Source: Sphingopyxis sp. TUF1 | GTDB taxonomy: Bacteria > Pseudomonadota > Alphaproteobacteria > Sphingomonadales > Sphingomonadaceae | Length of the DNA stretch: 64,000 bases | NCBI RefSeq assembly: GCF_036687315.1 | Contig: NZ_CP144683.1 | Location: forward strand, 2,364,001-2,428,000 | Reading direction: 5' to 3' | Shown: positions 1 to 64,000 of the stretch, one piece after another | Position numbering within the stretch: position 1 is the stretch's first letter | Layout: the number at the start of each line of letters is the position of its first letter | The notes under the pieces: model-generated | What the model was told of the DNA's origin: nothing | What the model saw: only the letters and a program-made list of their open reading frames with translations | Databases searched by the model: none | Program-made: the position numbers and the translations under genes

Positions 1-1466
1 ATCACAGCGCGAGCGACGGCAGCATATCGACGATCGATGGGCGCGAAAAGGCGCCGGCGTCGGCGAAACCCGATCGCTTTCTTGGCGCCGACGGCAAGCC
101 CCGCGACTATTCGGACGCCATTCCTGGCGGGCTGTCGGTTGGCGTGCCCGGAAATATGCGCCTGATGGAAATGGCGCACAAGAAATGGGGCAAACTGGAA
201 TGGGCGGCATTGTTTCAGCCCGCGATCAAACTGGCCGAGGATGGTTTTGAGGTTACGCCGGTCCTCCACAACTGGTTGACGCGGTTCGAGTCCGTCTGGA
301 AGGATTTTCCCGATGCGCGCGCGATCTATTATGTCGACGGCAAGCCTGCGCCGGTCGGCACGCGAATCCGGAATCCGGCCTATGCCGCGCTGCTCCGCGA
401 AATCGCCGCGCGCGGGCCCGATGCCTTTTACAGCGGCGCGAATGCGCGCGCGATAAGCGATGCGGTGGCAAGGTCGGCGCGCAATCCCGCGACGCTGACG
501 CCGAGGGATATCGCATCCTATCAGGCAAAGGAACGCCCTGCGGTCTGCACGACCTATCGCATTTACAAGGTTTGCGGCATGGGACCGCCCTCGTCGGGGG
601 CGACCACGGTTTTTGGCATCCTGGGGATGCTCGAAGGCTGGGATATGAAGGCGATGGGCAAGGACAATCCGATGAGCTGGCACTTGCTCGCGGAAGCAAT
701 GCAGTTGTCCTACGCCGATCGCGCCGCCTATCTGGGCGATGGTGATTTCGTCGATGTGCCGGTCGCGGGCCTGCTCGACAAAAACTATCTCGCCGAACGC
801 CGTGACCTGATCTCGCCCTATGGCGCCGCGGGACGCTACGAACCCGGCACCCCGCCCGGTGCGAAGCCACGCGCCGCCGCGCCGCCGGTCGCCGAACAGG
901 GGACGACGCATTTCGTCGCGTCCGACGCCGCGGGTAATCTCGTCTCGATGACCTCCACCATTGAAAGCATCTTCGGCAGTCACCTGATCGCCAATGGCTA
1001 TTTCCTCAATAACGAGCTCACCGATTTCGATCTCGCGCCGACGCAGGACGGCGTGCCCACGGCAAACCGCGTCCAGGCGGGCAAGCGGCCGCTGTCGTCG
1101 ATGTCGCCAACGATCGTCTATGGCCCCGACGGCAAGGTCGTGCTCGCGGTCGGCTCGGCGGGGGGCAAGCGGATCATCATGCATGTGACGAAGACGCTGA
1201 TCGGTGTGCTCGACTGGGGGCTCGACGCGAAGGAAGCGATCGCGCTCCCCAACCTCTTTTTCGGCCGCGAGGGTGTGTTGATCGAGAATAACGAAGCGGG
1301 GAAAGCGATCGCCGCAAAAATGCAGCCCTTCGGTTACAGCTTCACCCCCACCGACCTCGGCTCGAAACTCAATGCGATCGAACGCACGGCGGAGGGAATG
1401 CGCGGCGCCGCCGATCCGCGTGGCCCCGGTAGCTCGGCGGTCGATGGTGCGCCGCCGCAGGGGTGA
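1..1466 (+). CDS. ggt: gamma-glutamyltransferase (5' truncated by window edge)
   Basis: The reading frame is open from base 3 to the stop at 1464-1466, giving about 487 visible residues of a family usually near 560-600. The N-terminus and signal peptide lie outside the window; an internal GTG at 144 is not the true start because GGT-type sequence (DGREKAPASA, GGLSVGVPG) precedes it. Gamma-glutamyltransferases are N-terminal nucleophile hydrolases, usually periplasmic, that cleave glutathione and transfer the gamma-glutamyl group, and they self-process at a conserved Thr. That Thr is the first T of GTTHFVASD, encoded at 903-905, so the small subunit starts there. The conserved RPLSSMSPTIV and GSAGGKRII blocks follow. 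No operon partner is visible downstream within 120 bases. The family call is firm; the substrate is inferred. Confidence 0.93.
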   Translation, partial: HSASDGSISTIDGREKAPASAKPDRFLGADGKPRDYSDAIPGGLSVGVPGNMRLMEMAHKKWGKLEWAALFQPAIKLAEDGFEVTPVLHNWLTRFESVWKDFPDARAIYYVDGKPAPVGTRIRNPAYAALLREIAARGPDAFYSGANARAISDAVARSARNPATLTPRDIASYQAKERPAVCTTYRIYKVCGMGPPSSGATTVFGILGMLEGWDMKAMGKDNPMSWHLLAEAMQLSYADRAAYLGDGDFVDVPVAGLLDKNYLAERRDLISPYGAAGRYEPGTPPGAKPRAAAPPVAEQGTTHFVASDAAGNLVSMTSTIESIFGSHLIANGYFLNNELTDFDLAPTQDGVPTANRVQAGKRPLSSMSPTIVYGPDGKVVLAVGSAGGKRIIMHVTKTLIGVLDWGLDAKEAIALPNLFFGREGVLIENNEAGKAIAAKMQPFGYSFTPTDLGSKLNAIERTAEGMRGAADPRGPGSSAVDGAPPQG

Positions 1467-1594
1467 ATGCGCTGATCTTTCTATCTCGTCATTGCTAGGG
1501 CCGAAGGCCCGTGGCAATCCAGAGCGGGCAAGGCCGCGCTGAATTTAATTGATAGATCAGAACAGAAAAAGCTTCCCCGGGAGAGAGAGGTAGA

Positions 1595-3400
1595 ATGAAG
1601 CTGGAAAACCCCCATCTCGACCATTTTCCCAGCCTGGTCGCGATGTTCTTCGATCGCGCGGCGCGGGGCGGCGACGATCCCTTTCTATGGCGCAAGGCCG
1701 ACCGCGCCTGGCAGGCGCTCAGCTGGCGCGAGGTCGCCGAGCAGGTTTCCGCGCTCGCGCACAATCTGCGCGAGCTCGGGCTGAAAGAGGGCGACCGGGT
1801 GGTGCTGGTGAGCGAAAACCGCCCCGAATGGTGCATCGCCGACCTCGGCATCATGGCGGCAGGGTGCATCACCGTTCCGACTTATACGACCAACACCGAA
1901 CGCGACCATCAGCACATCCTCGACAACAGCGGGGCCAAGGCGGTGATCGTCTCGACCGCCAAGCTCGCGCGCGCGTTGATGCCCGCGGTGATGCGCTCCG
2001 ACGCGCATATCGTCGTCAGCATGGAAAGCCTGCGTGTCGGGCAACAGGGCGATGTGTCGGTTCACGACTGGGCGCCGCTCGTGACGGGTGGCGCGGCGTG
2101 GGTCGAGGAAACCAAGGCGCGCGGGCTGGGTGTCAAACGCGAGGATACCGCGTGCCTCATCTATACCAGCGGCACCGGCGGCGCGCCGCGTGGGGTGATG
2201 CAGCACCATGGCGCGATCTTGCATAACGCCGCGGGCGCCGCCGAAATCCTGGTCACTGATTTCGGGATCGGCGACGAGGAGGTGTTCCTGTCGTTCCTGC
2301 CGCTCAGCCACGCTTACGAACATTCGGGCGGACAATTTCTGCCCATCATGGTCGGCGCGCAAATCTATTACAGCGAGGGGCTCGAAAAGCTCGTCTCGAA
2401 TATCGAGGAGACGCGCCCGACGATCATGGTCGTCGTCCCGCGGCTGTTCGAGGTGATCCGCGCGCGGATGATCAAGGCGGTCGAAAAACAGGGCAAGCTG
2501 GCGAACTGGATGCTGAACCAGGCGCTGCGCGTCGGCGAAAAGGATTATGAGCGCCGCATGGGCCTGCTCGACCGGCCGGTCGACCTGATCCTCGACAGAT
2601 TGTTCCGGCCCAAGATCGGCAAGCGGTTCGGCGGACGCATGAAGGCGCTGGTGTCGGGCGGCGCGCCGCTCAATCCCGAAATCGGCGTCTTTTTCCACTC
2701 GATCGGGCTGACGCTTTTGCAGGGCTATGGCCAGACCGAGGCCGGGCCGGTGATCAGCTGCAATCGCCCGCGCGCGGGCATCAAGATGGACACCGTCGGC
2801 CCGCCACTGATGAATACCGAGGTGCGCATCGCCGACGATGGCGAAATCCTCGTGCGCGGCGAACTGGTGATGAAGGGGTATTGGCGCAATGCAGCCGAGA
2901 CTGAGCGCGTGCTCGTCGACGATTGGCTCCATACCGGCGACATCGGCCATATCGACGAGGCGGGCCGCATCGTCATCACCGACCGGAAGAAGGATCTGAT
3001 CGTCAACGACAAGGGCGACAATGTCTCGCCGCAGCGCGTCGAAGGGATGCTGACGTTGCAACCCGAAATCCTGCAGGCGATGGTCTATGGCGACAAGCGC
3101 CCGCATCTTGTCGGCATCCTCGTGCCCGATCCCGAATGGGCGGCCGAATGGGCCGAAGCCGAAGGGCTGCCGAAAGAAATGCCGCTGCTGCGTGAGCATG
3201 AAAAATTCCGTGCTGCGATCCGCGCCGCGGTCGACCGCGTCAACGGCCAGCTTTCGGTGATCGAAAAGGTGCGCAAGTTCGACTTCGCCGACGAAGCCTT
3301 CACGATCGAGAATGAACAGATGACGCCGTCGATGAAGATCCGCCGTCATGTATTGCGCGAAATTTACGCCGACAAGATTGCGGCGCTTTATAAAGGATAG
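1595..3400 (+). CDS. long-chain acyl-CoA synthetase (AMP-binding family)
   Basis: This is a 601-residue ANL-superfamily enzyme, probably activating long-chain fatty acids to acyl-CoA through an acyl-adenylate. The phosphate loop is YTSGTGGAPRGV (residues about 190-201), the A5 motif is GYGQTEAGP (377-385), the TGD hinge is at 447-449 and DRKKDLIV at 463-470. The C-terminal lysine region reads MTPSMKIRR. The insertion between about 290 and 340 and the total length match the long-chain FadD15/bubblegum-like branch rather than short-chain enzymes. The usual Lys of the phosphate loop (GxPKG) is Arg here. A purine-rich site (gagagagagg) lies 6 bases before the ATG. The gene stands alone, and its 3' end faces the small lipoprotein gene. 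Chain-length preference cannot be read from the sequence. Confidence 0.92.
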   Translation: MKLENPHLDHFPSLVAMFFDRAARGGDDPFLWRKADRAWQALSWREVAEQVSALAHNLRELGLKEGDRVVLVSENRPEWCIADLGIMAAGCITVPTYTTNTERDHQHILDNSGAKAVIVSTAKLARALMPAVMRSDAHIVVSMESLRVGQQGDVSVHDWAPLVTGGAAWVEETKARGLGVKREDTACLIYTSGTGGAPRGVMQHHGAILHNAAGAAEILVTDFGIGDEEVFLSFLPLSHAYEHSGGQFLPIMVGAQIYYSEGLEKLVSNIEETRPTIMVVVPRLFEVIRARMIKAVEKQGKLANWMLNQALRVGEKDYERRMGLLDRPVDLILDRLFRPKIGKRFGGRMKALVSGGAPLNPEIGVFFHSIGLTLLQGYGQTEAGPVISCNRPRAGIKMDTVGPPLMNTEVRIADDGEILVRGELVMKGYWRNAAETERVLVDDWLHTGDIGHIDEAGRIVITDRKKDLIVNDKGDNVSPQRVEGMLTLQPEILQAMVYGDKRPHLVGILVPDPEWAAEWAEAEGLPKEMPLLREHEKFRAAIRAAVDRVNGQLSVIEKVRKFDFADEAFTIENEQMTPSMKIRRHVLREIYADKIAALYKG

Positions 3401-3406
3401 CTTATT

Positions 3407-3537
3407 CCCGTTCGTGTCGAGCCCTTCGACTGCCCTGGCAGGCGCTCAAGATAAACTTCGACCTTTGGTCGAAGTCGAGACACCCGTCGGGACAGCGCAG
3501 GATCGAGGGGCATCTCGACTTCGCTCGATGCGAACGG
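3407..3537. repeat. intergenic inverted repeat, family A copy 1
   Basis: The segment begins with cccgttcgtgtcgag and ends with the near-reverse complement gctcgatgcgaacgg. The core TCGAGCGAAGTCGAGA recurs in both orientations. It lies between the convergent ends of the acyl-CoA synthetase and the small lipoprotein gene. The same core is found at 6656, 12847, 48453, 54904 and 55520. A folded transcript would form a long hairpin and could act as a bidirectional terminator; that role is inferred. Confidence 0.75.
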
Positions 3538-3629
3538 ATATGATTGGTAACTAAACTCATATGGCAGGCGGGGTGCGACCCGAAGAGATCGGCGCAAACC
3601 GGTCCCCGCCTGCGACTGAACCCTTGGGT

Positions 3630-4076
3630 TCAGCCTTCGTCCCCCGCCGGTTTGCGATAGGGAACGAACTCGCCAAAAACACAGGTCGGGCCGCGAATGC
3701 CGCTCGACCGATCGACCAGATGGAAGAAATCGCCGGCGCAGGTCGACGATCCGAACTGGCGTACGACCATGATATCGCTGTCGCGCGCCAGGCCCGGACA
3801 GCTGGCTTTCAGGTCGTTGCGGTAGACCAGATTGCCGCTCGCGCGATACAAGAGGATGCTGTCCGACACGCGGATGGTGCTGTTGCTGCGATAATTGGGC
3901 AGGCATTGGAGCGGGGCGCCCGGAACCTTGCCAGCAAGCTGTTTGTCGAGCCGCTCGGCCTGTTTCGGGGTGAGCGCGGCGGCGCCAGGCTCGCCCGATC
4001 CCGCGGGGGCGCAGCCCGCAGCCAGTGGCATCGCGGCGATCGCCAGCACGACCGCAATCGGGGTCAGCTTGGCCAT
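3630..4076 (-). CDS. small lipoprotein of unknown function
   Basis: 148 residues are predicted from the ATG at 4076. This start is preferred over an upstream in-frame one because it places a signal peptide directly at the N-terminus (MAKLTPIAVVLAI...) with the lipobox LAAGC. The mature part has an Ala/Gly-rich linker, then a compact C-terminal domain with four cysteines that could form two disulfides in the periplasm. I recognise no catalytic motif and no named family. The sequence shows a lipid-anchored envelope protein; the function is unknown. Its 3' end meets an inverted-repeat element and the acyl-CoA synthetase gene. Confidence 0.72.
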   Translation of the reverse strand: MAKLTPIAVVLAIAAMPLAAGCAPAGSGEPGAAALTPKQAERLDKQLAGKVPGAPLQCLPNYRSNSTIRVSDSILLYRASGNLVYRNDLKASCPGLARDSDIMVVRQFGSSTCAGDFFHLVDRSSGIRGPTCVFGEFVPYRKPAGDEG

Positions 4077-4143
4077 GAAGATGCTCCTTGTGGCGAGCCA
4101 GAACAGGCGCGACCGATGAATCCGTGCTGAAGCCTGTTCACCA

Positions 4144-4872
4144 TCACGCCGCATCCTTCAGCGCGCGGATACGCGCCAGTTCGGCGGCGTCGGGCGCGCG
4201 GAAAAAGGGGTTGGTTGCGCGTTCGGCGCCGATGCTCGTCGGCACCGTCGCTTCGCCCGCGGCGCGCGCCGCCTCGACTGCGGTGAGCCGGTTCGTCAAC
4301 GCCTCGTTGTCCGGATCGACCGTTACCGCGAAGCGCGCGTTCGACAGCGTATATTCGTGCGCGCAATAAACGCGCGTTGCATCGTCGAGCGCCCGGAGCT
4401 TTTGCATATTGGCGAACATCTGCTCGGCGGTCCCTTCGAACAGGCGGCCGCATCCCATCGCGAACATCGTGTCGCCAACAAAGATCGCGGCATCGTCCGC
4501 AAAATGATAGGCGATATGACCCGCGGTGTGCGCGGGGACGTCCCAAACCTCTGCGACATGATCGCCCAGCCGCACCGTATCGCCGCCCGTCACCCGGACG
4601 TCGAGCGTCGGGATGCGTTCATATTCGGCAGCAGGGCCAGTGATCGTGCAGCCGGTGGCTTCCTTGATCGCGGCGTTGCCGCCGGTGTGGTCGGGATGCC
4701 AGTGGGTGTTCCAGATGTCGGTAATCGTCCAGCCGCGCGCCTTCGCCGCGTCGAGCACCGGATCGGCAACCGCCGGATCGACGACCATCGTCGCGCCGCT
4801 GGCAGGGTCATGGACCAGCCAGACGTAATTATCGCTGAGGACCGGAATACGGACGATGTCGAGCGCAGCCAC
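4144..4872 (-). CDS. gloB: hydroxyacylglutathione hydrolase (glyoxalase II)
   Basis: 242 residues of the metallo-beta-lactamase fold. Glyoxalase II hydrolyses S-lactoylglutathione to D-lactate and glutathione, the second step of methylglyoxal detoxification. The binuclear metal motif is THWHPDH (His57, His59, Asp61, His62). Further ligands are in AHTAGHIAYHF, GDTMFAMGCGR and CAHEYT. The frame is open far upstream, but a GTG at 4872 preceded by ggaaaggagacaag has a strong ribosome-binding site at correct spacing, and the canonical DIVRIPVLSDNYVWL N-terminus begins just after it. The glyoxalase I gene lies directly upstream on the same strand (114-base gap), which supports the assignment. Confidence 0.95.
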   Translation of the reverse strand: MAALDIVRIPVLSDNYVWLVHDPASGATMVVDPAVADPVLDAAKARGWTITDIWNTHWHPDHTGGNAAIKEATGCTITGPAAEYERIPTLDVRVTGGDTVRLGDHVAEVWDVPAHTAGHIAYHFADDAAIFVGDTMFAMGCGRLFEGTAEQMFANMQKLRALDDATRVYCAHEYTLSNARFAVTVDPDNEALTNRLTAVEAARAAGEATVPTSIGAERATNPFFRAPDAAELARIRALKDAA

Positions 4873-4985
4873 CTTGTCTCCTTTCCAGCTCTCGCATCCC
4901 CATGACGGAGTGGATGCGAGCGGACCTTGGTGCGTCACTCTGCCACAGCTGCCGCGGAAAGTCTCGCTCCCCTCAGCGCCGTATT

Positions 4986-5423
4986 TTACCAGCTTCCTGT
5001 GTTCGGCATCGACGCCCAGGGTTCCTGCGGCGGCAGATGGCCCTCCTGGAGCAGCTCGACCGAAATCCCGTCGGGCGAGCGCACGAACGCCATATGGCCG
5101 TCGCGGGGCGGACGGTTGATCGTCACCCCCGCGTCCATCAGCCGCTGGCACGTCGCGTAAATATCGTCGACCCGGTAGGCGAGGTGGCCGAAATTGCGGC
5201 CAGCGGTATAGGTTTCGGGGGCGCTGCCATCGGCGGGCGGCCAGTTATAGGTCAGCTCGACCTCGGCGATGCCCGCTTGTCCGGGGGCGGCGAGGAAAAT
5301 GAGCGTGAAGCGCCCGGCCTCGTTATCGAAACGGCGCACTTCCTCCAGCCCGATCAGCTTGAAGAATGCGACGGTGGCGTCGGGGTCCGACACGCGGATC
5401 ATGGTGTGAAGATATTTGGTCAT
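4986..5423 (-). CDS. gloA: glyoxalase I-like lactoylglutathione lyase (VOC family)
   Basis: 145 residues of the vicinal-oxygen-chelate fold with two beta-alpha-beta-beta-beta modules. Glyoxalase I isomerises the methylglyoxal-glutathione hemithioacetal to S-lactoylglutathione. The four metal ligands known from the E. coli enzyme can be matched: His in YLHTMIRV, Glu in VELTYNW, His in FGHLAYRV and Glu in GISVELLQ. It lies directly upstream of gloB on the same strand, so the two steps of the pathway are neighbours, and it is followed upstream by a thioesterase and a hydrolase gene. The metal preference (Ni versus Zn) is not determinable by eye. Confidence 0.93.
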
Positions 5424-5432
5424 GCGCCTATA

Positions 5433-5870
5433 TTAGGCGCGAAGCGGCCGACCTTCAAATGCTTCGAACAAAGATATGAATTCATCGGGCACCGGCGCCG
5501 TCGCGCCTTGCGCTTCCTCGACATGGACGTTGACGATCGTGCCTGCGGCGCGAAGCTCGTCTTTGTCCTTGCCGTGCAGCTCGAACAGGAAAGTCATCGA
5601 ACTCTTGCCCACGCGCGCTGCGCGCACGCAAATGTCGATTTCTTCGTCCAGCAGGATCGGCGCCTTGTAATCAACTTCGGCGCGCGCGACGTGGAATTCG
5701 GGGCTGTCGCGCAGCGGCCAGCGGTCATAAACCCCCGCCGCGCGCCAATATTCGGTGATGCCAAGGTCGAAATATTCGAGGTAACGGCTGTTGAACACGA
5801 CGGCTTGCGCATCGATCTCGGCATAGCGGACGCGCTTGGTGACGTGAAATTTGAAATCGCTGCGGGCCAT
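5433..5870 (-). CDS. acyl-CoA thioesterase, 4-hydroxybenzoyl-CoA thioesterase family
   Basis: 145 residues with the hotdog-fold signature RYAEIDAQAVVFNSRYLEYFD near the N-terminus; its Asp is the expected catalytic residue of the 4HBT family. YbgC/FadM-type enzymes hydrolyse acyl-CoA thioesters in the cytoplasm. The gene ends 9 bases before the gloA start (5423) and lies downstream of the alpha/beta hydrolase with a 9-base gap, so hydrolase, thioesterase, gloA and gloB look like one transcription unit. Family membership is clear; the acyl substrate is not. Confidence 0.88.
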   Translation of the reverse strand: MARSDFKFHVTKRVRYAEIDAQAVVFNSRYLEYFDLGITEYWRAAGVYDRWPLRDSPEFHVARAEVDYKAPILLDEEIDICVRAARVGKSSMTFLFELHGKDKDELRAAGTIVNVHVEEAQGATAPVPDEFISLFEAFEGRPLRA

Positions 5871-5879
5871 GTCTGTCCT

Positions 5880-6641
5880 CTAACTGTTGGTGAGCCGCGC
5901 CACCGTATCGATCAGCAGCGCGATGTCGGTGTCGCGCGACAGGCGATGATCGCCGCCCTTGACGAGCGTGATCTGCACATCGTCGCTAGCGAGCGCCGCC
6001 GCCAGGCGCAGGCTGATGTCGGGCGGCACGTCGCCATCATCCTGCCCGTGCAGCAGCCGCACCGGGCAGGCGAGGGGGATTTCGGCATCGAGCAGGCGGT
6101 TCGCTTCACCCGACTGGAAAAAGCCGCGCGTCGTGACATAGGGCTGATCGCTATAGGGCGTCTCTTCGATCAGCGCGCCCTCGGCAAGGATGATCGCCTT
6201 TTCGCTGTCGGTGAAACCCCAGTCGGTGAAGTCGGGCGCTGCCGCAATACCGACCAACCCCGCGATGCGGCCCGGCCCGTCGCGCTGGACGATCGCCAGC
6301 GCGGTCAGCAGCATCATCCATCCGCCCATCGACGATCCGACGAGGATGACGGGTCCGTCGACCTTCGCATCGATCAGGTCGAGCACATCGCCGCGCCAGT
6401 CGAGCAAGGTCTGGTCGGCGAACAGCCCGTCCGACAGTCCGCACCCCGCATAATCGAGCAGCAGGCACGCGCGCCCTTCGACGGCGGCCCAATCGAACAG
6501 CGCGGTCGCCTTGCCCCCCGCCATGTCGGACATATAGCCCGACAGAAAGACGATCGTCGGACCTGTGCCGGGCGTATGGCGATAGGCGAGCCGCGGGCGG
6601 CCCGTGCGGTCGAGATAATGAGTGGCGGAGGGTTCGGACAA
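5880..6641 (-). CDS. alpha/beta hydrolase
   Basis: 253 residues with the alpha/beta-hydrolase fold. The nucleophile elbow is GSSMGGW (Ser104), the acid is likely in HGQDDGDVP and the catalytic His in GGDHRLSR. An oxyanion-hole stretch (FLSGYMSD) lies near residue 33. There is no signal peptide, so a cytosolic carboxylesterase or thioesterase is likely. It is the first gene of the four-gene minus-strand group ending with gloB. The neighbouring thioesterase and glyoxalases suggest work on thioesters or glutathione adducts, but this is only inferred from context. Confidence 0.87.
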   Translation of the reverse strand: MSEPSATHYLDRTGRPRLAYRHTPGTGPTIVFLSGYMSDMAGGKATALFDWAAVEGRACLLLDYAGCGLSDGLFADQTLLDWRGDVLDLIDAKVDGPVILVGSSMGGWMMLLTALAIVQRDGPGRIAGLVGIAAAPDFTDWGFTDSEKAIILAEGALIEETPYSDQPYVTTRGFFQSGEANRLLDAEIPLACPVRLLHGQDDGDVPPDISLRLAAALASDDVQITLVKGGDHRLSRDTDIALLIDTVARLTNS

Positions 6642-6655
6642 AAGGGCCTCCTACT

Positions 6656-6736
6656 CCCGTTCGCGTCGAGCGAAGTCGGGACACACCGAAGGCGTGAATG
6701 ACCGACGAGCATCCGGACTTCGCTTGATGCGAACGG
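6656..6736. repeat. intergenic inverted repeat, family A copy 2
   Basis: cccgttcgcgtcgagcgaag at the left and cttcgcttgatgcgaacgg at the right form an imperfect inverted repeat with the family A core. It lies between the start of the alpha/beta hydrolase gene and the end of the small DUF6356-like gene (same strand). Confidence 0.72.
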
Positions 6737-6769
6737 AATGATGGGTAGCCCTCGGGGCAGTCACGCCGC

Positions 6770-7024
6770 TCAGATCACCCAATCGACGGTGCTCATCTGC
6801 ATGGTCGCCTGTCCCTTGGCACGGCGCTGTTCGACCATGATCTTGTTGAGCCGCTGGATCGTGTCGCTGCCGGTCGTGATGCACCATCCCGGCACCACCG
6901 CGTGGACCAGCGCACACAACCCGCCCCAGATCATCGTCACCCCGAAGCGCGAGGCGACGAAGAAATGCTCGACATAATTTTCATCGACGCTTTTCGGATG
7001 ATCGACGAACAGGCGATTGAACAT
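6770..7024 (-). CDS. small DUF6356-like protein
   Basis: 84 residues with the start MFNRLFVDHPKSVDENYVEHF and one hydrophobic stretch (VTMIWGGLCALVHAVVPGW), suggesting a single membrane-inserted helix. I associate this N-terminus with the DUF6356 family of sphingomonads; this is from memory and not tested. Function unknown. It is divergent from thrS across a 305-base gap. Confidence 0.7.
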   Translation of the reverse strand: MFNRLFVDHPKSVDENYVEHFFVASRFGVTMIWGGLCALVHAVVPGWCITTGSDTIQRLNKIMVEQRRAKGQATMQMSTVDWVI

Positions 7025-7216
7025 GGTGGCGACCCCTTGCTGCGGCTCGGTGCCGCCCTAGCGGCCATGCGGACCGGTCGCAAGGGCTGGCTAGCTGTGT
7101 AGCGTCGCCCGCCGCGATGTCGCGCCAGGCAGTTCGACAGATGCGCCGACGCCAGCGCAATAGCGCCCGCCGAGGGGAGGCACATGGGAGGGGCCTTCCG
7201 ACAGTAGGCGCCGATT

Positions 7217-7319
7217 TCGCAATAATACCTTGTATCATTGCAGAGCCTGTCGCCAATCGGCCCCTTGCCGCTCCCGGCGCATACTGGCAAAGGGGCGCGG
7301 CAATTTTGCCCTGAAAGGC
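7217..7319 (+). promoter_or_regulatory. thrS leader with two potential hairpins
   Basis: The 5' region of thrS contains ccccttgcc (7261-7269) facing ggcaaagggg (7286-7295), then a compact ggcaa-tt-ttgcc hairpin (7299-7310), both directly before a weak Shine-Dalgarno (aagg at 7315-7318) and the ATG at 7330. An AT-rich stretch at 7217-7241 (aataataccttgtatcat, flanked by gcaat/attgc) could hold the promoter. In E. coli, ThrS represses its own translation by binding a structured leader; an analogous role here is inference only. Confidence 0.35.
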
Positions 7320-7329
7320 CGTTTTTTCG

Positions 7330-9330
7330 ATGTCCGAGATGATCCGCGTCACCCTTCCCGATGGCTCTGCCCGTGAAGTCGCGCGCGGGACTACTCCGGC
7401 CGAGATCGCCGCCGCCATCGGCCTCGGCCTCGCCAAGGCCGCACTCGCCGCCAAGGTGGACGGCGAGCTGCGCGACATCATGCGCCCGCTGGAGGAAGAC
7501 ACGACCCTGTCGCTGGTGACAAGCCGCGACGAGGCCGACGCGCTCGAACTTGTGCGCCACGACTATGCGCATGTGTTGGCCGAAGCGGTGCAGAACCTGT
7601 TTCCGGGGACGCAAATCACCTTCGGCCCGTCGACGAACGACGGTTTCTATTACGATTTCGCGCCGACCGCCGAGCATGGCCCGTTTCGCGACGACGAGCT
7701 GCCGCTGATCGAGGAGGAGATGCGCCGGATCATCGCCGCCGACCTTCCCCTGACGAGGGAAGTGTGGGAACGCGACCAGTTGATCGCCAAATGGCAGGCT
7801 GATGGCGAGACGTTCAAGGCCGAGTGGGCGCATGAGCTGCCCGAGGGCGAGGAGCTGACCGTTTACCGTTCGGGTGACGGCTGGATGGATATGTGCCGCG
7901 GGCCGCACTTGGCCTCGACCGGCAAGCTCGACCCGGCAGCGTTCAAACTCACGCGCGTCTCGGGCGCCTATTGGCGCGGCGACCAGAAAAATGCGCAGCT
8001 TTCGCGCATCTATGGCACCGGCTGGCTGAACAAGAAGCAGCTGGCCGACCATCTCGTGCGGCTGGAGGAAGCCGCGAAGCGCGACCACCGCCGGCTGGGG
8101 CAGGACATGGACCTGTTCCACCTGCAACAGGAAGCGCATGGGTCGGTCTTCTGGCACCCCAACGGCTTTGTCGTCTGGCGCGAGCTCGAGGCCTATATGC
8201 GCCGCGCGATCGACGCCGCGGGCTATCGCGAGGTCAAGACGCCGCAGGTGATGGACGCGCGCCAGTGGGAACAGTCGGGCCATTGGGGCAAATATCGCGA
8301 AAATATGTTCGTCATCCCCGACGAGGTGCCGAACACCGAGGATGAAGGCCCGATCGTTTCCGACGCTGCCGAATGGATGGCGCTGAAGCCGATGAATTGC
8401 CCGGCGCATGTGCTGATTTTCCGTCAGGGCATGAAAAGCTATCGCGATCTGCCGCTGCGCCTCTACGAAAATGGCTGCTGCCACCGCAACGAACCGCATG
8501 GCGCGCTGCACGGCCTGATGCGCGTGCGCCAGTTCACGCAGGACGATGCGCATATCTTTTGCCGCGAGGATCAGATCGTCGAGGAAGTCCGCAATTTCTG
8601 CGCGCTCGCCGACCGCATCTACAAGGATTTCGGTTTCACCTATGCGATCAAGCTCGCGCTGCGTCCCGAAAAGCGTTTCGGAACCGAAGAGATGTGGGAC
8701 AAGTCCGAGGACGAGCTGCGCAACGCGGTGATCGAGGCGGGGCTGGCGACCGAGAAATATGGCTGGGAAGAACTGCCCGGCGAAGGCGCCTTTTACGCCC
8801 CCAAGCTCGAATGGCATCTGACCGACGCGATCGGCCGGACGTGGCAGGTCGGCACGATCCAGTCCGACCGCGTGCTCCCCGACCGGCTCGATGCCTCCTA
8901 CATTGGCGAAGATGGCGATCGGCATCGCCCGGTGATGCTCCACCGTGCGATTTTCGGCAGCTACGAACGCTTCATCGGCATTTTGATCGAGCATTTCGCG
9001 GGCCGTTTTCCGACGTGGCTCGCGCCGGTGCAGGCGGTCGTCGCGACGATCGTCAGCGACGCCGACGATTATGCGAAGGATGCGGTCGCCCAGCTCACCG
9101 CCGCGGGCATCCGCACCGAGAGCGATCTGCGCAACGAAAAGATCAACTACAAGGTGCGCGAACACAGCCTCGCCAAAGTCCCCCACTTGCTCGTCGTCGG
9201 CAAACGCGAGGCCGAGGAAGGCACGGTCGCGATCCGCACGCTCGGCCAGGATGGTCAGCGCATCATGCCGCTCGCCGAAGCGATCGCGATGTTGAAGTCC
9301 GAAGCCACCCCACCGGATCTTAGGGATTGA
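7330..9330 (+). CDS. thrS: threonyl-tRNA synthetase
   Basis: 666 residues, normal for the family. It charges tRNA-Thr in the cytoplasm. The domain order is intact: an N-terminal TGS domain (about 1-65), the editing domain with H77xxxH81 in [13 protein letters not shown] and a following C/H-containing block (MDMCRGPHL), the class II catalytic core with KPMNCPAH (zinc Cys) and [23 protein letters not shown] (motif 2 region), motif 3 near [19 protein letters not shown], and the C-terminal anticodon-binding domain. It leads a plus-strand run in which the next gene begins 2 bases after its stop. Confidence 0.98.
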
Positions 9331-9332
9331 TC

Positions 9333-10169
9333 GTGAAGCCGCGGCGCTGGTTGCGGTGGCTGGCGCTTCTCGCGTTGCTTGGGGTCGCGCTACTTGCGCG
9401 GGGCTATTGGAACGCGACGCGCGATCCTCTCGTGCGCACGGCGACGGTCGGTGTGGAGGCGTGGCCTGACGCGCAGCCGCCGCTCCGCATTCTGCTGCTC
9501 TCCGACACGCATGTCGCCGGGCCGGACATGCCGCCCGAACGGCTGGCGGGCATTATGGCCGCACTCAACCGGCTGCGGCCTGATCTCGTGCTGGTGGCAG
9601 GCGACTTGGTCAGCGAAAAGCTGCTCGCCACGCGGATATACACGCCGCGCGATGTTGTTGCTCCGCTGGCCAAACTGCGCGCGCCGCTCGGCGTCGTCGT
9701 GGCGCCGGGCAACCATGATCATTGGTACGCTCCCGACGCCCTTCGCAGCGAACTTGAGCGACTGGGCGTGCGGGTGCTCCAGAATGAGGCCGTCAGGCGC
9801 GGTCCGCTGGTCATTGGCGGCATCGACGACGATTATTCGGGCCATGATGATGTACCGAAAACGCTGGCTGCGATGGATGCGCTGGGGCCCGGCGTGCCGC
9901 TGGTCCTCTCGCACAGCCCCGATGTCATACCCGCCATCCACCGCCCGGTCGCGGCGGTCCTTTCCGGGCACACCCATTGCGGCCAGATTCGCTTTCCGTT
10001 CGTAGGAGCGATTACCTATATTTCGCGCTACGGCGATCGTTTCGCGTGTGGTGACATCCGCGACGGTCGTCATAGGATCTTCGTGGGCGCGGGGCTGGGT
10101 ACGAGCATTCTTCCGCTGCGCTTCCTCACGCCGCCCGACGTATGGCTTGTCACGCTCGGGCCGAAGTGA
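9333..10169 (+). CDS. membrane-anchored metallophosphoesterase (YaeI-like)
   Basis: 278 residues. An N-terminal hydrophobic segment (WLRWLALLALLGVALLA) anchors the protein with its catalytic domain probably periplasmic. The calcineurin-type metal motifs are in order: LSDTHV, GDLV, GNHDHW and GHTHCGQ. YaeI-like enzymes act on phosphodiester or lipid-pyrophosphate substrates. The GTG at 9333 follows the thrS stop by 2 bases; an in-frame TTG at 9327 overlaps it and is an alternative. The downstream regulator overlaps its stop, so thrS, this gene and the regulator appear translationally linked. The substrate is unknown. Confidence 0.87.
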   Translation: MKPRRWLRWLALLALLGVALLARGYWNATRDPLVRTATVGVEAWPDAQPPLRILLLSDTHVAGPDMPPERLAGIMAALNRLRPDLVLVAGDLVSEKLLATRIYTPRDVVAPLAKLRAPLGVVVAPGNHDHWYAPDALRSELERLGVRVLQNEAVRRGPLVIGGIDDDYSGHDDVPKTLAAMDALGPGVPLVLSHSPDVIPAIHRPVAAVLSGHTHCGQIRFPFVGAITYISRYGDRFACGDIRDGRHRIFVGAGLGTSILPLRFLTPPDVWLVTLGPK

Positions 10170-10870
10170 GCAGTTCCGAATCCTCTGGCCTTATGGGCAT
10201 CGGCCGCCACGCGGCGGACGAGCGGCTGCCGCGGCATCGTCATGCCGAGGGGTATATAGCAGTCGTAATTGGCGGCGGATATGAGGAGGCCGGCGACGAG
10301 GGGCGCTTCGAAGCACGGCCGGGCATGGTGGTCGTCCACCGCGCCTGGACCGCGCATCTCGACCGCTTCGGCGCGCACGGAGCCGAGGTGCTGAACCTTC
10401 CAGCCGTGCAGGGGCTCGCACCGGGCGTCGGCGCGATCGACGATCCTGACACGGCAGCTCGTCTCGCCGAGCGCGACCCGGCGGCGGCGGCGTCCTTTGT
10501 CGCCGAGCGGTTCCGCGCGGGCGCGGCGCGGCACGCCGACTGGCCCGACCTGCTCGCTGCCGCTTTGCGTACCGATCCCGATCTGGCGATCACGCCGTGG
10601 GCGCGCGACGTCGGCCTCGACCCCGCATCGGTCAGCCGCGGTTTCGCGCGTGCCTATGGCACCAGCCCCAAGCGCTTCCGACTCGAAGCGCGGACGCGCC
10701 GCGCCCTTTCCGCTTTGTCCGGCTGGCGCGGCACGCTCGCCGATCTCGCGGCGGACCAAGGTTTTGCCGATCAGGCGCATCTCGCCCGCGCGGTCGCCGC
10801 GATGACCGGATTGCCGCCCATCCGGCTGCGGGCAAAGTCCGTCCAAGCCAGCGGGGTGCCGCGCGGCTAG
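10166..10870 (+). CDS. AraC-family transcriptional regulator with cupin-type N-terminus
   Basis: About 234 residues. The N-terminal half looks like a small cupin sensor (RHAADERLPRHRHAEGYIAVV, His-rich strand, then ARPGMVVVHRAWTAH). The C-terminal half has two helix-turn-helix motifs typical of AraC/XylS (ITPWARDVGLDPASVSRGFA and LADLAADQGFADQAHLARAV). The GTG at 10166 overlaps the stop of the metallophosphoesterase (GTGA); an ATG at 10142 overlaps by 28 bases and an ATG at 10193 is also possible. Likely targets are its own neighbours, such as the HExxH protein 10 bases downstream, but no operator was identified. Confidence 0.85.
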   Translation: MSSSESSGLMGIGRHAADERLPRHRHAEGYIAVVIGGGYEEAGDEGRFEARPGMVVVHRAWTAHLDRFGAHGAEVLNLPAVQGLAPGVGAIDDPDTAARLAERDPAAAASFVAERFRAGAARHADWPDLLAAALRTDPDLAITPWARDVGLDPASVSRGFARAYGTSPKRFRLEARTRRALSALSGWRGTLADLAADQGFADQAHLARAVAAMTGLPPIRLRAKSVQASGVPRG

Positions 10871-10880
10871 ACATGCGGTC

Positions 10881-12035
10881 ATGCACCGCCGACACCTCCT
10901 CACCGCCGCGCTCGCGGCCCCCGCCCTTTCGTTTCTGCCCGCGATCCCCGCCATTGCGCAGCAGCGCCCGCCGATGCGCACCCGATGGAAAGTTCGCGCC
11001 TCCGAAGGCTTCGACGCGCTGGCCTTTCTCGGCCCGCTGGCGGACGGCGAGCTTTACCTTCCCTATTACAAGGCCGATGCCGACGTCTTCGCCACCCAGC
11101 TGCCTGCCGCCGCGCGCGCCGAGATCGCGGCGCTTTGGAAAGAGGCCGAGCGTGCGCAGTTTGGACTGCTCGGCCCGAACCTCTCGGTGCTCTTCTCGAA
11201 TGGCAATGATGGCGATCTCGCGGCGCTGATCGCAGGGGCCGCCGACCCGGAGGCGCGATTGCTGCCCGCTTACCGCGCCAGCCCCTATTGGGGCGAGGAC
11301 GACTGGCGCTGGTTCGTGGACGTGGCGCCGCGGCTTCGCGCCGTGTTTGAGGCGATGCAGACGGCGGGCTTTGCCGCGTTTCGCGAACGCCGGATCGGCG
11401 ATATCGGCGCGCGCATCGCCGAACTGACGCGCGCTCTTGGCGACTATGACGTGATCCGCTGGCACGAAAAGCTCATGGGGCGCGGATTCGACCCGCAGAT
11501 CGAGGTCGTGCTGCTGCAATTCTGCAAACCGCACGGGATCAAGGTCCAGGGACAGACGTTCCTGCAAGCGACCGACTGGGGCGTGCCGATCACCGTGCGC
11601 AACGCGGCGCACGAGATGCTGCACCCGCCGATCCCGATGGATGGGCCCGCGGCAACCGCGGCGCTGGCGCTGCTTGCGAAGGATCCGCTGATCCCCCGCA
11701 TCGTCGCCGACCATGATCCCAAATGGGGCTATACGACGCTCGAAGGGATGCTGAACGAGGATATGGCGCAGGCGCTCGACCAACTCATTAGCGAGGCTTT
11801 GGGTGTCGCGCGAAATCCCGCCGACCGCTGGCGCAAGGCGGACGACGGCATCCATGTGCTCGCGGGCGCGATCTACGGAATGTTGCGGCAGGACCGTTGG
11901 GGGGAAACCGGCGGCTCGATCGAGGCGTGGCTTGCCGATGCCGTGCGGGCGGGACGGTTCGATCCGCCGCGGCTCCATGCGATCGCCGCGCAAGTGCTCG
12001 AACGGCCAGTGAACGCGCTCTGGCCGCTCAGCTGA
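10881..12035 (+). CDS. secreted putative metallopeptidase with HExxH motif
   Basis: 384 residues. The N-terminus MHRRHLLTAALAAPALSF... ending near AIAQ is a signal peptide with a twin-arginine-like RRHLL. I do not recognise a named family for the body. It carries HEMLH (His244-His248) in NAAHEMLHPP, with Glu288 (TLEGML) and Glu293 (NED) 39-44 residues later, the spacing expected for the third zinc ligand of gluzincin-type peptidases. A WHEKLMGRGFDP stretch precedes it. The gene follows the AraC regulator by 10 bases. Zinc peptidase activity is an inference from the motif; the protein could also be a non-catalytic relative. Confidence 0.7.
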   Translation: MHRRHLLTAALAAPALSFLPAIPAIAQQRPPMRTRWKVRASEGFDALAFLGPLADGELYLPYYKADADVFATQLPAAARAEIAALWKEAERAQFGLLGPNLSVLFSNGNDGDLAALIAGAADPEARLLPAYRASPYWGEDDWRWFVDVAPRLRAVFEAMQTAGFAAFRERRIGDIGARIAELTRALGDYDVIRWHEKLMGRGFDPQIEVVLLQFCKPHGIKVQGQTFLQATDWGVPITVRNAAHEMLHPPIPMDGPAATAALALLAKDPLIPRIVADHDPKWGYTTLEGMLNEDMAQALDQLISEALGVARNPADRWRKADDGIHVLAGAIYGMLRQDRWGETGGSIEAWLADAVRAGRFDPPRLHAIAAQVLERPVNALWPLS

Positions 12036-12076
12036 GGGGCTAGCCGGGTCCCGTCAGCTGCGGTATCGGCCGCGCG

Positions 12077-12838
12077 ATGACCAGCTTGTCCAACCTTGTC
12101 GGCCTTGCGCCGCTGACGCTTGCCGGCGCCGCCCTGATGACCTTTGGCGCGGCCTATGTCCGCGGGCTCACCGGGTTCGGCATGGCGATCATCCTCGTGC
12201 CTTTGCTCGGGCTCATCATGCCGCCGGGGGAGGCAGTGGTGATGGGCATCCTGCTCCAGTTGCTGATCGGTCCGGTCGGGTTGCGGGTCATCGTCGCCGA
12301 CGCCGACCGCGCGACCGCCTGGCCGATCGGATTGCTCGCGATGGCGCTGACCCCGCTCGGCATGGTCGCGCTCGACCATACGCCCGCCGACCTCGCGCGC
12401 CTGCTCATCACGCTCGCCGCAGTTGCCGCCTTCGTCGCTGTGCTGCTTCCGAAACAGGCGGAGGGGCATCGGCCCGGAAAGCTCGCAGTCGCGGGCACGG
12501 GCATCCTGTCAGGCATCCTCACCGGCTTTGCCGCGATGCCCGGCCCGCCGGTCGTGCCCTTCTACCTGCGCCGCCGCGTCGAGCCAAATGTCGCACGCGC
12601 GTCGATGCTGATGATCTTTTTCATGACCGCCATCGCCGGAACGCTCGCGGCGCTCTGGCTGGGCATCGCCAGCTGGCGGCTGCTCGTCGTCGCGCTGGTC
12701 CTCTTTGCGCCAATGTGGCTCGGCAACCGTATCGGCGCACGTCATTTCGGCCGCGTACCGCCGCATATCTGGCAGGCGATGGTCGCGGTCGTGCTGGGGG
12801 TTGCGGCGGTGTCGGCGGTGGTGCGGCTTTTGAACTGA
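12077..12838 (+). CDS. TSUP-family membrane transporter (TauE/SafE type)
   Basis: 253 residues with about eight hydrophobic segments and the two-repeat layout of the TauE/SafE family (first repeat with AAYVRGLTGFGMAIILVPLLGL, second with GILSGILTGFAAMPGPPVVPFYL). These inner-membrane proteins export or import sulfur-containing or organic anions such as sulfite or sulfoacetate. It is the last gene of the plus-strand run from thrS. The 41-base gap before it and the absence of sulfur genes nearby leave the substrate open. Confidence 0.88.
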   Translation: MTSLSNLVGLAPLTLAGAALMTFGAAYVRGLTGFGMAIILVPLLGLIMPPGEAVVMGILLQLLIGPVGLRVIVADADRATAWPIGLLAMALTPLGMVALDHTPADLARLLITLAAVAAFVAVLLPKQAEGHRPGKLAVAGTGILSGILTGFAAMPGPPVVPFYLRRRVEPNVARASMLMIFFMTAIAGTLAALWLGIASWRLLVVALVLFAPMWLGNRIGARHFGRVPPHIWQAMVAVVLGVAAVSAVVRLLN

Positions 12839-12846
12839 CCCTATTT

Positions 12847-12910
12847 CCCGTTCGCATCGAGCGAAGTCGAGATGCCCCACGGTGTCTCGAGTTCGCTCGA
12901 CACGAGCGAC
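12847..12910. repeat. intergenic inverted repeat, family A copy 3
   Basis: cccgttcgcatcgagcgaag and the facing gttcgctcgacacgagcg enclose the short loop atgccccacggtg. It lies between the convergent ends of the TSUP gene and the ABC permease gene, a good position for a bidirectional terminator. Confidence 0.75.
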
Positions 12911-12920
12911 AAAATGACCG

Positions 12921-15422
12921 TCACAGACTCCGCAGCGCCTGGGCGGGTTTCGCCGACAGCAAGGGCCAGCTTCCGGCGATCCCGATCAGGAAGGACAAAC
13001 CGGCGCCGCCGATCAGCGTCGCACCGACGATCAGCGGGTCGGGGGCGAAAGTGAATTCGAACAGGCTGACGACGACATAGCGCGCCGCGATCAGCCCCAG
13101 CCCCAGTGCGAGCAGCGCCAGCACCGCCGCGAGCACCGCATATTCCATCGCCTGCGCGCCCAAAATCTGCCCGCGCGTCGCGCCGAGCAGCTTCAGGATC
13201 ACGCTGTCATAGACGCGCCGTTCGCGGCTTGCCGCGATCGCACCGATCAGCACCGCGATGCCGGCGAGGATCGCGATGCTTGCCGCGGCGGCGATCGCCT
13301 GGCTCATCTGGGTGAGGAGCAAGGTCACCTGGCTCACGACATCGCGCACCGCGATCAGCGATGCCGAGGGGAAGGTGCGCGGAATGCTGCGCGCCAGCTC
13401 TTCCTCGGCAGGCCCCCCTACGGCAACCGTCGCGACCATATTGTGCGGCGCGGCGTCGAACGTGCCGGGCGAAAAGACGAGCACATAGTTCAGCCCGAAA
13501 TTGTCCCAATTGACGGTGCGGAACGACGCGACTTTCGCCTGCACCTCGACCCCCAGCACATTGACCGACAGCGTATCGCCAAGCTTCAGGCCGAGCGTGT
13601 CCGCCACCTCCTGCTCGACGCTGACCAGCGGCGGTCCCGCATAGTCGGCCGCCCACCAGCTGCCGCCGACCAGCTCGCTGCCGTTCGGCAAACTGGGGCT
13701 GTAGGTCAGCCCGCGATCACCGCGCAGCACCCATGCTCCCTCGGGCAGTTCGGCGAGTTCATCGACGCGCTGCCCTCTGAATTCGGTGATGCTGCCGCGC
13801 AGCGCGGGGATCATGTTGATCTCGGCCTGCGCATCGGCGGCAGTCACAAGGGAGCGGAAACGCGCGGCGTCGCTGCGAGGGACATCGAGCACGAAGAAAC
13901 TCGGCGCGCGTTGCGGCACGGTGCGGGTGATTTCGGCGGTGATGCTCGTCTGGATCGCCGCGAGCGTCACGAACAACGTAAGGCCGAGGCCGAGCGCGAC
14001 CACCAGCGCGCCGGTCGCGGCGCCGGGGCGGTGCAGGTTCGCGAGCGCGAGGCGGAGAAGCGGGAGGCGCGGGCGCGGCAGGCGGCTTGCAATGCGGCGC
14101 ACCAGCCAGCCGAGCGCAACGAGGATAAGCAGCAGGCCGACCGCGGCACCGACGAAACCCAGCGCGAACAGCGGCTCGCGCGCGGTGCCGACCGCCAGCG
14201 CGACGATCGCGACAAAGGATACGGCAACAGCGATCAGCGCGGACCGGTCGATCCGCGCCGCGCGGTCGACCGTGGCGCGGTACAGCCCCGCCGCGGGTAC
14301 ATGCTTCGTCGCCGCGAGCGGCGGCAGCGCAAAGGCGATGGCGATCAGCAGGCCATAGGCGGCACTAACCGCGAGTGGCAGCGGATAGAGCGCGAACCCC
14401 GGCCGCACCGGCAGCACGTCGCCCGCGATCCAGCCGATCGCGGCGGGCGCAAGCGCGCCGACCGCTAGCCCCGCGACGATCGAAATCGCCGCCACGGCCA
14501 AAATCTGCAACCCATAGATGCGCAGCACGGTCGCGCTGTCGGCGCCAAGCACCTTCAGCGTCGCCAGCCCGGGCCGCTTGCCCGCCAGATAGCTTGCGAC
14601 GCCATTGCCGACGCCGATCCCTGCAATCACCAGCGCTGCGAGGCCGACGAGCGACAGGAATTGTCCCATACGCTCGATAAAGCGCCGCGTGCCGGGCGCG
14701 CCGTTGCTGCGGTCGGTGATGTCCCATCCCGCATCCGGAAATTCATCGGTCAGCGCCTTGCCGACCGCTTCGGGACTGGCGCCCGCGGGGAGGCGCAGAC
14801 GATATTTGCTCTCATAAAGGCTGCCCGGCTGGATCAGCTGCGTCGCGGGCAGGTCGGCAAGCCCGATGATCGCAACGGGGCCCAGGGTGAAGCCTTCGCC
14901 CAGCCGGTCGGGTTCTTCTGCGATGATGCCGTCGATGCGGAAGGATTTGTCGCCGAATTTAACTAGGCCACCAACCTTGAGGTCGAGGCGCGAGGCCATA
15001 TCCTTGCCGATCCAGATGGCGCCGGGCGGCGGTGGGCCTTTACGCGCGCCGCTTTCCAGCCGCAGCTGCCCATACAGCGCATAGGCGCCATCGACTGCCT
15101 TCAGTTCGGACAGCAGCGCATCGCCGTCGGGGTCGTTCGCCATCGCGCGCATCCGCACGGTGGCGGAAGGCGTGCCGACGCGGCGAAAGGCGGCCATTTC
15201 CTCGGGCGTGGCTTCGCGCTGCGGAATGCCAAATTCGATGTCGCCGCCCAGGATCGTCTGCCCGCGCACCTCCAGCTCCGACGTGATCCCGCGCGTCAGA
15301 CTGCCGATCGCCGCAAGCGTCGCAACGCCGAGGAACAGGCAGACCGCGAGTAGCCGCAGCCCGCGGATACGCGCAGCAAGGTCGCGGCGCGCGATCCGCC
15401 AGAGCGAGGCGAGGGGGAGCAT
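12921..15422 (-). CDS. ybbP: ABC transporter permease, FtsX/YbbP-like
   Basis: 833 residues from the ATG at 15422; the open frame continues upstream through a repeat element and should not be included. The architecture is two FtsX-type permease units: an N-terminal membrane helix (about 20-40), a large periplasmic domain, a helix group near 270-420, a central four-helix group, a second periplasmic domain, and a C-terminal helix group with ASRERRVYDSVILKLLGATR. YbbP-like permeases pair with a LolD-like ATPase. The ATPase gene lies upstream in the same orientation, separated by a 180-base repeat element. In E. coli ybbA-ybbP is divergent from tesA, and the same order is seen here. The substrate of this class is not established. 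Confidence 0.9.
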   Translation of the reverse strand: MLPLASLWRIARRDLAARIRGLRLLAVCLFLGVATLAAIGSLTRGITSELEVRGQTILGGDIEFGIPQREATPEEMAAFRRVGTPSATVRMRAMANDPDGDALLSELKAVDGAYALYGQLRLESGARKGPPPPGAIWIGKDMASRLDLKVGGLVKFGDKSFRIDGIIAEEPDRLGEGFTLGPVAIIGLADLPATQLIQPGSLYESKYRLRLPAGASPEAVGKALTDEFPDAGWDITDRSNGAPGTRRFIERMGQFLSLVGLAALVIAGIGVGNGVASYLAGKRPGLATLKVLGADSATVLRIYGLQILAVAAISIVAGLAVGALAPAAIGWIAGDVLPVRPGFALYPLPLAVSAAYGLLIAIAFALPPLAATKHVPAAGLYRATVDRAARIDRSALIAVAVSFVAIVALAVGTAREPLFALGFVGAAVGLLLILVALGWLVRRIASRLPRPRLPLLRLALANLHRPGAATGALVVALGLGLTLFVTLAAIQTSITAEITRTVPQRAPSFFVLDVPRSDAARFRSLVTAADAQAEINMIPALRGSITEFRGQRVDELAELPEGAWVLRGDRGLTYSPSLPNGSELVGGSWWAADYAGPPLVSVEQEVADTLGLKLGDTLSVNVLGVEVQAKVASFRTVNWDNFGLNYVLVFSPGTFDAAPHNMVATVAVGGPAEEELARSIPRTFPSASLIAVRDVVSQVTLLLTQMSQAIAAAASIAILAGIAVLIGAIAASRERRVYDSVILKLLGATRGQILGAQAMEYAVLAAVLALLALGLGLIAARYVVVSLFEFTFAPDPLIVGATLIGGAGLSFLIGIAGSWPLLSAKPAQALRSL

Positions 15423-15425
15423 CAA

Positions 15426-15597
15426 ATCCTCTCTGCCGCGAAGCGGTGGGGGAGTCGCAGACGGCGCGCAGCGCCAGCGGGACCCTCCGCGAAGCGGATG
15501 GCGGAGGGGTCGCGACGTCGGCGCCATTGCCCCTCCGTCAGCGGCTCCGCCGCTACCACCTCCCCACGGCTTCGCCGCAGGGAGGATCGGCCCGCGA
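15426..15597. repeat. intergenic repeat, family B copy 1
   Basis: The left arm atcctctctgccgcgaagcgg and right arm cggcttcgccgcagggaggat form terminal inverted repeats, with inner arms around ggagggg / cccctcc. This copy sits inside an operon, between the ybbA-like and ybbP-like genes, unlike most other copies. Confidence 0.75.
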
Positions 15598-15603
15598 GTC
15601 CGC

Positions 15604-16314
15604 TCACGCCCGTTCCTCGATCCGGCCATCATGCATCACCACCACGCGGTCGCAATGCTCGGCCAGTTCGGGGTCGTGGGTGATGATCAGCAAGGTCGCG
15701 CCCAGCGCCGCGCGGCGCGCGAAGATCAGCTCGATAATCGCATGACCCGTCGCGGTGTCGAGATTGCCCGTCGGTTCGTCGGCAAAGATGATCGCCGGGC
15801 TGCTCGCCATCGCGCGCGCGATCGCGACGCGCTGCTGCTCGCCGCCGGACAATTGCGCGGGATAGTGCGTCAGTCGGTGCCCAAGCCCGACTGCTTCGAG
15901 TTCGGCGGCCGCGCGGCCGAACGGATCGGCGATGCCCGCCAGCTCCAGCGGCACCGCGACATTTTCGAGCGCGGTCATCGTCGGCAACAGGTGAAAGGCC
16001 TGAAGCACGATGCCGATGCGGCCGCGCCGCGCGCGCGCCAGATCATCCTCGTCCATCGCTGCGAAATCGAGCCCCGCGACGTTGATCGACCCGCCGTTCG
16101 CGCGTTCGAGCCCCGCAAGCACCGCCATCAGCGAGCTTTTCCCCGACCCCGACGGACCCAGCAGCGCGACCGAGGTGCCCGCCGCGACCTCCAGATCGAC
16201 CCCGCGCAAAATTTCGACAGGGGCCTTGTCGCTCCCCAAGGTCAGCGTCACATTATGAGCGGCGATCGCGAGATCTGGCGCCAGATCCGGCGATTGTCGT
16301 GCGGTGTCGGGCAA
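15604..16314 (-). CDS. ybbA: ABC transporter ATP-binding protein, YbbA-like
   Basis: 236 residues of a LolD/MacB-class ATPase: Walker [11 protein letters not shown]-loop in [17 protein letters not shown], signature [14 protein letters not shown], Walker [14 protein letters not shown], and switch His in IITHDPEL. No ATG precedes the conserved region; the TTG at 16314, with an aaaggg ribosome-binding site 8 bases upstream, is the best in-frame start. The gene is divergent from the TesA-like esterase only 18 bases away, so the two must share a very compact promoter region or be transcribed from within one another. It pairs with the downstream permease. Confidence 0.93.
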
Positions 16315-16332
16315 GGAGAGAACCCTTTGGAA

Positions 16333-17046
16333 ATGAAAACGGCCGGATGGCCTTCTGCCCTGATATATGGTTGCGTCATCGCGCTTTGCCAACCGCTTGC
16401 CGCCTGCGGCTCGGCGGAGGCGCCACCGGCGTCGACGAACGGCGGAAAGCAAGCGGAGGAAACCGCCGCGATTCCCGCCGACGCTCCGCTCGTCATCGCG
16501 TTCGGCGACAGCCTCTACGCGGGGTATCAGCTGGGACCGAAAGAGGGACTGGCGCCGCAACTGCAGGCCGCGCTCGCCGCCGACGGCTTTATCGCGCGCG
16601 TCCAGAATGCGGGCGTGTCGGGCGACACCAGCGCCGCCGGGCGCCAGCGGCTGACTTACGTGCTCGACAATGCGAAGGTAAAACCCGCGCTCGTCGTGCT
16701 GGGGCTCGGCGGCAACGACATGCTGCGCGGTATCGGGCCTGACCAGACGCGCGCCAATCTCGACGCGATGCTCGCCGAACTTCAGAAGCGCGACATCCCC
16801 GTGCTGCTCACCGGCATGATGGCGGCGCCGAACCTCGGCAGCGACTATGCGGACAATTTCAATCCGATCTTTCCCGATCTCGCCGCAAAATATGACGCGA
16901 GCTTCTACCCCTTCATCCTCGACAATGTCATCACCGACAAGTCGCTGATGCTGGGCGACAATCTCCATCCCAATGCGAAGGGGGTCAAAGTCGTGGCCGA
17001 AGGGCTGGCGCCGCTCGTCGAACAAGCGCTGCCGGACGCGGAATAA
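16333..17046 (+). CDS. tesA: TesA-like SGNH esterase, predicted lipoprotein
   Basis: 237 residues. The N-terminus is a signal peptide ending in the lipobox LAAC, so the enzyme is probably anchored to the envelope rather than free in the periplasm as in E. coli TesA. SGNH blocks: FGDSLYAGY (block I Ser), GVSGDTS, GLGGNDM (block III) and DNLHPNAKG (catalytic Asp-x-x-His). This class hydrolyses aryl esters and acyl thioesters. An in-frame TTG at 16327, 8 bases after aaggag, has better ribosome-binding-site spacing than the ATG at 16333 and would add two residues. It is divergent from ybbA, matching the E. coli order. Confidence 0.93.
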   Translation: MKTAGWPSALIYGCVIALCQPLAACGSAEAPPASTNGGKQAEETAAIPADAPLVIAFGDSLYAGYQLGPKEGLAPQLQAALAADGFIARVQNAGVSGDTSAAGRQRLTYVLDNAKVKPALVVLGLGGNDMLRGIGPDQTRANLDAMLAELQKRDIPVLLTGMMAAPNLGSDYADNFNPIFPDLAAKYDASFYPFILDNVITDKSLMLGDNLHPNAKGVKVVAEGLAPLVEQALPDAE

Positions 17047-17182
17047 ATCCTCCCTGTCGCGCAGCGATGGGGAGGGGGACCGCTCGCGAAGCGAGTGGTG
17101 GAGGGGCAACAACGGCCGTGTCTTGGCCCCTCCGTCAGCGCTTCGCGCTGCCACCTCCCCATCGCTGCGCGACAGCGAGGAT
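17047..17182. repeat. intergenic repeat, family B copy 2
   Basis: Terminal arms atcctccctgtcgcgcagcg and cgctgcgcgacagcgaggat are near-perfect inverted repeats; inner segments gtggtggagggg and cccctccgtcagcgcttcgc are shared with copies at 38442, 40776 and 44641. It separates the convergent tesA and ynfA genes. Confidence 0.78.
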
Positions 17183-17189
17183 CAGTACC

Positions 17190-17513
17190 TCAACTCCCCC
17201 GCGGCCCGAACAATATGATCGCCGCGCCACCCAAACACACCGCCGCGCCGATCAAATCCCAGCGGTCGGGCTTCGCGCCCTCGACCGCCCACAGCCATAG
17301 CAAAGCCGCGGCGATATAAACCCCGCCATAGGCGGCATAGGTGCGCCCCGCATAATCGGCCTCGACCAGCGTGAGCAGGTACGCGAACAGCGCGAGCGAA
17401 GCGATCCCCGGCACCACCCACCACGCCGACTTGTCCATCCGAAGCCACGCCCAGAAGGCGAAGCAGCCCGCGATCTCCGCCAGCGCCGCACCGATATATG
17501 CAAAAGCCGTCAT
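17190..17513 (-). CDS. ynfA: YnfA family small membrane protein (UPF0060)
   Basis: 107 residues with four predicted membrane helices and the family pattern [21 protein letters not shown] near the N-terminus, [17 protein letters not shown], and [22 protein letters not shown] at the end. YnfA proteins are related to small multidrug resistance transporters in fold, but a transport role has not been generally established. The ATG at 17513 is preferred over a GTG three codons upstream because it gives the usual N-terminus. It lies downstream of the beta-barrel gene behind a terminator. Confidence 0.93.
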
Positions 17514-17540
17514 GCGCGGCACCGTGCCCCGCTGCTGCGC

Positions 17541-17573
17541 AAATGAAAAGGGGCGACCAATCGGCCGCCCCTT
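17541..17573 (-). terminator. rho-independent terminator after beta-barrel gene
   Basis: On the minus strand the 8-base arms aaggggcg and cgcccctt (17548-17555 and 17566-17573) enclose a 10-base loop and are followed by a T-run (ttttcattt). It lies 24 bases past the stop of the gene ending at 17598 and before ynfA. Confidence 0.8.
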
Positions 17574-17597
17574 CCTGTTTCATCGCTGACCGAAGGA

Positions 17598-18056
17598 TCA
17601 GAAAGCGAAGCCGACGCCGACGACGAAGGTGTCGAAGTCGCCGAAATTCTCGATGAACTGGTGGCGGTATTCGCCCTTGGCGTACAGGTTCTGGCCCAGC
17701 TTGTGCTGGTAACCGGCACCGACATAGGGATCGTCGATGTCGCCGAAAGTATAGCCGCCGGTGGCGTAGAGCTTGCCGTTGGCGCCGATCTTGGCACCGG
17801 CGCGCGCGCCGGCCGAGAACTGGACGTTCGCGCCATCGACGAGCACCTTGTCGCCCGCGATTTCGGCGCCGAGGAAGGTCGTGCTGCCGAGGTCGAAGTC
17901 ATAACCGACGGCAACGCCAGCCGTGGCTTCTTCCTGACCGTTACCGGTGATCAGGCCGCCGCGAACTTCCACGCGGCCTTCGCCGCCGGGGGCCGCAAGG
18001 GCGGGGGTGGCGACAACGGCCGAGAGGAGAGCGGCTGCAACTGCGAATTTTTTCAT
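17598..18056 (-). CDS. small outer-membrane beta-barrel protein
   Basis: 152 residues. It has a clear signal peptide (MKKFAVAAALLSAVVATPALA) and then alternating amphipathic strands, each rich in Gly/Tyr/Phe (GVAVGYDFDLG, LYATGGYTFGD, AGYQHKLGQNLYAKGEYRHQF), ending in the outer-membrane terminal signature FVVGVGFAF with a C-terminal Phe. This fits an eight-stranded OmpA/opacity-type barrel without a periplasmic domain. Its role is unknown (structural or minor porin). It has its own downstream terminator, so it is probably monocistronic, and its upstream 200 bases hold the likely promoter (an AT-rich stretch around 18150-18200). Confidence 0.87.
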   Translation of the reverse strand: MKKFAVAAALLSAVVATPALAAPGGEGRVEVRGGLITGNGQEEATAGVAVGYDFDLGSTTFLGAEIAGDKVLVDGANVQFSAGARAGAKIGANGKLYATGGYTFGDIDDPYVGAGYQHKLGQNLYAKGEYRHQFIENFGDFDTFVVGVGFAF

Positions 18057-18262
18057 TTTTCGTTCCTTCGTTCAAATCAGGACCACGCCCTTTGGGTCGC
18101 GGCCCGGCCCCTAAATGGGGTTCGCGGCTGTCGCTGCAATGAACGGATCGTTCAGATTATGACAATTTTCTTACCTGTGTTATTTTTACCACACGGTATA
18201 GAATAGCTATGCGATCGCGGCGACGCGAAAATGGCGGAAAAGCTGATAATATTTGAGGTCCT
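18057..18262 (-). other. gap upstream of beta-barrel gene
   Basis: This AT-richer stretch contains the likely promoter of the barrel gene: near 18150-18200, the minus strand has a -10-like cataat and further AT-rich DNA. A ribosome-binding site (gaaggaacg) precedes the ATG. No gene was seen. Confidence 0.4.
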
Positions 18263-18340
18263 CGTCATCCCGGCGAAGGCCGGGATCTCGCCATCGCGTC
18301 CTGATGCACCGGCGAGATTCCGGCCTTCGCCGGAATGACG
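18263..18340. repeat. intergenic inverted repeat, family C copy 1
   Basis: cgtcatcccggcgaaggccg on the left faces cggccttcgccggaatgacg on the right. It sits between the beta-barrel gene start and the end of rlmN. The same arms occur at 47900-47974. Similar repeats are familiar from other alphaproteobacteria. Confidence 0.75.
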
Positions 18341-18353
18341 GCAGGGTATGGGG

Positions 18354-19604
18354 CTATCCCAGCGCGGCCTGCTTTTCCTCGGCAATCCGGTCGAGTTCGG
18401 CGCGCGTCGGCTTGATTGCCGCGCTCTTCAGCTGCCCGCACGCCGCCATGATGTCGCGCCCGCGCGGCGTGCGGATCGGCGCCGAGATGCCCGCCTTGAA
18501 AATCAGGTTGCTGAACGCGCGGACGCGATCGGGCGTCGAACATTCATACGGGGCGCCCGGCCACGGGTTGAAGGGGATCAGGTTGACCTTCGCGGGCAGC
18601 TTATACTGCTTGATCAGGCGGACGAGTTCGCGGGCATCGTTGTCGCTGTCATTCTTGTCCTTCAGCATCACATATTCGAAGGTGATGCGCCGCGCATTGT
18701 TCGCGCCCGGATAGTCGGCGCACGCCTGCAGCAGTTCCTCGATGCCATATTTGCGGTTCAGCGGCACGATCTCGTCGCGGATTTCCTTGTTAACCGCGTG
18801 CAGTGAAACCGCCAGATTGACCCCGATTTCTTCGCCCGCGCGCGCCATCATCGGCACCACGCCGCTCGTCGACAGGGTGATGCGCCGCTTGGACAAAGCG
18901 AGTCCGTCGCCGTCCATGACGATCTTCAGCGCGCCCTTGACCTCGTCAAAATTATACAGCGGCTCGCCCATGCCCATCATCACGATGTTGGTGAGCATTC
19001 GCCCGTCGGCGGTGTAATGGCCGACCGCATCGTCGTCGGCGTCCTCGTCCTCGGGGTCGGCGCCAAAGCCCGCCATCGTTCCCTTTGGCCATTCGCCGAG
19101 CGCGTCGCGCGCCAGCAGCACCTGCCCGACGATCTCGCCCGCGCCCAGGTTGCGCACCAGCCGCATCGTCCCGGTGTGGCAGAAACGGCAATTGAGCGTG
19201 CAGCCGACCTGACTCGATACACACAGCGTTCCCCGGTCGGCGTCGGGGATGAACACCATCTCATATTCCTGACCGTCGGCGGCGGCGAGCAGCCATTTGC
19301 GCGTGCCGTCGCTCGACACCTGCGCCTCGCGCACCGTCGGGCGGCCGATGATGAAACGGTCGGTCAGCCACGGGCGCATCGTCTTGGCGATGTCGGTCAT
19401 CGCCTCGAAATCGGTGACGCCGCGGTGATAGATCCAGTGCCAGATCTGTTTGGCGCGCAGCTTCGCCGCCTTGGCGTCCAGCCCCGCCTCGACCAGCACG
19501 CCCCCAATGGCATCGCGCGTCAGCCCGACCAGGTCGATGCGATTGCCGCCGCGCAGGGGAACGGTGCCCGTCGTGACGGGGTCGATATGGCCGGGAATCT
19601 GCAT
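18354..19604 (-). CDS. rlmN: 23S rRNA (adenine-C2)-methyltransferase RlmN
   Basis: 416 residues from the ATG at 19604 ([10 protein letters not shown]...); an in-frame ATG 13 codons upstream is a weaker start. RlmN is a radical-SAM enzyme that methylates A2503 of 23S rRNA and A37 of some tRNAs using two SAM molecules. The 4Fe-4S motif is CTLNCRFC in the block [18 protein letters not shown]; the second, catalytic cysteine is expected in DIMAACGQL near the C-terminus. The N-terminal helical tRNA/rRNA-binding domain ([11 protein letters not shown]) is present. A 60-residue insertion with many Asp/Glu ([10 protein letters not shown]) lies after the cluster motif. Confidence 0.96.
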
Positions 19605-19655
19605 GATGCGGCGCGATATAGTGGGGAAGGGGGAAAAGCGCAATTGCGCGCGACA

Positions 19656-19687
19656 ATCCTCCCCTGTCGCGCAGCGATGGGGAGGAT
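19656..19687. repeat. partial family B repeat (single arm)
   Basis: atcctcccctgtcgcgcagcg plus atggggaggat is one terminal arm of the family B element without its partner. It lies upstream of rlmN, suggesting decay of a former full copy. Confidence 0.6.
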
Positions 19688-19720
19688 CGTAGCCGCAAAG
19701 TCGGGATGCGACCGAATCTA

Positions 19721-19814
19721 ACCGTCGCCCCCGCGAAGGCGGGGGCCGCCGTCGGTTTGCACGGCGACGCAGGGAAAGGTCGATGGAGGCCCCCGCCTTC
19801 GCGGGGGCGACGGT
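19721..19814. repeat. intergenic inverted repeat, family D copy 1
   Basis: accgtcgcccccgcgaaggc at the left faces gccttcgcgggggcgacggt at the right: 20-base near-perfect arms around a variable loop. It lies between the rlmN start and the urcA end. A second copy follows dnaN at 23453. Confidence 0.8.
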
Positions 19815-19965
19815 TTATTGGAAGCGCAACTCACCGCCCCAAAACCGCCCCATCACTCGCTGACAGGATAAGGCCCCGCATTGCACGCTACATAGCAAAC
19901 CGGGACCGCGATCGTGCCCGGATCGCGGTCCCGGTGCTGACGAACCGTGCAACTTCGGTTCGCGG

Positions 19966-20295
19966 TCAGTTGCCGATCGAGCTGACCTGGATGGCTTGGT
20001 CGCGCATGGCGCCGGCGATCGCGACTTGGGCCTGCGCCGACGCCATGGCGCGCGTGTCGCGGCGGCACTGGCGGACATTATTCTTGCCTTCGATGTCGTA
20101 TCCGGGCGCATCGCCGCATACCTCGACGACAGCGCGCCAGATACGGCGATCGAGCGTTCTGGCGCCCGCCTCGGTGCGCAGGTCGATGTCGCGGTGGGCC
20201 ACCGCAACGCTGACTTTGGCAGGGACGCGTTCGGCCGATACGGGCTGAACGACAAGCGCGGCAGCGGTAGCGGCGAGGATCATAAGCTTTTGCAT
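19966..20295 (-). CDS. UrcA family protein
   Basis: 109 residues. A signal peptide (MQKLMILAATAAALVVQPVSA) is followed by the UrcA-family layout: a strand with VSVAVAHRDIDLRTEAGARTL, RRIWRAVVEVCG, and two conserved cysteines that could form a disulfide. UrcA proteins are periplasmic proteins common in sphingomonads and Caulobacter whose function is not established. It is divergent from the LysR regulator with a 149-base gap that contains a palindrome, so it is a candidate target of that regulator. Confidence 0.85.
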   Translation of the reverse strand: MQKLMILAATAAALVVQPVSAERVPAKVSVAVAHRDIDLRTEAGARTLDRRIWRAVVEVCGDAPGYDIEGKNNVRQCRRDTRAMASAQAQVAIAGAMRDQAIQVSSIGN

Positions 20296-20391
20296 CTTCT
20301 GTCTCCATCGGCCGGCTAGGGAGGGGAGTAAGCCGGTGAGATTCTATATATCGCACTGCACAATGGTCATGGAGCAACGATGTTGCGCGAC

Positions 20392-20413
20392 CATTCTGCA
20401 AAATTGCAGAATG
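20392..20413. promoter_or_regulatory. candidate LysR-type operator (palindrome)
   Basis: CATTCTGCA - AAAT - TGCAGAATG is a perfect 9-base inverted repeat in the 149-base divergent region between urcA (minus) and the LysR gene (plus, ATG 32 bases further). It contains a T-N11-A-like core, the general form of LysR-type regulator binding sites. Binding is inferred from position and symmetry. Confidence 0.6.
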
Positions 20414-20444
20414 AGGCTGGCGCGATTATGACGCACAAGGCGCC

Positions 20445-21326
20445 ATGTACGATTGGAACGACCTCAAGGCTTTTCTGGCCGTCGCCGAAACGGGCAGCAC
20501 GCTTGCCGCTGCGCAGGCAATGCGCGTCAGCCAGACGACCGTCGCGCGGCGCATCGCCGCACTCGAAGCGGCGACGGGTGTTACGCTCTTCGAACGGAGG
20601 CAGGCGGGCTATGCGCTCACGCCGGTGGGTGAGGCGATGCTGGCGAGCGCCGCGGCGGTGCGCGATGCCGCCGCCCGTTTTGGCGAAGCCGCGGGTGCGC
20701 GCTCGCGTGATACGGGCGGCACGGTCAGCCTGACGGTGATGGAAATCATCGCGGTGACGATCCTGCCGCCGATCCTGCGCGATTTGCGCGCCGAACATCC
20801 GGGGATCCATATCCAGCTCGACACCTCTGACGAACCGCGCGACCTGGCCGCCGGCGCCGCCGACATCGCGATCCGCAGCAGCAAGCAGCCCGCGGGCGCC
20901 GGCCTCGTCGGCCGCCGCATCGCCGACAATCCGTGGACCGTCTATTGCAGCCGCGACTATGCCGACCGCAACGGCGTGCCGCGCAGCCGCGAGCAGCTGG
21001 CGATGCACCCTTTCATCGGCGGCGGCGGCGGCGTGTGGGAACCCTATCAGGCCTGGCTGCGGCAGTACGGGCTCGAGGCATCGGTGGTCATGCAATATGA
21101 TACAGCGACCGGGCTGCTTTCGGGAGTGCGCGCGGGGATGGGCCTTACCGTCCTGCCCGCCTATCTCGCCGACCGCGAACCCGACCTCATCCGCTGCATC
21201 CCGCCCAAGAGCGACGACACGACGGGGCTGTGGCTGCTCACGCACGAACGTCTGCGCCATGTCCCGCGCGTGCGGCTGGTGCTCGATTTTCTGGCAAAGG
21301 AATTAACGAAGCTCGGCCGGGAGTAG
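20445..21326 (+). CDS. LysR-family transcriptional regulator
   Basis: 293 residues. The N-terminal winged helix-turn-helix (WNDLKAFLAVAETGSTLAAAQ... SQTTVARRIAALEAATGVTLFER) is typical of LysR regulators, and the rest is the two-subdomain effector-binding domain (DTGGTVSLTVMEIIAV onward). These proteins usually control a divergently transcribed neighbour and themselves; the neighbour here is the UrcA gene. The ligand cannot be inferred. The long tail (EPYQAWLRQYGLEASVVMQYD) is like that of regulators annotated near amino-acid or aromatic metabolism, but this is weak. Confidence 0.9.
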   Translation: MYDWNDLKAFLAVAETGSTLAAAQAMRVSQTTVARRIAALEAATGVTLFERRQAGYALTPVGEAMLASAAAVRDAAARFGEAAGARSRDTGGTVSLTVMEIIAVTILPPILRDLRAEHPGIHIQLDTSDEPRDLAAGAADIAIRSSKQPAGAGLVGRRIADNPWTVYCSRDYADRNGVPRSREQLAMHPFIGGGGGVWEPYQAWLRQYGLEASVVMQYDTATGLLSGVRAGMGLTVLPAYLADREPDLIRCIPPKSDDTTGLWLLTHERLRHVPRVRLVLDFLAKELTKLGRE

Positions 21327-21404
21327 CGTGGCTAGAAATCGCTGTCCTACTTGGGCCGCCCGCCATAGGCTGATCGCATGGCGCACGGCTCCACATGGTT
21401 GCAG

Positions 21405-21648
21405 CAAGGCTTACGGGCGATGCCGGCAGGCCTTCGCGCGCGCGATTCCAGAGTGAAGTTGCGCAGTTTTCTCCCGTTTCGTGAAAGCGCCTTTCTCTCT
21501 TACCTCGTCACCCCGGATTTGATCCGGGGTCCAACTTCCTCCGGTGCGTCGCATGGATCCCGGATCAAGCCTGTCCTGAGCATGTCGGCGGGTCCGGGAT
21601 GACGAAGATTTGCGAATTGCGAGTGAAGTTCGGCAGAAATCCGCCATA
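21405..21648. repeat. composite repeat element, family F copy 1
   Basis: This 245-base segment between convergent genes holds two related half-elements: gagtgaagttgcgcagtttt (21451) and gcgagtgaagttcggcag (near 21619), enclosing ccccggatttgatccggggt and gggtccgggatgacgaag. The same order, in inverted orientation, is found at 34601-34771. No coding potential was seen. Confidence 0.65.
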
Positions 21649-21661
21649 CCTCAAAAGCCGT

Positions 21662-22162
21662 TTACCGCAGCTTCGCGCACCCCAGCGCCGCCGCGTCGAT
21701 CGCCGTCGCAGCGCCGCGCAGGCGATAGGTGTCGGCGATCGCGCCGCCCGTCTCGGCGCGGCTTTCGACGCTCATGCTCGGCGCCGATCGCATCGCGGCG
21801 ACGATGGCGGCGTCCATCCGCGCGTCGCTCGCCCAACCATGGACACCCTTTCCGGTCAGGATGAAGCGGCGGCTGCCGATCGTCAGGCGCAAATCGCGGT
21901 CCGCCGTGCGCGCCTTCGACAAGCGGACATAGAATTGGCCGCGGATGCGCGATTTTGGCCAATAACCGACGCTGGCATAGGCCTTGACCTGCGGCCGGCC
22001 GATCGTCGCCGCGGGCGCGGCAATCGCATAGCAGCGCGGGCGCGCGGCATCGCGAAAGGCGCCCCAGCCGTCGAAAATGCCGAGCGCGGTCGGCACCGCA
22101 GCGGCGAGCGCCGCGGCGGGCATCGCCGCCAGCATCAACAGGGGAAGGGGCCAGCGCCGCAT
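21662..22162 (-). CDS. exported protein of unknown function
   Basis: 166 residues from the ATG at 22162 (MRRWPLPLLMLAAMPAAALA signal peptide). The mature part has LGIFDGWGAFRDAARPRCYAIAAP, an Arg-rich middle and a C-terminal Cys (LGCAKLR), so one disulfide between Cys in RPRCYAI and LGCAK is possible. The FDGWGAFRD..CYAI pattern resembles invasion-associated locus B-like proteins that I have seen in sphingomonads, but I am not certain. No catalytic motif. An in-frame start 16 codons upstream is weaker. Confidence 0.6.
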   Translation of the reverse strand: MRRWPLPLLMLAAMPAAALAAAVPTALGIFDGWGAFRDAARPRCYAIAAPAATIGRPQVKAYASVGYWPKSRIRGQFYVRLSKARTADRDLRLTIGSRRFILTGKGVHGWASDARMDAAIVAAMRSAPSMSVESRAETGGAIADTYRLRGAATAIDAAALGCAKLR

Positions 22163-22334
22163 CGCGCCTCGTTCGCGCGATTGCCGCCGCTTTGCAAGCA
22201 TGGCTTGCACGGCGCGCCGCGTGCGTTAAGGAAGGTGGACATTTTCAGGGGCCAGAATCGGGGCACGAATCGCCTCCGATGCTCTGTCTCTTCAGGGGCT
22301 TCTCCCGCAGAATATACAGGATGGCGGATTAAGA

Positions 22335-23450
22335 ATGAAAGCGACGATCGAACGCGCAGTCTTGTTGAAAAGCCTCGGCCACGTCCAGTCGGTGGTCGAA
22401 CGGCGCAATACGATTCCGATCCTGTCGAACGTCCTTATCGAAGCCGACGTGTCGGGGCAGCTTAAGCTGATGGCGACCGACCTCGACCTGCAGGTCGTCG
22501 AAACGATCGCGGCCAAGGTCGAAACCGCCGGTACCACCACCGTATCGGCGCACACGCTCTTCGAAATCGCCCGCAAGCTTCCCGAGGGGTCGGAAGTCAG
22601 CCTCGCTGCGGCCGAGGGCAAGATGCAGGTCAAGGCGGGCCGCTCGAACTTTAACCTGCCGACCCTGCCGCGCGACGATTTCCCGGTGATTGCCGAGGGC
22701 GAGCTGCCGACCAATTTCGAACTGCCGGTCGCCGAACTCATCCAGATCATCGACAAGACGCGCTTCGCGATTTCGACCGAGGAAACGCGCTATTATCTGA
22801 ACGGCATCTTCCTGCATGTTGCCGAGGATGCGACGGGTCCGGTGCTCAAGGCCGCGGCGACTGATGGCCATCGCCTCGCACGCTATACGGTAACGCGCCC
22901 CGACGGCGCCGCCGGAATGCCCGACGTGATCGTTCCGCGCAAATGCGTCGGCGAAATCCGCAAGCTGCTCGACGAGGCCGAGGGCAATGTCGAGATCAGC
23001 CTGTCGGCGAGCAAGATCCGGTTCCAGCTCGGCCACGCCGTGCTGACCTCGAAGCTGATCGACGGCACCTTCCCCGACTATAGCCGCGTCATCCCGACGG
23101 CGAACGACAAGCTGCTGAAGGTCGATCCGAAAAGCCTGTTCCAGGGCGTCGACCGCGTCTCGACGATCGCCAGCGAAAAGACGCGCGCGGTCAAGGTCGG
23201 GCTCGACAAGGACCGCATCACGCTCAGCGTCACCAGCCCCGAAAACGGCACCGCGGCCGAAGAACTCGCCGCGGGTTACGACAGCGACGCGATGGAGATC
23301 GGCTTCAACGCCCGCTATCTCAGCGACATTTTGGGCCAGGTCGACGGCGACAGCGTCGAACTCCACCTGGCCGACGCCAATGCACCGACCTTGATCCGTG
23401 AGAGCGAAAAGAGTCCGGCACTCTATGTGCTGATGCCGATGCGGGTGTAA
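22335..23450 (+). CDS. dnaN: DNA polymerase III beta subunit (sliding clamp)
   Basis: 371 residues, the usual length (about 366-375). The three-domain clamp is intact: it starts MKATIERAVLLKSLGHVQSVVERRNTIPIL and ends in VLMPMRV. It encircles DNA as a dimer and tethers the polymerase. Unlike the classical dnaA-dnaN-recF order, no replication genes flank it here: an exported protein gene diverges upstream and a PQQ-type dehydrogenase lies convergent downstream. It therefore gives no evidence of a replication origin in this window. Confidence 0.98.
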   Translation: MKATIERAVLLKSLGHVQSVVERRNTIPILSNVLIEADVSGQLKLMATDLDLQVVETIAAKVETAGTTTVSAHTLFEIARKLPEGSEVSLAAAEGKMQVKAGRSNFNLPTLPRDDFPVIAEGELPTNFELPVAELIQIIDKTRFAISTEETRYYLNGIFLHVAEDATGPVLKAAATDGHRLARYTVTRPDGAAGMPDVIVPRKCVGEIRKLLDEAEGNVEISLSASKIRFQLGHAVLTSKLIDGTFPDYSRVIPTANDKLLKVDPKSLFQGVDRVSTIASEKTRAVKVGLDKDRITLSVTSPENGTAAEELAAGYDSDAMEIGFNARYLSDILGQVDGDSVELHLADANAPTLIRESEKSPALYVLMPMRV

Positions 23451-23452
23451 AG

Positions 23453-23534
23453 ACCGTCGCCCCCGCGAAGGCGGGGGCCGCTGGGTATGTAGCGCAAGGC
23501 CGAAGCCGGCCCCCGCCTTCGCGGGGGCGACGGT
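23453..23534. repeat. intergenic inverted repeat, family D copy 2
   Basis: accgtcgcccccgcgaaggc faces gccttcgcgggggcgacggt, with 20-base arms identical to those of the copy at 19721. It separates the convergent dnaN and dehydrogenase genes by only a few bases on either side, so it is likely a bidirectional terminator. Confidence 0.82.
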
Positions 23535-23538
23535 AAGT

Positions 23539-24882
23539 TCACCCTGCCTTCGCTACCCGCCAGATCACCCCGCCGGTGTCGTCGGCGATCAGCGCGCTAC
23601 CATCCTTGGCGACCTTGACGTCGGCCGGGCGGCCGCGGGTGGTCTTGCCGTCCTTGGCCAGGAACTGGTCGAGTAGTGTGATCGGCAGAGCGTTAAGCGG
23701 CTTGCCGTTCGCCCCGAACTTGACGAACACAACGTCATAGCCGGCGGCGGGGTCACGGTTCCACGATCCGTGCCGGGCAATCAGCGCCCCGTTCGTCCAG
23801 CGGTCGCCAAGGTCGAGGCCTGCGGTGAAGGTGAACCCTAGCGGCGCGGTGTGGGCGCCCAGCCCATATTCGGGCCGCTTGACATATTGGCGCCGATCCT
23901 CGGCCTCGGGCTCGACCCGCGGGTCGATGAAGCCGCCCCAATAATACCAGGGCCAGCCGTAAAAATCGCCCTCGTCAACATCGGTCAGATAGTCGGGGAC
24001 CAGATCGCTGCCCAGCATGTCACGCTCGTTGACGACGGTCCACAGCCGGTCGCTGCCCGGATAGAAAGCCAGCCCGACGGGGTTGCGGATGCCCGCGGCA
24101 AAGGTGCGGATATATTTATTCTCGGGCCGAACCTCGAGCACGCTGGCGCGGCGGAACTCGCGGTTCATGCCCGATTCGCCGATGTTGGAATCGGCGCCGA
24201 CACCGATGTAAAGCCAGCCGTTCGGGGCCGCGACCAGGCTCTTCGTCCAGTGTCGATTGGTGCCCTTGGCGGGCAGATCGACGATCTTGACCGGGTTGCC
24301 GCTCATCTTCGTCGCACCCTCGACATAGGGAAAGGCGAGCAGCGCATCGGTGTTCGCGACGTAAAGCGTGTCCCCGACCAGCGCCATGCCGTAGGGCGAA
24401 TTGAGGCCGGTGATGTAGGCGGTCTTGACCTCGGCCTTGCCGTCGCCGTCGGCGTCGCGGAGTAGGGTGATGCGGTTCGCCGACGGTTTGCGGCCAGCGC
24501 CCGCCTTGCCCATCAGCTTTTTCATCACCGCGCCCTCGACGCCGCCGTCCTTGCGCGGCGGGCTCTGCGCTTCGGCGGCCAGCACATCGCCATTCGGCAG
24601 GACGAGAATATTGCGCGGATGGTCGAGCCCTTCGGCAAAACGCTGGACGGTCAGGCCCTGCGCGGCCCGCGGCGCCTGCCCGGCTGGCCAGCTCGTCGCT
24701 TCGGGCACGTTGATCGTCGGGAATGTCTCGGTGCGCTGCGACGCCATCACCGGCACCCGGCCACTGAGTTCGGCGGTCGAGAAACGCGCCACATCGGGCC
24801 GCGACATGACGTAAAGCGTGACGCCGCCGACGATGAGGAGCAGCAGAAGGGCGAGGCCGACATATTTCAGGATCTTGCGCAT
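23539..24882 (-). CDS. PQQ-dependent sugar dehydrogenase-like protein (sorbosone dehydrogenase family)
   Basis: 447 residues. An N-terminal helix (YVGLALLLLLIVGGVTLYV) is a signal anchor. The rest is a six-bladed beta-propeller like soluble glucose/aldose sugar dehydrogenases, with GLDHPRNILVLPNGDVLAAEAQ, SPYGMALVGDTLYVANTD, NEREMxxx-type WTVVNERDML, and the terminal GSALIADDTGGVIWRV. This family oxidises sugars with PQQ in the periplasm. No PQQ biosynthesis genes lie in the window, so PQQ is either made elsewhere or the cofactor pocket is unused. The substrate is unknown. Confidence 0.86.
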   Translation of the reverse strand: MRKILKYVGLALLLLLIVGGVTLYVMSRPDVARFSTAELSGRVPVMASQRTETFPTINVPEATSWPAGQAPRAAQGLTVQRFAEGLDHPRNILVLPNGDVLAAEAQSPPRKDGGVEGAVMKKLMGKAGAGRKPSANRITLLRDADGDGKAEVKTAYITGLNSPYGMALVGDTLYVANTDALLAFPYVEGATKMSGNPVKIVDLPAKGTNRHWTKSLVAAPNGWLYIGVGADSNIGESGMNREFRRASVLEVRPENKYIRTFAAGIRNPVGLAFYPGSDRLWTVVNERDMLGSDLVPDYLTDVDEGDFYGWPWYYWGGFIDPRVEPEAEDRRQYVKRPEYGLGAHTAPLGFTFTAGLDLGDRWTNGALIARHGSWNRDPAAGYDVVFVKFGANGKPLNALPITLLDQFLAKDGKTTRGRPADVKVAKDGSALIADDTGGVIWRVAKAG

Positions 24883-25062
24883 ATCCCCTGTCTACACGGG
24901 CAGAGCGCGGCGGCAAAGGGGCGAAACGCACGCCGGATCATTGCGCACGGTTAACGCCGCTGGATTTGGAATTAACCTTACCGGATCGTTCATTACGGTT
25001 GGGAACGGCGCGGTTAACGGCAGGGCTTAAGGCGAGGGTTCAAGTTACGGACCAGGAAGTCG

Positions 25063-25278
25063 ATGCACCTGCCAGCCCCTTTTCTTGCCGACCGGGCCGC
25101 GGTCGAGGATGCCCATGCGCTCATCAGCCTGCACGGCGAAGAAGCCGGCTTTGCGGCGGCTGCGCGCGCCGAACAATATCGCGTCCTCGGCAATCACATC
25201 CATTTCGCTCGCTGGCGGCAGATCGAGCGGCTAATTACTTATTTGTCGGTCGAAGACATCCTCGACACGGTTCACTGA
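25063..25278 (+). CDS. small conserved-looking protein, unknown function
   Basis: 71 residues with MHLPAPFLADRAAVEDAHALI, then HGEEAGFAAAARAEQYR, a single predicted helical domain and FARWRQIERLI. No signal peptide or membrane segment. Codon usage (GC-rich third positions) matches its neighbours, which supports a real gene. Function unknown. It faces argC convergently, with 2 bases between their stops. The 180 bases upstream hold several TTAAC sites. Confidence 0.65.
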   Translation: MHLPAPFLADRAAVEDAHALISLHGEEAGFAAAARAEQYRVLGNHIHFARWRQIERLITYLSVEDILDTVH

Positions 25279-25280
25279 AC

Positions 25281-26207
25281 CTAAATCCGTAGGCCCGCCG
25301 TTTCGGGCAATCCGGCCATGATATTGAGGTTCTGGACGCAGGCGCCGCTGGCGCCCTTGCCCAGATTGTCGAGCCGTGCGACGAGCCGCGCCTGGCTGGC
25401 GTCGGCATTGGCAAAGACGAGCAATTCGATCCGGTCATCGCCGGCGTCGGACGCGCGGAGCAGCATTTCGCCGTCGACGGGCGCGTCGCCCATGACGACG
25501 ATGGAGCTTGCGCTGTAAAAGTCGGCGAGCGCGGCACGGAGCGTGTCGGGCGCAGCGGCGCCGGGCATCGCGCCAAGCGGTAACGGCACTTCGACCACCA
25601 TCCCGCGATGCGCCGGAATCACCGCGGGCGAAAAGAGCGGGGCGATCGACAGGGCGCAGCGTGCCTGCATCTCGGGGACATGCTTATGGCCGAGCGCGAG
25701 CGCATAGCCGCGCCAGGCGATGTCGCGGTCGCCCTCGAACCGTTCGATCAGCGCCTTGCCGCCACCCGAATAGCCGCTGACCGCGTGACAGATATAGGGC
25801 CAGTCGGCGGGCAGGAAACCAGCCTTTACCAACGGAGCGACGAGCGCGATGAAGCCGGTCGAATAGCAGCCGGGGTTCGACACCCGCGGCGCCGACGCCA
25901 CCGCATCGTGGCCGACAACTTCGGGGAAGCCATAGGTCCAGCCCGGAGCGACACGATGCGCCGTCGAGGCATCGATCACGCGGGTGCGGTCATTGTCGAT
26001 CATCGCGACCGCTTCGCGCGCCGCATCGTCGGGCAGGCAGAGGATAACAAAATCGGCGTCGTTAAGCGCTTCGCGCCGCGCGGCGCTATCCTTGCGACGC
26101 GCTTCGTCGAGCGCGATCAGCGTAAATTCGCTTCGACCGGCGAGCCGCTCGGCGATTTCCAGGCCCGTGGTTCCCGCGGCACCATCGATAAATATGCTGT
26201 GTGTCAT
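25281..26207 (-). CDS. argC: N-acetyl-gamma-glutamyl-phosphate reductase (type 2)
   Basis: 308 residues, the short type 2 form. ArgC reduces N-acetylglutamyl phosphate to the semialdehyde with NADPH in arginine synthesis. The nucleotide-binding GAAGTTG (residues 9-15) and the catalytic Cys114 in SNPGCYSTGF are present, as is the PGWTYGFPE strand. Its ATG overlaps the stop of the upstream NlpC/P60 gene (ATGA at 26204-26207), so the two genes are translationally coupled. No other arg genes are in the window. Confidence 0.95.
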   Translation of the reverse strand: MTHSIFIDGAAGTTGLEIAERLAGRSEFTLIALDEARRKDSAARREALNDADFVILCLPDDAAREAVAMIDNDRTRVIDASTAHRVAPGWTYGFPEVVGHDAVASAPRVSNPGCYSTGFIALVAPLVKAGFLPADWPYICHAVSGYSGGGKALIERFEGDRDIAWRGYALALGHKHVPEMQARCALSIAPLFSPAVIPAHRGMVVEVPLPLGAMPGAAAPDTLRAALADFYSASSIVVMGDAPVDGEMLLRASDAGDDRIELLVFANADASQARLVARLDNLGKGASGACVQNLNIMAGLPETAGLRI

Positions 26208-27130
26208 GTCTGGCGCAGCCGCTTTGCGCCGCTGAGCGGAACGTCATGCCCCTCAGCCCTGGTCCGAGCCAACAGATCGGCGAGCGGTTCGGCGCGTACG
26301 CCCTTCCAGTGTTGGCTGGCATGAACGATCGTTACCTCGTCGGCCATGATCCCGACATGGCCGGGAAAAAAGACGAGATCGCCCCGCGCCAACTGGGCGG
26401 GATCGACATCCTTGTCGGCGCCGAGCGCCGCAAGTTGCAGGTCGGTGTCGCGCGGCAGCTGGATTCCCGCCGCCGCCCAGACAAGCTGGACCAGCCCCGA
26501 ACAGTCGATCCCCTTCGTGGTACGCCCGCCCCATACATAAGGCGTGCCGATCATCTCCTCGGCCAGCCCCGCCGGGTCGCGCTCGGTCGCGCCGATCTCG
26601 GTGAGGGCGGCGAGCGGCAGATAGCCGTGCGCGGTCGCCAGCCATTCGCCCTCGGCCTCGCCCATCACCAGCGCGCCGCGCGGCAGCACACCGGGGCCGC
26701 CGCTCGCGGCATCGGGCGCGCTGTGGAGCATGGCTTCGGTCATCTGCACACGGTGTGTCGGCGCGATAGGCGCGCCGAGCGCCTCGGCGGCGAGATAGCC
26801 GACATAATGGTCGGCAAGGCAATAGCCCCATGCCCAGCCGCCGGTCAGGTCGAGCAGGGCAAAGCCTTCGCCAAACAGCAATTCGCTCGTCTGTTCGGCG
26901 CCCAGCGACGGCGACGCGCGCAGCGCCGCGGCGGGCAGCAAGCCGCTCCGCATCATCGGCGCTGCATAATGCGGGGCGAAATAGGTGCCGGCGACCGCGA
27001 TGTCAGCCAGGTCGGGGCGGATCGCGACGATCCGCGGATCGAACGCCTGCGACGTCCCCGTCAGGCCAAAGCGGTCGCGGCCCGCGCCGACGGTGCCAGG
27101 GCGTCCCATCCGCACGCGGCTCGCCGCCAT
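26204..27130 (-). CDS. NlpC/P60 family peptidase with SH3-like N-terminus
   Basis: 308 residues from the ATG at 27130; a GTG at 27151 (aggac upstream) and a TTG at 27196 are alternatives. The C-terminal catalytic domain has KGIDCSGLVQ (catalytic Cys), GDLVFFPGHVGIM (catalytic His), and IVHASQHWKGV. The N-terminal 150 residues have SH3b-like repeats (LDLTGGWAWGYCLADHYVGYL and GEAEGEWLATAHGYLPLAAL). Such enzymes cut peptides in peptidoglycan, usually dipeptide linkages. I see no signal peptide, so secretion is unclear. It is coupled to argC and lies 100 bases from the aminopeptidase. Confidence 0.88.
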   Translation of the reverse strand: MAASRVRMGRPGTVGAGRDRFGLTGTSQAFDPRIVAIRPDLADIAVAGTYFAPHYAAPMMRSGLLPAAALRASPSLGAEQTSELLFGEGFALLDLTGGWAWGYCLADHYVGYLAAEALGAPIAPTHRVQMTEAMLHSAPDAASGGPGVLPRGALVMGEAEGEWLATAHGYLPLAALTEIGATERDPAGLAEEMIGTPYVWGGRTTKGIDCSGLVQLVWAAAGIQLPRDTDLQLAALGADKDVDPAQLARGDLVFFPGHVGIMADEVTIVHASQHWKGVRAEPLADLLARTRAEGHDVPLSGAKRLRQT

Positions 27131-27229
27131 ATTGTCACCGCTCTCTGCTGTCACGTGCCGTCCTGTTGAATCCGAAGGTCCGCAGGGCGCGGACAATCGC
27201 GGGCCATTAGACTAGCAGAAGTGGCTTTA

Positions 27230-28633
27230 TCAAGTCTTGCCGCGGCGGTTGTAGCGCGTCTGCAGCATCGCCCACGCGGCGCGCAGCCCCAGCGCCGCGC
27301 CGCCCTTTGGTCGGCCGGGTTTCGCCGAAGGCCGCCAGGCGAAGGTGTCGATATGCGCCCATGCCGTCCCGTTGGGAACGAAACGCTTCAGGAACAGGGC
27401 CGCGGTAATCGCTCCTGCGAAGGGCGAGCTGCCCGCATTGCCCAGGTCGGCGATGTCGGTTTCGAGGAGGTCGGCATAGCCGTCCCACAGCGGCATCCGC
27501 CACAGCGGATCGTCGCGTTCGATGCCGCCCGCCAACATCGCCTCCGCCAGCGCATCGTCATTCGCGAACAGCGGCGGCAGGTCGGGGCCGAGCGCTACGC
27601 GCGCCGCACCCGTCAGCGTCGCGAAATCGACGATCAGTTCGGGTTCCGACTCCACTGCCTTTGCCAGCGCATCGCCCAGCACCAGCCGCCCCTCGGCGTC
27701 GGTGTTGCCGATTTCGACGGTCAGGCCTTTCCGGCTTTTCAGCACGTCGCCGGGGCGAAAGGCGTCGGATGAAATTGCGTTTTCCGCCGCCGCGACGAGG
27801 CAGTGCAGCTGCACGGGCAGACCTCTTGCCATCACCAGTTCGGCCAGCGCCAGCACATGCGCGGCGCCGCCCATATCCTTTTTCATCAGCCGCATTCCCG
27901 CCGCGGGCTTGATGTCGAGCCCGCCGCTGTCGAAGCTGATCCCCTTGCCGACGAGCGCGATGCGCGGGTGATCCTCCTTGCCCCACTCGATCTCGATCAG
28001 CCGCGGCGCGTGGTGCTTGGCGGCGGCACGCCCGACCGCATGGATCATCGGATAGCCCTGTTCGAGCGCTTCGCCCTTGGTGACGGTCAGCTTGCCGCCA
28101 TGCGCCTTGGCGATGCGTTCGGCGGCCTTTTCGATCGCTGCCGGGCCCATGTCGGCGGCGGGCGTGTTGACGAGGTCGCGCACGAGCGCGACCGCACGCG
28201 CCTCGGCGACCATCGGGGCGATCGCGGCCACGTCCGTCGTGAGCAGGACGCGCGGCCCCTTTGCAGTCGCTTTCGATTTATAGGTGTCGAAGCGATATTG
28301 CGCGCTCATCCACCCGAACATCGCCTTGCCGGGTTGCCGGCCCTCGACGCGATAGCGGCCTTCGGGCAGGATCTGGCCCAGCTTGGCGAGGCACCACGCC
28401 GACAGGCTTTCGACATCAGCCACCGTCGTGACGACCGACCATTTGTCGGGATCGTCGCCGGGCAGGATGGCGTGGACATAGGCATCGGGCTTGAAACCGA
28501 CCGCGGTCAAATGCGCGCGTTCGCGCGCGCTGCGCCCCTTCAGCCATTCGTCATAGCCCATTTTGTTGACGAGATGGATCGGGCGGGCCTCCTGCCCCTT
28601 GTCGGGCTGGATCAGGTCGGAATAGTCGGTCAT
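27230..28633 (-). CDS. pepA: leucyl aminopeptidase family (M17)
   Basis: 467 residues. The M17 catalytic core is complete: VGKGISFDSGGLDIKP (metal Lys/Asp), NTDAEGRLVLGDAL signature (Asp, Glu, Arg), and an N-terminal macro-like domain (VVTTVADVESLS... LGQILPEGRY). It removes N-terminal residues from peptides in the cytoplasm with two metal ions and works as a hexamer. The start overlaps by two bases with the divergent ORF frame at 28632; the next plus-strand gene begins at 28689. Substrate range beyond leucine is not visible. Confidence 0.95.
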   Translation of the reverse strand: MTDYSDLIQPDKGQEARPIHLVNKMGYDEWLKGRSARERAHLTAVGFKPDAYVHAILPGDDPDKWSVVTTVADVESLSAWCLAKLGQILPEGRYRVEGRQPGKAMFGWMSAQYRFDTYKSKATAKGPRVLLTTDVAAIAPMVAEARAVALVRDLVNTPAADMGPAAIEKAAERIAKAHGGKLTVTKGEALEQGYPMIHAVGRAAAKHHAPRLIEIEWGKEDHPRIALVGKGISFDSGGLDIKPAAGMRLMKKDMGGAAHVLALAELVMARGLPVQLHCLVAAAENAISSDAFRPGDVLKSRKGLTVEIGNTDAEGRLVLGDALAKAVESEPELIVDFATLTGAARVALGPDLPPLFANDDALAEAMLAGGIERDDPLWRMPLWDGYADLLETDIADLGNAGSSPFAGAITAALFLKRFVPNGTAWAHIDTFAWRPSAKPGRPKGGAALGLRAAWAMLQTRYNRRGKT

Positions 28634-28688
28634 GCGCGCCGTGCTAGGCCGCTCGGGATATTTTGTCGATTCCCGGCGTTATGCTGAT

Positions 28689-29522
28689 ATGACGATCGAA
28701 AGACCCTGGCGAAACGCCGTTCCCTTGGTTGCCGGTGCGTTGCTGCTGGCGGGCTGTTCCGAAGACAAGCCGACGCAGGCCGAAAAGGCGGCGGCTGCCG
28801 CCGTTCCCGGTGCGCCGCCGGAGGCTGCGGCCGACGAAGCGTCCAAAAATGCACCGGCATCGAACGTCAGCGAAAGCAGTGACCTGATCGAGTTCACCTA
28901 TAGCTATCCGGCCGAGGCCGCGCGCATTCCCGAACTGGCAAAGGCGCTCGATAGCGATCGTGCCGCGAAGCGCGCGGCGCTGGTTGCGGCGGCGGACCGC
29001 GACAAGGCCGCAGCCGAAAAGAACGACTATCCCTATCGCCCGCACAGCCATCGCCAGACCTGGCAGCGCGTCACCGACACGCCGCGCTTCCTCAGCCTGT
29101 CGGCCGAAATCGATACCTATTCGGGCGGCGCACACGGGATGGAGGTCTTCGATACGCTGCTCTGGGACCGCAATCGGCGCAAGCGGATGAACCCGCTCGA
29201 CCTGTTCGAAAGCAGCGCCGCCTTCGACGCTGCGGTCCGCAATTCGTTTTGCGCGGCGATCAAGCGCGCGAAGGCGGCAAAGGGCATCACAGCGGACGAG
29301 GCACCCGACAGCCCCTTTGCCAAATGCCCGCCGGCATCGGCGCAAACGGTGTGGATCGGTTCGTCCGACGGGCGCTATCTCGACCGGCTGACGATCGCGA
29401 TCGCCCCTTATGAAGTCGGCCCCTATGCCGAGGGCAGCTACCGGATCAACGTGCCGATGACCGGCGCGGTCGCGCGCGTCGTCAAGGACCAATTCGCGCG
29501 CGACGTCCTGCCCATAAACTAA
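28689..29522 (+). CDS. lipoprotein with DUF4163/DUF3298-like domain
   Basis: 277 residues from the ATG at 28689. Signal peptide with lipobox LLAGC, then an Ala/Glu-rich linker and a C-terminal domain whose strand pattern (FTYSYPAEAARIPEL, RFLSLSAEIDTYSGGAHGMEVFDTLLWDRNRRKRM and DRLTIAIAPYEVGPYAEGSYRINVP) is that of the DUF3298/RsiV-type fold. RsiV-like domains bind lysozyme in Bacillus, but a similar role here is not implied. It sits directly in front of the SDR gene with a 24-base gap. Function unknown. Confidence 0.82.
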   Translation: MTIERPWRNAVPLVAGALLLAGCSEDKPTQAEKAAAAAVPGAPPEAAADEASKNAPASNVSESSDLIEFTYSYPAEAARIPELAKALDSDRAAKRAALVAAADRDKAAAEKNDYPYRPHSHRQTWQRVTDTPRFLSLSAEIDTYSGGAHGMEVFDTLLWDRNRRKRMNPLDLFESSAAFDAAVRNSFCAAIKRAKAAKGITADEAPDSPFAKCPPASAQTVWIGSSDGRYLDRLTIAIAPYEVGPYAEGSYRINVPMTGAVARVVKDQFARDVLPIN

Positions 29523-29546
29523 GGTTCATCAAGCAAGGAAAATAAC

Positions 29547-30482
29547 ATGGCGAAACGCCCGAAGGCCGGCAAGGTCGGCGAAAGCGAGAAGGAAAAGAAG
29601 GGCAAAAGCAGCGCCGCGGCCAAGCTGCGCCGCGAAGTCGGGTCGGCGAAGACGATCAAGACGCCGCCGTCCGACCGCGAAGCCGATCTCGACCGCGCGC
29701 CCAAGTGGGAGCCGCGCTATCCGGGGTCGGGGCGCCTTGATGGCAAGGTCGCGATTGTGACCGGCGGCGACAGCGGGATCGGCCGGGCCGTCTGCGCCCT
29801 GTTTGCACGCGAGGGCGCGGACATTGCGATCGTCTATCTGAAGAATAAGGCGGATGCCGCGGAGACGGCGGCAATCGTCGAGCGCGAGGGGCGCCGCGCG
29901 ATCACGATCAAGGCCGATGTGGGCAAGGTCAAGGCGGGCGAGACAATCGTTACGCAGACGGTCAAGGCGTTCGGCCGCCTCGACATCCTCGTCAACAATG
30001 CGGGCGAACAGCATCCGGCCGAAGATATTCGCGACATCAGCTCCGCGCAGCTCGAACGCACCTTCGCCACCAATATTTTCGGCATGTTCTATCTGGTGCA
30101 GGCGGCCTTGCCGCATCTCGGCAAGGGCGCGGCGATCGTCAATTGCACCAGCGTCACCATGTATCAGGGCGCGCGCGGCCTGCTCGACTATAGCGCGACC
30201 AAGGGCGCGATTACGGCCTTTACGCGGTCGCTCAGTGAAAATCTGGTCGAAAAGGGGATCCGGGTAAATGCGGTCGCGCCGGGGCCGATCTGGACGCCGC
30301 TCAACCCGCGCGGCGGCGCTCCGGCTAAAAAGGTCGCAAGTTTCGGCGAATCGACGCCGATGAAACGGCCGGGCGAACCCAATGAGGTTGCCCCTTGCTT
30401 CCTGTTCCTGGCCTGCGACGACAGCAGCTATATGTCGGGCCAGGTGTTGCATCCCAACGGCGGCACGATCGTTAATGGCTAG
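29547..30482 (+). CDS. SDR family oxidoreductase, YghA-like
   Basis: 311 residues. A Lys-rich N-terminal 45 residues (SEKEKKGKSSAAAKLRRE) precedes the Rossmann core: VTGGDSGIGRAV (NAD(P) binding), NNAGEQ, and the catalytic YSATKGA (Tyr-x-x-x-Lys). The layout with PGSGRLDGKVAIVTGG near residue 60 matches the stress-related YghA/Gsp39-type branch. The substrate is unknown. The last codons and stop, with the following ribosome-binding region, are part of a 29-base tandem duplication (30470-30527). A small DUF3008 gene follows. Confidence 0.92.
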   Translation: MAKRPKAGKVGESEKEKKGKSSAAAKLRREVGSAKTIKTPPSDREADLDRAPKWEPRYPGSGRLDGKVAIVTGGDSGIGRAVCALFAREGADIAIVYLKNKADAAETAAIVEREGRRAITIKADVGKVKAGETIVTQTVKAFGRLDILVNNAGEQHPAEDIRDISSAQLERTFATNIFGMFYLVQAALPHLGKGAAIVNCTSVTMYQGARGLLDYSATKGAITAFTRSLSENLVEKGIRVNAVAPGPIWTPLNPRGGAPAKKVASFGESTPMKRPGEPNEVAPCFLFLACDDSSYMSGQVLHPNGGTIVNG

Positions 30483-30527
30483 CGGGGCGGCAAAGGAGCG
30501 TTAATGGCTAGCGGGGCGGCAAAGGAG
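30470..30527 (+). repeat. 29-base tandem duplication at SDR stop
   Basis: The unit cgttaatggctagcggggcg plus gcaaaggag occurs twice in a row with no mismatches (30470-30498, 30499-30527). It contains the SDR stop (tag in ggctag) and an aaaggag ribosome-binding site, so the repeat makes a second copy of both. Confidence 0.9.
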
Positions 30528-30534
30528 ACAGACC

Positions 30535-30717
30535 ATGCCTGCCAAATCCAAAGCTCAGCAGAAAGCCGCCGGCGCCGCACTCAGCGCCAAGCGCGGTGAG
30601 ACGCCCAAGTCGAAGCTCAAAGGCGCATCGAAAGAGATGGCCAAAGGCATGAGCGAGAAACAGCTTGAGGACTTCGCTAAAGGCTCGACCAAGGGCAAGC
30701 CCGAGCGCGTCGAGTGA
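30535..30717 (+). CDS. DUF3008 family small protein
   Basis: 60 residues, strongly basic and Lys/Ala-rich (MPAKSKAQQKAAGAALSAKR, SKLKGASKEMAKGMSEKQLEDFAKG), the DUF3008 pattern. It has no signal peptide and looks partly disordered. DUF3008 proteins often occur near stress or nucleoid-related genes; function is not established. The ribosome-binding site aaaggag is the second copy of the 29-base duplication, 8 bases from the ATG. Co-transcription with the SDR is likely. Confidence 0.9.
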   Translation: MPAKSKAQQKAAGAALSAKRGETPKSKLKGASKEMAKGMSEKQLEDFAKGSTKGKPERVE

Positions 30718-30720
30718 TGC

Positions 30721-32232
30721 TTATTCGGCCGCTTCCAGTTCGCTTGACGCCGGTTCCGCCCTCGTCTTGGCATCGGTGAAGGTCAGTACGCCGTCGTCGA
30801 TTGCGCCGGTGCGCATATCGATCCGGTCCTGCACATAATTCTGGCTGAGCCGCCACGGCATTGATGTCGTACTTTTGGGCATGATATGGAGCGACCGCTG
30901 GATATAGCCCGACGAGAAGTCGAAGACATTTTCTTCCTCGAGGCTCGACGGATCGGCGAGTACTGGCGTGGCAACGACCGTGTTCGTCGCCTTCATATGG
31001 TTGAGCACGCGGCAGACATATTCGGACACGATGTCGGCGCGAAGCGTCCAGCTGGCGTTGAGATAACCGAACACCGCCGAAAAATTCGGGACGTTCGAGA
31101 ACATGCACGCTTTGTAATAATAATGCTCGTGCCACTCGACGCGCTCGCCATCGACGCGCACCGGGATTTTGCCCGCCACGGCCAGCTTAAGTCCGGTTGC
31201 GGTGATGATAATGTCGGCGTCCAGATGCTTGCCCGACTTCAGCTGGATTCCGGTCGCGTCGAACCGCTCGATATGATCGGTGACGACCGACGCCTTGCCC
31301 GCTTTCATCGCCTCGAAGAAATCGGCGTCGGGGACGAGACAGAGACGTTGGTCCCACGGATTGTAGGGCGGCGTGAAAGCCTCCGCATCATAATGATCGC
31401 CCAAGGTAGCCTTCAGCTTCCTCGTCAGGAAATCCTTGACCTTCTCGGGCTTCTCGCGCGCGCGGCGGAAGGCGACGTCCTGCAGGCGGACATTCTTGTA
31501 CCGCGTTATTTTGTAGGCCAGTTTTTCAGGCAGGATCTTGCGCAGGAAGTTGGCAAAGCCGTCCTTCGCCGGGCGGATGAAATACCAGGTGGGAGTGCGT
31601 TGCAGCATCGTGACATGCGCCGCTTCGGGCATCGAGGGGACGATGGTGACCGCGGTTGCACCCGATCCGATCACGACGACCTGCTTGCCACGGTAGTCGA
31701 GATCTTTCGGCCAGAATTGCGGGTGGACGATCTGACCTTTAAAATCCTCGCGGCCCGCGAAATTCGCGTCGAACGGCTCGTCATAATCATAATAGCCGGC
31801 ACCGAGATACAGCCAGCGCGCGGTCGTCGTCGAGGTTCGGCCCTCGCTGTCTTCCATCGTCACCGTCCAGCGCGCGGCGGCGCTGTCCCAATCGGCGCCG
31901 ACGACCTTGCGGTGGAAGCGGATGCGTTCGCGGATGTGACGTTCATCGACGATGCGATTGAGATAATCGAGGATCGCGGGGCCATCGGCGATCGACTTTT
32001 CATGCTTCCACGGTTCGAAGATAAAGCCCAGCGTGTGCATGTCGCTGTCCGAGCGGATGCCGGGGTATCGGAACAGATCCCACGTGCCGCCCAGCTGCGC
32101 GCGGCGCTCGACCAGAGCGAAGCTGCGGTCAGGGCAGTGCATCTGAAGATGGACCGCCATGCCGATGCCCGAAATGCCCGCGCCGACGATCACCACATCC
32201 TGATCCACGGGGCTCGCCGTGTTCGCCATCAT
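30721..32232 (-). CDS. flavin monooxygenase, Baeyer-Villiger/EthA type
   Basis: 503 residues. The FAD-binding GAGISGIGMA (near residue 17), the BVMO fingerprint FKGQIVHPQFWP and a second NADP-binding GSGATAV are in order. The C-terminal half carries TATGLKL and YVCRVLNHM. EthA-type enzymes oxidise ketones or activate prodrugs. It is encoded alone on the minus strand, with its 3' end 4 bases from the DUF3008 stop (convergent) and a 190-base gap to the divergent NUDIX-DUF47 gene. The substrate is unknown. Confidence 0.92.
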   Translation of the reverse strand: MMANTASPVDQDVVIVGAGISGIGMAVHLQMHCPDRSFALVERRAQLGGTWDLFRYPGIRSDSDMHTLGFIFEPWKHEKSIADGPAILDYLNRIVDERHIRERIRFHRKVVGADWDSAAARWTVTMEDSEGRTSTTTARWLYLGAGYYDYDEPFDANFAGREDFKGQIVHPQFWPKDLDYRGKQVVVIGSGATAVTIVPSMPEAAHVTMLQRTPTWYFIRPAKDGFANFLRKILPEKLAYKITRYKNVRLQDVAFRRAREKPEKVKDFLTRKLKATLGDHYDAEAFTPPYNPWDQRLCLVPDADFFEAMKAGKASVVTDHIERFDATGIQLKSGKHLDADIIITATGLKLAVAGKIPVRVDGERVEWHEHYYYKACMFSNVPNFSAVFGYLNASWTLRADIVSEYVCRVLNHMKATNTVVATPVLADPSSLEEENVFDFSSGYIQRSLHIMPKSTTSMPWRLSQNYVQDRIDMRTGAIDDGVLTFTDAKTRAEPASSELEAAE

Positions 32233-32422
32233 GTCATCTCCCAGTCGTCTTGTGCGCGCAGATTACGCACCACGTTGCATTTTGCAATCGAATTGGCGTT
32301 TACCGAAAGCACGGCGGGTGGATGCGGCTATGCTTGTGACTGTCACAAAAATGTCATAGGCGCGACACCCGTTTGTCAACTTTGGCCGGCCGGCCATGCC
32401 AACCTTTGGAAAGGATAGCCAA

Positions 32423-33547
32423 ATGCGTCAGATCGCCGTCCTTCCCTATCGATTCGGCGGCCCGGCGCAGGACGGGCCGACTGAAATCCTGCTGATCACC
32501 TCGCGCGAAACGAAACGCTGGGTGATACCAAAAGGCAATCCGCTGACCGGAATGGAGCGCCACGCTGCCGCGGCGGTCGAGGCCGAAGAGGAGGCGGGCG
32601 TGATCGGCGCGGTGTGCCCGACGCCGATCGGCAGCTATGAATATCGCAAGCGCCGCGCGAATGGCGCGTCGATCATGTATAACGTCGAAGTCTTCCCGCT
32701 CGCGGTTACGAACGAACTCGCCGAGTGGAAGGAAATGGACGAGCGCGAGCGCCGATGGTTCGCCTTTCACGATGCCGCGGCGGCGGTCGACGAGACCGAT
32801 CTGCAGGCGCTGATCCGCTCGTTCGGCGACGGCGGCTTCCGGGCCGTTGCGCAGCCGCGCGGGGCGGTGCTGAATAATGATGAGAAGACAGGGGTAAGCC
32901 GGATGTTCGCATGGTTTCAGCGTCTGCTGCCGCGGCAGGGCAATTTTTTCGAATTGTTCGAAAGCCACGCGGCGACGCTGGTCGCAGGCGCGAACGCGCT
33001 GTCGCGCATGTTGCAGGGCGGCGACGGCATGGCCGACCATGTGCGCGAGATTATCGAGCGCGAGCATGACGCCGACGCGATCACGCGTGAGGTGCTTCAG
33101 ACCGTCCGCCGGACCTTCCTGACTCCCTTCGACCGCAGCGCGATCACCGACCTGATCGCCTCGATGGACGATGCGATCGACGAGATGCAGAAAACCGCGG
33201 GTGCGGTCGACCTGTACGACGTTACCGAGTTCGAACCCGAGATGCGCGATATTGGGGGTATCATCGTCGATGCCGCGCGCCTGACCGCGGAAGCGCTGCC
33301 GTTGCTCCGCAACATCGGCGCCAACGGTCCGCGGCTCCATGAACTCACCGAAAGGCTGGTCCGGATGGAGGGTCATGCCGACGAAATCCACGCATCGGGG
33401 CTGAAACGGCTGTTCCGCGAACATGGCGAGGCGAATCCGACGCGCTTCCTGATCGCGCGCGAGCTGTTCCGTCACCTCGAGCGCGTCACTGACAGTTTCG
33501 AGGATGTCGCGAACGAAATCGACGGTCTGGTCATCGACCACGCCTAG
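32423..33547 (+). CDS. NUDIX-DUF47 (PhoU-like) fusion protein
   Basis: 374 residues. Residues 1-145 are a NUDIX domain: ILLITSRETKRWVIPKG, then the box G38NPLTG...VEAEEEAGV60, with the EExG core intact but two usual positions changed (Met44 for Glu and Val52 for Arg). Residues about 160-374 are a DUF47/PhoU-like helical domain starting MFAWFQRLLPRQGNFFELFE and carrying acid motifs EREHDAD (212-218), MEGHADEIH (315-323) and ERVTDSFEDVANEID (353-367). The ATG at 32423 has an aaagga site 7 bases upstream. An internal ATG at 32903, with gggg 8 bases upstream, could also yield DUF47 alone. A PiT transporter gene starts 16 bases downstream. DUF47 proteins are PiT accessory proteins; the role of the NUDIX part is inferred to be signal or nucleotide turnover. 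Confidence 0.82.
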   Translation: MRQIAVLPYRFGGPAQDGPTEILLITSRETKRWVIPKGNPLTGMERHAAAAVEAEEEAGVIGAVCPTPIGSYEYRKRRANGASIMYNVEVFPLAVTNELAEWKEMDERERRWFAFHDAAAAVDETDLQALIRSFGDGGFRAVAQPRGAVLNNDEKTGVSRMFAWFQRLLPRQGNFFELFESHAATLVAGANALSRMLQGGDGMADHVREIIEREHDADAITREVLQTVRRTFLTPFDRSAITDLIASMDDAIDEMQKTAGAVDLYDVTEFEPEMRDIGGIIVDAARLTAEALPLLRNIGANGPRLHELTERLVRMEGHADEIHASGLKRLFREHGEANPTRFLIARELFRHLERVTDSFEDVANEIDGLVIDHA

Positions 33548-33562
33548 GCGGGGGCGCCCTTC

Positions 33563-34576
33563 ATGCACGAACTCGCTTTCCCGCTCCTCGTTGGCCTGAT
33601 CATCCTCGCGCTGGCGTTCGATTTCCTGAATGGACTGCACGACGCGGCGAACAGCATCGCGACGGTTGTCGCGACGCGGTTGCTGCGCCCGGTGCAGGCC
33701 GTGATGTTCGCGGCCTTTTTCAACTTCGCGGCCTATTTCCTGAGCCTCGCCTTTCCGGCGCTGCACAAGGTTGCCGAAACGATCGGGGCGGGTTTGATCG
33801 ACAAGGATCTCGTGACGCCCGCGGTTGTGTTCGGCGCGCTGGTGGGCGCAATGTTCTGGAATGTCGTGACCTGGCTGAAAGGCATCCCGTCCTCGTCGAG
33901 TCATGCGCTGGTCGGCGGCATCGTCGGTGCAGGCGTCGCCCATGCCGGGTTCGAGGGGATTCAGTGGAGCGGGCTCAACAAGACCGTGATTGCGATCTTT
34001 CTGTCGCCGATGCTCGGCATGTTCCTTGCGATGCTGGTCATGCTCGCGAGCAGCTGGGCGCTGCACCGCGCGACAGCCAAATTCGCCGAATCGACCTTTC
34101 GGACCCTGCATCTCTTTTCGTCGGCCGCCTATTCGCTGAGCCACGGACTCAACGATGCGCAAAAGACGATGGGGATCATCGCGGTGCTGCTTTACTCCAC
34201 CGGCTATCTGTCGGGCGAGTTCCATGTGCCGCACTGGGTCGCATTTTCCTGTTATATCGCGATCGCGCTCGGCACGCTGTCGGGCGGGTGGAAGATTATC
34301 GAGACGATGGGCGGGCGCATCACCAAATTGTCGCACCATCAGGGCTTTGCCGCCTCGACCGGCGGGTCGATCATGGTGTTCACCGCCAGCCTGCTCGGCA
34401 TCCCCGTATCGACCACGCACACGATTACCGGCAGCATCATCGGCGCCGGTGTCGCGCGGCGGACGAGCGCGGTACGCTGGGGCGTCGCGGGCAATGTCAT
34501 CGCGGCGTGGTTCATCACCATTCCCGCCAGCGCGGCGGTGGCGGCGCTGTTCTATGCGCTGACGCGGCTGTTCTAA
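33563..34576 (+). CDS. PiT family inorganic phosphate transporter
   Basis: 337 residues with about ten membrane helices and the two-repeat PiT signature: FDFLNGLHDAANSIATVVATR in the first half and HGLNDAQKTMGIIAV in the second. PiT proteins import phosphate (often as a metal-phosphate complex) with H+ or Na+. It follows the NUDIX-DUF47 gene by 16 bases, so co-transcription is likely. DUF47-PiT pairing is well known in rhizobia; the NUDIX fusion is the uncommon part. The sequence does not tell the affinity class. Confidence 0.95.
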   Translation: MHELAFPLLVGLIILALAFDFLNGLHDAANSIATVVATRLLRPVQAVMFAAFFNFAAYFLSLAFPALHKVAETIGAGLIDKDLVTPAVVFGALVGAMFWNVVTWLKGIPSSSSHALVGGIVGAGVAHAGFEGIQWSGLNKTVIAIFLSPMLGMFLAMLVMLASSWALHRATAKFAESTFRTLHLFSSAAYSLSHGLNDAQKTMGIIAVLLYSTGYLSGEFHVPHWVAFSCYIAIALGTLSGGWKIIETMGGRITKLSHHQGFAASTGGSIMVFTASLLGIPVSTTHTITGSIIGAGVARRTSAVRWGVAGNVIAAWFITIPASAAVAALFYALTRLF

Positions 34577-34600
34577 GGTTGGTATGGCCGCGGCGAAAGC

Positions 34601-34771
34601 GGCGGAAATCCGCCTAACTTCACTCGCAAATCGCGTTTTGCATTGCTGTCCAGCAGGTCCGGGATGACGAAGGGAAAGAAAGTCTGATTCTCGGAAAGTC
34701 GCAGAAAACTGCGTAACTTTACTCGCAAATCGCTGTTCAGGGGCGCGGGCGATGACCATCCCGCAAGGCTA
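34601..34771. repeat. composite repeat element, family F copy 2
   Basis: It has the half-elements ggcggaaatccgcctaactt (34601) and cagaaaactgcgtaacttta (34693), with caggtccgggatgacgaagg between them. Read on the other strand, it matches 21405-21648 in order and content. It lies between the PiT gene and the AT-richer membrane-protein gene. Confidence 0.65.
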
Positions 34772-34864
34772 TAGGTGCCAAATAATGTAGGACAGCGATT
34801 TCTGTTATCAGCTTATGCCCACGATCGGGCTTGCTTCCTTCTCGGGCACCAGTATCTTTCTAAA

Positions 34865-35431
34865 ATGGTAAGTAGGCCTAAAAAGGAAGTCGAGCGAGAA
34901 TGGGCGGAACTGGCTGCGACGCTCACCGCCAATTCTCTAGCCCGAGATAGCTTCCTAGCTGTTGCCCATACGGCGCTCTTTGCCGCGTCTATCGCATTCC
35001 TTTCGGACATCGTGGGAAGCAGACCCCCGATCGCAATTTGGCTCATTATCATTGCATGGGCGTCGGCCGTCATCGGACTTCTATCATTGACCATCAGCTA
35101 TGTTTCTGCGGACAAAGCAATTCGCACTCGGTTTGAACAAATTCACGATCTTGAGCCCTTTCAGTCGAGTATAACCGATCGATTAAACCTCATCGCGACG
35201 ATCACGTTTGCTGTGAGCCTTATCTTGACGTTCTTCTTTTCTTCTATTAATGTTCTTCGCATGAACGAGCCGAAAACCCCGCCTAGTTACGAGCAACGCG
35301 GCGTTGCGCCGGCACCGAGAATGCCCTCTAATACTGGCAATGGTGGAGGTGCAGGTGTTCCTCCTGCGCCACGAATGCCGCCGCCATCCCCGTCACCCGC
35401 GCCTGCGCCGTCTCCGACACCCAAAGGTTGA
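34865..35431 (+). CDS. membrane protein with Pro-rich C-terminus, AT-richer
   Basis: 188 residues from the ATG at 34865; a GTG at 34775 gives a longer frame without a better site. Three membrane segments are likely: SFLAVAHTALFAASIAFL, WLIIIAWASAVIGLLSLTI and IATITFAVSLILTFFFSSI. A cytosolic stretch rich in charged residues precedes them (KKEVEREWAEL), and a 40-residue tail of Pro/Ala/Ser (PPPSPSPAPAPSPT) follows. Base composition (about half AT with codons such as ata, tta, aat) differs from all neighbours, suggesting recent transfer. No family recognised; no partner gene visible. Confidence 0.7.
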   Translation: MVSRPKKEVEREWAELAATLTANSLARDSFLAVAHTALFAASIAFLSDIVGSRPPIAIWLIIIAWASAVIGLLSLTISYVSADKAIRTRFEQIHDLEPFQSSITDRLNLIATITFAVSLILTFFFSSINVLRMNEPKTPPSYEQRGVAPAPRMPSNTGNGGGAGVPPAPRMPPPSPSPAPAPSPTPKG

Positions 35432-35462
35432 CTTAGTTTTCGTCGCCAGCTGATCGTTGGCT

Positions 35463-36830
35463 CTAGACGACGGCCCCGAACAGGTCGTGCTCGTCGGCAT
35501 CCTCGACGACGACGTCGACAATGTCGCCCGCCTTCAGCGTCGCCGCGACGTCGCGGAGGTAGACATGGCCGTCGATTTCGGGTGCGTCGGCCTGTGAGCG
35601 TCCGGTGGCACCGATGCTGCCGTCGTCGTCAGCCTCGCCGACGTCGTCGATGATTGCCGGTATCGTGCGGCCGATCTTGGCTTCGAGTTTCGCGGCGCTG
35701 ATCGCGGCGGTTTTTGCCATGATGCGCTGATAGCGTTCTTCCTTCACCTCATCAGGCACGGGGTCGGGCAGGGCGTTCGCCTGTGCGCCCGCGACGGGTT
35801 CGAAGCGAAAGGCGCCGACGCGATCGAGCTGCGCTTCGTCGAGCCAGTCGAGAAGATATTGGAAATCCGCCTCGGTCTCGCCGGGAAAACCGACGACAAA
35901 GCTGGAGCGTATCGCGATGTCGGGGGCGATTTCGCGCCACGCCTTCAGCCGTTCGAGCACCTTCGCCTCGTTGGCGGGGCGCTTCATGCGCTTGAGGACG
36001 CTGGGGCTGGCGTGCTGGAAGGGGATGTCGAGGTAAGGCGTCAGCAGCCCTTCAGCCATCAGCGGGATCACCGCATCGACGTGTGGGTAGGGATAGACAT
36101 AGTGGAGGCGCACCCACGGCGCGCGGCCTTCGCTGGTGCGAAGCTGGCCGAGTTCGCGGGCGAGGTCGGTCATATGCGCACGCACTTCGCGGCCGTGCCA
36201 CTGGCGCGGATCGTGGCGGATGTCGACGCCATAAGCCGAAGTGTCCTGGCTGATGACGAGCAGTTCCTTGGTTCCCGCGGCGACAAGCTTTTCGGCCTCG
36301 CGCAGTACCGCGTCGATGCGGCGGCTAACGAGTTTGCCGCGCAGGTCGGGAATGATGCAGAAAGAGCAGCTGTGGTTGCAGCCTTCGCTGATCTTCAGAT
36401 AGCTATAGTGGCGCGGAGTGAGCTTTAGACCACCTTCGGGCACCAAGTCGATGAAGGGGCCCTGCGTCGGCGGTGCGGCGTCGTGGACGGCATCGACGAC
36501 CTGTTCATATTGGTGCGCGCCGGTTACCGCGAGGACGTTCGGGAAGCGCGCGCGGATGACGTCGGCTTCGTTGCCCATGCAGCCGGTGACGATGACGCGT
36601 CCGTTTTCGGCCATCGCTTCGCCGATCGCCTCAAGGCTTTCTTCCTTCGCCGAGTCGAGAAAGCCGCAGGTGTTGACGAGCACCACATCGGCGCCGGCAT
36701 AGTCGGGCGAGAGGCCATAGCCGTCGGCGCGCAGCTTGGTCAGAATCCGTTCGCTGTCGACCAGTGCCTTTGGGCAGCCGAGCGAAACCATGCCGACCTT
36801 CGGCTGGGTGGGGAGCGTTTTGACTGTCAT
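35463..36830 (-). CDS. rimO: ribosomal protein S12 methylthiotransferase RimO
   Basis: 455 residues of the radical-SAM methylthiotransferase family that modifies Asp of S12. The UPF0004 N-terminal domain contributes three cluster Cys (SLGCPKA, NTCGFLD, VTGCMG), the radical-SAM motif is CNHSCSFC, and a C-terminal TRAM-like region follows. The N-terminus [17 protein letters not shown] and the length match RimO rather than MiaB, which targets tRNA. The gene is divergent from a DUF1761 gene across 85 bases; the membrane-protein gene is convergent with it. Confidence 0.95.
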
Positions 36831-36915
36831 GATTGGCGGCGCGCATAGTCGATTTCGCGCCGCTTGTCACGCCCGGCGAGACGGGCCATGCTGCGTGCCG
36901 GTAGGGGAGAGCAAA

Positions 36916-37317
36916 ATGGCAAATCTGAGTTGGATCGCAATCATCGCCGCAGCGGCGGCGGGCTTTGTCGTCGGCGGCATCTGGTACGGGCCGCTGTTCG
37001 GAAAGGCCTGGATGAAGGAACATGACTGCACCGACGAGGAACTGAAGCAGGGCAATTTCGTGCTGATTTACGGCGCGACCTTTGTGCTCAGCATCGTGTC
37101 GGCGGTGTTTCTGGGGCATCTGCTCGCGCATTTCGGCGAGATGAGCATCAGATCGACGATGATGATTTCGGTTGGAGTCGCGCTGGGCTTTGTCGTCCCG
37201 GCAATCGGCACCAACCATCTGTTCAGCCGTGCCAGTGTCAAATTGTTCGCTATCGACGCGGGTTATTGGCTGCTTTTCTATGCCGCGATGGGGGCAGTGT
37301 TCGTCTTTCTGGGGTGA
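36916..37317 (+). CDS. DUF1761 membrane protein
   Basis: 133 residues with four predicted helices. N-terminus MANLSWIAIIAAAAAGFVVGG, then IWYGPLFGKAWMKE, the DUF1761 pattern (WYGxLFGKxW), and later AIGTNHLFSRASVKLFAIDAGYW. Function unknown. A purine-rich site (aggggagag) precedes the ATG. Its stop is 3 bases from the stop of the convergent K+ channel gene. Confidence 0.87.
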   Translation: MANLSWIAIIAAAAAGFVVGGIWYGPLFGKAWMKEHDCTDEELKQGNFVLIYGATFVLSIVSAVFLGHLLAHFGEMSIRSTMMISVGVALGFVVPAIGTNHLFSRASVKLFAIDAGYWLLFYAAMGAVFVFLG

Positions 37318-37320
37318 TGG

Positions 37321-38388
37321 TCAGGCGGCGGGCGCTGCCGCCTCGACCTCTTCACAGCGGACAACCTCGACGATGGCGTCGCCGCGTTCGAGTCGCTGCG
37401 CTTCAGGTTCCCAAAAGCCATAGGGCGTGCCGGCGCGATAGACGCGCAGCCCGCGCCCGCCGCTGGCAAGCTGATCGAGGCTGCGCCCGACTTCTTCGGC
37501 GGTGACCGGCCGTTCGCGCAATTGCACCCGCCCGCCGATGCTGGCGAGGTCGGCCATATATTCGGCGACATGCGCGCCCTGCGCCGAGCCGGCGAGCAGC
37601 AAGCCGGTAAAGCTGACGGGGTTGATGACATTATTTGCGCCCGCCTGCCGCGCGAGCAGTTCATTGTCCTGCGCGCGGATGACGACGCTGATCGGCACCT
37701 TGGGGGCAAGGTGACGCACGGTGAGGACGATGAGGATCGAGGTATCGTCGCGGCCTGCCGACACGAGTACCGACTGCGCCTCTGCCACGCGCACGTCGAC
37801 GAGCGTGTCGTCGTTCGACGCGTCGCCGGCGAGCACATTGCATCCCGCGGCCTCGGCCGCGCTGATGCGCGCGGGCGACTGGTCGATGACGACGATGCAC
37901 GACGGATCGGTGCCGCGCTGGATCAGTTCGTGAACCGCCTCGGCGCCGCTGACGCCATAGCCGAGCACGACGATATGATTGGTGAGCCTGGACTGGATGC
38001 GGGCCATACGCCATTTTTCCCATGTGCGCTTGATGACGAAATTATAGGCGGTGCCGACGAAGATGAAGAGCACCGCGATGCGGATCGGCGTCACGATCAC
38101 CGCCTCGATCAGCCGCGACCGATCCGAAATCGGCGCAATGTCGCCGAACCCCGTCGTGGTGACCGAAATCATCGTGAAATAGACCACGTCGAGGAAACTG
38201 ATGTGGCCGTCGTGATGGTCGATCAGGCCGTCGCGATCGATCCAGTGGACGAGAATCACGACGCCGATCAGCGCGAAGGCAACGCCGAGCCGCGTGACAA
38301 CATCGGCCCAGATCGGCCATTTGCTCGCGCGTTTGAGCAGGTTGACGCTGCCCTGGATATGCAGCCGGGGATTGGTCCTTTTGCTCAT
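37321..38388 (-). CDS. K+ channel with RCK (TrkA-N) domain
   Basis: 355 residues. Two membrane helices flank the pore, whose selectivity filter is TTTGFGD (residues 77-83). A cytosolic Rossmann-fold RCK domain follows with HIVVLGYGVSGAEAV (139-152, GxGxxG). RCK domains of this kind gate the channel in response to nucleotides or Ca2+. Bacterial channels of this layout mediate K+ efflux or homeostasis. The gene shares the minus strand with surE and serS, separated from surE by a family B repeat. Confidence 0.92.
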   Translation of the reverse strand: MSKRTNPRLHIQGSVNLLKRASKWPIWADVVTRLGVAFALIGVVILVHWIDRDGLIDHHDGHISFLDVVYFTMISVTTTGFGDIAPISDRSRLIEAVIVTPIRIAVLFIFVGTAYNFVIKRTWEKWRMARIQSRLTNHIVVLGYGVSGAEAVHELIQRGTDPSCIVVIDQSPARISAAEAAGCNVLAGDASNDDTLVDVRVAEAQSVLVSAGRDDTSILIVLTVRHLAPKVPISVVIRAQDNELLARQAGANNVINPVSFTGLLLAGSAQGAHVAEYMADLASIGGRVQLRERPVTAEEVGRSLDQLASGGRGLRVYRAGTPYGFWEPEAQRLERGDAIVEVVRCEEVEAAAPAA

Positions 38389-38441
38389 TGCCGCCCTTGT
38401 GCCAAAGCCGCGAGGTCGTGACTAGCGGGTGATTGCAATCG

Positions 38442-38569
38442 ATCCTCCCTGCGGCGAAGCCGTGGGGAGGGGGGACCGTCCGCGTGGTGGATGGTGGAGG
38501 GGCCGCGCCAATGCCCCTCCGTCAGCGCTTCGCGCTGCCACCTCCCCATCGCTGCGCGACAGGGAGGAT
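38442..38569. repeat. intergenic repeat, family B copy 4
   Basis: Arms atcctccctgcggcgaagcc and cgctgcgcgacagggaggat differ, so two subtypes of arm are combined here. It lies between surE and the K+ channel gene on the minus strand, ending 4 bases before the surE stop. Confidence 0.75.
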
Positions 38570-38573
38570 TTCT

Positions 38574-39338
38574 TTAGCCAGCGTAAGCGGCGCGCAGAGC
38601 GGCGAGCGAGGGGTCGTGGGTCAGGTCGAGCTGGAGCGGGGTGACCGAGATGAAGCGGTCGTCGATCGCCTCGAGATCGCTGTCGTGGCCGAGGCTGTGT
38701 TCGATGCCGTGGAGGCCGAACCAGTAATAGCGATACCCGCGCGGGTCGGTGCCCTCGACGATCGAGCCGCGACCATAGTCGTGGAAGCCCTGGCGCGTCA
38801 CCCGGATTCCCTGCACCTCGGCGGCGGGGATCGCGGGAAAGTTGATGTTGATCAGCGTGCGCGGCGCCATGTCCATCGTCATCAGCGGGGCGAGCACCTT
38901 GGCGCCCCATTGCTCGGCCGCCTCGAACGGAACGCTGTCGCCCATGCCTTCGCGCGCGTAGACCTGGCTGAGCGCGATCGAGCGGATGCCCGCGAGCGCG
39001 CCCTCGATCGCTGCCGAGACGGTGCCCGAATAGGTGATATCGTCGCCGAGGTTGGCGCCGCGGTTGACACCCGAAAGGATGAGGTCGGGCTTTTCGGGCA
39101 TCAGCTTGCCGATCGCCATCATCACCGAATCGGTCGGCGTCCCGCTGCACGACCAGCGCCGTTCGCCATGCTGGCGGATGCGCACGGGACGCGAGAGGGT
39201 GAGCGAATGGCCGGCGCCCGATTGCTCCTCGGCGGGGGCGCAGACCCAGATGTCGTCGCTGAGCTGGCGCGCGATCGCTTCGAGCACCGCCATGCCGGGA
39301 GCGTGATAGCCGTCGTCGTTGGTGAGGAGGATGCGCAT
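38574..39338 (-). CDS. surE: 5'-nucleotidase SurE
   Basis: 254 residues. The N-terminal MRILLTNDDGYHAPG carries the metal-binding Asp8-Asp9, and SGVNRGANLGDDITYSGTVSAA is the conserved SurE loop. SurE dephosphorylates nucleoside monophosphates and short polyphosphates in the cytoplasm. In many proteobacteria surE neighbours pcm or serS; here serS is directly upstream on the same strand with a family E repeat in the gap. Confidence 0.96.
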   Translation of the reverse strand: MRILLTNDDGYHAPGMAVLEAIARQLSDDIWVCAPAEEQSGAGHSLTLSRPVRIRQHGERRWSCSGTPTDSVMMAIGKLMPEKPDLILSGVNRGANLGDDITYSGTVSAAIEGALAGIRSIALSQVYAREGMGDSVPFEAAEQWGAKVLAPLMTMDMAPRTLININFPAIPAAEVQGIRVTRQGFHDYGRGSIVEGTDPRGYRYYWFGLHGIEHSLGHDSDLEAIDDRFISVTPLQLDLTHDPSLAALRAAYAG

Positions 39339-39355
39339 TTGATGTCCCGTTCAGC

Positions 39356-39449
39356 GTCATTGCGAGGAGCGCAGCGACGAAGCAATCTCCAGCTATTGGG
39401 ATGCGCTTGGTCGAAGGCTGGAGATTGCTTCGCTGCGCTCGCAATGACG
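39356..39449. repeat. intergenic inverted repeat, family E
   Basis: gtcattgcgaggagcgcagc faces gcttcgctgcgctcgcaatgac, and inner arms gcaatctccagc / ctggagattgc extend the stem. Only one copy is present in the window. It separates serS from surE. Confidence 0.75.
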
Positions 39450-39450
39450 G

Positions 39451-40911
<1,461 letters not shown>

Positions 40912-40926
40912 TTTTCGTGCGCGTGT

Positions 40927-40954
40927 AAAAAAGGGCCGCCCCGAAAGGCGGCCC
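40927..40954 (-). terminator. rho-independent terminator after Ser-rich gene
   Basis: On the minus strand gggccgcc-tttcgg-ggcggccc is followed directly by a run of seven T's (complement of 40927-40932 region). It ends the transcript of the Ser/Gly-rich gene, 47 bases past its stop at 41002. Confidence 0.85.
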
Positions 40955-41001
40955 TCAGTTCGGTGGTCGGGGTTGGCCCCCTGACCGCCAGTGGATTCGC
41001 G

Positions 41002-42135
41002 TCAAGCCGCGTCGGCGTCGGCGGTCAGACCAGCATCGTTGCGGTTCGCCGCGCGGCGGCGCGCAACGAGCGCGGCGGCCGCAGCGCCGAACAGCAGCAG
41101 CATCGGCGGCGCGGGAACGGGGGTGGGGTCGCCCGACGAGCTGCTGGTGCTGCCGCCCGAGCTCGACGAGGAGGACGACGACGAGCTGCTGCTCGACGAA
41201 GAGGATGAACTGGTGCTGCCAGTCGAGCCCCAGCTGCTGCTGCCGCCGGTCGCGCCCGATGACGTTGCGCCGCTCGAGGTGCTGCTGCTCGACGACGAGG
41301 ACGAGGAGGAGCTGCTGCTCGACGAGGAACTGCCCGATGCGCCCGAGCTGCCGTGCGACGACGAGCCGCCCCAGCTCGAGCTGCCGTGCGATGATGATCC
41401 GCCCTTCGACGAACTTCCGCCCGACGAGGAGGAACTCGATGAAGAGGAGGAGGAAGAGCTCGACGAGGACGAACTCGACGAAGAAGAGCTGCCGCCCGTC
41501 GACGTGGACGTCGAGCCGCCCGAGGTCGAAGTAGAACCACCGGAGGTTGAGGTCGAGCCGCCCGAAGTTGAGGTGGAACTGCCGCCCGTGGACGTCGAGC
41601 TCCCGCCGGTCGATGTCGAGCTGCCCCCGGTCGAGGTCGAGCTTCCCCCCGTAGAGGTCGAGCCGCCCGAGGTCGAGGTGCTGCCACCCGTCGATGTCGA
41701 GGTAATCACGATGCTGCCGCTGCTGCCGCCCGAGCTGCCGCCGAAGAAGCCGCCGAAGAAACCACCGCCGAAGCCGCCGCCAAAGCCGCCGCCGACGACG
41801 GTGACGCCGCCGCCGCTACCGCCGCCGCCTTCCCAACCCGACTGCGGGAAGGGGGCATAGGGGATCGGGGGCAGCGGGATCGTCTGCGTCACGACCTGCG
41901 TCTGCGGGGTCGCGGTGCGGATCACTTTCCTGGTGGTCACAACGCGGCGCACCCGCTTGACTGGCTTGCGCGCGGCGTGGCGCTTGCGCACCACCTTCTT
42001 TGGAGCGCAGGGCGCACATTTGACCGTTTGCGCGCGCGCCGAGGGGACATCGGCGACCTGCATCGCGCCACTGCCGATAATCGCGCCGCCGCAGGTGCAG
42101 GCGCAAAGTTTGGCGAGGGCCATTCGGACAGACAT
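41002..42135 (-). CDS. Ser/Gly low-complexity exported protein with exosortase-like C-terminus
   Basis: 377 residues from the ATG at 42135. A signal peptide (to about residue 36) is followed by a strongly basic stretch (KKVVRKRHAARKPVKRVRR), a Gly/Phe tract (GGGFGGGFGGGFFGG) and about 220 residues of Ser/Thr/Gly repeats built on GGSTSTS plus long poly-Ser runs. The C-terminus has the tripartite layout of PEP-CTERM proteins: a PVPAPP motif, a hydrophobic helix (MLLLFGAAAAALVA) and RRR, here with 16 extra residues after it. Such signals are cut by an exosortase and the protein sent to the cell surface or matrix; no exosortase gene is in the window. The repeat region invites slipped-strand length change. 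Function unknown. Confidence 0.78.
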   Translation of the reverse strand: MSVRMALAKLCACTCGGAIIGSGAMQVADVPSARAQTVKCAPCAPKKVVRKRHAARKPVKRVRRVVTTRKVIRTATPQTQVVTQTIPLPPIPYAPFPQSGWEGGGGSGGGVTVVGGGFGGGFGGGFFGGFFGGSSGGSSGSIVITSTSTGGSTSTSGGSTSTGGSSTSTGGSSTSTGGSSTSTGGSSTSTSGGSTSTSGGSTSTSGGSTSTSTGGSSSSSSSSSSSSSSSSSSSSSSSGGSSSKGGSSSHGSSSWGGSSSHGSSGASGSSSSSSSSSSSSSSSSSTSSGATSSGATGGSSSWGSTGSTSSSSSSSSSSSSSSSSSSGGSTSSSSGDPTPVPAPPMLLLFGAAAAALVARRRAANRNDAGLTADADAA

Positions 42136-42562
42136 AGATATTTCTCTCTTTCCCGTTGCAGGTACGAAGCGCCAACAGCCCGGCACCCCCATCACCTTTC
42201 GCTAAAGGCAGAAAGGCCAAAGCTTTATGAATGCGGCAATTGCGTTAACCCCGTTTGCCTGTCCGACAGTGGGAATTGACGTGTGAAATCAACCGAAAAC
42301 GACATGTCTGTGTCAAAATGAAACGAAACTGACAGAAATTCTGTCCAATTGGTTAAGCTTCGGACCTAAATATCAGAAGCGTACGGGCAGGCCGCGCCCA
42401 GATGCGTGTGTCGGGAATCGTCGCCAGTTCATCGCCGCTTCACCCCATATCGCTATCGGCGGCTTCGGCGCTTGTATCGTCGCAAGCGGCTGGGTATAGG
42501 CGCGCCACTCCCCGAGCCGCTTTGCGGCGCGCCGGTGACAGGAAAGGACGCGAGAGCCCCTC
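42136..42562. other. 427-base divergent intergenic region
   Basis: Noticeably AT-richer than its surroundings (aaaatgaaacgaaact, taaatatcag). It separates the Ser-rich gene from dksA and contains the palindrome at 42331-42345. I see no supported gene; the longest short frame is 19 codons. Confidence 0.5.
42331..42345. promoter_or_regulatory. short perfect palindrome between Ser-rich gene and dksA
   Basis: GACAGAA-A-TTCTGTC has 7-base arms about a single central base, in a 427-base AT-richer divergent region between the Ser-rich gene (minus) and dksA (plus). A minus-strand TTGACA (complement of 42311-42316) lies close by. It is operator-like; the regulator is unknown. Confidence 0.4.
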
Positions 42563-43024
42563 ATGCCGACCAAGATTGCCGATGTTGGCGCAGACGCGCT
42601 CCGCGAAGCCAAATCCAATCTCGATTCGGACTATGTCCCGAGCGACAACGAAGAGTTTATGAATGAGCGGCAGCAGGAATATTTCCGCGGCCTGCTCGTT
42701 GCCTGGAAAAAATCGATCCTGTCCGAATCCGAATCGACGCTGGCGCATCTGCAGGACGGGCCGCTGCGCGAACCCGACCTCGCCGACCGCGCATCGAGCG
42801 AGACCGACTGGGCGATCGAGCTTCGCACCCGCGACCGCCAGCGCAAGCTGATCGCCAAGATCGACGCCGCGATCCGCCGGATCGACGAGGGCGAATATGG
42901 CTATTGCGCGGTAACCGGCGAGCCGATTTCGCTCGCGCGGCTCCAGGCGCGACCGATCGCGACGATGACGCTGGAGGCGCAGGAGCGCCACGAGCGTAAC
43001 GAACGGATTTCGCGCGAAGATTGA
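42563..43024 (+). CDS. dksA: DksA family RNA polymerase-binding factor, single-cysteine type
   Basis: 153 residues. It has the N-terminal helices that enter the RNA polymerase secondary channel and a C-terminal zinc-finger-like domain. Only one of the four zinc Cys remains: GYCAVTGEPISLARL followed by IATMTLEAQERHERN, where E. coli has CxxC and CxxC. DksA proteins of this one-Cys type occur in alphaproteobacteria (the Rhodobacter sphaeroides protein RSP2654 is a known functional example), so loss of zinc binding need not mean loss of function. It amplifies ppGpp effects on transcription. A PilZ gene follows. Confidence 0.92.
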   Translation: MPTKIADVGADALREAKSNLDSDYVPSDNEEFMNERQQEYFRGLLVAWKKSILSESESTLAHLQDGPLREPDLADRASSETDWAIELRTRDRQRKLIAKIDAAIRRIDEGEYGYCAVTGEPISLARLQARPIATMTLEAQERHERNERISRED

Positions 43025-43113
43025 TCGCGCGCGTCCGCGCACGCCATTTACGTTTCGGCAACCGCGCCCCCCTAGATTCCGTGCCGCAACGACACGAAAA
43101 TGGGGCGCGCAAA

Positions 43114-43503
43114 ATGGATTCGCAACGGCCGACAACATTGGACGAGGAGGTCGCGGCGCTGTCGCGCGGCGCCGATCGCGACAGCCTGTTCATGCAGGCC
43201 GAACTGACGCTGACCGGCCGGTCCGAGCGCGTCATGGTGCGCGTGCGCAACCTGTCGCCCGGCGGAATGCTCGCCGAAGCGAAGCTGGCGGTGGAGCCGG
43301 GCGCGGCGGTCGAAGTCGCACTGCGCAACGTCGGCGCGGTCGCGGGGCGGGTGATCTGGGTGGGCGAGGGCAAGTTCGGTATCGCGTTCGACCGGCGGGT
43401 CGATCCGCAGGCGGTGCGGCGCCAGGTGGTGTCGGGATCCGATCTGCCGCCGCATCTGCGGCGCACGGGGCCGGTCGGCAGCCCCCTCTACCGCCGGAGC
43501 TGA
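43114..43503 (+). CDS. PilZ-domain protein
   Basis: 129 residues from the ATG at 43114; the open frame before it has no better start. The PilZ core NLSPGGM (residues about 48-54, the D/NxSxxG motif) is present with the following beta-barrel strands (GRVIWVGEGKFGIAFDR). The upstream RxxxR motif that contacts c-di-GMP is not clear (RSERVMVRVR is out of position), so c-di-GMP binding is doubtful. It is downstream of dksA by about 90 bases. Confidence 0.8.
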   Translation: MDSQRPTTLDEEVAALSRGADRDSLFMQAELTLTGRSERVMVRVRNLSPGGMLAEAKLAVEPGAAVEVALRNVGAVAGRVIWVGEGKFGIAFDRRVDPQAVRRQVVSGSDLPPHLRRTGPVGSPLYRRS

Positions 43504-43548
43504 TGCGTCCCCTTGAGGAGCGGCATCAGCCGGCGATAGCGCTGGCGA

Positions 43549-43707
43549 TCATCCGATCGCGAGCATCTCTTCCTTGAGTTTCAGTTTCCGCTTTTTGAGC
43601 TGTGCGAGCACGCCCGTATCAGGGGCCGGGCGGCGCTCTTCCTTCGCAATTTTCACATCGAGGTCCGCGTGCCGGGACTTCAGGGTGGAAAGGTGCGACG
43701 TGCTCAT
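43549..43707 (-). CDS. YdcH family (DUF465) small protein
   Basis: 52 residues: MSTSHLSTLKSRHADLDVKI, then KKRKLKLKEEMLAIG. This is the short two-helix YdcH type. The ATG at 43707 has aaggag at seven bases upstream (aaggagaatgcct), while the ATG six bases upstream would sit too near it; this decides the start. Function not established. It is divergent from a second YdcH gene at 43831. Confidence 0.85.
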   Translation of the reverse strand: MSTSHLSTLKSRHADLDVKIAKEERRPAPDTGVLAQLKKRKLKLKEEMLAIG

Positions 43708-43830
43708 AGGCATTCTCCTTTTCGACTCGATGGGCAGGTCCGAGTAAATCATGAATCGACCGCAATGTCGTGACGATTCGGTCAGCCGGTCCCCGTTGCG
43801 GACCAATGGTGAACGTGGCAGGGATGGTGC

Positions 43831-44028
43831 GTGAGCCCCGAAGAAATCCACCAACGCCTCGAACTGCTCCGTATCGAGCACCGCGACCTCGACGCGGCGA
43901 TCATCGCGCTCGGCAGCGCGGCAGTCGCCGACCAGTTGCAGCTCGCGCGGCTGAAGAAACGCAAGCTCAAGCTGCGCGACGAAATCGCCTGGTGCGAGGA
44001 TCAGCTGCTCCCCGACATCATCGCCTGA
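43831..44028 (+). CDS. YdcH family (DUF465) small protein, second copy
   Basis: 65 residues from a GTG (MSPEEIHQRLELLRIEHRDLD), with LARLKKRKLKLRDEI, the same hairpin motif as the protein encoded at 43549. The two genes are divergent across 123 bases. YdcH proteins are helical-hairpin proteins of unknown role, widespread in proteobacteria. Confidence 0.85.
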   Translation: MSPEEIHQRLELLRIEHRDLDAAIIALGSAAVADQLQLARLKKRKLKLRDEIAWCEDQLLPDIIA

Positions 44029-44138
44029 CCCCTGAATCAAAGCGGGACAGCCGCGGTTTCAGATTTTATGGTTACCGCCATTGCCCGATGCGCGCCTTGC
44101 GTGGCATCTCTCCGCCCATGGTCGGTGAACGGGCGGAC

Positions 44139-44600
44139 ATGATGGCGCAGGGCAGATCCGTGCAGCGGGCGCAGGTTGAAAATCTGTATGTCGAGGCGAT
44201 GCTGCTCGCCGACGAGGCGCATGCGGCCTTTGCCGCCGAGCGCGAGCTCGGCATGGCGAGAGGGGGCGTGCTCAACGGCGACGCGCCGGCGCAGATCGCG
44301 CTGGCGTGCGAATCGCTCAAGACGACGACGCGCCTGATGCATATCATCGCCTGGCTGCTCCACCGCCGCGCGATGCTTGCGGGTGATCCGGGGGCGGGCG
44401 CGAACGACAGCGCAGCGCGCATCGGCGAGCCGGTGGCGGTCGACTGGGACTTGTGCGCAGCGTTCGACGAACCGCTCCGCCGGATCATCGCGGCGAGCGA
44501 GCGGTTGTTCGAACGGATCGCGCTGCTGGAAGCCGGATGGGACGCGCCTGCGGTGGCGCCGGTGCAGCAAATGCTGGCCAGGCTCGAAGCGCGGCTTTGA
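44139..44600 (+). CDS. RcdA-like DUF1465 protein (CtrA-degradation adaptor family)
   Basis: 153 residues from the ATG at 44139 (ATG at 44118 or 44091 also possible, none with a strong ribosome-binding site). The DUF1465 pattern is present: VQRAQVENLYVEAMLLADEA, CESLKTTTRLMHIIAWLLHRRA and PLRRIIAASERLFERI. In Caulobacter, RcdA is an adaptor that helps ClpXP degrade CtrA at the cell pole. The same role here is inferred from the family. Confidence 0.88.
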   Translation: MMAQGRSVQRAQVENLYVEAMLLADEAHAAFAAERELGMARGGVLNGDAPAQIALACESLKTTTRLMHIIAWLLHRRAMLAGDPGAGANDSAARIGEPVAVDWDLCAAFDEPLRRIIAASERLFERIALLEAGWDAPAVAPVQQMLARLEARL

Positions 44601-44640
44601 GGTTGGGGTAGTCGTAAGGGGGCGATAGCGGACGTAAACT

Positions 44641-44774
44641 CCTCCCTGTCGCGCAGCGATGGGGAGGTGGCAGCGCGAAGCGCTGACGGAGGGGCTTTAG
44701 AGCAACCGTTGCCGCCCCTCCACCACGCCCTTCGGGCGCGGTCCCCCTCCCCATGGCTTCGCCACAGGGAGGAT
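44641..44774. repeat. intergenic repeat, family B copy 6
   Basis: Arms cctccctgtcgcgcagcgatg and catggcttcgccacagggagg, with the inner arms in opposite order relative to copies 2 and 5 (gcgaagcgctgacggagggg first). It lies between the convergent RcdA and DUF2332 genes. Confidence 0.78.
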
Positions 44775-44818
44775 TTAATGGCCGCGCCCTCCGCCAATCC
44801 GCTACCCGTGCCGCACAC

Positions 44819-45898
44819 CTACCCCAGCCACTCCACCCAAGCGCCATGCGCATGGGCATGGGCCAGTTTGCGCGGCGCGGGGGCGGCCGGCCAGTGGCGC
44901 ACGACGAGTTCGTGGTGGTGGACGGTGCGGTTTGCCTCAAGCGCGATCCAGGCGAGCGGGCGGTCGGCGGTGGCGTGCGCACCCGCCGCCTCCATCGCGG
45001 CGGTGACGCGCGCCTGCTGGTCGGTGGGGACATATTGCCAGACGATCGAGTGCATCAGCACGCGCGTCGTTCCCGCCGCCTGCGGCCTTGCCAGCTCGGC
45101 CTCTACGAAATCGGCGGCATTGGCGCGGATGAGGTTGGGTTTTTCCACGTGCGCGGCGGCAATCGCGGCTTCCATGCGCGCGAAGCGGACGGCATGTTCG
45201 GGCCAGATATAGGCTTGCAGACGTAGCGCCTGCGCGGGATCGGTCAGATCAACCGGCGCAACGTCGCAGCCCTTGAGACCGGCGAAAGCGACCCTGTGCA
45301 TCGGCGGATGGTGGCCGCGCCAATCGGGGGCGAAGGCCATCGCGCCGGGCTGCGGGCCGACATGGACGCCGCCGAGGTCGTAATGATAGCGGTCGATCAT
45401 CAGGTTGATCCCCGCGCTCGACCCGATTTCGAGGCAGTCGAAATGCGGCGACAGCCCCTGTTCGGCGAGCCAGAGCATCGCCGCGATGAAGTTTGACGAA
45501 CGCCCCGCCTCGTTCGTTTGCGGCGGGCCGTCGAGCCAGGGGAGCAGCGCCGCCTCGTGGCGCGCGACGACGCCCGCAACGATCGCAGCGTCGTTGATGT
45601 CCTCGGCATCGGCGTAAATGGGGGAGAGTTCGTGCGCGGTTTCGGACAGGTGCAGCGCGTGAAAGCCGCCCGCGGCGCGCAGCGGCAGCGCATCGGCGAG
45701 CGGCGGGCCTGACCAGTCGGCAATGGTGCGCGCAAAATCGCTGGCGGGGCGATCGAGCAGGCTGGCAATTGCGGCGACGACGCGCGCGGTAACGGGCGCA
45801 TCGTTGGCGCGGCAATAGGCGACCTGATTGGCGAAGGCGGTGCGCACCGCCTCGCGCCCGGTTTCCGCCATGTCGACAAACTGATAGCGCTCGCTCAT
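44819..45898 (-). CDS. DUF2332 family protein
   Basis: 359 residues matching the DUF2332 layout (N-terminal [19 protein letters not shown], then [18 protein letters not shown] and [19 protein letters not shown]). The middle SSAGINL is Gly-rich like SAM-binding loops, so a methyltransferase relationship is possible. Function unknown. It starts 40 bases from the divergent hisG gene. Confidence 0.82.
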
Positions 45899-45937
45899 TG
45901 CCCTTTCTCCCGCCGCCGCTTATGGGCTGGCGCGCTT

Positions 45938-46594
45938 ATGCCCGAACCGATCATCTTTGCCATCCCCAAGGGACGCATCCTCGACGAGGCGCTGCCGCTG
46001 CTCGCGCGCGTCGGGATCGAGCCGGCGGCGGATTTCTTTGACAAGAAGAGCCGCGCGCTGGTGTTCGGGACGAACCAGCCGCATATCTCGCTGATCCGCG
46101 TGCGCGCGTTCGACGTCGCGACCTTTGTCGCGCATGGCGCCGCGCAGCTGGGCATCGTCGGGTCCGACGTCATCGACGAGTTCGATTACAGCGAGCTGTA
46201 TGCCCCCGTCGACCTGGGCATCGGCCACTGCCGCCTGTCGCTCGCGGGTCCGGAAGGCAGCGCGCCGCCGGGGCTGGGCGAAAGCCATATTCGCGTCGCG
46301 ACCAAATATCCCGCGACGACGCGCCGCTGGTTCGCGGCGCAGGGCATCCAGGCCGAGTGCATCAAGCTGAATGGCGCGATGGAGATTGCGCCGAAGCTGA
46401 GGCTGGCCTCGCACATTGTCGATCTGGTTTCGACGGGGCGGACGCTGGTCGAAAATGCGCTCGCCGAACAGAAGATCATCAGCGAGGTATCGGCGCGGCT
46501 GATCGTCAATCGCGCGGCGTTCAAGCTCAATTCGGCCGAGGTGCCGGCGCTCGTCGAGCGCTTCCGTCAGGCGGTGGGCGATGCGGCGGCTTGA
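45938..46594 (+). CDS. hisG: ATP phosphoribosyltransferase, short form (HisG_S)
   Basis: 218 residues, the short form. HisG starts histidine synthesis by condensing ATP with PRPP. Signs include [37 protein letters not shown] and the PRPP-binding [15 protein letters not shown] near residue 165. The short form lacks the C-terminal ACT regulatory domain and needs HisZ; no hisZ gene is in the window. It overlaps hisD by 14 bases, so hisG-hisD form a coupled pair. Confidence 0.96.
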
Positions 46595-47885
46595 TGCCTC
46601 CGACCCCGGCTTTGCGGCCGCGTTCGACGCGCTGGTGAACGACCGGCGCGAGAGCGCATCCGACGTGTCGGTGGACGTCGCCGCGATCATCGCGCGGGTG
46701 AAGGCGGAGGGCGACGCCGCGCTCGCCGATTATACCGCGAAGTTCGACCGCTTCGACCTTGATGCGCGCGGGTGGAGCATCTTAAAGGAGGATTGCGCGG
46801 CGGCTTATGCGGCGCTGGCGCCCGAGCTGCGCGATGCGTTGAACCTCGCGGCGGAGCGCATCCGCGCGTATCACGCCGCGCAATTGCCCGAAGATCGCGA
46901 CTATCTCGATGCGACGGGGGCGCGGCTGGGTGCGCGCTGGAACGCGGTCGATGCGGCGGGGGTCTATGTCCCCGGCGGACGCGCGGCCTATCCTTCGTCG
47001 GTGCTGATGAACATCCTGCCCGCGAAGGTCGCGGGGGTCGCGCGCATCGTGATGGTAACGCCGACGCCCGATGGTCAGGTCAACCCGGTCGTGATGGCTG
47101 CGGCGCATATCGGCGGCGTCGATGAAATCTGGCGCGTCGGCGGGGCGCAGGCGATCGCGGCGCTTGCTTATGGCACGACCCGCATTGCGCCGGTCGATGT
47201 CGTGACCGGCCCCGGCAATGCGTGGGTCGCCGAGGCGAAGCGCCAGCTTTACGGTGTGGTCGGCATCGACATGGTCGCGGGGCCGAGCGAGATCGTCGTG
47301 GTTGCCGACAACAAGAATGCGCCGCACGTCATTGCCGCCGACCTATTGAGCCAGGCGGAACATGACCCGACGAGCCAGTCGATCCTGTTCACCGACGATG
47401 CGGAGTTTGCCGATGCGGTTGCCGCGGCGGTCGCGGAGGTCATCCCGACGCTGAGCACCGCGGCGACGATGCAGGCGAGCTGGGCGGACAATGGCGCGGT
47501 GATCGTGGTGCCGGCGCTGGCCGATGCGATCCCGCTGTGCGACCGGCTGGCGCCCGAACATCTTGAGCTTGCGGTCGATGCGGCCGAGGCCGACGCGCTG
47601 TTCGCGCGGGTGAGGCACGCCGGATCGGTTTTTCTCGGCCGCCAGACTCCCGAAGCGATCGGCGATTATGTCGCCGGGCCGAACCATGTCCTTCCGACCG
47701 GGCGCCGCGCGCGCTTTTCGAGCGGGCTGTCGGTGACCGACTTCATGAAGCGCACCAGCTTCTTGGCGCTCGACGCGGCGAGCCTTGCCGCCATCGGTCC
47801 GGCCGCGGTCGCGCTTGCCGGTGCCGAAGGGCTTCCCGCCCATGCGCTCAGCGTCCAGAATCGATTGAAAAACAGCCGCCATTGA
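46581..47885 (+). CDS. hisD: histidinol dehydrogenase
   Basis: 434 residues. HisD oxidises histidinol to histidine with two NAD+ molecules. Conserved blocks: [22 protein letters not shown] [25 protein letters not shown], and [13 protein letters not shown] with zinc ligands Gln and His. The C-terminal [19 protein letters not shown] and [18 protein letters not shown] follow. Its start overlaps the end of hisG. Together with the missing other his genes, this shows the his pathway is split over the chromosome, as is common in this group. Confidence 0.97.
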
Positions 47886-47899
47886 ACCCCAAAGTTCTT

Positions 47900-47974
47900 C
47901 ATTCCGGCGAAGACCGGAATCTCGATCTCGCGTAATGACGCGCCGATGAGATCCCGGCCTTCGCCGGGATGACG
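47900..47974. repeat. intergenic inverted repeat, family C copy 2
   Basis: cattccggcgaagaccggaa faces ttcgccgggatgacg; arms match those at 18263 with one or two differences. It lies between hisD and nusB. Confidence 0.72.
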
Positions 47975-47996
47975 AGTTGAGTTAGAAGCAGACGCC

Positions 47997-48449
47997 ATGA
48001 ACAAACGTACCCAGTCCCGCTCCGCCGCCCGCCTTGCTGCCGTGCAGGCGCTCTATCAGCACGAGATGGAGGCGACGCCGGTCGCGCAGCTGATTCACGA
48101 ATTTCACCAGCACCGCATCGGCGCGATCATCGAGGACGCCGAATATGCCGAGGCCGACGTCCCCTTCTTTGACGACATTGTGAAGGGCGTGCTGGCGCGC
48201 CGCGACGAGATCGATGCGGCGATCGTCGCGCGGCTCGCCAGCGGCTGGACGATGGAGCGGCTGGACCGGACGATGAAGGCGATCCTGCGCGCGGGCACCT
48301 ATGAGCTGATCGCGCGCGGCGATGTGCCGGTCGGCGCGGTGGTCAGCGAATATGTCGATGTCGCCAAGGCGTTTTTCGATGGCCGCGAAGCCGGCTTTGC
48401 CAACGGGCTGCTCGACGCGATCGGTAAGGATGCGCGCCGCAACGCATAG
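47997..48449 (+). CDS. nusB: transcription antitermination factor NusB
   Basis: 150 residues, typical. All-helical RNA-binding protein that works with NusE (S10) at boxA to prevent rRNA termination. Signs: RSAARLAAVQALYQHE near the N-terminus, LDRTMKAILRAGTYEL, and VVSEYVDVAKAFFDGREAGFANGLLDAI near the end. It is followed by thiL, with a family A repeat in between, an order common in proteobacteria (nusB-thiL). Confidence 0.96.
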   Translation: MNKRTQSRSAARLAAVQALYQHEMEATPVAQLIHEFHQHRIGAIIEDAEYAEADVPFFDDIVKGVLARRDEIDAAIVARLASGWTMERLDRTMKAILRAGTYELIARGDVPVGAVVSEYVDVAKAFFDGREAGFANGLLDAIGKDARRNA

Positions 48450-48452
48450 AAA

Positions 48453-48532
48453 CCGTTCGTGTCGAGCGAAGTCGAGACACGCCGAAGCCCAGCGCGTCCC
48501 AGGCGTGTCTCGACTTCGCTCGACACGAACGG
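48453..48532. repeat. intergenic inverted repeat, family A copy 4
   Basis: ccgttcgtgtcgagcgaagt faces cgacttcgctcgacacgaacgg with almost perfect 22-base arms (the cleanest copy of the family). It separates nusB and thiL. Confidence 0.85.
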
Positions 48533-48568
48533 AATTTGGGCACATTGCTTTGGGCGAGAGGATCGCGC

Positions 48569-49498
48569 ATGACCGAAGCCGATTTCATCGCCCGCCTGCG
48601 CGCCGTCGCAACCGATCCCGCAGCGCGCGGGCTGGCTGACGATGCGGCGGTTTGGGAGGGGCTCGTGCTCACCCACGACATGATCGTCGAGGGCGTGCAT
48701 TTCCTGCCCGACGACCGGCCGCAGGATGTCGCATGGAAGCTCATTGCGGTGAACCTCTCCGACTTGGCGGCGAAGGGCGCGGCGCCGTTGGGGGTGCTCG
48801 TTGGATATAGTCTGGGCGACGCCGAATGGGACGCAGCCTTTGTCGAGGGGCTCGATGTGGCTTTGCGCCGCTTCGGGATCATGCTGCTCGGCGGCGATAC
48901 GGTGCGCGCGCCTGCGGGGGCGCCGCGCAGTTTTGGACTCACGGCGATTGGACGGGCGCCTGATGGCGGCGCACCTACGCGCGGCGGAGCGCGGCCCGGA
49001 GACCAGATATGGGTGACGGGGACGATCGGCAATGCCGGGCTGGGGCTGGCGATGCGGCTGGGGCAGGTCGAACCGAACGAAACCTGTCTTGCGGCCTATG
49101 TCCGGCCGCAGCCGCAGCTGACCTTTGGGCAGGCGGTGGCGCCGCATGTTCATGCAATGATGGACGTGTCCGACGGGCTGCTGATCGACGCGCAGCGAAT
49201 GGCGGCGGCGAGCGGGTGCGAGCTGGGTATCATGCTGGATGCAATCCCCCTGTCGGCGGCGCTGCTCGCGGCGCGGCCCGACGTGCTCGACACGCGGCTG
49301 GCCGCGGCGACGGCGGGCGATGACTATCAGCTGCTGTTCGCAGCCGACCCTGCCGCGGCGGACGCGATCCGTGAAATCGCCGCGGGGCTGAATGTCGCGG
49401 TCACGGCGATCGGCCATGCGGGGGTGGGCGAGGGGATCGTGCTGACGCACCGCGCGCAGCGCGTCGCTGTACCCGAACGAACCGGATTCATGCACTGA
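48569..49498 (+). CDS. thiL: thiamine-monophosphate kinase
   Basis: 309 residues from the ATG at 48569 (TEADFIARLRAV); the open frame upstream has no supported start. ThiL phosphorylates thiamine monophosphate to the diphosphate with ATP. Conserved blocks: LTHDMIVEGVHFLP, AVNLSDLAAKGAAPLG, GGDTVRAP and HAMMDVSDGLLIDAQRMA. It follows nusB, a common order. A H+-pyrophosphatase gene lies downstream with a 180-base gap. Confidence 0.96.
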   Translation: MTEADFIARLRAVATDPAARGLADDAAVWEGLVLTHDMIVEGVHFLPDDRPQDVAWKLIAVNLSDLAAKGAAPLGVLVGYSLGDAEWDAAFVEGLDVALRRFGIMLLGGDTVRAPAGAPRSFGLTAIGRAPDGGAPTRGGARPGDQIWVTGTIGNAGLGLAMRLGQVEPNETCLAAYVRPQPQLTFGQAVAPHVHAMMDVSDGLLIDAQRMAAASGCELGIMLDAIPLSAALLAARPDVLDTRLAAATAGDDYQLLFAADPAAADAIREIAAGLNVAVTAIGHAGVGEGIVLTHRAQRVAVPERTGFMH

Positions 49499-49678
49499 CG
49501 GCAAGCCTTTGACGCGATGACGATTGCGGGCTTGCCCTTGGCTGTCTTTCTTCCCATAACTCGCCGGTCTAATTTGGGGCGGTCGCATCAGGGGAAGAGC
49601 GAACCGGCATCAATAAGTCGGACGTGCTCGACTGTTACTCCATGCGTCGCCCTTCTCTTGGGGAAGGAAGCAACACGC

Positions 49679-51793
49679 ATGAATCCGGTTTTGATCGCGA
49701 TAGCGTGCGGCCTGTTGGCCGTGCTCTATGGATTCATTACCTCGCGGCAGGTGCTCAGCGCATCGGCGGGTAACGAAAAGATGCAGGAAATCGCCGGCGC
49801 CATTCAGGAAGGCGCCAAGGCCTATCTGGGCCGCCAATATCGCACCATCGCCATCGTCGGCGTCGTCGTCGCCATTCTGGTTGGGCTGTTCCTTGGCCCG
49901 ATCTCGGCGACGGGCTTTGTGATTGGCGCCGTGCTGTCGGGCGTTGCGGGCTATATCGGCATGAACATCTCCGTGAAGGCAAACGTCCGCACCGCGGCGG
50001 CAGCACAGACGGGATTGCAGGCGGGCCTGACCATGGCGTTCCGCGCCGGCGCGATCACCGGGATGCTGGTGGCGGGGCTTGCCTTGCTCGCGATCTCGGT
50101 CTTCTTCTGGTATCTTATCGGTCCCGGCGGCTTTTCGGTCGGCGGCGATGATCGCACCGTCGTCGATGCGCTTGTCGCGCTGGCCTTCGGCGCGTCGCTG
50201 ATCTCGATCTTCGCGCGTCTGGGCGGCGGCATCTTTACCAAGGCCGCCGACGTCGGTGCCGATCTGGTCGGCAAGGTCGAGGCCGGAATCCCCGAGGATG
50301 ATCCGCGCAATCCCGCGGTGATCGCCGATAATGTCGGCGACAATGTCGGCGACTGCGCCGGCATGGCCGCCGACCTTTTCGAAACCTATGTCGTCACCGT
50401 CGGCGCCACGATGGTGCTGATCGCGCTGCTGCTGAAAGGCGCGGGCGACATGCTGCTGCCGTTGATGACGCTGCCGCTGCTGATGGGCGGCGTTTGCATC
50501 ATCACCTCGATCCTCGGTACCTATTTCGTGCGTCTCGGCAGCGGGACCAACGTCATGGGCGCGATGTACAAGGGCTTCCTCGTCACCGCGATCCTCTCGA
50601 TCCCGGCGATCTGGTTCTCGACCCAATATGCGCTGGGCGACATGAATGCGGAGATTGCGGGCACCGGCTTCAACGGCCGCGCGCTATTCTATTGTTCGCT
50701 CCTCGGCCTGGTCATCACCGGGCTGATCATCTGGATTACCGAATATTATACCGGCACCAATTATCGCCCGGTGCGCAGCATCGCCAAGGCATCGGAAACG
50801 GGCCATGGCACCAACGTCATTCAAGGCCTTGCTATCAGCCTTGAATCGACCGCGCTGCCGACGCTGGTGATCTGCGCAGGAATCATCATCGCCTATCTGC
50901 TGGCGGGCATCATCGGCATCGCCTTCGGCGCGACCGCGATGCTTGCGCTTGCAGGCATGGTTGTGGCGCTCGATGCTTATGGACCGGTGACCGACAACGC
51001 CGGTGGTATTGCCGAAATGGCGGGGCTCGACGACAGCGTTCGCGAAAAGACCGACCTGCTCGACGCCGTGGGCAACACGACCAAGGCGGTGACCAAAGGC
51101 TATGCGATCGGCTCGGCAGGTCTGGCGGCGCTGGTGCTGTTCGGCACCTATACCGCCGACATCACCGAATATTCGGCGGCGCTCGGCCTTGATGCGCCGC
51201 TGACCTTCTCGCTGTCGTCGCCCTATGTCATCGTCGGGCTGCTGCTCGGCGCGCTTTTGCCCTATCTCTTCGGGGCGATGGGCATGACCGCGGTGGGCCG
51301 CGCGGCGGGCGACGTGGTGAAGGATGTTCGCGACCAGTTCGCGAATAACAAGGGCATCATGGACGGCACCAGCCGCCCCGACTATGCCCGCACGGTCGAC
51401 CTGGTAACGAAGGCGGCGATCAAGGAAATGATCGTTCCGTCGCTGCTGCCGGTGCTTGCGCCGATCGTCGTCTATTTCGTCATCCTGTGGGTCGCGGGTA
51501 CGGCCGCGGCGCTCGAGGCGCTCGGCGCGCTGCTGCTCGGCGTGATCGTCGGCGGGCTGTTCGTCGCCATCTCGATGACTTCGGGCGGCGGTGCTTGGGA
51601 TAACGCCAAGAAATATATCGAGGACGGCAACCACGGCGGCAAGGGCAGCGAAGCCCATAAGGCCGCGGTGACCGGTGATACCGTGGGCGATCCGTACAAG
51701 GATACCGCAGGACCGGCGGTCAACCCGATGATCAAGATCACCAATATTGTGGCGATCCTGCTCCTCGCGGCGCTGGCGCACGGCGCGGCGTAA
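49679..51793 (+). CDS. hppA: proton-translocating pyrophosphatase (K+-independent type)
   Basis: 704 residues with about 16 membrane helices; the ATG at 49679 follows gggaaggaag. The pyrophosphate site [11 protein letters not shown] and a second conserved block [18 protein letters not shown] are present. It pumps protons across the membrane using pyrophosphate. The motif [10 protein letters not shown] has a Lys in the key position, the mark of K+-independent enzymes (K+-dependent ones have Ala there). In alphaproteobacteria these enzymes often sit in the membrane or in acidic storage vesicles. A terminator follows. Confidence 0.96.
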
Positions 51794-51820
51794 GCCGTAC
51801 CGCACCTCAGGGTGAACAAG

Positions 51821-51853
51821 GGCCCCGCCGGAGCGGTCCGGCGGGGCCTTTTG
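51821..51853 (+). terminator. rho-independent terminator after hppA
   Basis: ggccccgccgga-gcgg-tccggcggggcc is a perfect 12-base stem followed by ttttgttt. It starts 28 bases after the hppA stop. Confidence 0.88.
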
Positions 51854-51935
51854 TTTGTCGGGGCGGCTTTGCAGATTGCGTGGGCGCCGACGCCGCTCTA
51901 ACCTTTGCCGTGACGTATCAGGTGGAGGATGGCGA

Positions 51936-53531
51936 GTGAGCGAAGGCAGCGCGGCGAGCGAAATCTATATCGGCCTGGGCGGCGGCGGGGCGCCCGACGG
52001 GCCGCGGCAATCGCTGGTGCTGAAGCGTGCCAACCGCCATGGGCTGATCGCCGGGGCGACGGGCACGGGCAAGACGGTGACATTGCAGGGACTCGCCGAA
52101 GGCTTTTCGGCGGTGGGCGTGCCCGTCTTTGTCGCTGACGTGAAAGGCGACCTTGCCGGCATGGCGATGGCGGGCAGCCCGACCGCGAAGGTCCACGAGC
52201 CTTTTTCGAAACGCGCCGCGGAAATCGGCGACACCGACTGGGCCTATCGCGACAATCCGGTGATCTTCTGGGATTTGTTCGGCGAACAGGGGCATCCGGT
52301 GCGCACGACGATCTCCGAAATGGGGCCGCTGTTACTCGCGCGGCTGATGGGGCTCAATGAGACGCAGGAAGGGGTGCTCGCAATTGCGTTCAGGGTGGCC
52401 GACGAACAGAATATGCTGTTGCTCGACCTGGGCGATTTGCAGGCGATGCTCGTCTGGTGCGCTGAAAATGCCGACGAGCTGACCGCCAAATATGGCAATG
52501 TCACCAAGGCGAGCGTCGGAGCGATCCAGCGGCAGTTGCTGACGCTCGAAAGCCAGGGCGGCGATCACTTCTTTGGCGAACCCGCGCTCGAAATCAACGA
52601 CATGATCCGCACCGACGAGAATGGCCGCGGCTATGTCAACATCCTTGCCGCCGACAAGTTGATGGCGAGCCCCAAGCTTTATGCGACCTTCCTGTTGTGG
52701 CTTTTGAGCGAGATGTTCGAGACGCTGCCCGAGGTTGGCGATCCCGACAAGCCGAAGCTCGTCTTCTTCTTCGACGAGGCTCACCTGCTGTTCGACGACG
52801 CGCCGCTCGCGCTGACCGAAAAGATCGAACAGGTCGTGCGCCTGATCCGCTCGAAAGGTGTCGGCGTCTATTTTGTGACGCAGAACCCGATCGATATTCC
52901 CGAGGTGGTTGCGGGCCAGCTGGGCAATCGCGTGCAGCACGCGCTGCGCGCCTTTACCCCGCGCGATCAGAAAGCGGTGAAGGCCGCCGCCGACACCTTT
53001 CGCCCCAATCCCAAGGTCGATGTGGCGCGCGAGATCACCGAGTTGAAGGTCGGCGAAGCCTTGGTGTCGCTGTTGATGCCCGACGGCGCGCCATCGCCGG
53101 TCGAGCGCACGCTGATCAAGCCGCCCTGTTCGCGTGCGGGGCCGCTCGATGCCAAGGAGCGCGCGATCATCCGGTCGATCTCTCCCGTCGACGGCAAATA
53201 TGACACGGCGGTGGACCGCGAAAGCGCCGAGGAGTTGCTCGCCGCCAAGGCCGAGCAGGCGCAGGCCGCCGCAATCGAGGCGAAGGCGCAGGAAGAGGCC
53301 GACAAGGCAGCGGCGATCGCGGCAAAGGAAGAAGCGAAGCGCAAGGCCGCCGAGGAGCGCGAGCGCATCCGGCTGGAGCGGGTCGCAGCGCGCGAGGCGG
53401 CGAAACCGAGCATGGCGGAAAAGATGGTGCAATCAGCGGCTCGGTCGGCGGCGACGAGCCTGGGCCGCCAGGTCGCAGGCAAGTTCGGCGGCCAGTTGAT
53501 GCGCGGGATTTTGGGCAGCCTGTTCAAATAG
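51936..53531 (+). CDS. HerA-like ATPase (YjgR/DUF853 family)
   Basis: 531 residues from a GTG at 51936, which has a gga site 7-12 bases upstream. Walker A is GATGTGKTV near residue 45, Walker [10 protein letters not shown] near 285, and an arginine finger is expected near [11 protein letters not shown]. The C-terminal 100 residues are a coiled-coil rich in Ala/Glu/Lys ([18 protein letters not shown]). DUF853 proteins are HerA-related hexameric ATPases; the role is not known. A P450 gene starts 41 bases downstream. Confidence 0.9.
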
Positions 53532-53571
53532 GTTGTCGACTCCGCGCGCGAATCGCGGCAGCTTGGGTTGC

Positions 53572-54858
53572 ATGACAAAACCTATATTGCCTGGAGAGGT
53601 AGCCGCCGCGGTCGTCAATCCCGCCGCCTATGGGGCGTGGGATCCGCTTCACCAACAACTCGCGTGGGCGCGCGCGAACATGCCGCTGGGGGTGGCAGAG
53701 AATCCCAACCACGATCCCTTCTGGCTCGTGACGCGCCACGCCGACATCATGGCGATCAGCCGCGATCCGCAGCGCTTTGCGAACGGCATAAGGCCGACCG
53801 TGCTGACCGACCGCGCGGGCGAGGCGCTGGCGCGCGCGGCAACGCCGGGGGGCGACGGCCATCTGGTGCGCTCGCTCGTCCAGATGGATGCCCCCGATCA
53901 TATGAAATACCGCCTGCTAACCCAGAGCTGGTTCATGCCGAAGAATTTGAAGACGATCGAGGATCGCATCCGACAGATCGCCCGCGACACCGTCGAGCAC
54001 ATGCTCGAGACCGGCGGATCGTGCGATTTCGCGCGCGACGTTGCGGCGCATTATCCGCTGCGCGTCATTATGGACATTTTGGGGGTGCCGCCCGAGGACG
54101 AGCCGCGAATGCTGATGCTGACGCAGCAATTGTTCGGGCCGACCGACCCCGAGCTTAACCGTAGCAGGGAGGCGATCACCAGTTCCGAACAGGCGATCGC
54201 GATGCTGCACTATGTCATTGCCGACTTCGAGGCCTATTTCAGCGCGCTGACCGCCGACCGCCGGGCCAATCCGCGCGAGGATATTGCGACGGTGATCGCC
54301 AATGCAATGGTCGGGGGCGAACAGATCCCCGACCGCGAACTCGCGGGGTATTATATGATCATCGCGACCGCGGGGCACGACACGACGAGCGCGTCGACCG
54401 CGGGAGCGATCATGGAACTGGCGCGCAACCCGGCGCTGTTCGAGCGGTTCCGCGATGCGGCGAGCGACAAGGCGGGGCTGATCGAAGAGGCGATCCGCTG
54501 GACCACGCCGGTGCAGCATTTCATGCGCAGCGCGCGCGAGGATGTCGAGGTCGGCGGACAGACGATTCGCGTGGGCGACTGGCTGATGCTGAACTATGTG
54601 TCCGCGAACCGTGACGAGGCGGTGTTCGCCGATCCCTTCGCGTTCGATCCGGATCGGGAGAAAAACCAGCAGATCGCTTTTGGTTTCGGCGCGCATGTCT
54701 GCCTGGGGCAGCATCTGGCCCGGCTGGAGATGCGAATTTTGATGGAGGAGCTGTTGCCGCGCCTGACCAGCCTTGAGCTGGCGGGGGAACCGGCGCGCGT
54801 TGAATCGGTGTTCGTCGGGGGGCTGAAGCGGTTGCCGATCCGGTTTAAGGCGGCGTAG
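53572..54858 (+). CDS. cytochrome P450
   Basis: 428 residues from the ATG at 53572. The heme ligand is Cys377 in FGFGAHVCLGQ, the oxygen-binding I-helix reads AGHDTTSAS, and the K-helix ExxR is in IEEAIRWTTP. It lacks a membrane anchor, so it is a soluble bacterial P450 that needs a ferredoxin and ferredoxin reductase, neither of which is in the window. Its family (CYP number) and substrate are not determined. It is followed by a family A repeat and the convergent cupin gene. Confidence 0.95.
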   Translation: MTKPILPGEVAAAVVNPAAYGAWDPLHQQLAWARANMPLGVAENPNHDPFWLVTRHADIMAISRDPQRFANGIRPTVLTDRAGEALARAATPGGDGHLVRSLVQMDAPDHMKYRLLTQSWFMPKNLKTIEDRIRQIARDTVEHMLETGGSCDFARDVAAHYPLRVIMDILGVPPEDEPRMLMLTQQLFGPTDPELNRSREAITSSEQAIAMLHYVIADFEAYFSALTADRRANPREDIATVIANAMVGGEQIPDRELAGYYMIIATAGHDTTSASTAGAIMELARNPALFERFRDAASDKAGLIEEAIRWTTPVQHFMRSAREDVEVGGQTIRVGDWLMLNYVSANRDEAVFADPFAFDPDREKNQQIAFGFGAHVCLGQHLARLEMRILMEELLPRLTSLELAGEPARVESVFVGGLKRLPIRFKAA

Positions 54859-54903
54859 CGGCGCTTCAGAAGGGTTCGGTCGAATAGCTCCAGTCAGAAA
54901 ATT

Positions 54904-54986
54904 CCCGTTCGCATCGAGCGAAGTCGAGATGCCCCTCGACCTTGCGCCACGCTGAGGGGTGTCTCGACTTCGCTCGACACAAACGG
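54904..54986. repeat. intergenic inverted repeat, family A copy 5
   Basis: cccgttcgcatcgagcgaag faces cttcgctcgacacaaacggag. It lies between the convergent P450 and cupin genes. Confidence 0.8.
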
Positions 54987-55027
54987 AGAGGGGGTGCGGT
55001 CTGACATCACGCCTACGCTAGCCCCGC

Positions 55028-55495
55028 TTACGGAATCCGCTTCGTCGGATAGGGCGTGCCATCCTTATGGAAATAGCCGTCGGGCGTGAAGATCATGTCG
55101 ATGTCCGAATAGGCGCCGCCGGTGTCATATTTCTTGCCCCCGCCGATTGCGACGAAGACGCAGTCGGCATCGGATTCATTGATGAGGTGGTGGCCGTTGG
55201 TGCTGCCCTTGGGCCAGACCGCGATATCCCCCGCGCGCATGAAATGGCGGCCGTCATCCTCGATCAGCACAGCTTCGCCCGAAATCATCACCAGCATCTC
55301 ATCCTCGCCATCGTGCCAGTGGCGCTGCGACGACCAGGCACCGGGCTTGAGCACGACGTGGCTCGCCGCGAAATCGCTGAGGCCCGTGGGCGGCGCGAGG
55401 CGGCGGTACCAGCGGCCCTGCACGGGTGCGTCGTAGGGCGCGGGATAGCCGGTGACGTTGGTTTGCGGGATGGCGTCGAGATCGAGTTTGGGCAT
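55028..55495 (-). CDS. cupin-domain protein
   Basis: 155 residues with the two cupin motifs: G(x)5HxH(x)4E as GAWSSQRHWHDGEDEM and GHHLINESDADCVFV. The metal is probably bound by the two His, the Glu and a later His. The protein has no signal peptide. The tail GGGKKYDTGGAYSDIDMIFTPDGY is unusual. Function unknown; it is divergent from dapE. Confidence 0.85.
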   Translation of the reverse strand: MPKLDLDAIPQTNVTGYPAPYDAPVQGRWYRRLAPPTGLSDFAASHVVLKPGAWSSQRHWHDGEDEMLVMISGEAVLIEDDGRHFMRAGDIAVWPKGSTNGHHLINESDADCVFVAIGGGKKYDTGGAYSDIDMIFTPDGYFHKDGTPYPTKRIP

Positions 55496-55519
55496 GGCGG
55501 TCCTCCGTCAGCCTTCTTG

Positions 55520-55588
55520 CCGTTAGTATCGAACGAAGTCGAGATGCGTGCGCGACGACGCGTCTCGACTTCGCTCAACACGAACGGG
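55520..55588. repeat. intergenic inverted repeat, family A copy 6
   Basis: ccgttagtatcgaacgaagt faces cttcgctcaacacgaacgg; this is the most diverged copy and the only one lying between two divergent genes (cupin and dapE). Confidence 0.7.
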
Positions 55589-55600
55589 TAAGGGGACGGT

Positions 55601-56734
55601 ATGACCCACAGCATCGACCCCATCGAGCTAGCCAAAGCGCTGATCGCTGCCCCCTCCGTCACCCCCGCCAAGGGCGCGGTGTTCGATGTGATCGAGGCGG
55701 CGCTCGTTCCGCTCGGTTTCACGGTCGAGCGCTTTATCGACGGGATCGAACCCGACGGGCCGGTCGAAAACCTGCTCGCGGTGCGCCGCGGGAGCGGGCC
55801 AAAGCATTTCGGCTTTGCGGGGCATCTCGACGTCGTGCCGCCGGGGGTGGGATGGACGGGCGACGCTTTCGCGCCCGAGGTGCGCGGCGAGCTGCTTTAC
55901 GGCCGCGGTGCGGTCGACATGAAGGGAGCAATCGCCGCGTTTGTAGCGGCCGCGGCTGCTACCCCGGTCGATGCGGGGACGATCAGCCTGATCATCACCG
56001 GCGACGAGGAAGGCCCGGCGATTTTCGGTACGCGCGCGCTGATGGAGCATATGGATGCGCGCGAGATCAGGCCCGACATGATCGTCGTCGGCGAGCCGAC
56101 ATCGGTGAACCGGCTGGGCGACATGGTGAAGATCGGGCGGCGCGGGTCGGTCAATATCTGGATCGACGTGCCGGGGACGCAGGGGCATGTCGCTTACCCG
56201 CACCTGGCCGACAATCCGATTCCCAAGCTGGTGAAGATTTTGGCGGCGATCGATGCGGTGGCGCTCGATACGGGGAACGACTGGTTCCAGCCGTCGAACA
56301 TCGAGTTTACCGACATCGAGGTCGGCAATGGGGCGACCAACGTCATCCCCGCTTCGGCGCGCGCGCGCATGTCGATCCGCTTCAACGACCAGCACCGGGG
56401 TGCCGATCTGGTGGCGATGATCGAGCGCATCGCGCACGAGGTCGAGCCCGCGGCGAAGGTGCTCGGCAAGATTTCGGGTGAGGCGTTTCTGACCCCGCCG
56501 GGCGAATTATCCGAACTGGTCGCCGAGGCCATTCATGCGGAAACCGATTTGGTCGCGGAGATGTCGACGACGGGCGGCACCTCGGATGCCCGCTTCCTGC
56601 ACGCGATGTGTCCGGTGGTCGAATTCGGGCTGATCAACGCGACGATGCACAAGCTCGACGAGGCGGTCGCGGTGGCCGATTTGCACAAGCTGACCGCGAT
56701 TTACCGCGGGATATTGATGCGTGTCTTCGTTTAA
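55601..56734 (+). CDS. dapE: succinyl-diaminopimelate desuccinylase
   Basis: 377 residues of the M20 peptidase family. It makes LL-diaminopimelate for lysine and peptidoglycan. Ligands: GHLDVVPPG (His), GAVDMKG (Asp), GDEEGPA (Glu), VGEPTS (Glu) and the late His in GLINATMHKLDE. The N-terminus MTHSIDPIELAKALIAAPSVTP is normal. Its stop overlaps by three bases with the stop of the convergent smr gene. Confidence 0.96.
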   Translation: MTHSIDPIELAKALIAAPSVTPAKGAVFDVIEAALVPLGFTVERFIDGIEPDGPVENLLAVRRGSGPKHFGFAGHLDVVPPGVGWTGDAFAPEVRGELLYGRGAVDMKGAIAAFVAAAAATPVDAGTISLIITGDEEGPAIFGTRALMEHMDAREIRPDMIVVGEPTSVNRLGDMVKIGRRGSVNIWIDVPGTQGHVAYPHLADNPIPKLVKILAAIDAVALDTGNDWFQPSNIEFTDIEVGNGATNVIPASARARMSIRFNDQHRGADLVAMIERIAHEVEPAAKVLGKISGEAFLTPPGELSELVAEAIHAETDLVAEMSTTGGTSDARFLHAMCPVVEFGLINATMHKLDEAVAVADLHKLTAIYRGILMRVFV

Positions 56735-57309
56735 TCCTCGCGGCTGCGCCGAAGGATGACGTAGACCGCGCCCCCGCCGCCGTGACTGACATGCGCAGGG
56801 CGGAGCGCAACGATCTGGTCGGCGTGCGGCGAAAAGGCGAGCCAGTCGGGGAGTGCGGCGCGGATTGCGCCGCGCGGGCGGGGCAGTCCGTGCATCTGCG
56901 GCAGGCGGTCGGCGCCGGGGCGGAGGCGCCCGGCGACGACGAGCAGTACGCGCGCGCCGCGGAGCAGCGCGCGGTCGATGGCGTCATCGAGCAGTGCTTG
57001 CGCCGAAGCGAGCGTGTGACCGTGAAGGTCGATGCTGATGTCGGGGCGAACGAGCCCCTTCCGCAGACGGCGGTCCCAATGCCCGTCGAGCGTCGCTGCG
57101 CTGTGGGTGCGGCGTGGCGGTGGAAGCGGCGCGGGACTGCGCGGCGGCGCAGCGGCGCGCGGCGCGGCACTGCTCGGTGTGGACAGGGGCGGGCAGACCG
57201 TCGGCGGCGCGGTGGGAGCGAGCGGCGAGGGCGGCTTCGGCAGCGGCGTCACCGTCGCTGCGATCTTTTTCCACAGCGCGTCTTCATCGGGAGCGAGGCG
57301 CCGCGGCAT
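56731..57309 (-). CDS. Smr/MutS2-C domain protein
   Basis: 192 residues from the ATG at 57309. A Pro/Ala-rich N-terminus precedes a C-terminal Smr domain with DISIDLHGHTLASAQ (the LDLHG motif) and a final strand GAVYVILRR. The usual HGKG/TGxG motif is replaced by VAGRLRPGAD, so endonuclease activity is doubtful. It is 7 bases from mltA, which suggests an operon timA-mltA-smr, an order seen in other alphaproteobacteria. Confidence 0.87.
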   Translation of the reverse strand: MPRRLAPDEDALWKKIAATVTPLPKPPSPLAPTAPPTVCPPLSTPSSAAPRAAAPPRSPAPLPPPRRTHSAATLDGHWDRRLRKGLVRPDISIDLHGHTLASAQALLDDAIDRALLRGARVLLVVAGRLRPGADRLPQMHGLPRPRGAIRAALPDWLAFSPHADQIVALRPAHVSHGGGGAVYVILRRSRED

Positions 57310-57316
57310 CGCTCGG

Positions 57317-58645
57317 TCAGTCCGCGGGAAGCATGCGCGCGATGCTGGCGCGCGGCAGCAGCAGCAGCGCTGATCCGCGCGCAGCCATGCCGCCGGCGAT
57401 CGCGCGCGCTTCTTCGCCCGCGCCCCAAAAGCTGTCGAATCGGTTGGCGCCCTTGATCGCGCCGCCGGTATCCTGTGCAATCCACAGCCCGTTAGGTTCG
57501 GCGCGGTCGAGTGAGAGGAAGACCGGCGCGCCGAGTGGCACATATTGGGGATCGGCAGCGACGCTGACGCGGCCGGTCACCGGCACGCCGAGCGCGCCGA
57601 GCGGGCCGGGGCCGGTGAGTTCGCGAAAAAAGACCCAGCTGGGATTTTCATTCATGACTGCTGCGCCGCGCACCGGGTCGGCGCGCAGATAATCGAGGAT
57701 GCCCTGCATCGATGCCTGCCCGCGCTGCAATTCGCCACGGTCGAGCAGCAGTTTGCCGATGCCGACATAGCCACGGCCGTTCTGCGTATCATAGCCGATG
57801 CGCATGATTCCGCCGTCCGGGAGGCGGAGGCGGCCCGAGCCCTGCACCTGAAGGAAGAAAAATTCGGCGGCATCGGCGGCCCACGCCAGTTCGAGCCCGC
57901 GTCCTTCGAGCGCGCCCGATTCGATCGCGGTGCGGTCGTAATAGCGCACGAAGTTCGATCCATCGACGCGGCCGCGGATCTTGCGGCCTTTCAGATCGTC
58001 GGCGAACTGGCCGAGGTCGACTTCGACAAGATCGGCGGGGCGGCGATAGATGGGGACGTCATAGCCGGGCTGTTTGGTACGCGACGCCGCGATTTCGGGC
58101 TCGTAATAGCCGGTGACGAAGGCGGCGCCGGTGCCGACCTGCACTGTGCCGAAATAGCGCGCGAAGAAAGTCGCGGCATCGCTGTCGACCCAACTGGCAG
58201 CAGCGGTGCAGCTTTCGGTCCAGTCGGCATTTTGGGTGAGGCCGCTGGCGTCGGCGCGGTGCTGAACCGAGGGGCAGCTGATGCGAAAGGCGGCGAGCGC
58301 GGCCGCGGCCTGTTCGGCCGAAATACCGAGCGTCGCAAAATCGGGGCCGGCGATCACGCCGCTGGTGGCCGCCGTGGCCGCGTCGGCGGGAACCGCCGCG
58401 GCGGCAAGCGGCGGTCGCGGCGTGGCGGGAATTGGTTGGGCGACGGCCCCGACTCGTTCGGAGGGCCGCGGAATATAGGGGCGCGGCTGGCCCAGCGACT
58501 GCGAGGGTGCGGGCTTCGACACCGCCGGGCGGGCGGTGCCAGCCGTATCGGGAATGACGGAGGCGCAGCCCGACAGGAGCGGAAAGGCGGCGAGCAACGC
58601 GAGCCCGAAAAGACGTGCGCGCGGCGCCCCCACGCTGCGGATCAT
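57317..58645 (-). CDS. mltA: membrane-bound lytic transglycosylase A
   Basis: 442 residues from the ATG at 58645 (MIRSVGAPRARLFGLALL) with lipobox LSGC. MltA cuts peptidoglycan by a lytic mechanism. The 3D domain with the catalytic Asp is near the end (AQDTGGAIKGANRFDSFWG). The MltA-specific domain with VTGYYEPEIAASRTK is also present. It lies between timA (4 bases upstream) and smr (7 bases downstream), so co-translation of the three is likely. Confidence 0.95.
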   Translation of the reverse strand: MIRSVGAPRARLFGLALLAAFPLLSGCASVIPDTAGTARPAVSKPAPSQSLGQPRPYIPRPSERVGAVAQPIPATPRPPLAAAAVPADAATAATSGVIAGPDFATLGISAEQAAAALAAFRISCPSVQHRADASGLTQNADWTESCTAAASWVDSDAATFFARYFGTVQVGTGAAFVTGYYEPEIAASRTKQPGYDVPIYRRPADLVEVDLGQFADDLKGRKIRGRVDGSNFVRYYDRTAIESGALEGRGLELAWAADAAEFFFLQVQGSGRLRLPDGGIMRIGYDTQNGRGYVGIGKLLLDRGELQRGQASMQGILDYLRADPVRGAAVMNENPSWVFFRELTGPGPLGALGVPVTGRVSVAADPQYVPLGAPVFLSLDRAEPNGLWIAQDTGGAIKGANRFDSFWGAGEEARAIAGGMAARGSALLLLPRASIARMLPAD

Positions 58646-58649
58646 GGGG

Positions 58650-59315
58650 TCAGGCCGATTCAGCTTCGTCGAGCAGCCAGTTGGGATCGTTGCTGCCGAT
58701 CTGGCGGCGGAAGGTCCAGAGGTCATCGGTCGCCGTCGCGTCGCTCATCGACCCGGCGATCAGCTTGCCATCGGCATCGCGCGTGATCGCGCTGATGTCC
58801 GCATGATAGCGAACGGTGATGCGCGCCTCGCCGCGGTTCAGTTCAACCGCGGTGATCTTGGCCGAATCGATGCCGATCAGGCGATTCTCGAGCGTTTCGC
58901 CGCGCGCCTCGCGCGCTTCGATCGCTTCGACGAAGGCTTCATAGCTGTCATCGTCGCAAAGGTCGCGGAGCGTATCGCGGTCGCCCTTCCAATAGGCCTC
59001 GAGGATCATGCGATAAGCCGCCTCGGCGCCTTCCATGAAGCGGCCGGCGTCGAAATTGCGATCGCTGGCGAGCAGCTGGCGGAGTCCGGCTTCGGCGGCG
59101 GGTTCATAGACGAGGCCCGCCGTATCGGCGGCCGAAGCGGTGAGCGCGGGCGCGTCGCCGTCTTCGAGGCGGATCGCCGCGGGGGCAGCGCGGTCGTCGC
59201 GGCGCGGCAACACCGGCTCCTGTTCATGGCCCGTGCGTTTTCCGAGCACCGAATAAAGCCGCATCCCGAGGAAGGCGGCGATCATGGCGAGCAGGACGAT
59301 CGAAAAAGCAGTCAC
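58650..59315 (-). CDS. Tim44/TimA-like inner-membrane protein
   Basis: 221 residues from a GTG at 59315 (TTG at 59321 is an alternative). One N-terminal helix (FSIVLLAMIAAFLGM) and a C-terminal Tim44-like domain (FMEGAEAAYRMILEAYWKGDRDTLRDLC) are present; the RLYSVLGKRTGHE after the helix is characteristic of alphaproteobacterial TimA. TimA is thought to act in protein or membrane biogenesis. It is divergent from secB with a 250-base gap. Confidence 0.9.
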   Translation of the reverse strand: MTAFSIVLLAMIAAFLGMRLYSVLGKRTGHEQEPVLPRRDDRAAPAAIRLEDGDAPALTASAADTAGLVYEPAAEAGLRQLLASDRNFDAGRFMEGAEAAYRMILEAYWKGDRDTLRDLCDDDSYEAFVEAIEAREARGETLENRLIGIDSAKITAVELNRGEARITVRYHADISAITRDADGKLIAGSMSDATATDDLWTFRRQIGSNDPNWLLDEAESA

Positions 59316-59564
59316 GGGCAAGGGTCCAATGCGGGCAATGGCAACATATCCGCCGATACATAGGCGATCCGCGGCCAGGTTTCAAATGGCCATGGTCGCT
59401 AGCACGGGGCGCGTCAACGATTTCAGCGGCGCAAACCCCCCGCGTGGCGCCCCATTGTGCTCGCCGTCCGCCGCTGCTAAGCGCCGCGGCAACCGTCCGC
59501 CGCGGTTCCGACACGGCCCGCGGCGCCGACATAACGTTCCTTTTTCCAGCGAAAGCATCCTATC

Positions 59565-60083
59565 ATGGCCGACGAGACGAGCGCCGACATCAATAACCCC
59601 GCCCTGCAACCCAACGGCGAAGACACGAGCCCGGCAATCGGCCTGATTTCGCAGTATGTGAAGGATTTGTCGTTCGAAAATCCGAACGCGCCCGCCGTCT
59701 ATCAATGGCAGAGCGCGCCGCAGGTCGACGTCCAGTTCAATATTGCCGCCGACAGTGTCGGCGACAATCTGTACGAGGTCATGTTGAAGATCGACGTGAC
59801 GTCGAAGACCGAGAATGGCACGAGCTTTGTGATCGAATTGAAATATGCCGGCCTGTTCGGCGTGCGCAACGTGCCCGACGACCAGCTCCAGCCCTTTTTC
59901 CTGGCAGAAGCGCCGCGCATCCTCTTCCCCTTTGCCCGCCGCGTCGTTGCCGATGCGGTGCAGGATGGCGGCTTCCCGCCGCTGCTGCTCGAACCGATCG
60001 ATTTCCACGGCCTGTTCATGCAGCAGGTCCAGGCGCAGGGCGAGGGTCAGGGCGAGATCCCGGCGCCGGTCGGCGAAGCTTAA
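59565..60083 (+). CDS. secB: protein-export chaperone SecB
   Basis: 172 residues, normal for alphaproteobacterial SecB. SecB holds precursors unfolded for SecA. Conserved parts: QYVKDLSFENPNAP, VQFNIAADSVGDNLYEVMLKI, KYAGLFGV and FPFARRVVADAVQDGGFPPLLLEPIDFHGLF. It is divergent from the TimA gene, an arrangement conserved in this class. murJ starts 27 bases downstream. Confidence 0.97.
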   Translation: MADETSADINNPALQPNGEDTSPAIGLISQYVKDLSFENPNAPAVYQWQSAPQVDVQFNIAADSVGDNLYEVMLKIDVTSKTENGTSFVIELKYAGLFGVRNVPDDQLQPFFLAEAPRILFPFARRVVADAVQDGGFPPLLLEPIDFHGLFMQQVQAQGEGQGEIPAPVGEA

Positions 60084-60110
60084 ACTCGGTCTTGGGGGCG
60101 GGCTGACATC

Positions 60111-61688
60111 ATGAGCAGCCTTGTCAAAAGCGTCGGGACGATCGGCGGGCTGACGCTGGTCAGCCGCATTTTCGGCTTTGCGCGCGATATGCTGCTCAGC
60201 CGCATATTGGGTGCGGGCGGCGTTGCCGACGCATGGCAGCTGGCCTTTCAGCTACCCAATATCTTTCGCCGCCTGTTTGCCGAGGGCGCCTTTGCCGCCG
60301 CCTTCGTCCCGCTATTCAACCAGCGGATGACGAAGGATGGCGAGGCGGGTGAAGCGCGTGCTTTCGCCGAAGCGGTGCTGGCGGTCCTGATCCCGATCTT
60401 GATCATCTTTTCGGCGCTGCTGCTGATCGTCATGCCGTGGGTGATGGGGCTGTTCGCGAGCGACGCGCTGGAAGCCGACGCCGCGCAGTTCGGCCTTGCG
60501 GTGACGATGGCGCGCATCGCCTTTCCGTACTTGGCCTTCATGAGCATCGCGACGCTGTTCGCGGCGATTCTCAATAGCCTGTCGCGCTTTGCTGCGGCGG
60601 CGGCGGCGCCGATACTGCTCAACATCTGCCTGATCGCGGCGCTGCTGCTCGGGCTGTTCACCGGCGACGGCAGCGAGGACGCCAAGGCTGCGACCGGACT
60701 GTATCTGGCGATCGCGGTGTCGCTGTCGGGGCTGTGCCAGCTTGGCTGGCTTTATTATTGGGTGCGCAAATCCGGGTTTCGTCCGGCGCTGCGTCGTCCG
60801 CGATTGACCGCGGGGGTGCGCGAGATGGGGGTGCTGATCCTGCCGGCGGTGTTCGGCGCCGGGGTCTGTCAGATAAGCCGCTTCGTCGATCTGTTCTTCA
60901 TCGCGATGCTGCCCGACAAGAGCATTACCTATCTGGCCATGGCCGACCGGCTCAACCAGTTGCCGCTCGGCATCATCGGCATCGCGCTTGGCACCGCTAT
61001 CCTGCCCGCGCTGTCGCGCTTTGTCGCGCAGGAGGACCGCGACGGCGCCTTTCGCCTGCAAAGCAACGCGGTCGAGCTGTCGATGCTGCTGACCGTGCCT
61101 GCCGCGGTGGCGCTGTTCGTCGCCGGACCGGCGATCACCAGCGCCTTTTATGTCGGCGGCGCGTATAGCGCGGCCGACGGGCTGGCGACGGGGGCAGTCG
61201 TCGGGGGGCTGGTCGTCGGCCTGCCCGCCTATGTGCTGGTCAAGGTGCTCGTCCCCAATTTCTTCGCACGCAAGGACACGCGCACACCGGTGTGGACCGC
61301 GGCGGTATCGCTGCTCATCAATATCGGGCTCAACCTGCTGCTGATCCCGCCGCTCGGCATCGTCGGGCTGGCGCTGGCGGGGTCGATCGCCGCCTGGTGC
61401 AACGTCGCGATGCTCTATACGATCCTGCACCGAAAAGGGCTGTTCCACCTGACCGGGCAGGTCGCAGGCCGGATCGCGCGTATCGCGCTCGCCGCTGCGG
61501 CGATGGCGGCGGCGCTGCATGTCACCATTCCGCTGGCGGGCGATGCCTTTACCGGCGGCGTATTCGAACGGATCGCCGCGCTCGGTGCCATCGTTGCGGT
61601 GGGGGCGGTGATATTCTTTGGTTGCGCCTTGCTTTTTGGCGTGGTCAATCGCGACACCGTTGGCCAGCTGCGCCGACGGCAATTGTAA
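60111..61688 (+). CDS. murJ: lipid II flippase MurJ
   Basis: 525 residues with about 14 membrane helices. It flips lipid II across the inner membrane for peptidoglycan synthesis. The MurJ pattern includes TLVSRIFGFARDMLLSRILGAG at the N-terminus (with Arg residues of the substrate cavity), FRRLFAEGAFAAAFVPLF and NALSRM-type loops later, ending FAxxDTRTPVWTA (ARKDTRTPVWTAAVSLLIN). It precedes trpS by 21 bases, so the two may be co-transcribed. Confidence 0.97.
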   Translation: MSSLVKSVGTIGGLTLVSRIFGFARDMLLSRILGAGGVADAWQLAFQLPNIFRRLFAEGAFAAAFVPLFNQRMTKDGEAGEARAFAEAVLAVLIPILIIFSALLLIVMPWVMGLFASDALEADAAQFGLAVTMARIAFPYLAFMSIATLFAAILNSLSRFAAAAAAPILLNICLIAALLLGLFTGDGSEDAKAATGLYLAIAVSLSGLCQLGWLYYWVRKSGFRPALRRPRLTAGVREMGVLILPAVFGAGVCQISRFVDLFFIAMLPDKSITYLAMADRLNQLPLGIIGIALGTAILPALSRFVAQEDRDGAFRLQSNAVELSMLLTVPAAVALFVAGPAITSAFYVGGAYSAADGLATGAVVGGLVVGLPAYVLVKVLVPNFFARKDTRTPVWTAAVSLLINIGLNLLLIPPLGIVGLALAGSIAAWCNVAMLYTILHRKGLFHLTGQVAGRIARIALAAAAMAAALHVTIPLAGDAFTGGVFERIAALGAIVAVGAVIFFGCALLFGVVNRDTVGQLRRRQL

Positions 61689-61709
61689 ACAGCAGACGGG
61701 ATTATCGAC

Positions 61710-62708
61710 ATGCGGACGCTATCGGGCATTCAGCCCACCGGAAACTTGCACCTTGGCAATTATCTGGGCGCGATCCGCAACTGGGTGCGGGTGCAGGACG
61801 AGATGGAGGGTGAGAAGCTCTATTTCCTCGCCGACCTGCACGCGATTACCGTTCACAACGAGCCTGCCGATTTGACCGCGAACACGCGCGAGATGGCGGC
61901 GGCGCTGCTCGCCGCGGGCATCGACCCGGCGAAATCCATCCTGTTCAATCAAGCGCGCGTTCCGGCGCACGCCGAACTTGCCTGGTTGCTGTTTTGCACG
62001 GCGCGTATCGGCTGGCTCAATCGCATGACGCAGTTCAAGGAAAAGTCGGGCAAGAACCGTGAGGGCGCGAGCGTAGGGTTGTTTGCCTATCCGGTGCTGC
62101 AGGCGGCCGACGTGCTGCTTTACCAGACGACGCACGTGCCCGTCGGCGACGACCAGAAACAGCATCTGGAGCTGGCGCGCGACATCGCGACCAAGTTCAA
62201 TCTCGATACGGGGACTGAGACGTTCATCTTGCCCGAACCGACGATCCCGGCAGCGGCCGCGCGGATCATGAGCCTGCGCGACGGGACGACGAAAATGTCG
62301 AAATCTGACCCGAGCGATATGAGCCGCATCAATCTGGTCGACGATGCCGACACGATCATGGCGAAGATCCGCAAGGCAAAGACCGACGCTGAACCCCTGC
62401 CATCGGAAGCGAAGGGACTGGAGGGGCGCGCCGAGGCGAAGAACCTTGTGTCCATCTATGCCGCGATGGCCGACGAAAGCGTCGATCAGGTACTAGCACG
62501 ATTTGCGGGGCAGGGTTTCGGCGCGTTCAAGCCGGCGCTCGGCGAGCTGCTCGTCGAGACGCTGAGCCCGATCGCCGCGCGCATGACCGAGCTGAAGGCC
62601 GACCCGGCGGCGATCGACGCCGCGTTGGAATCGGGGGCGGCGCGGGCTTCGGCGCTGGCGAAACCGACGCTCGAGGCCGCTTATGCGGCGCTCGGACTTT
62701 GCCGCTAA
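61710..62708 (+). CDS. trpS: tryptophanyl-tRNA synthetase
   Basis: 332 residues, a class I synthetase. The HIGH-type motif is [11 protein letters not shown] near residue 12, and the KMSKS motif is present ([11 protein letters not shown]) near residue 195. It charges tRNA-Trp. It is separated from murJ by 21 bases, and there is a 150-base gap to the next gene with no clear features. Confidence 0.97.
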
Positions 62709-62861
62709 ACCGCCGCGCGGCTTGCGGATCGGCGGCAGCTCCCCATATTCTTAGGGAACGAAGGTGCGACGAACCGGGTTCAACCAAGGTTAAGTCGCGT
62801 CGGCATAGTCTATGCTATGAAGGCGCAGATAGAACGCGCACCGAATCATGGAGCCAGGACG

Positions 62862-63551
62862 ATGAGCAAGATGAACTTCCGGCGATTGGGCCTTGCCGCC
62901 TTGACGGGCGCGGCGCTCGCGCTGGCGGGCTGCGCCACGCCGTTCAAGGCCGATGTGGCGCGCTTTCAGTCGCAGCTTCCCGCGCCGCAGGGGCAAAGCT
63001 TCGTTGTCGAGGCGAGCAACCCCGCGCTGCAGGGGGGCATCGAGTTTGGCCAATATGCCAATATCGTCGCGGGCGAACTTACGCGCTATGGCTATCGTCC
63101 GGCGGCGAACGGTGAAAAGGCCGATATGGTCGTCCGCATGGACTATGGCGTCGACAAGGGCCGTGAGCGCGTGGTGTCGAGCCCCGGTTTCGCCGACCCA
63201 TGGTACGGCGGCTATTACGGCCGTGGTTTCTACACCCCGGTGATCGTCACCGGACCAAGCGGGCGGCGCTATGTCTACGGCTATCGCGACCCCTTCCTGT
63301 GGGGCGGTTTCGGCCCGAGCTGGGGGTATAACGATGTCAGCAGCTACACCGTCTACACCAGCGGCCTGACGCTTCAGATCAATCGCGCGTCGGACGGCGC
63401 TCGCCTGTTCGAAGGGCGGGCCGAAGCGCAGTCGCGCGACAATAATCTTCAGACGATCGTCCCCAATCTGGTCGAGGCGATGTTTACCGATTTCCCCGGA
63501 AATTCGGGCGAACGGGTACGCATCACCGTGGCGCCGCCCGAAAAGAACTGA
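62862..63551 (+). CDS. lipoprotein with DUF4136-like domain
   Basis: 229 residues from the ATG at 62862 (an in-frame ATG at 62817 is less likely). Signal peptide with lipobox LAGC (ALAGCATPF). The mature part matches the DUF4136-like layout: GQSFVVEASN, EFGQYANIVAGELTRYGYRPA, and a Gly/Tyr-rich stretch (PWYGGYYGRGFYTP). Function unknown. A strong terminator follows. Confidence 0.83.
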   Translation: MSKMNFRRLGLAALTGAALALAGCATPFKADVARFQSQLPAPQGQSFVVEASNPALQGGIEFGQYANIVAGELTRYGYRPAANGEKADMVVRMDYGVDKGRERVVSSPGFADPWYGGYYGRGFYTPVIVTGPSGRRYVYGYRDPFLWGGFGPSWGYNDVSSYTVYTSGLTLQINRASDGARLFEGRAEAQSRDNNLQTIVPNLVEAMFTDFPGNSGERVRITVAPPEKN

Positions 63552-63573
63552 TTTCCAACCCATATCTTCCAAG

Positions 63574-63605
63574 GCCCGCCTTTCCGATGAAAGGCGGGCT
63601 TTTTC
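63574..63605 (+). terminator. rho-independent terminator after lipoprotein gene
   Basis: gcccgccttt-ccgatg-aaaggcgggc is a perfect 10-base stem followed by tttttc. It starts 22 bases after the stop at 63551. Confidence 0.88.
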
Positions 63606-63692
63606 GTGGTGCGAAACAGACTGGCTGGAAAGCAGGATCATCAATCGTTAAGCGGCGTCGGCTACGGTCGCCAAAAGCGGAAGATCCCAGCA

Positions 63693-64000
63693 TTGAAGCC
63701 GACTCATCCTTTGCCCGTTCACCACAGCTGGCCGCTTTATGAGCGCGCTCGCTTTTTCGAGCTGGGACAATTGCATGAGGCGGACACGCTCGATCCGATC
63801 CCCGATGTCGTCGATGTCGCGGCGCGCTTGGCACGTGCGCGCGTCCAAGTCGGCGAGTGGGAATGCGACCTGGCCGACAATGATCGACTCCGCTGGTCGG
63901 ACGAGGTTCGCGATATTTTCGGAATCCCGCACGGCGCAGTCGTCCGCCGCGAAGAGGCGGTGGCGCTCTATGCCGAAGCGTCGCGCGCGGCGATGGAGAA
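63693..64000 (+). CDS. PAS-domain signalling protein (3' truncated by window edge)
   Basis: The frame is open from 63693 (TTG, start uncertain) to the window end, about 102 residues. After about 50 residues with WPLYERARFFELGQL it reads VQVGEWECDLADNDRLRWSDEVRDIFGIPHGAVVRREEAVALYA, a PAS-like strand and helix pattern seen in sphingomonad sensor proteins. The output domain (kinase, GGDEF or regulator) is beyond the window. No minus-strand gene is supported here. Confidence 0.6.
   Translation, partial: MKPTHPLPVHHSWPLYERARFFELGQLHEADTLDPIPDVVDVAARLARARVQVGEWECDLADNDRLRWSDEVRDIFGIPHGAVVRREEAVALYAEASRAAME

Follow-up and report, generated by a model that had tools for sequence, protein, structure and literature searches.

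In S. aureus Pi homeostasis is regulated jointly by PitR, a protein of the DUF47 family (PF01865) that also occurs in other bacteria, and PitA, and in the available part of that report the PitR tree is limited to proteins with a single PhoU_div domain (PMC13170248). In S. meliloti the orfA-pit operon is repressed in Pi starvation, as stated with reference to Bardin et al. in the accessible sections of PMC3131613, which also give the PHO box consensus as two CTGTCAT repeats separated by 4 nt. The Nudix proteins DDP1, DIPP and Aps1 are described as endopolyphosphatases in the accessible part of PMC11323792. In the window, i.e. the whole stretch of 64,000 nucleotides analysed here, a Nudix domain and a DUF47 domain are joined in one gene upstream of a gene for a PiT inorganic phosphate transporter (Table 1), and this fusion lies outside the PitR tree as the tree was restricted to single-domain proteins.

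Table 1. Features of the Nudix-DUF47-PiT locus, with positions in the window
Feature	Position	Strand	Details
PHO box candidate CTGTCACAAAAATGTCAT	32340-32357	+	65 nt 5' of the fusion start codon
Shine-Dalgarno sequence GGAAAGGA of the fusion start	32408-32415	+	from the sequence
Nudix-DUF47 fusion gene	32423-33547	+	374 aa, single open frame
Nudix domain, DIPP/DDP1-like	32423-32836	+	residues 1 to ~138
Nudix box	32534-32602	+	residues 38-60; metal ligands E53, E56, E57; from alignments and residue counts
Disordered linker	32831-32938	+	residues 137-172; AlphaFold2 pLDDT <50; dN/dS 0.158
Internal Shine-Dalgarno AGGGGT and ATG 32903 (M161)	32890-32905	+	where free-standing DUF47 proteins begin
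DUF47/PhoU_div (PitR-type) domain	32930-33544	+	residues 170-374
PiT inorganic phosphate transporter	33563-34576	+	337 aa; Pfam PF01384, 307.3 bits

The sequence-only reading of the window had proposed this order of domains and genes, and Pfam matches above the respective cut-offs bear it out. The N-terminal part conforms to the Nudix fold (PF00293, residues 16-122, 29.8 bits, cut-off 21.1), the C-terminal part to a PhoU-like helical bundle (PhoU_div, PF01865, residues 170-371, 138.4 bits, cut-off 24.4), and the transporter, whose ATG follows the fusion stop codon after a gap of 15 nt, covers the PF01384/PHO4 profile completely (1-350 of 350). Because of its N-terminal Nudix domain the fusion does not have the single-domain architecture by which PitR-type DUF47 proteins are delimited in the available part of PMC13170248. 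The frame could mechanically start at 32396 as well; we prefer the start at 32423 because it is preceded by GGAAAGGA and relatives align from there. The host genome, a single contig of 3.47 Mb whose nearest named relatives are Sphingopyxis among the best 80 of 238 loci, carries one copy of the fusion, one PiT match, one PstS-like protein and one ppk1; beyond the fusion it has no strong match to this Nudix subfamily, the next one having an E-value of 0.02. Elsewhere in the window, at 40991-41860 on the + strand, lies a frame containing tracts of Pro-Val-Glu/Asp repeats, which may be just a mechanical open reading frame over a repeat.

A frameshift at about 32890 that separates the two domains, a possibility raised by the sequence-only reading, is excluded, and with it an assembly artefact, since the fusion is conserved in one frame in 91 of 298 family genomes (window's own included; matches over the whole or nearly the whole query, counted by hand) and both domains are covered in all 80 fusion loci inspected (best 80 of 238). 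Altogether 116 of the 298 family genomes match the fusion query. One additional fusion (G244) has its frame broken inside DUF47, and 13 genomes have DUF47 without a fused Nudix domain, one of which (G129) contains a separate Nudix gene just upstream; three weaker DUF47-only matches (G203, the second match of G245, and G026) were left out of these 13. PiT lies ~1.6 kb from the G203 match, and no PiT was found in the stretches around the other two.

As to how many fusions neighbour PiT, a question left by the same reading, the transporter is located 3' of the fusion in 129 of 130 loci and the contig ends in the remaining one (30/30 in L001-L030, 79/80 in L031-L110, 20/20 in L111-L130), loci of the same genus or fetched via two routes being non-independent. 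Within the best 80 of 238 loci PiT is at most 218 nt away in 79, and the last contig stops 107 nt past the stop codon. Likewise, PiT is present in every neighbourhood of 50 of the 91 family fusions and of all 13 DUF47-only loci. All fusions in an order-level survey of 296 genomes fall within family f1; among 385 genomes sampled from the class, three genomes of a single other family, f39 (G335, G462, G558; loci L206-L208), which belongs to a different taxonomic order, contain the fusion as well, together with PiT, and the two of these included in the tree group with the sphingomonad fusions, which suggests that the f39 fusion was probably acquired by horizontal transfer. Relative to the window, the median dN/dS in 45 Sphingopyxis-group loci is 0.106 for the Nudix domain, 0.158 for the linker (43 loci) and 0.048 for DUF47, and both domains are under purifying selection.

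Two further observations concern single loci of the family. At L131 (G093) the DUF47 frame opens 81 codons upstream with linker-like EKTG residues and no recognisable Nudix domain, probably representing a decayed fusion. The solo Nudix genes L148 and L149 (G118, G154) fall within the clade of the fusions in the tree; their genomes have no DUF47 match, and the genes are perhaps remnants after loss of DUF47-PiT.

By sequence profile the nearest solved relatives of the Nudix domain are DIPP1-3 and DDP1 (E 2.6e-18), followed by the Ap4A hydrolases as next group (E 4.4e-10), in agreement with its earlier placement near the diphosphoinositol/diadenosine polyphosphate group. R20 is a functional residue of DIPP1; its equivalent in the fusions is not basic but Q3, kept in 133 of 134. 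The strict Nudix box, GX5EX7REUXEEXGU, is not matched either, as M44 and V52 occupy the positions where E and R are usual, just as had been noticed from the sequence, all remaining positions being kept. As these two positions are variable throughout the subfamily, fused or solo, loss of the box E and R does not indicate that the domain has decayed in the fusion. A degenerate Nudix domain was dismissed on residue counts: among 134 fusions the metal-binding residues E53 and E57 are retained in 134 and E56 in 133, with one E56D, and E53, E56, E57 and E104 are as strict as in solo copies. The basic residues R28, K37, K76 and R108 are also retained in nearly all fusions (R28 and K37 in 132 each, R108 in 134). 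In the alignments R28 corresponds to R41 of DIPP1 and K37 to K63 of DDP1, the latter touching the phosphates of polyP and Ap5A according to the available part of PMC8064635.

These counts bear on the earlier suggestion that the domain binds rather than cuts. As a receptor for a phosphate-rich ligand it would gate DUF47/PiT without hydrolysis, which would fit the replaced box residues alongside the kept basic phosphate clamp, and Gln replaces E56 in 3 of the 22 solo copies that adjoin PiT; moreover, catalytically dead Aps1 retained part of its in vivo function, as described in the accessible part of PMC11323792. A pure receptor, however, would have no need for three metal-binding Glu and E104, which are strictly kept in the fusions apart from the single E56D, so that we regard binding without cutting as unlikely.

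The sequence-only reading had put forward the fusion as the candidate module. The fusion is indeed real, conserved and tied to PiT, but this description turned out too narrow, as it is Nudix and PiT that are coupled, in a large part of the class. A profile search gave 70 region matches of this Nudix subfamily in 63 of 385 class genomes, and PF01384 matches were obtained in 124 of 385. Both occur in 47 genomes, and in 38 of these 47 they are at most 3 kb apart, PiT positions being compiled only in part for genomes without a Nudix match. The 38 genomes come from 22 families and show no fewer than five arrangements. Less than 1 kb separates the match edges in 37 of the 38 pairs, the window's own counted. 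Nudix and PiT are non-adjacent in the other nine genomes, including G540, whose PiT match has no listed position and was scored as non-adjacent. Seven of the 70 Nudix matches have E-values above 1e-10, and without the five genomes that have only such a match 38 of 45 are adjacent.

Besides the fused Nudix-DUF47 gene followed by PiT, we found Nudix, DUF47 and PiT as separate genes (G339), DUF47 and PiT followed by Nudix (G614, G356, G436, G534), and Nudix divergent from DUF47-PiT (G470). In loci without DUF47 a Nudix gene lies directly upstream of a long PiT (e.g. G672, G353, G376), and Nudix and long PiT are also arranged tail to tail (e.g. G306, G674) or with the long PiT first (G552). In the same-strand pairs of Nudix and long PiT examined, the stop-to-stop frames overlap or are at most ~125 nt apart. 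In tail-to-tail pairs, L228 and L274 among them, a few tens of nt lie between the Nudix and long PiT domains, and the frames overlap in these two. At L299 (G601), where a short draft contig ends, the 5' part of a Nudix gene continues in frame as PiT, which represents a deletion, a chimera or a direct fusion; G601 was counted among the 38 adjacent pairs and not as a fusion type.

The Nudix-PiT tie is thus strong in Alphaproteobacteria and not universal for the subfamily, given the nine non-adjacent genomes, PiT in only 6 of 19 further class loci from a phylum search (L285, L289, L292, L293, L294, L297), and none within ~3 kb of Nudix in 19 loci of other classes, some on short contigs, or of the 20 solo copies inside the family. 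A tree of 114 Nudix domains requires 17 switches between two states, one being adjacency or fusion to the PiT locus and the other its absence; starred branches, only 20 of the 111 inner ones, force at least five of these switches. The solo copies away from PiT, together with the 13 PiT-DUF47 pairs lacking a fused Nudix, would be expected if the Nudix protein were a housekeeping enzyme that cleans up ApnA or oxidised nucleotides, became fused by chance in the ancestor of the sphingomonads and does not contribute to phosphate uptake. We consider this improbable: a chance fusion without a tie to PiT is countered by adjacency in 38 of 47 genomes, which extends over 22 families and several arrangements, including long PiTs without DUF47, while chance adjacency amounts to ~0.2% per genome by our own estimate.

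The PHO box candidate matches 12 of 14 consensus positions and is the sole match in the window, where 0.01 would be expected. The pattern CTGTCAYN5TGTCAY has two exact matches in the 3.47 Mb genome and none in the reversed control; the second one (G000:C1:264368-264385, L300) is separated by 31 nt from a downstream open frame with a PhoX alkaline phosphatase match (300.8 bits). Upstream of the fusions, Sphingopyxis-group loci carry the exact pattern in 36 of 45 cases and a looser form in 40 of 45; for the 55 other loci the numbers are 2 and 17. The looser form was found in 0/532 and 0/658 control tiles, respectively, which are mostly coding and thus a lenient control. Consensus scores of at least 12/14 were obtained for 43 of 100 loci, nearly all from the Sphingopyxis group, most others being near the shuffled level. 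The operon may accordingly be read as a putative member of the PhoB regulon, judged from these sequence matches.

A PHO box 5' of the operon and ppk1 in the genome would also suit a local supply of phosphate, in which the Nudix enzyme frees Pi from polyP or nucleotides during starvation and the shared operon merely assembles functions of Pi supply, without a regulatory connection to PiT. A precedent is the Streptomyces ppk-pptA-nudix operon under PhoR/PhoP, described in the available part of PMC8003754. We rate this explanation as rather unlikely, since the Nudix domain is fused to a regulator and not to the transporter or a kinase, adjoins PiT, and ppk is absent from the eight recurrent-neighbour representatives of Nudix loci that were scanned. 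Neither were other phosphate-related functions found among these eight, which comprise an alpha/beta hydrolase, RecJ, MarR, ABC, a short-chain dehydrogenase, an RNA methyltransferase, a glutathione transferase and one without a match, in a clustering polluted by antisense frames.

The suspected breakpoint at ~32890 coincides with an internal ribosome-binding site before DUF47. A start codon at the position of M161 is kept in 123 of 133 fusions (120 ATG), and five of the other ten have a Met two codons earlier. The mean Shine-Dalgarno energy at this site is -6.17 kcal/mol, compared to -6.04 kcal/mol for the fusion starts and -2.05 kcal/mol for 1223 other internal ATGs; the signal is not unique, as M203, another internal Met, scores equally well in Sphingopyxis-group genes (-6.75 kcal/mol). 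By pattern match, 22 of 31 free-standing DUF47 frames have a Met at the place of M161, and in the split locus of G129 the DUF47 Met is preceded by AGGGGAA. An internal ribosome-binding site and ATG where free-standing DUF47 begins suggest that the fusion gene probably yields two proteins, Nudix-DUF47 and DUF47 alone, the latter by internal translation in vivo.

The reading that we favour, and hold to be probable though by no means certain, is a phosphate-controlled operon encoding a PiT importer and a PitR/DUF47 accessory regulator, which would bear an active DIPP/DDP1-kind Nudix pyrophosphohydrolase on a flexible tether. The internal start would provide a second product, DUF47 alone, beside Nudix-DUF47. 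We infer both enzyme activity and an effect on transport: the Nudix domain would hydrolyse a phosphoanhydride-rich cytoplasmic compound at the transporter, most likely polyP and next ApnA or a related nucleotide, and DUF47 would pass on the outcome of binding or cleavage, either to PiT activity or into signalling by PhoR/PhoB. Three points favour polyP as the substrate: the endopolyphosphatase activity of DDP1, DIPP and Aps1, the retained equivalent of DDP1 K63, and the presence of ppk1. To our knowledge PP-InsPs are generally absent from bacteria. More tentatively, the class-wide pairs might represent a general module for phosphate sensing in Alphaproteobacteria, with a Nudix enzyme of the DIPP clan that reads and erases a phosphate-rich messenger at PiT, a bacterial counterpart of the eukaryotic control of phosphate transport by inositol pyrophosphates; in sphingomonads the enzyme would be built into PitR, with the internal start setting the ratio of enzyme-bearing to enzyme-free protein.

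A study in Caulobacter infers a cytoplasmic phosphate sensing that is independent of PstSCAB-PhoR and is called so far unknown in the accessible part of PMC11208175. PiT-linked Nudix proteins in 22 alphaproteobacterial families are a concrete candidate for a link from a phosphate-rich metabolite to Pi uptake, and Nudix is a possible partner of long PiTs without a DUF47 neighbour. The words 'Nudix' and 'DUF47' are absent from the main text of PMC13170248. In titles and abstract starts of the open PMC literature, neither a fusion of Nudix with DUF47 nor a pairing of Nudix with PiT was found described among the matches listed, consistent with the earlier view of the fusion as undescribed; a match for 'DUF47 + Nudix' was false and concerned DUF4743. 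New in this analysis are the PHO box candidate and the internal ribosome-binding site with ATG 32903. Its wider result is the class-wide Nudix-PiT coupling, and the pairing, whether fused or neighbouring, may be an undescribed link of phosphate signal to uptake.

OrfA of S. meliloti is presumably a DUF47 protein. Like the locus described here, orfA-pit is a pit operon of an alphaproteobacterium and has a PHO box shortly 5' of its translation start, but the available sections of PMC3131613 mention no Nudix protein, whereas here Nudix is fused. Streptomyces nudA of the ppk-pptA cluster (SCO4143 in S. coelicolor, SLI_4382 in S. lividans) shares an ApnA-hydrolase-like Nudix and a phosphate cluster with pitH1; it belongs to a different operon, and the accessible parts of PMC7866108 and PMC8003754 make no mention of a DUF47 fusion. 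With DIPP1-3 and DDP1, the closest solved proteins by sequence (an Aps1 chain being unlisted), the Nudix domain has in common the metal-binding Glu, the equivalents of R41, R115 and DDP1 K63, and the context of phosphate homeostasis. Unlike these proteins, to which it is likened by sequence alone, it is bacterial, fused to a transporter regulator, has Q for R20 and lacks the box E and R. PitR, finally, corresponds to the fusion in its DUF47 domain, in a gene directly adjoining pit and in its PiT partner, as far as described in the available part of PMC13170248; it differs by the Nudix domain fused N-terminally here, and the internal start could still give a plain DUF47 protein.
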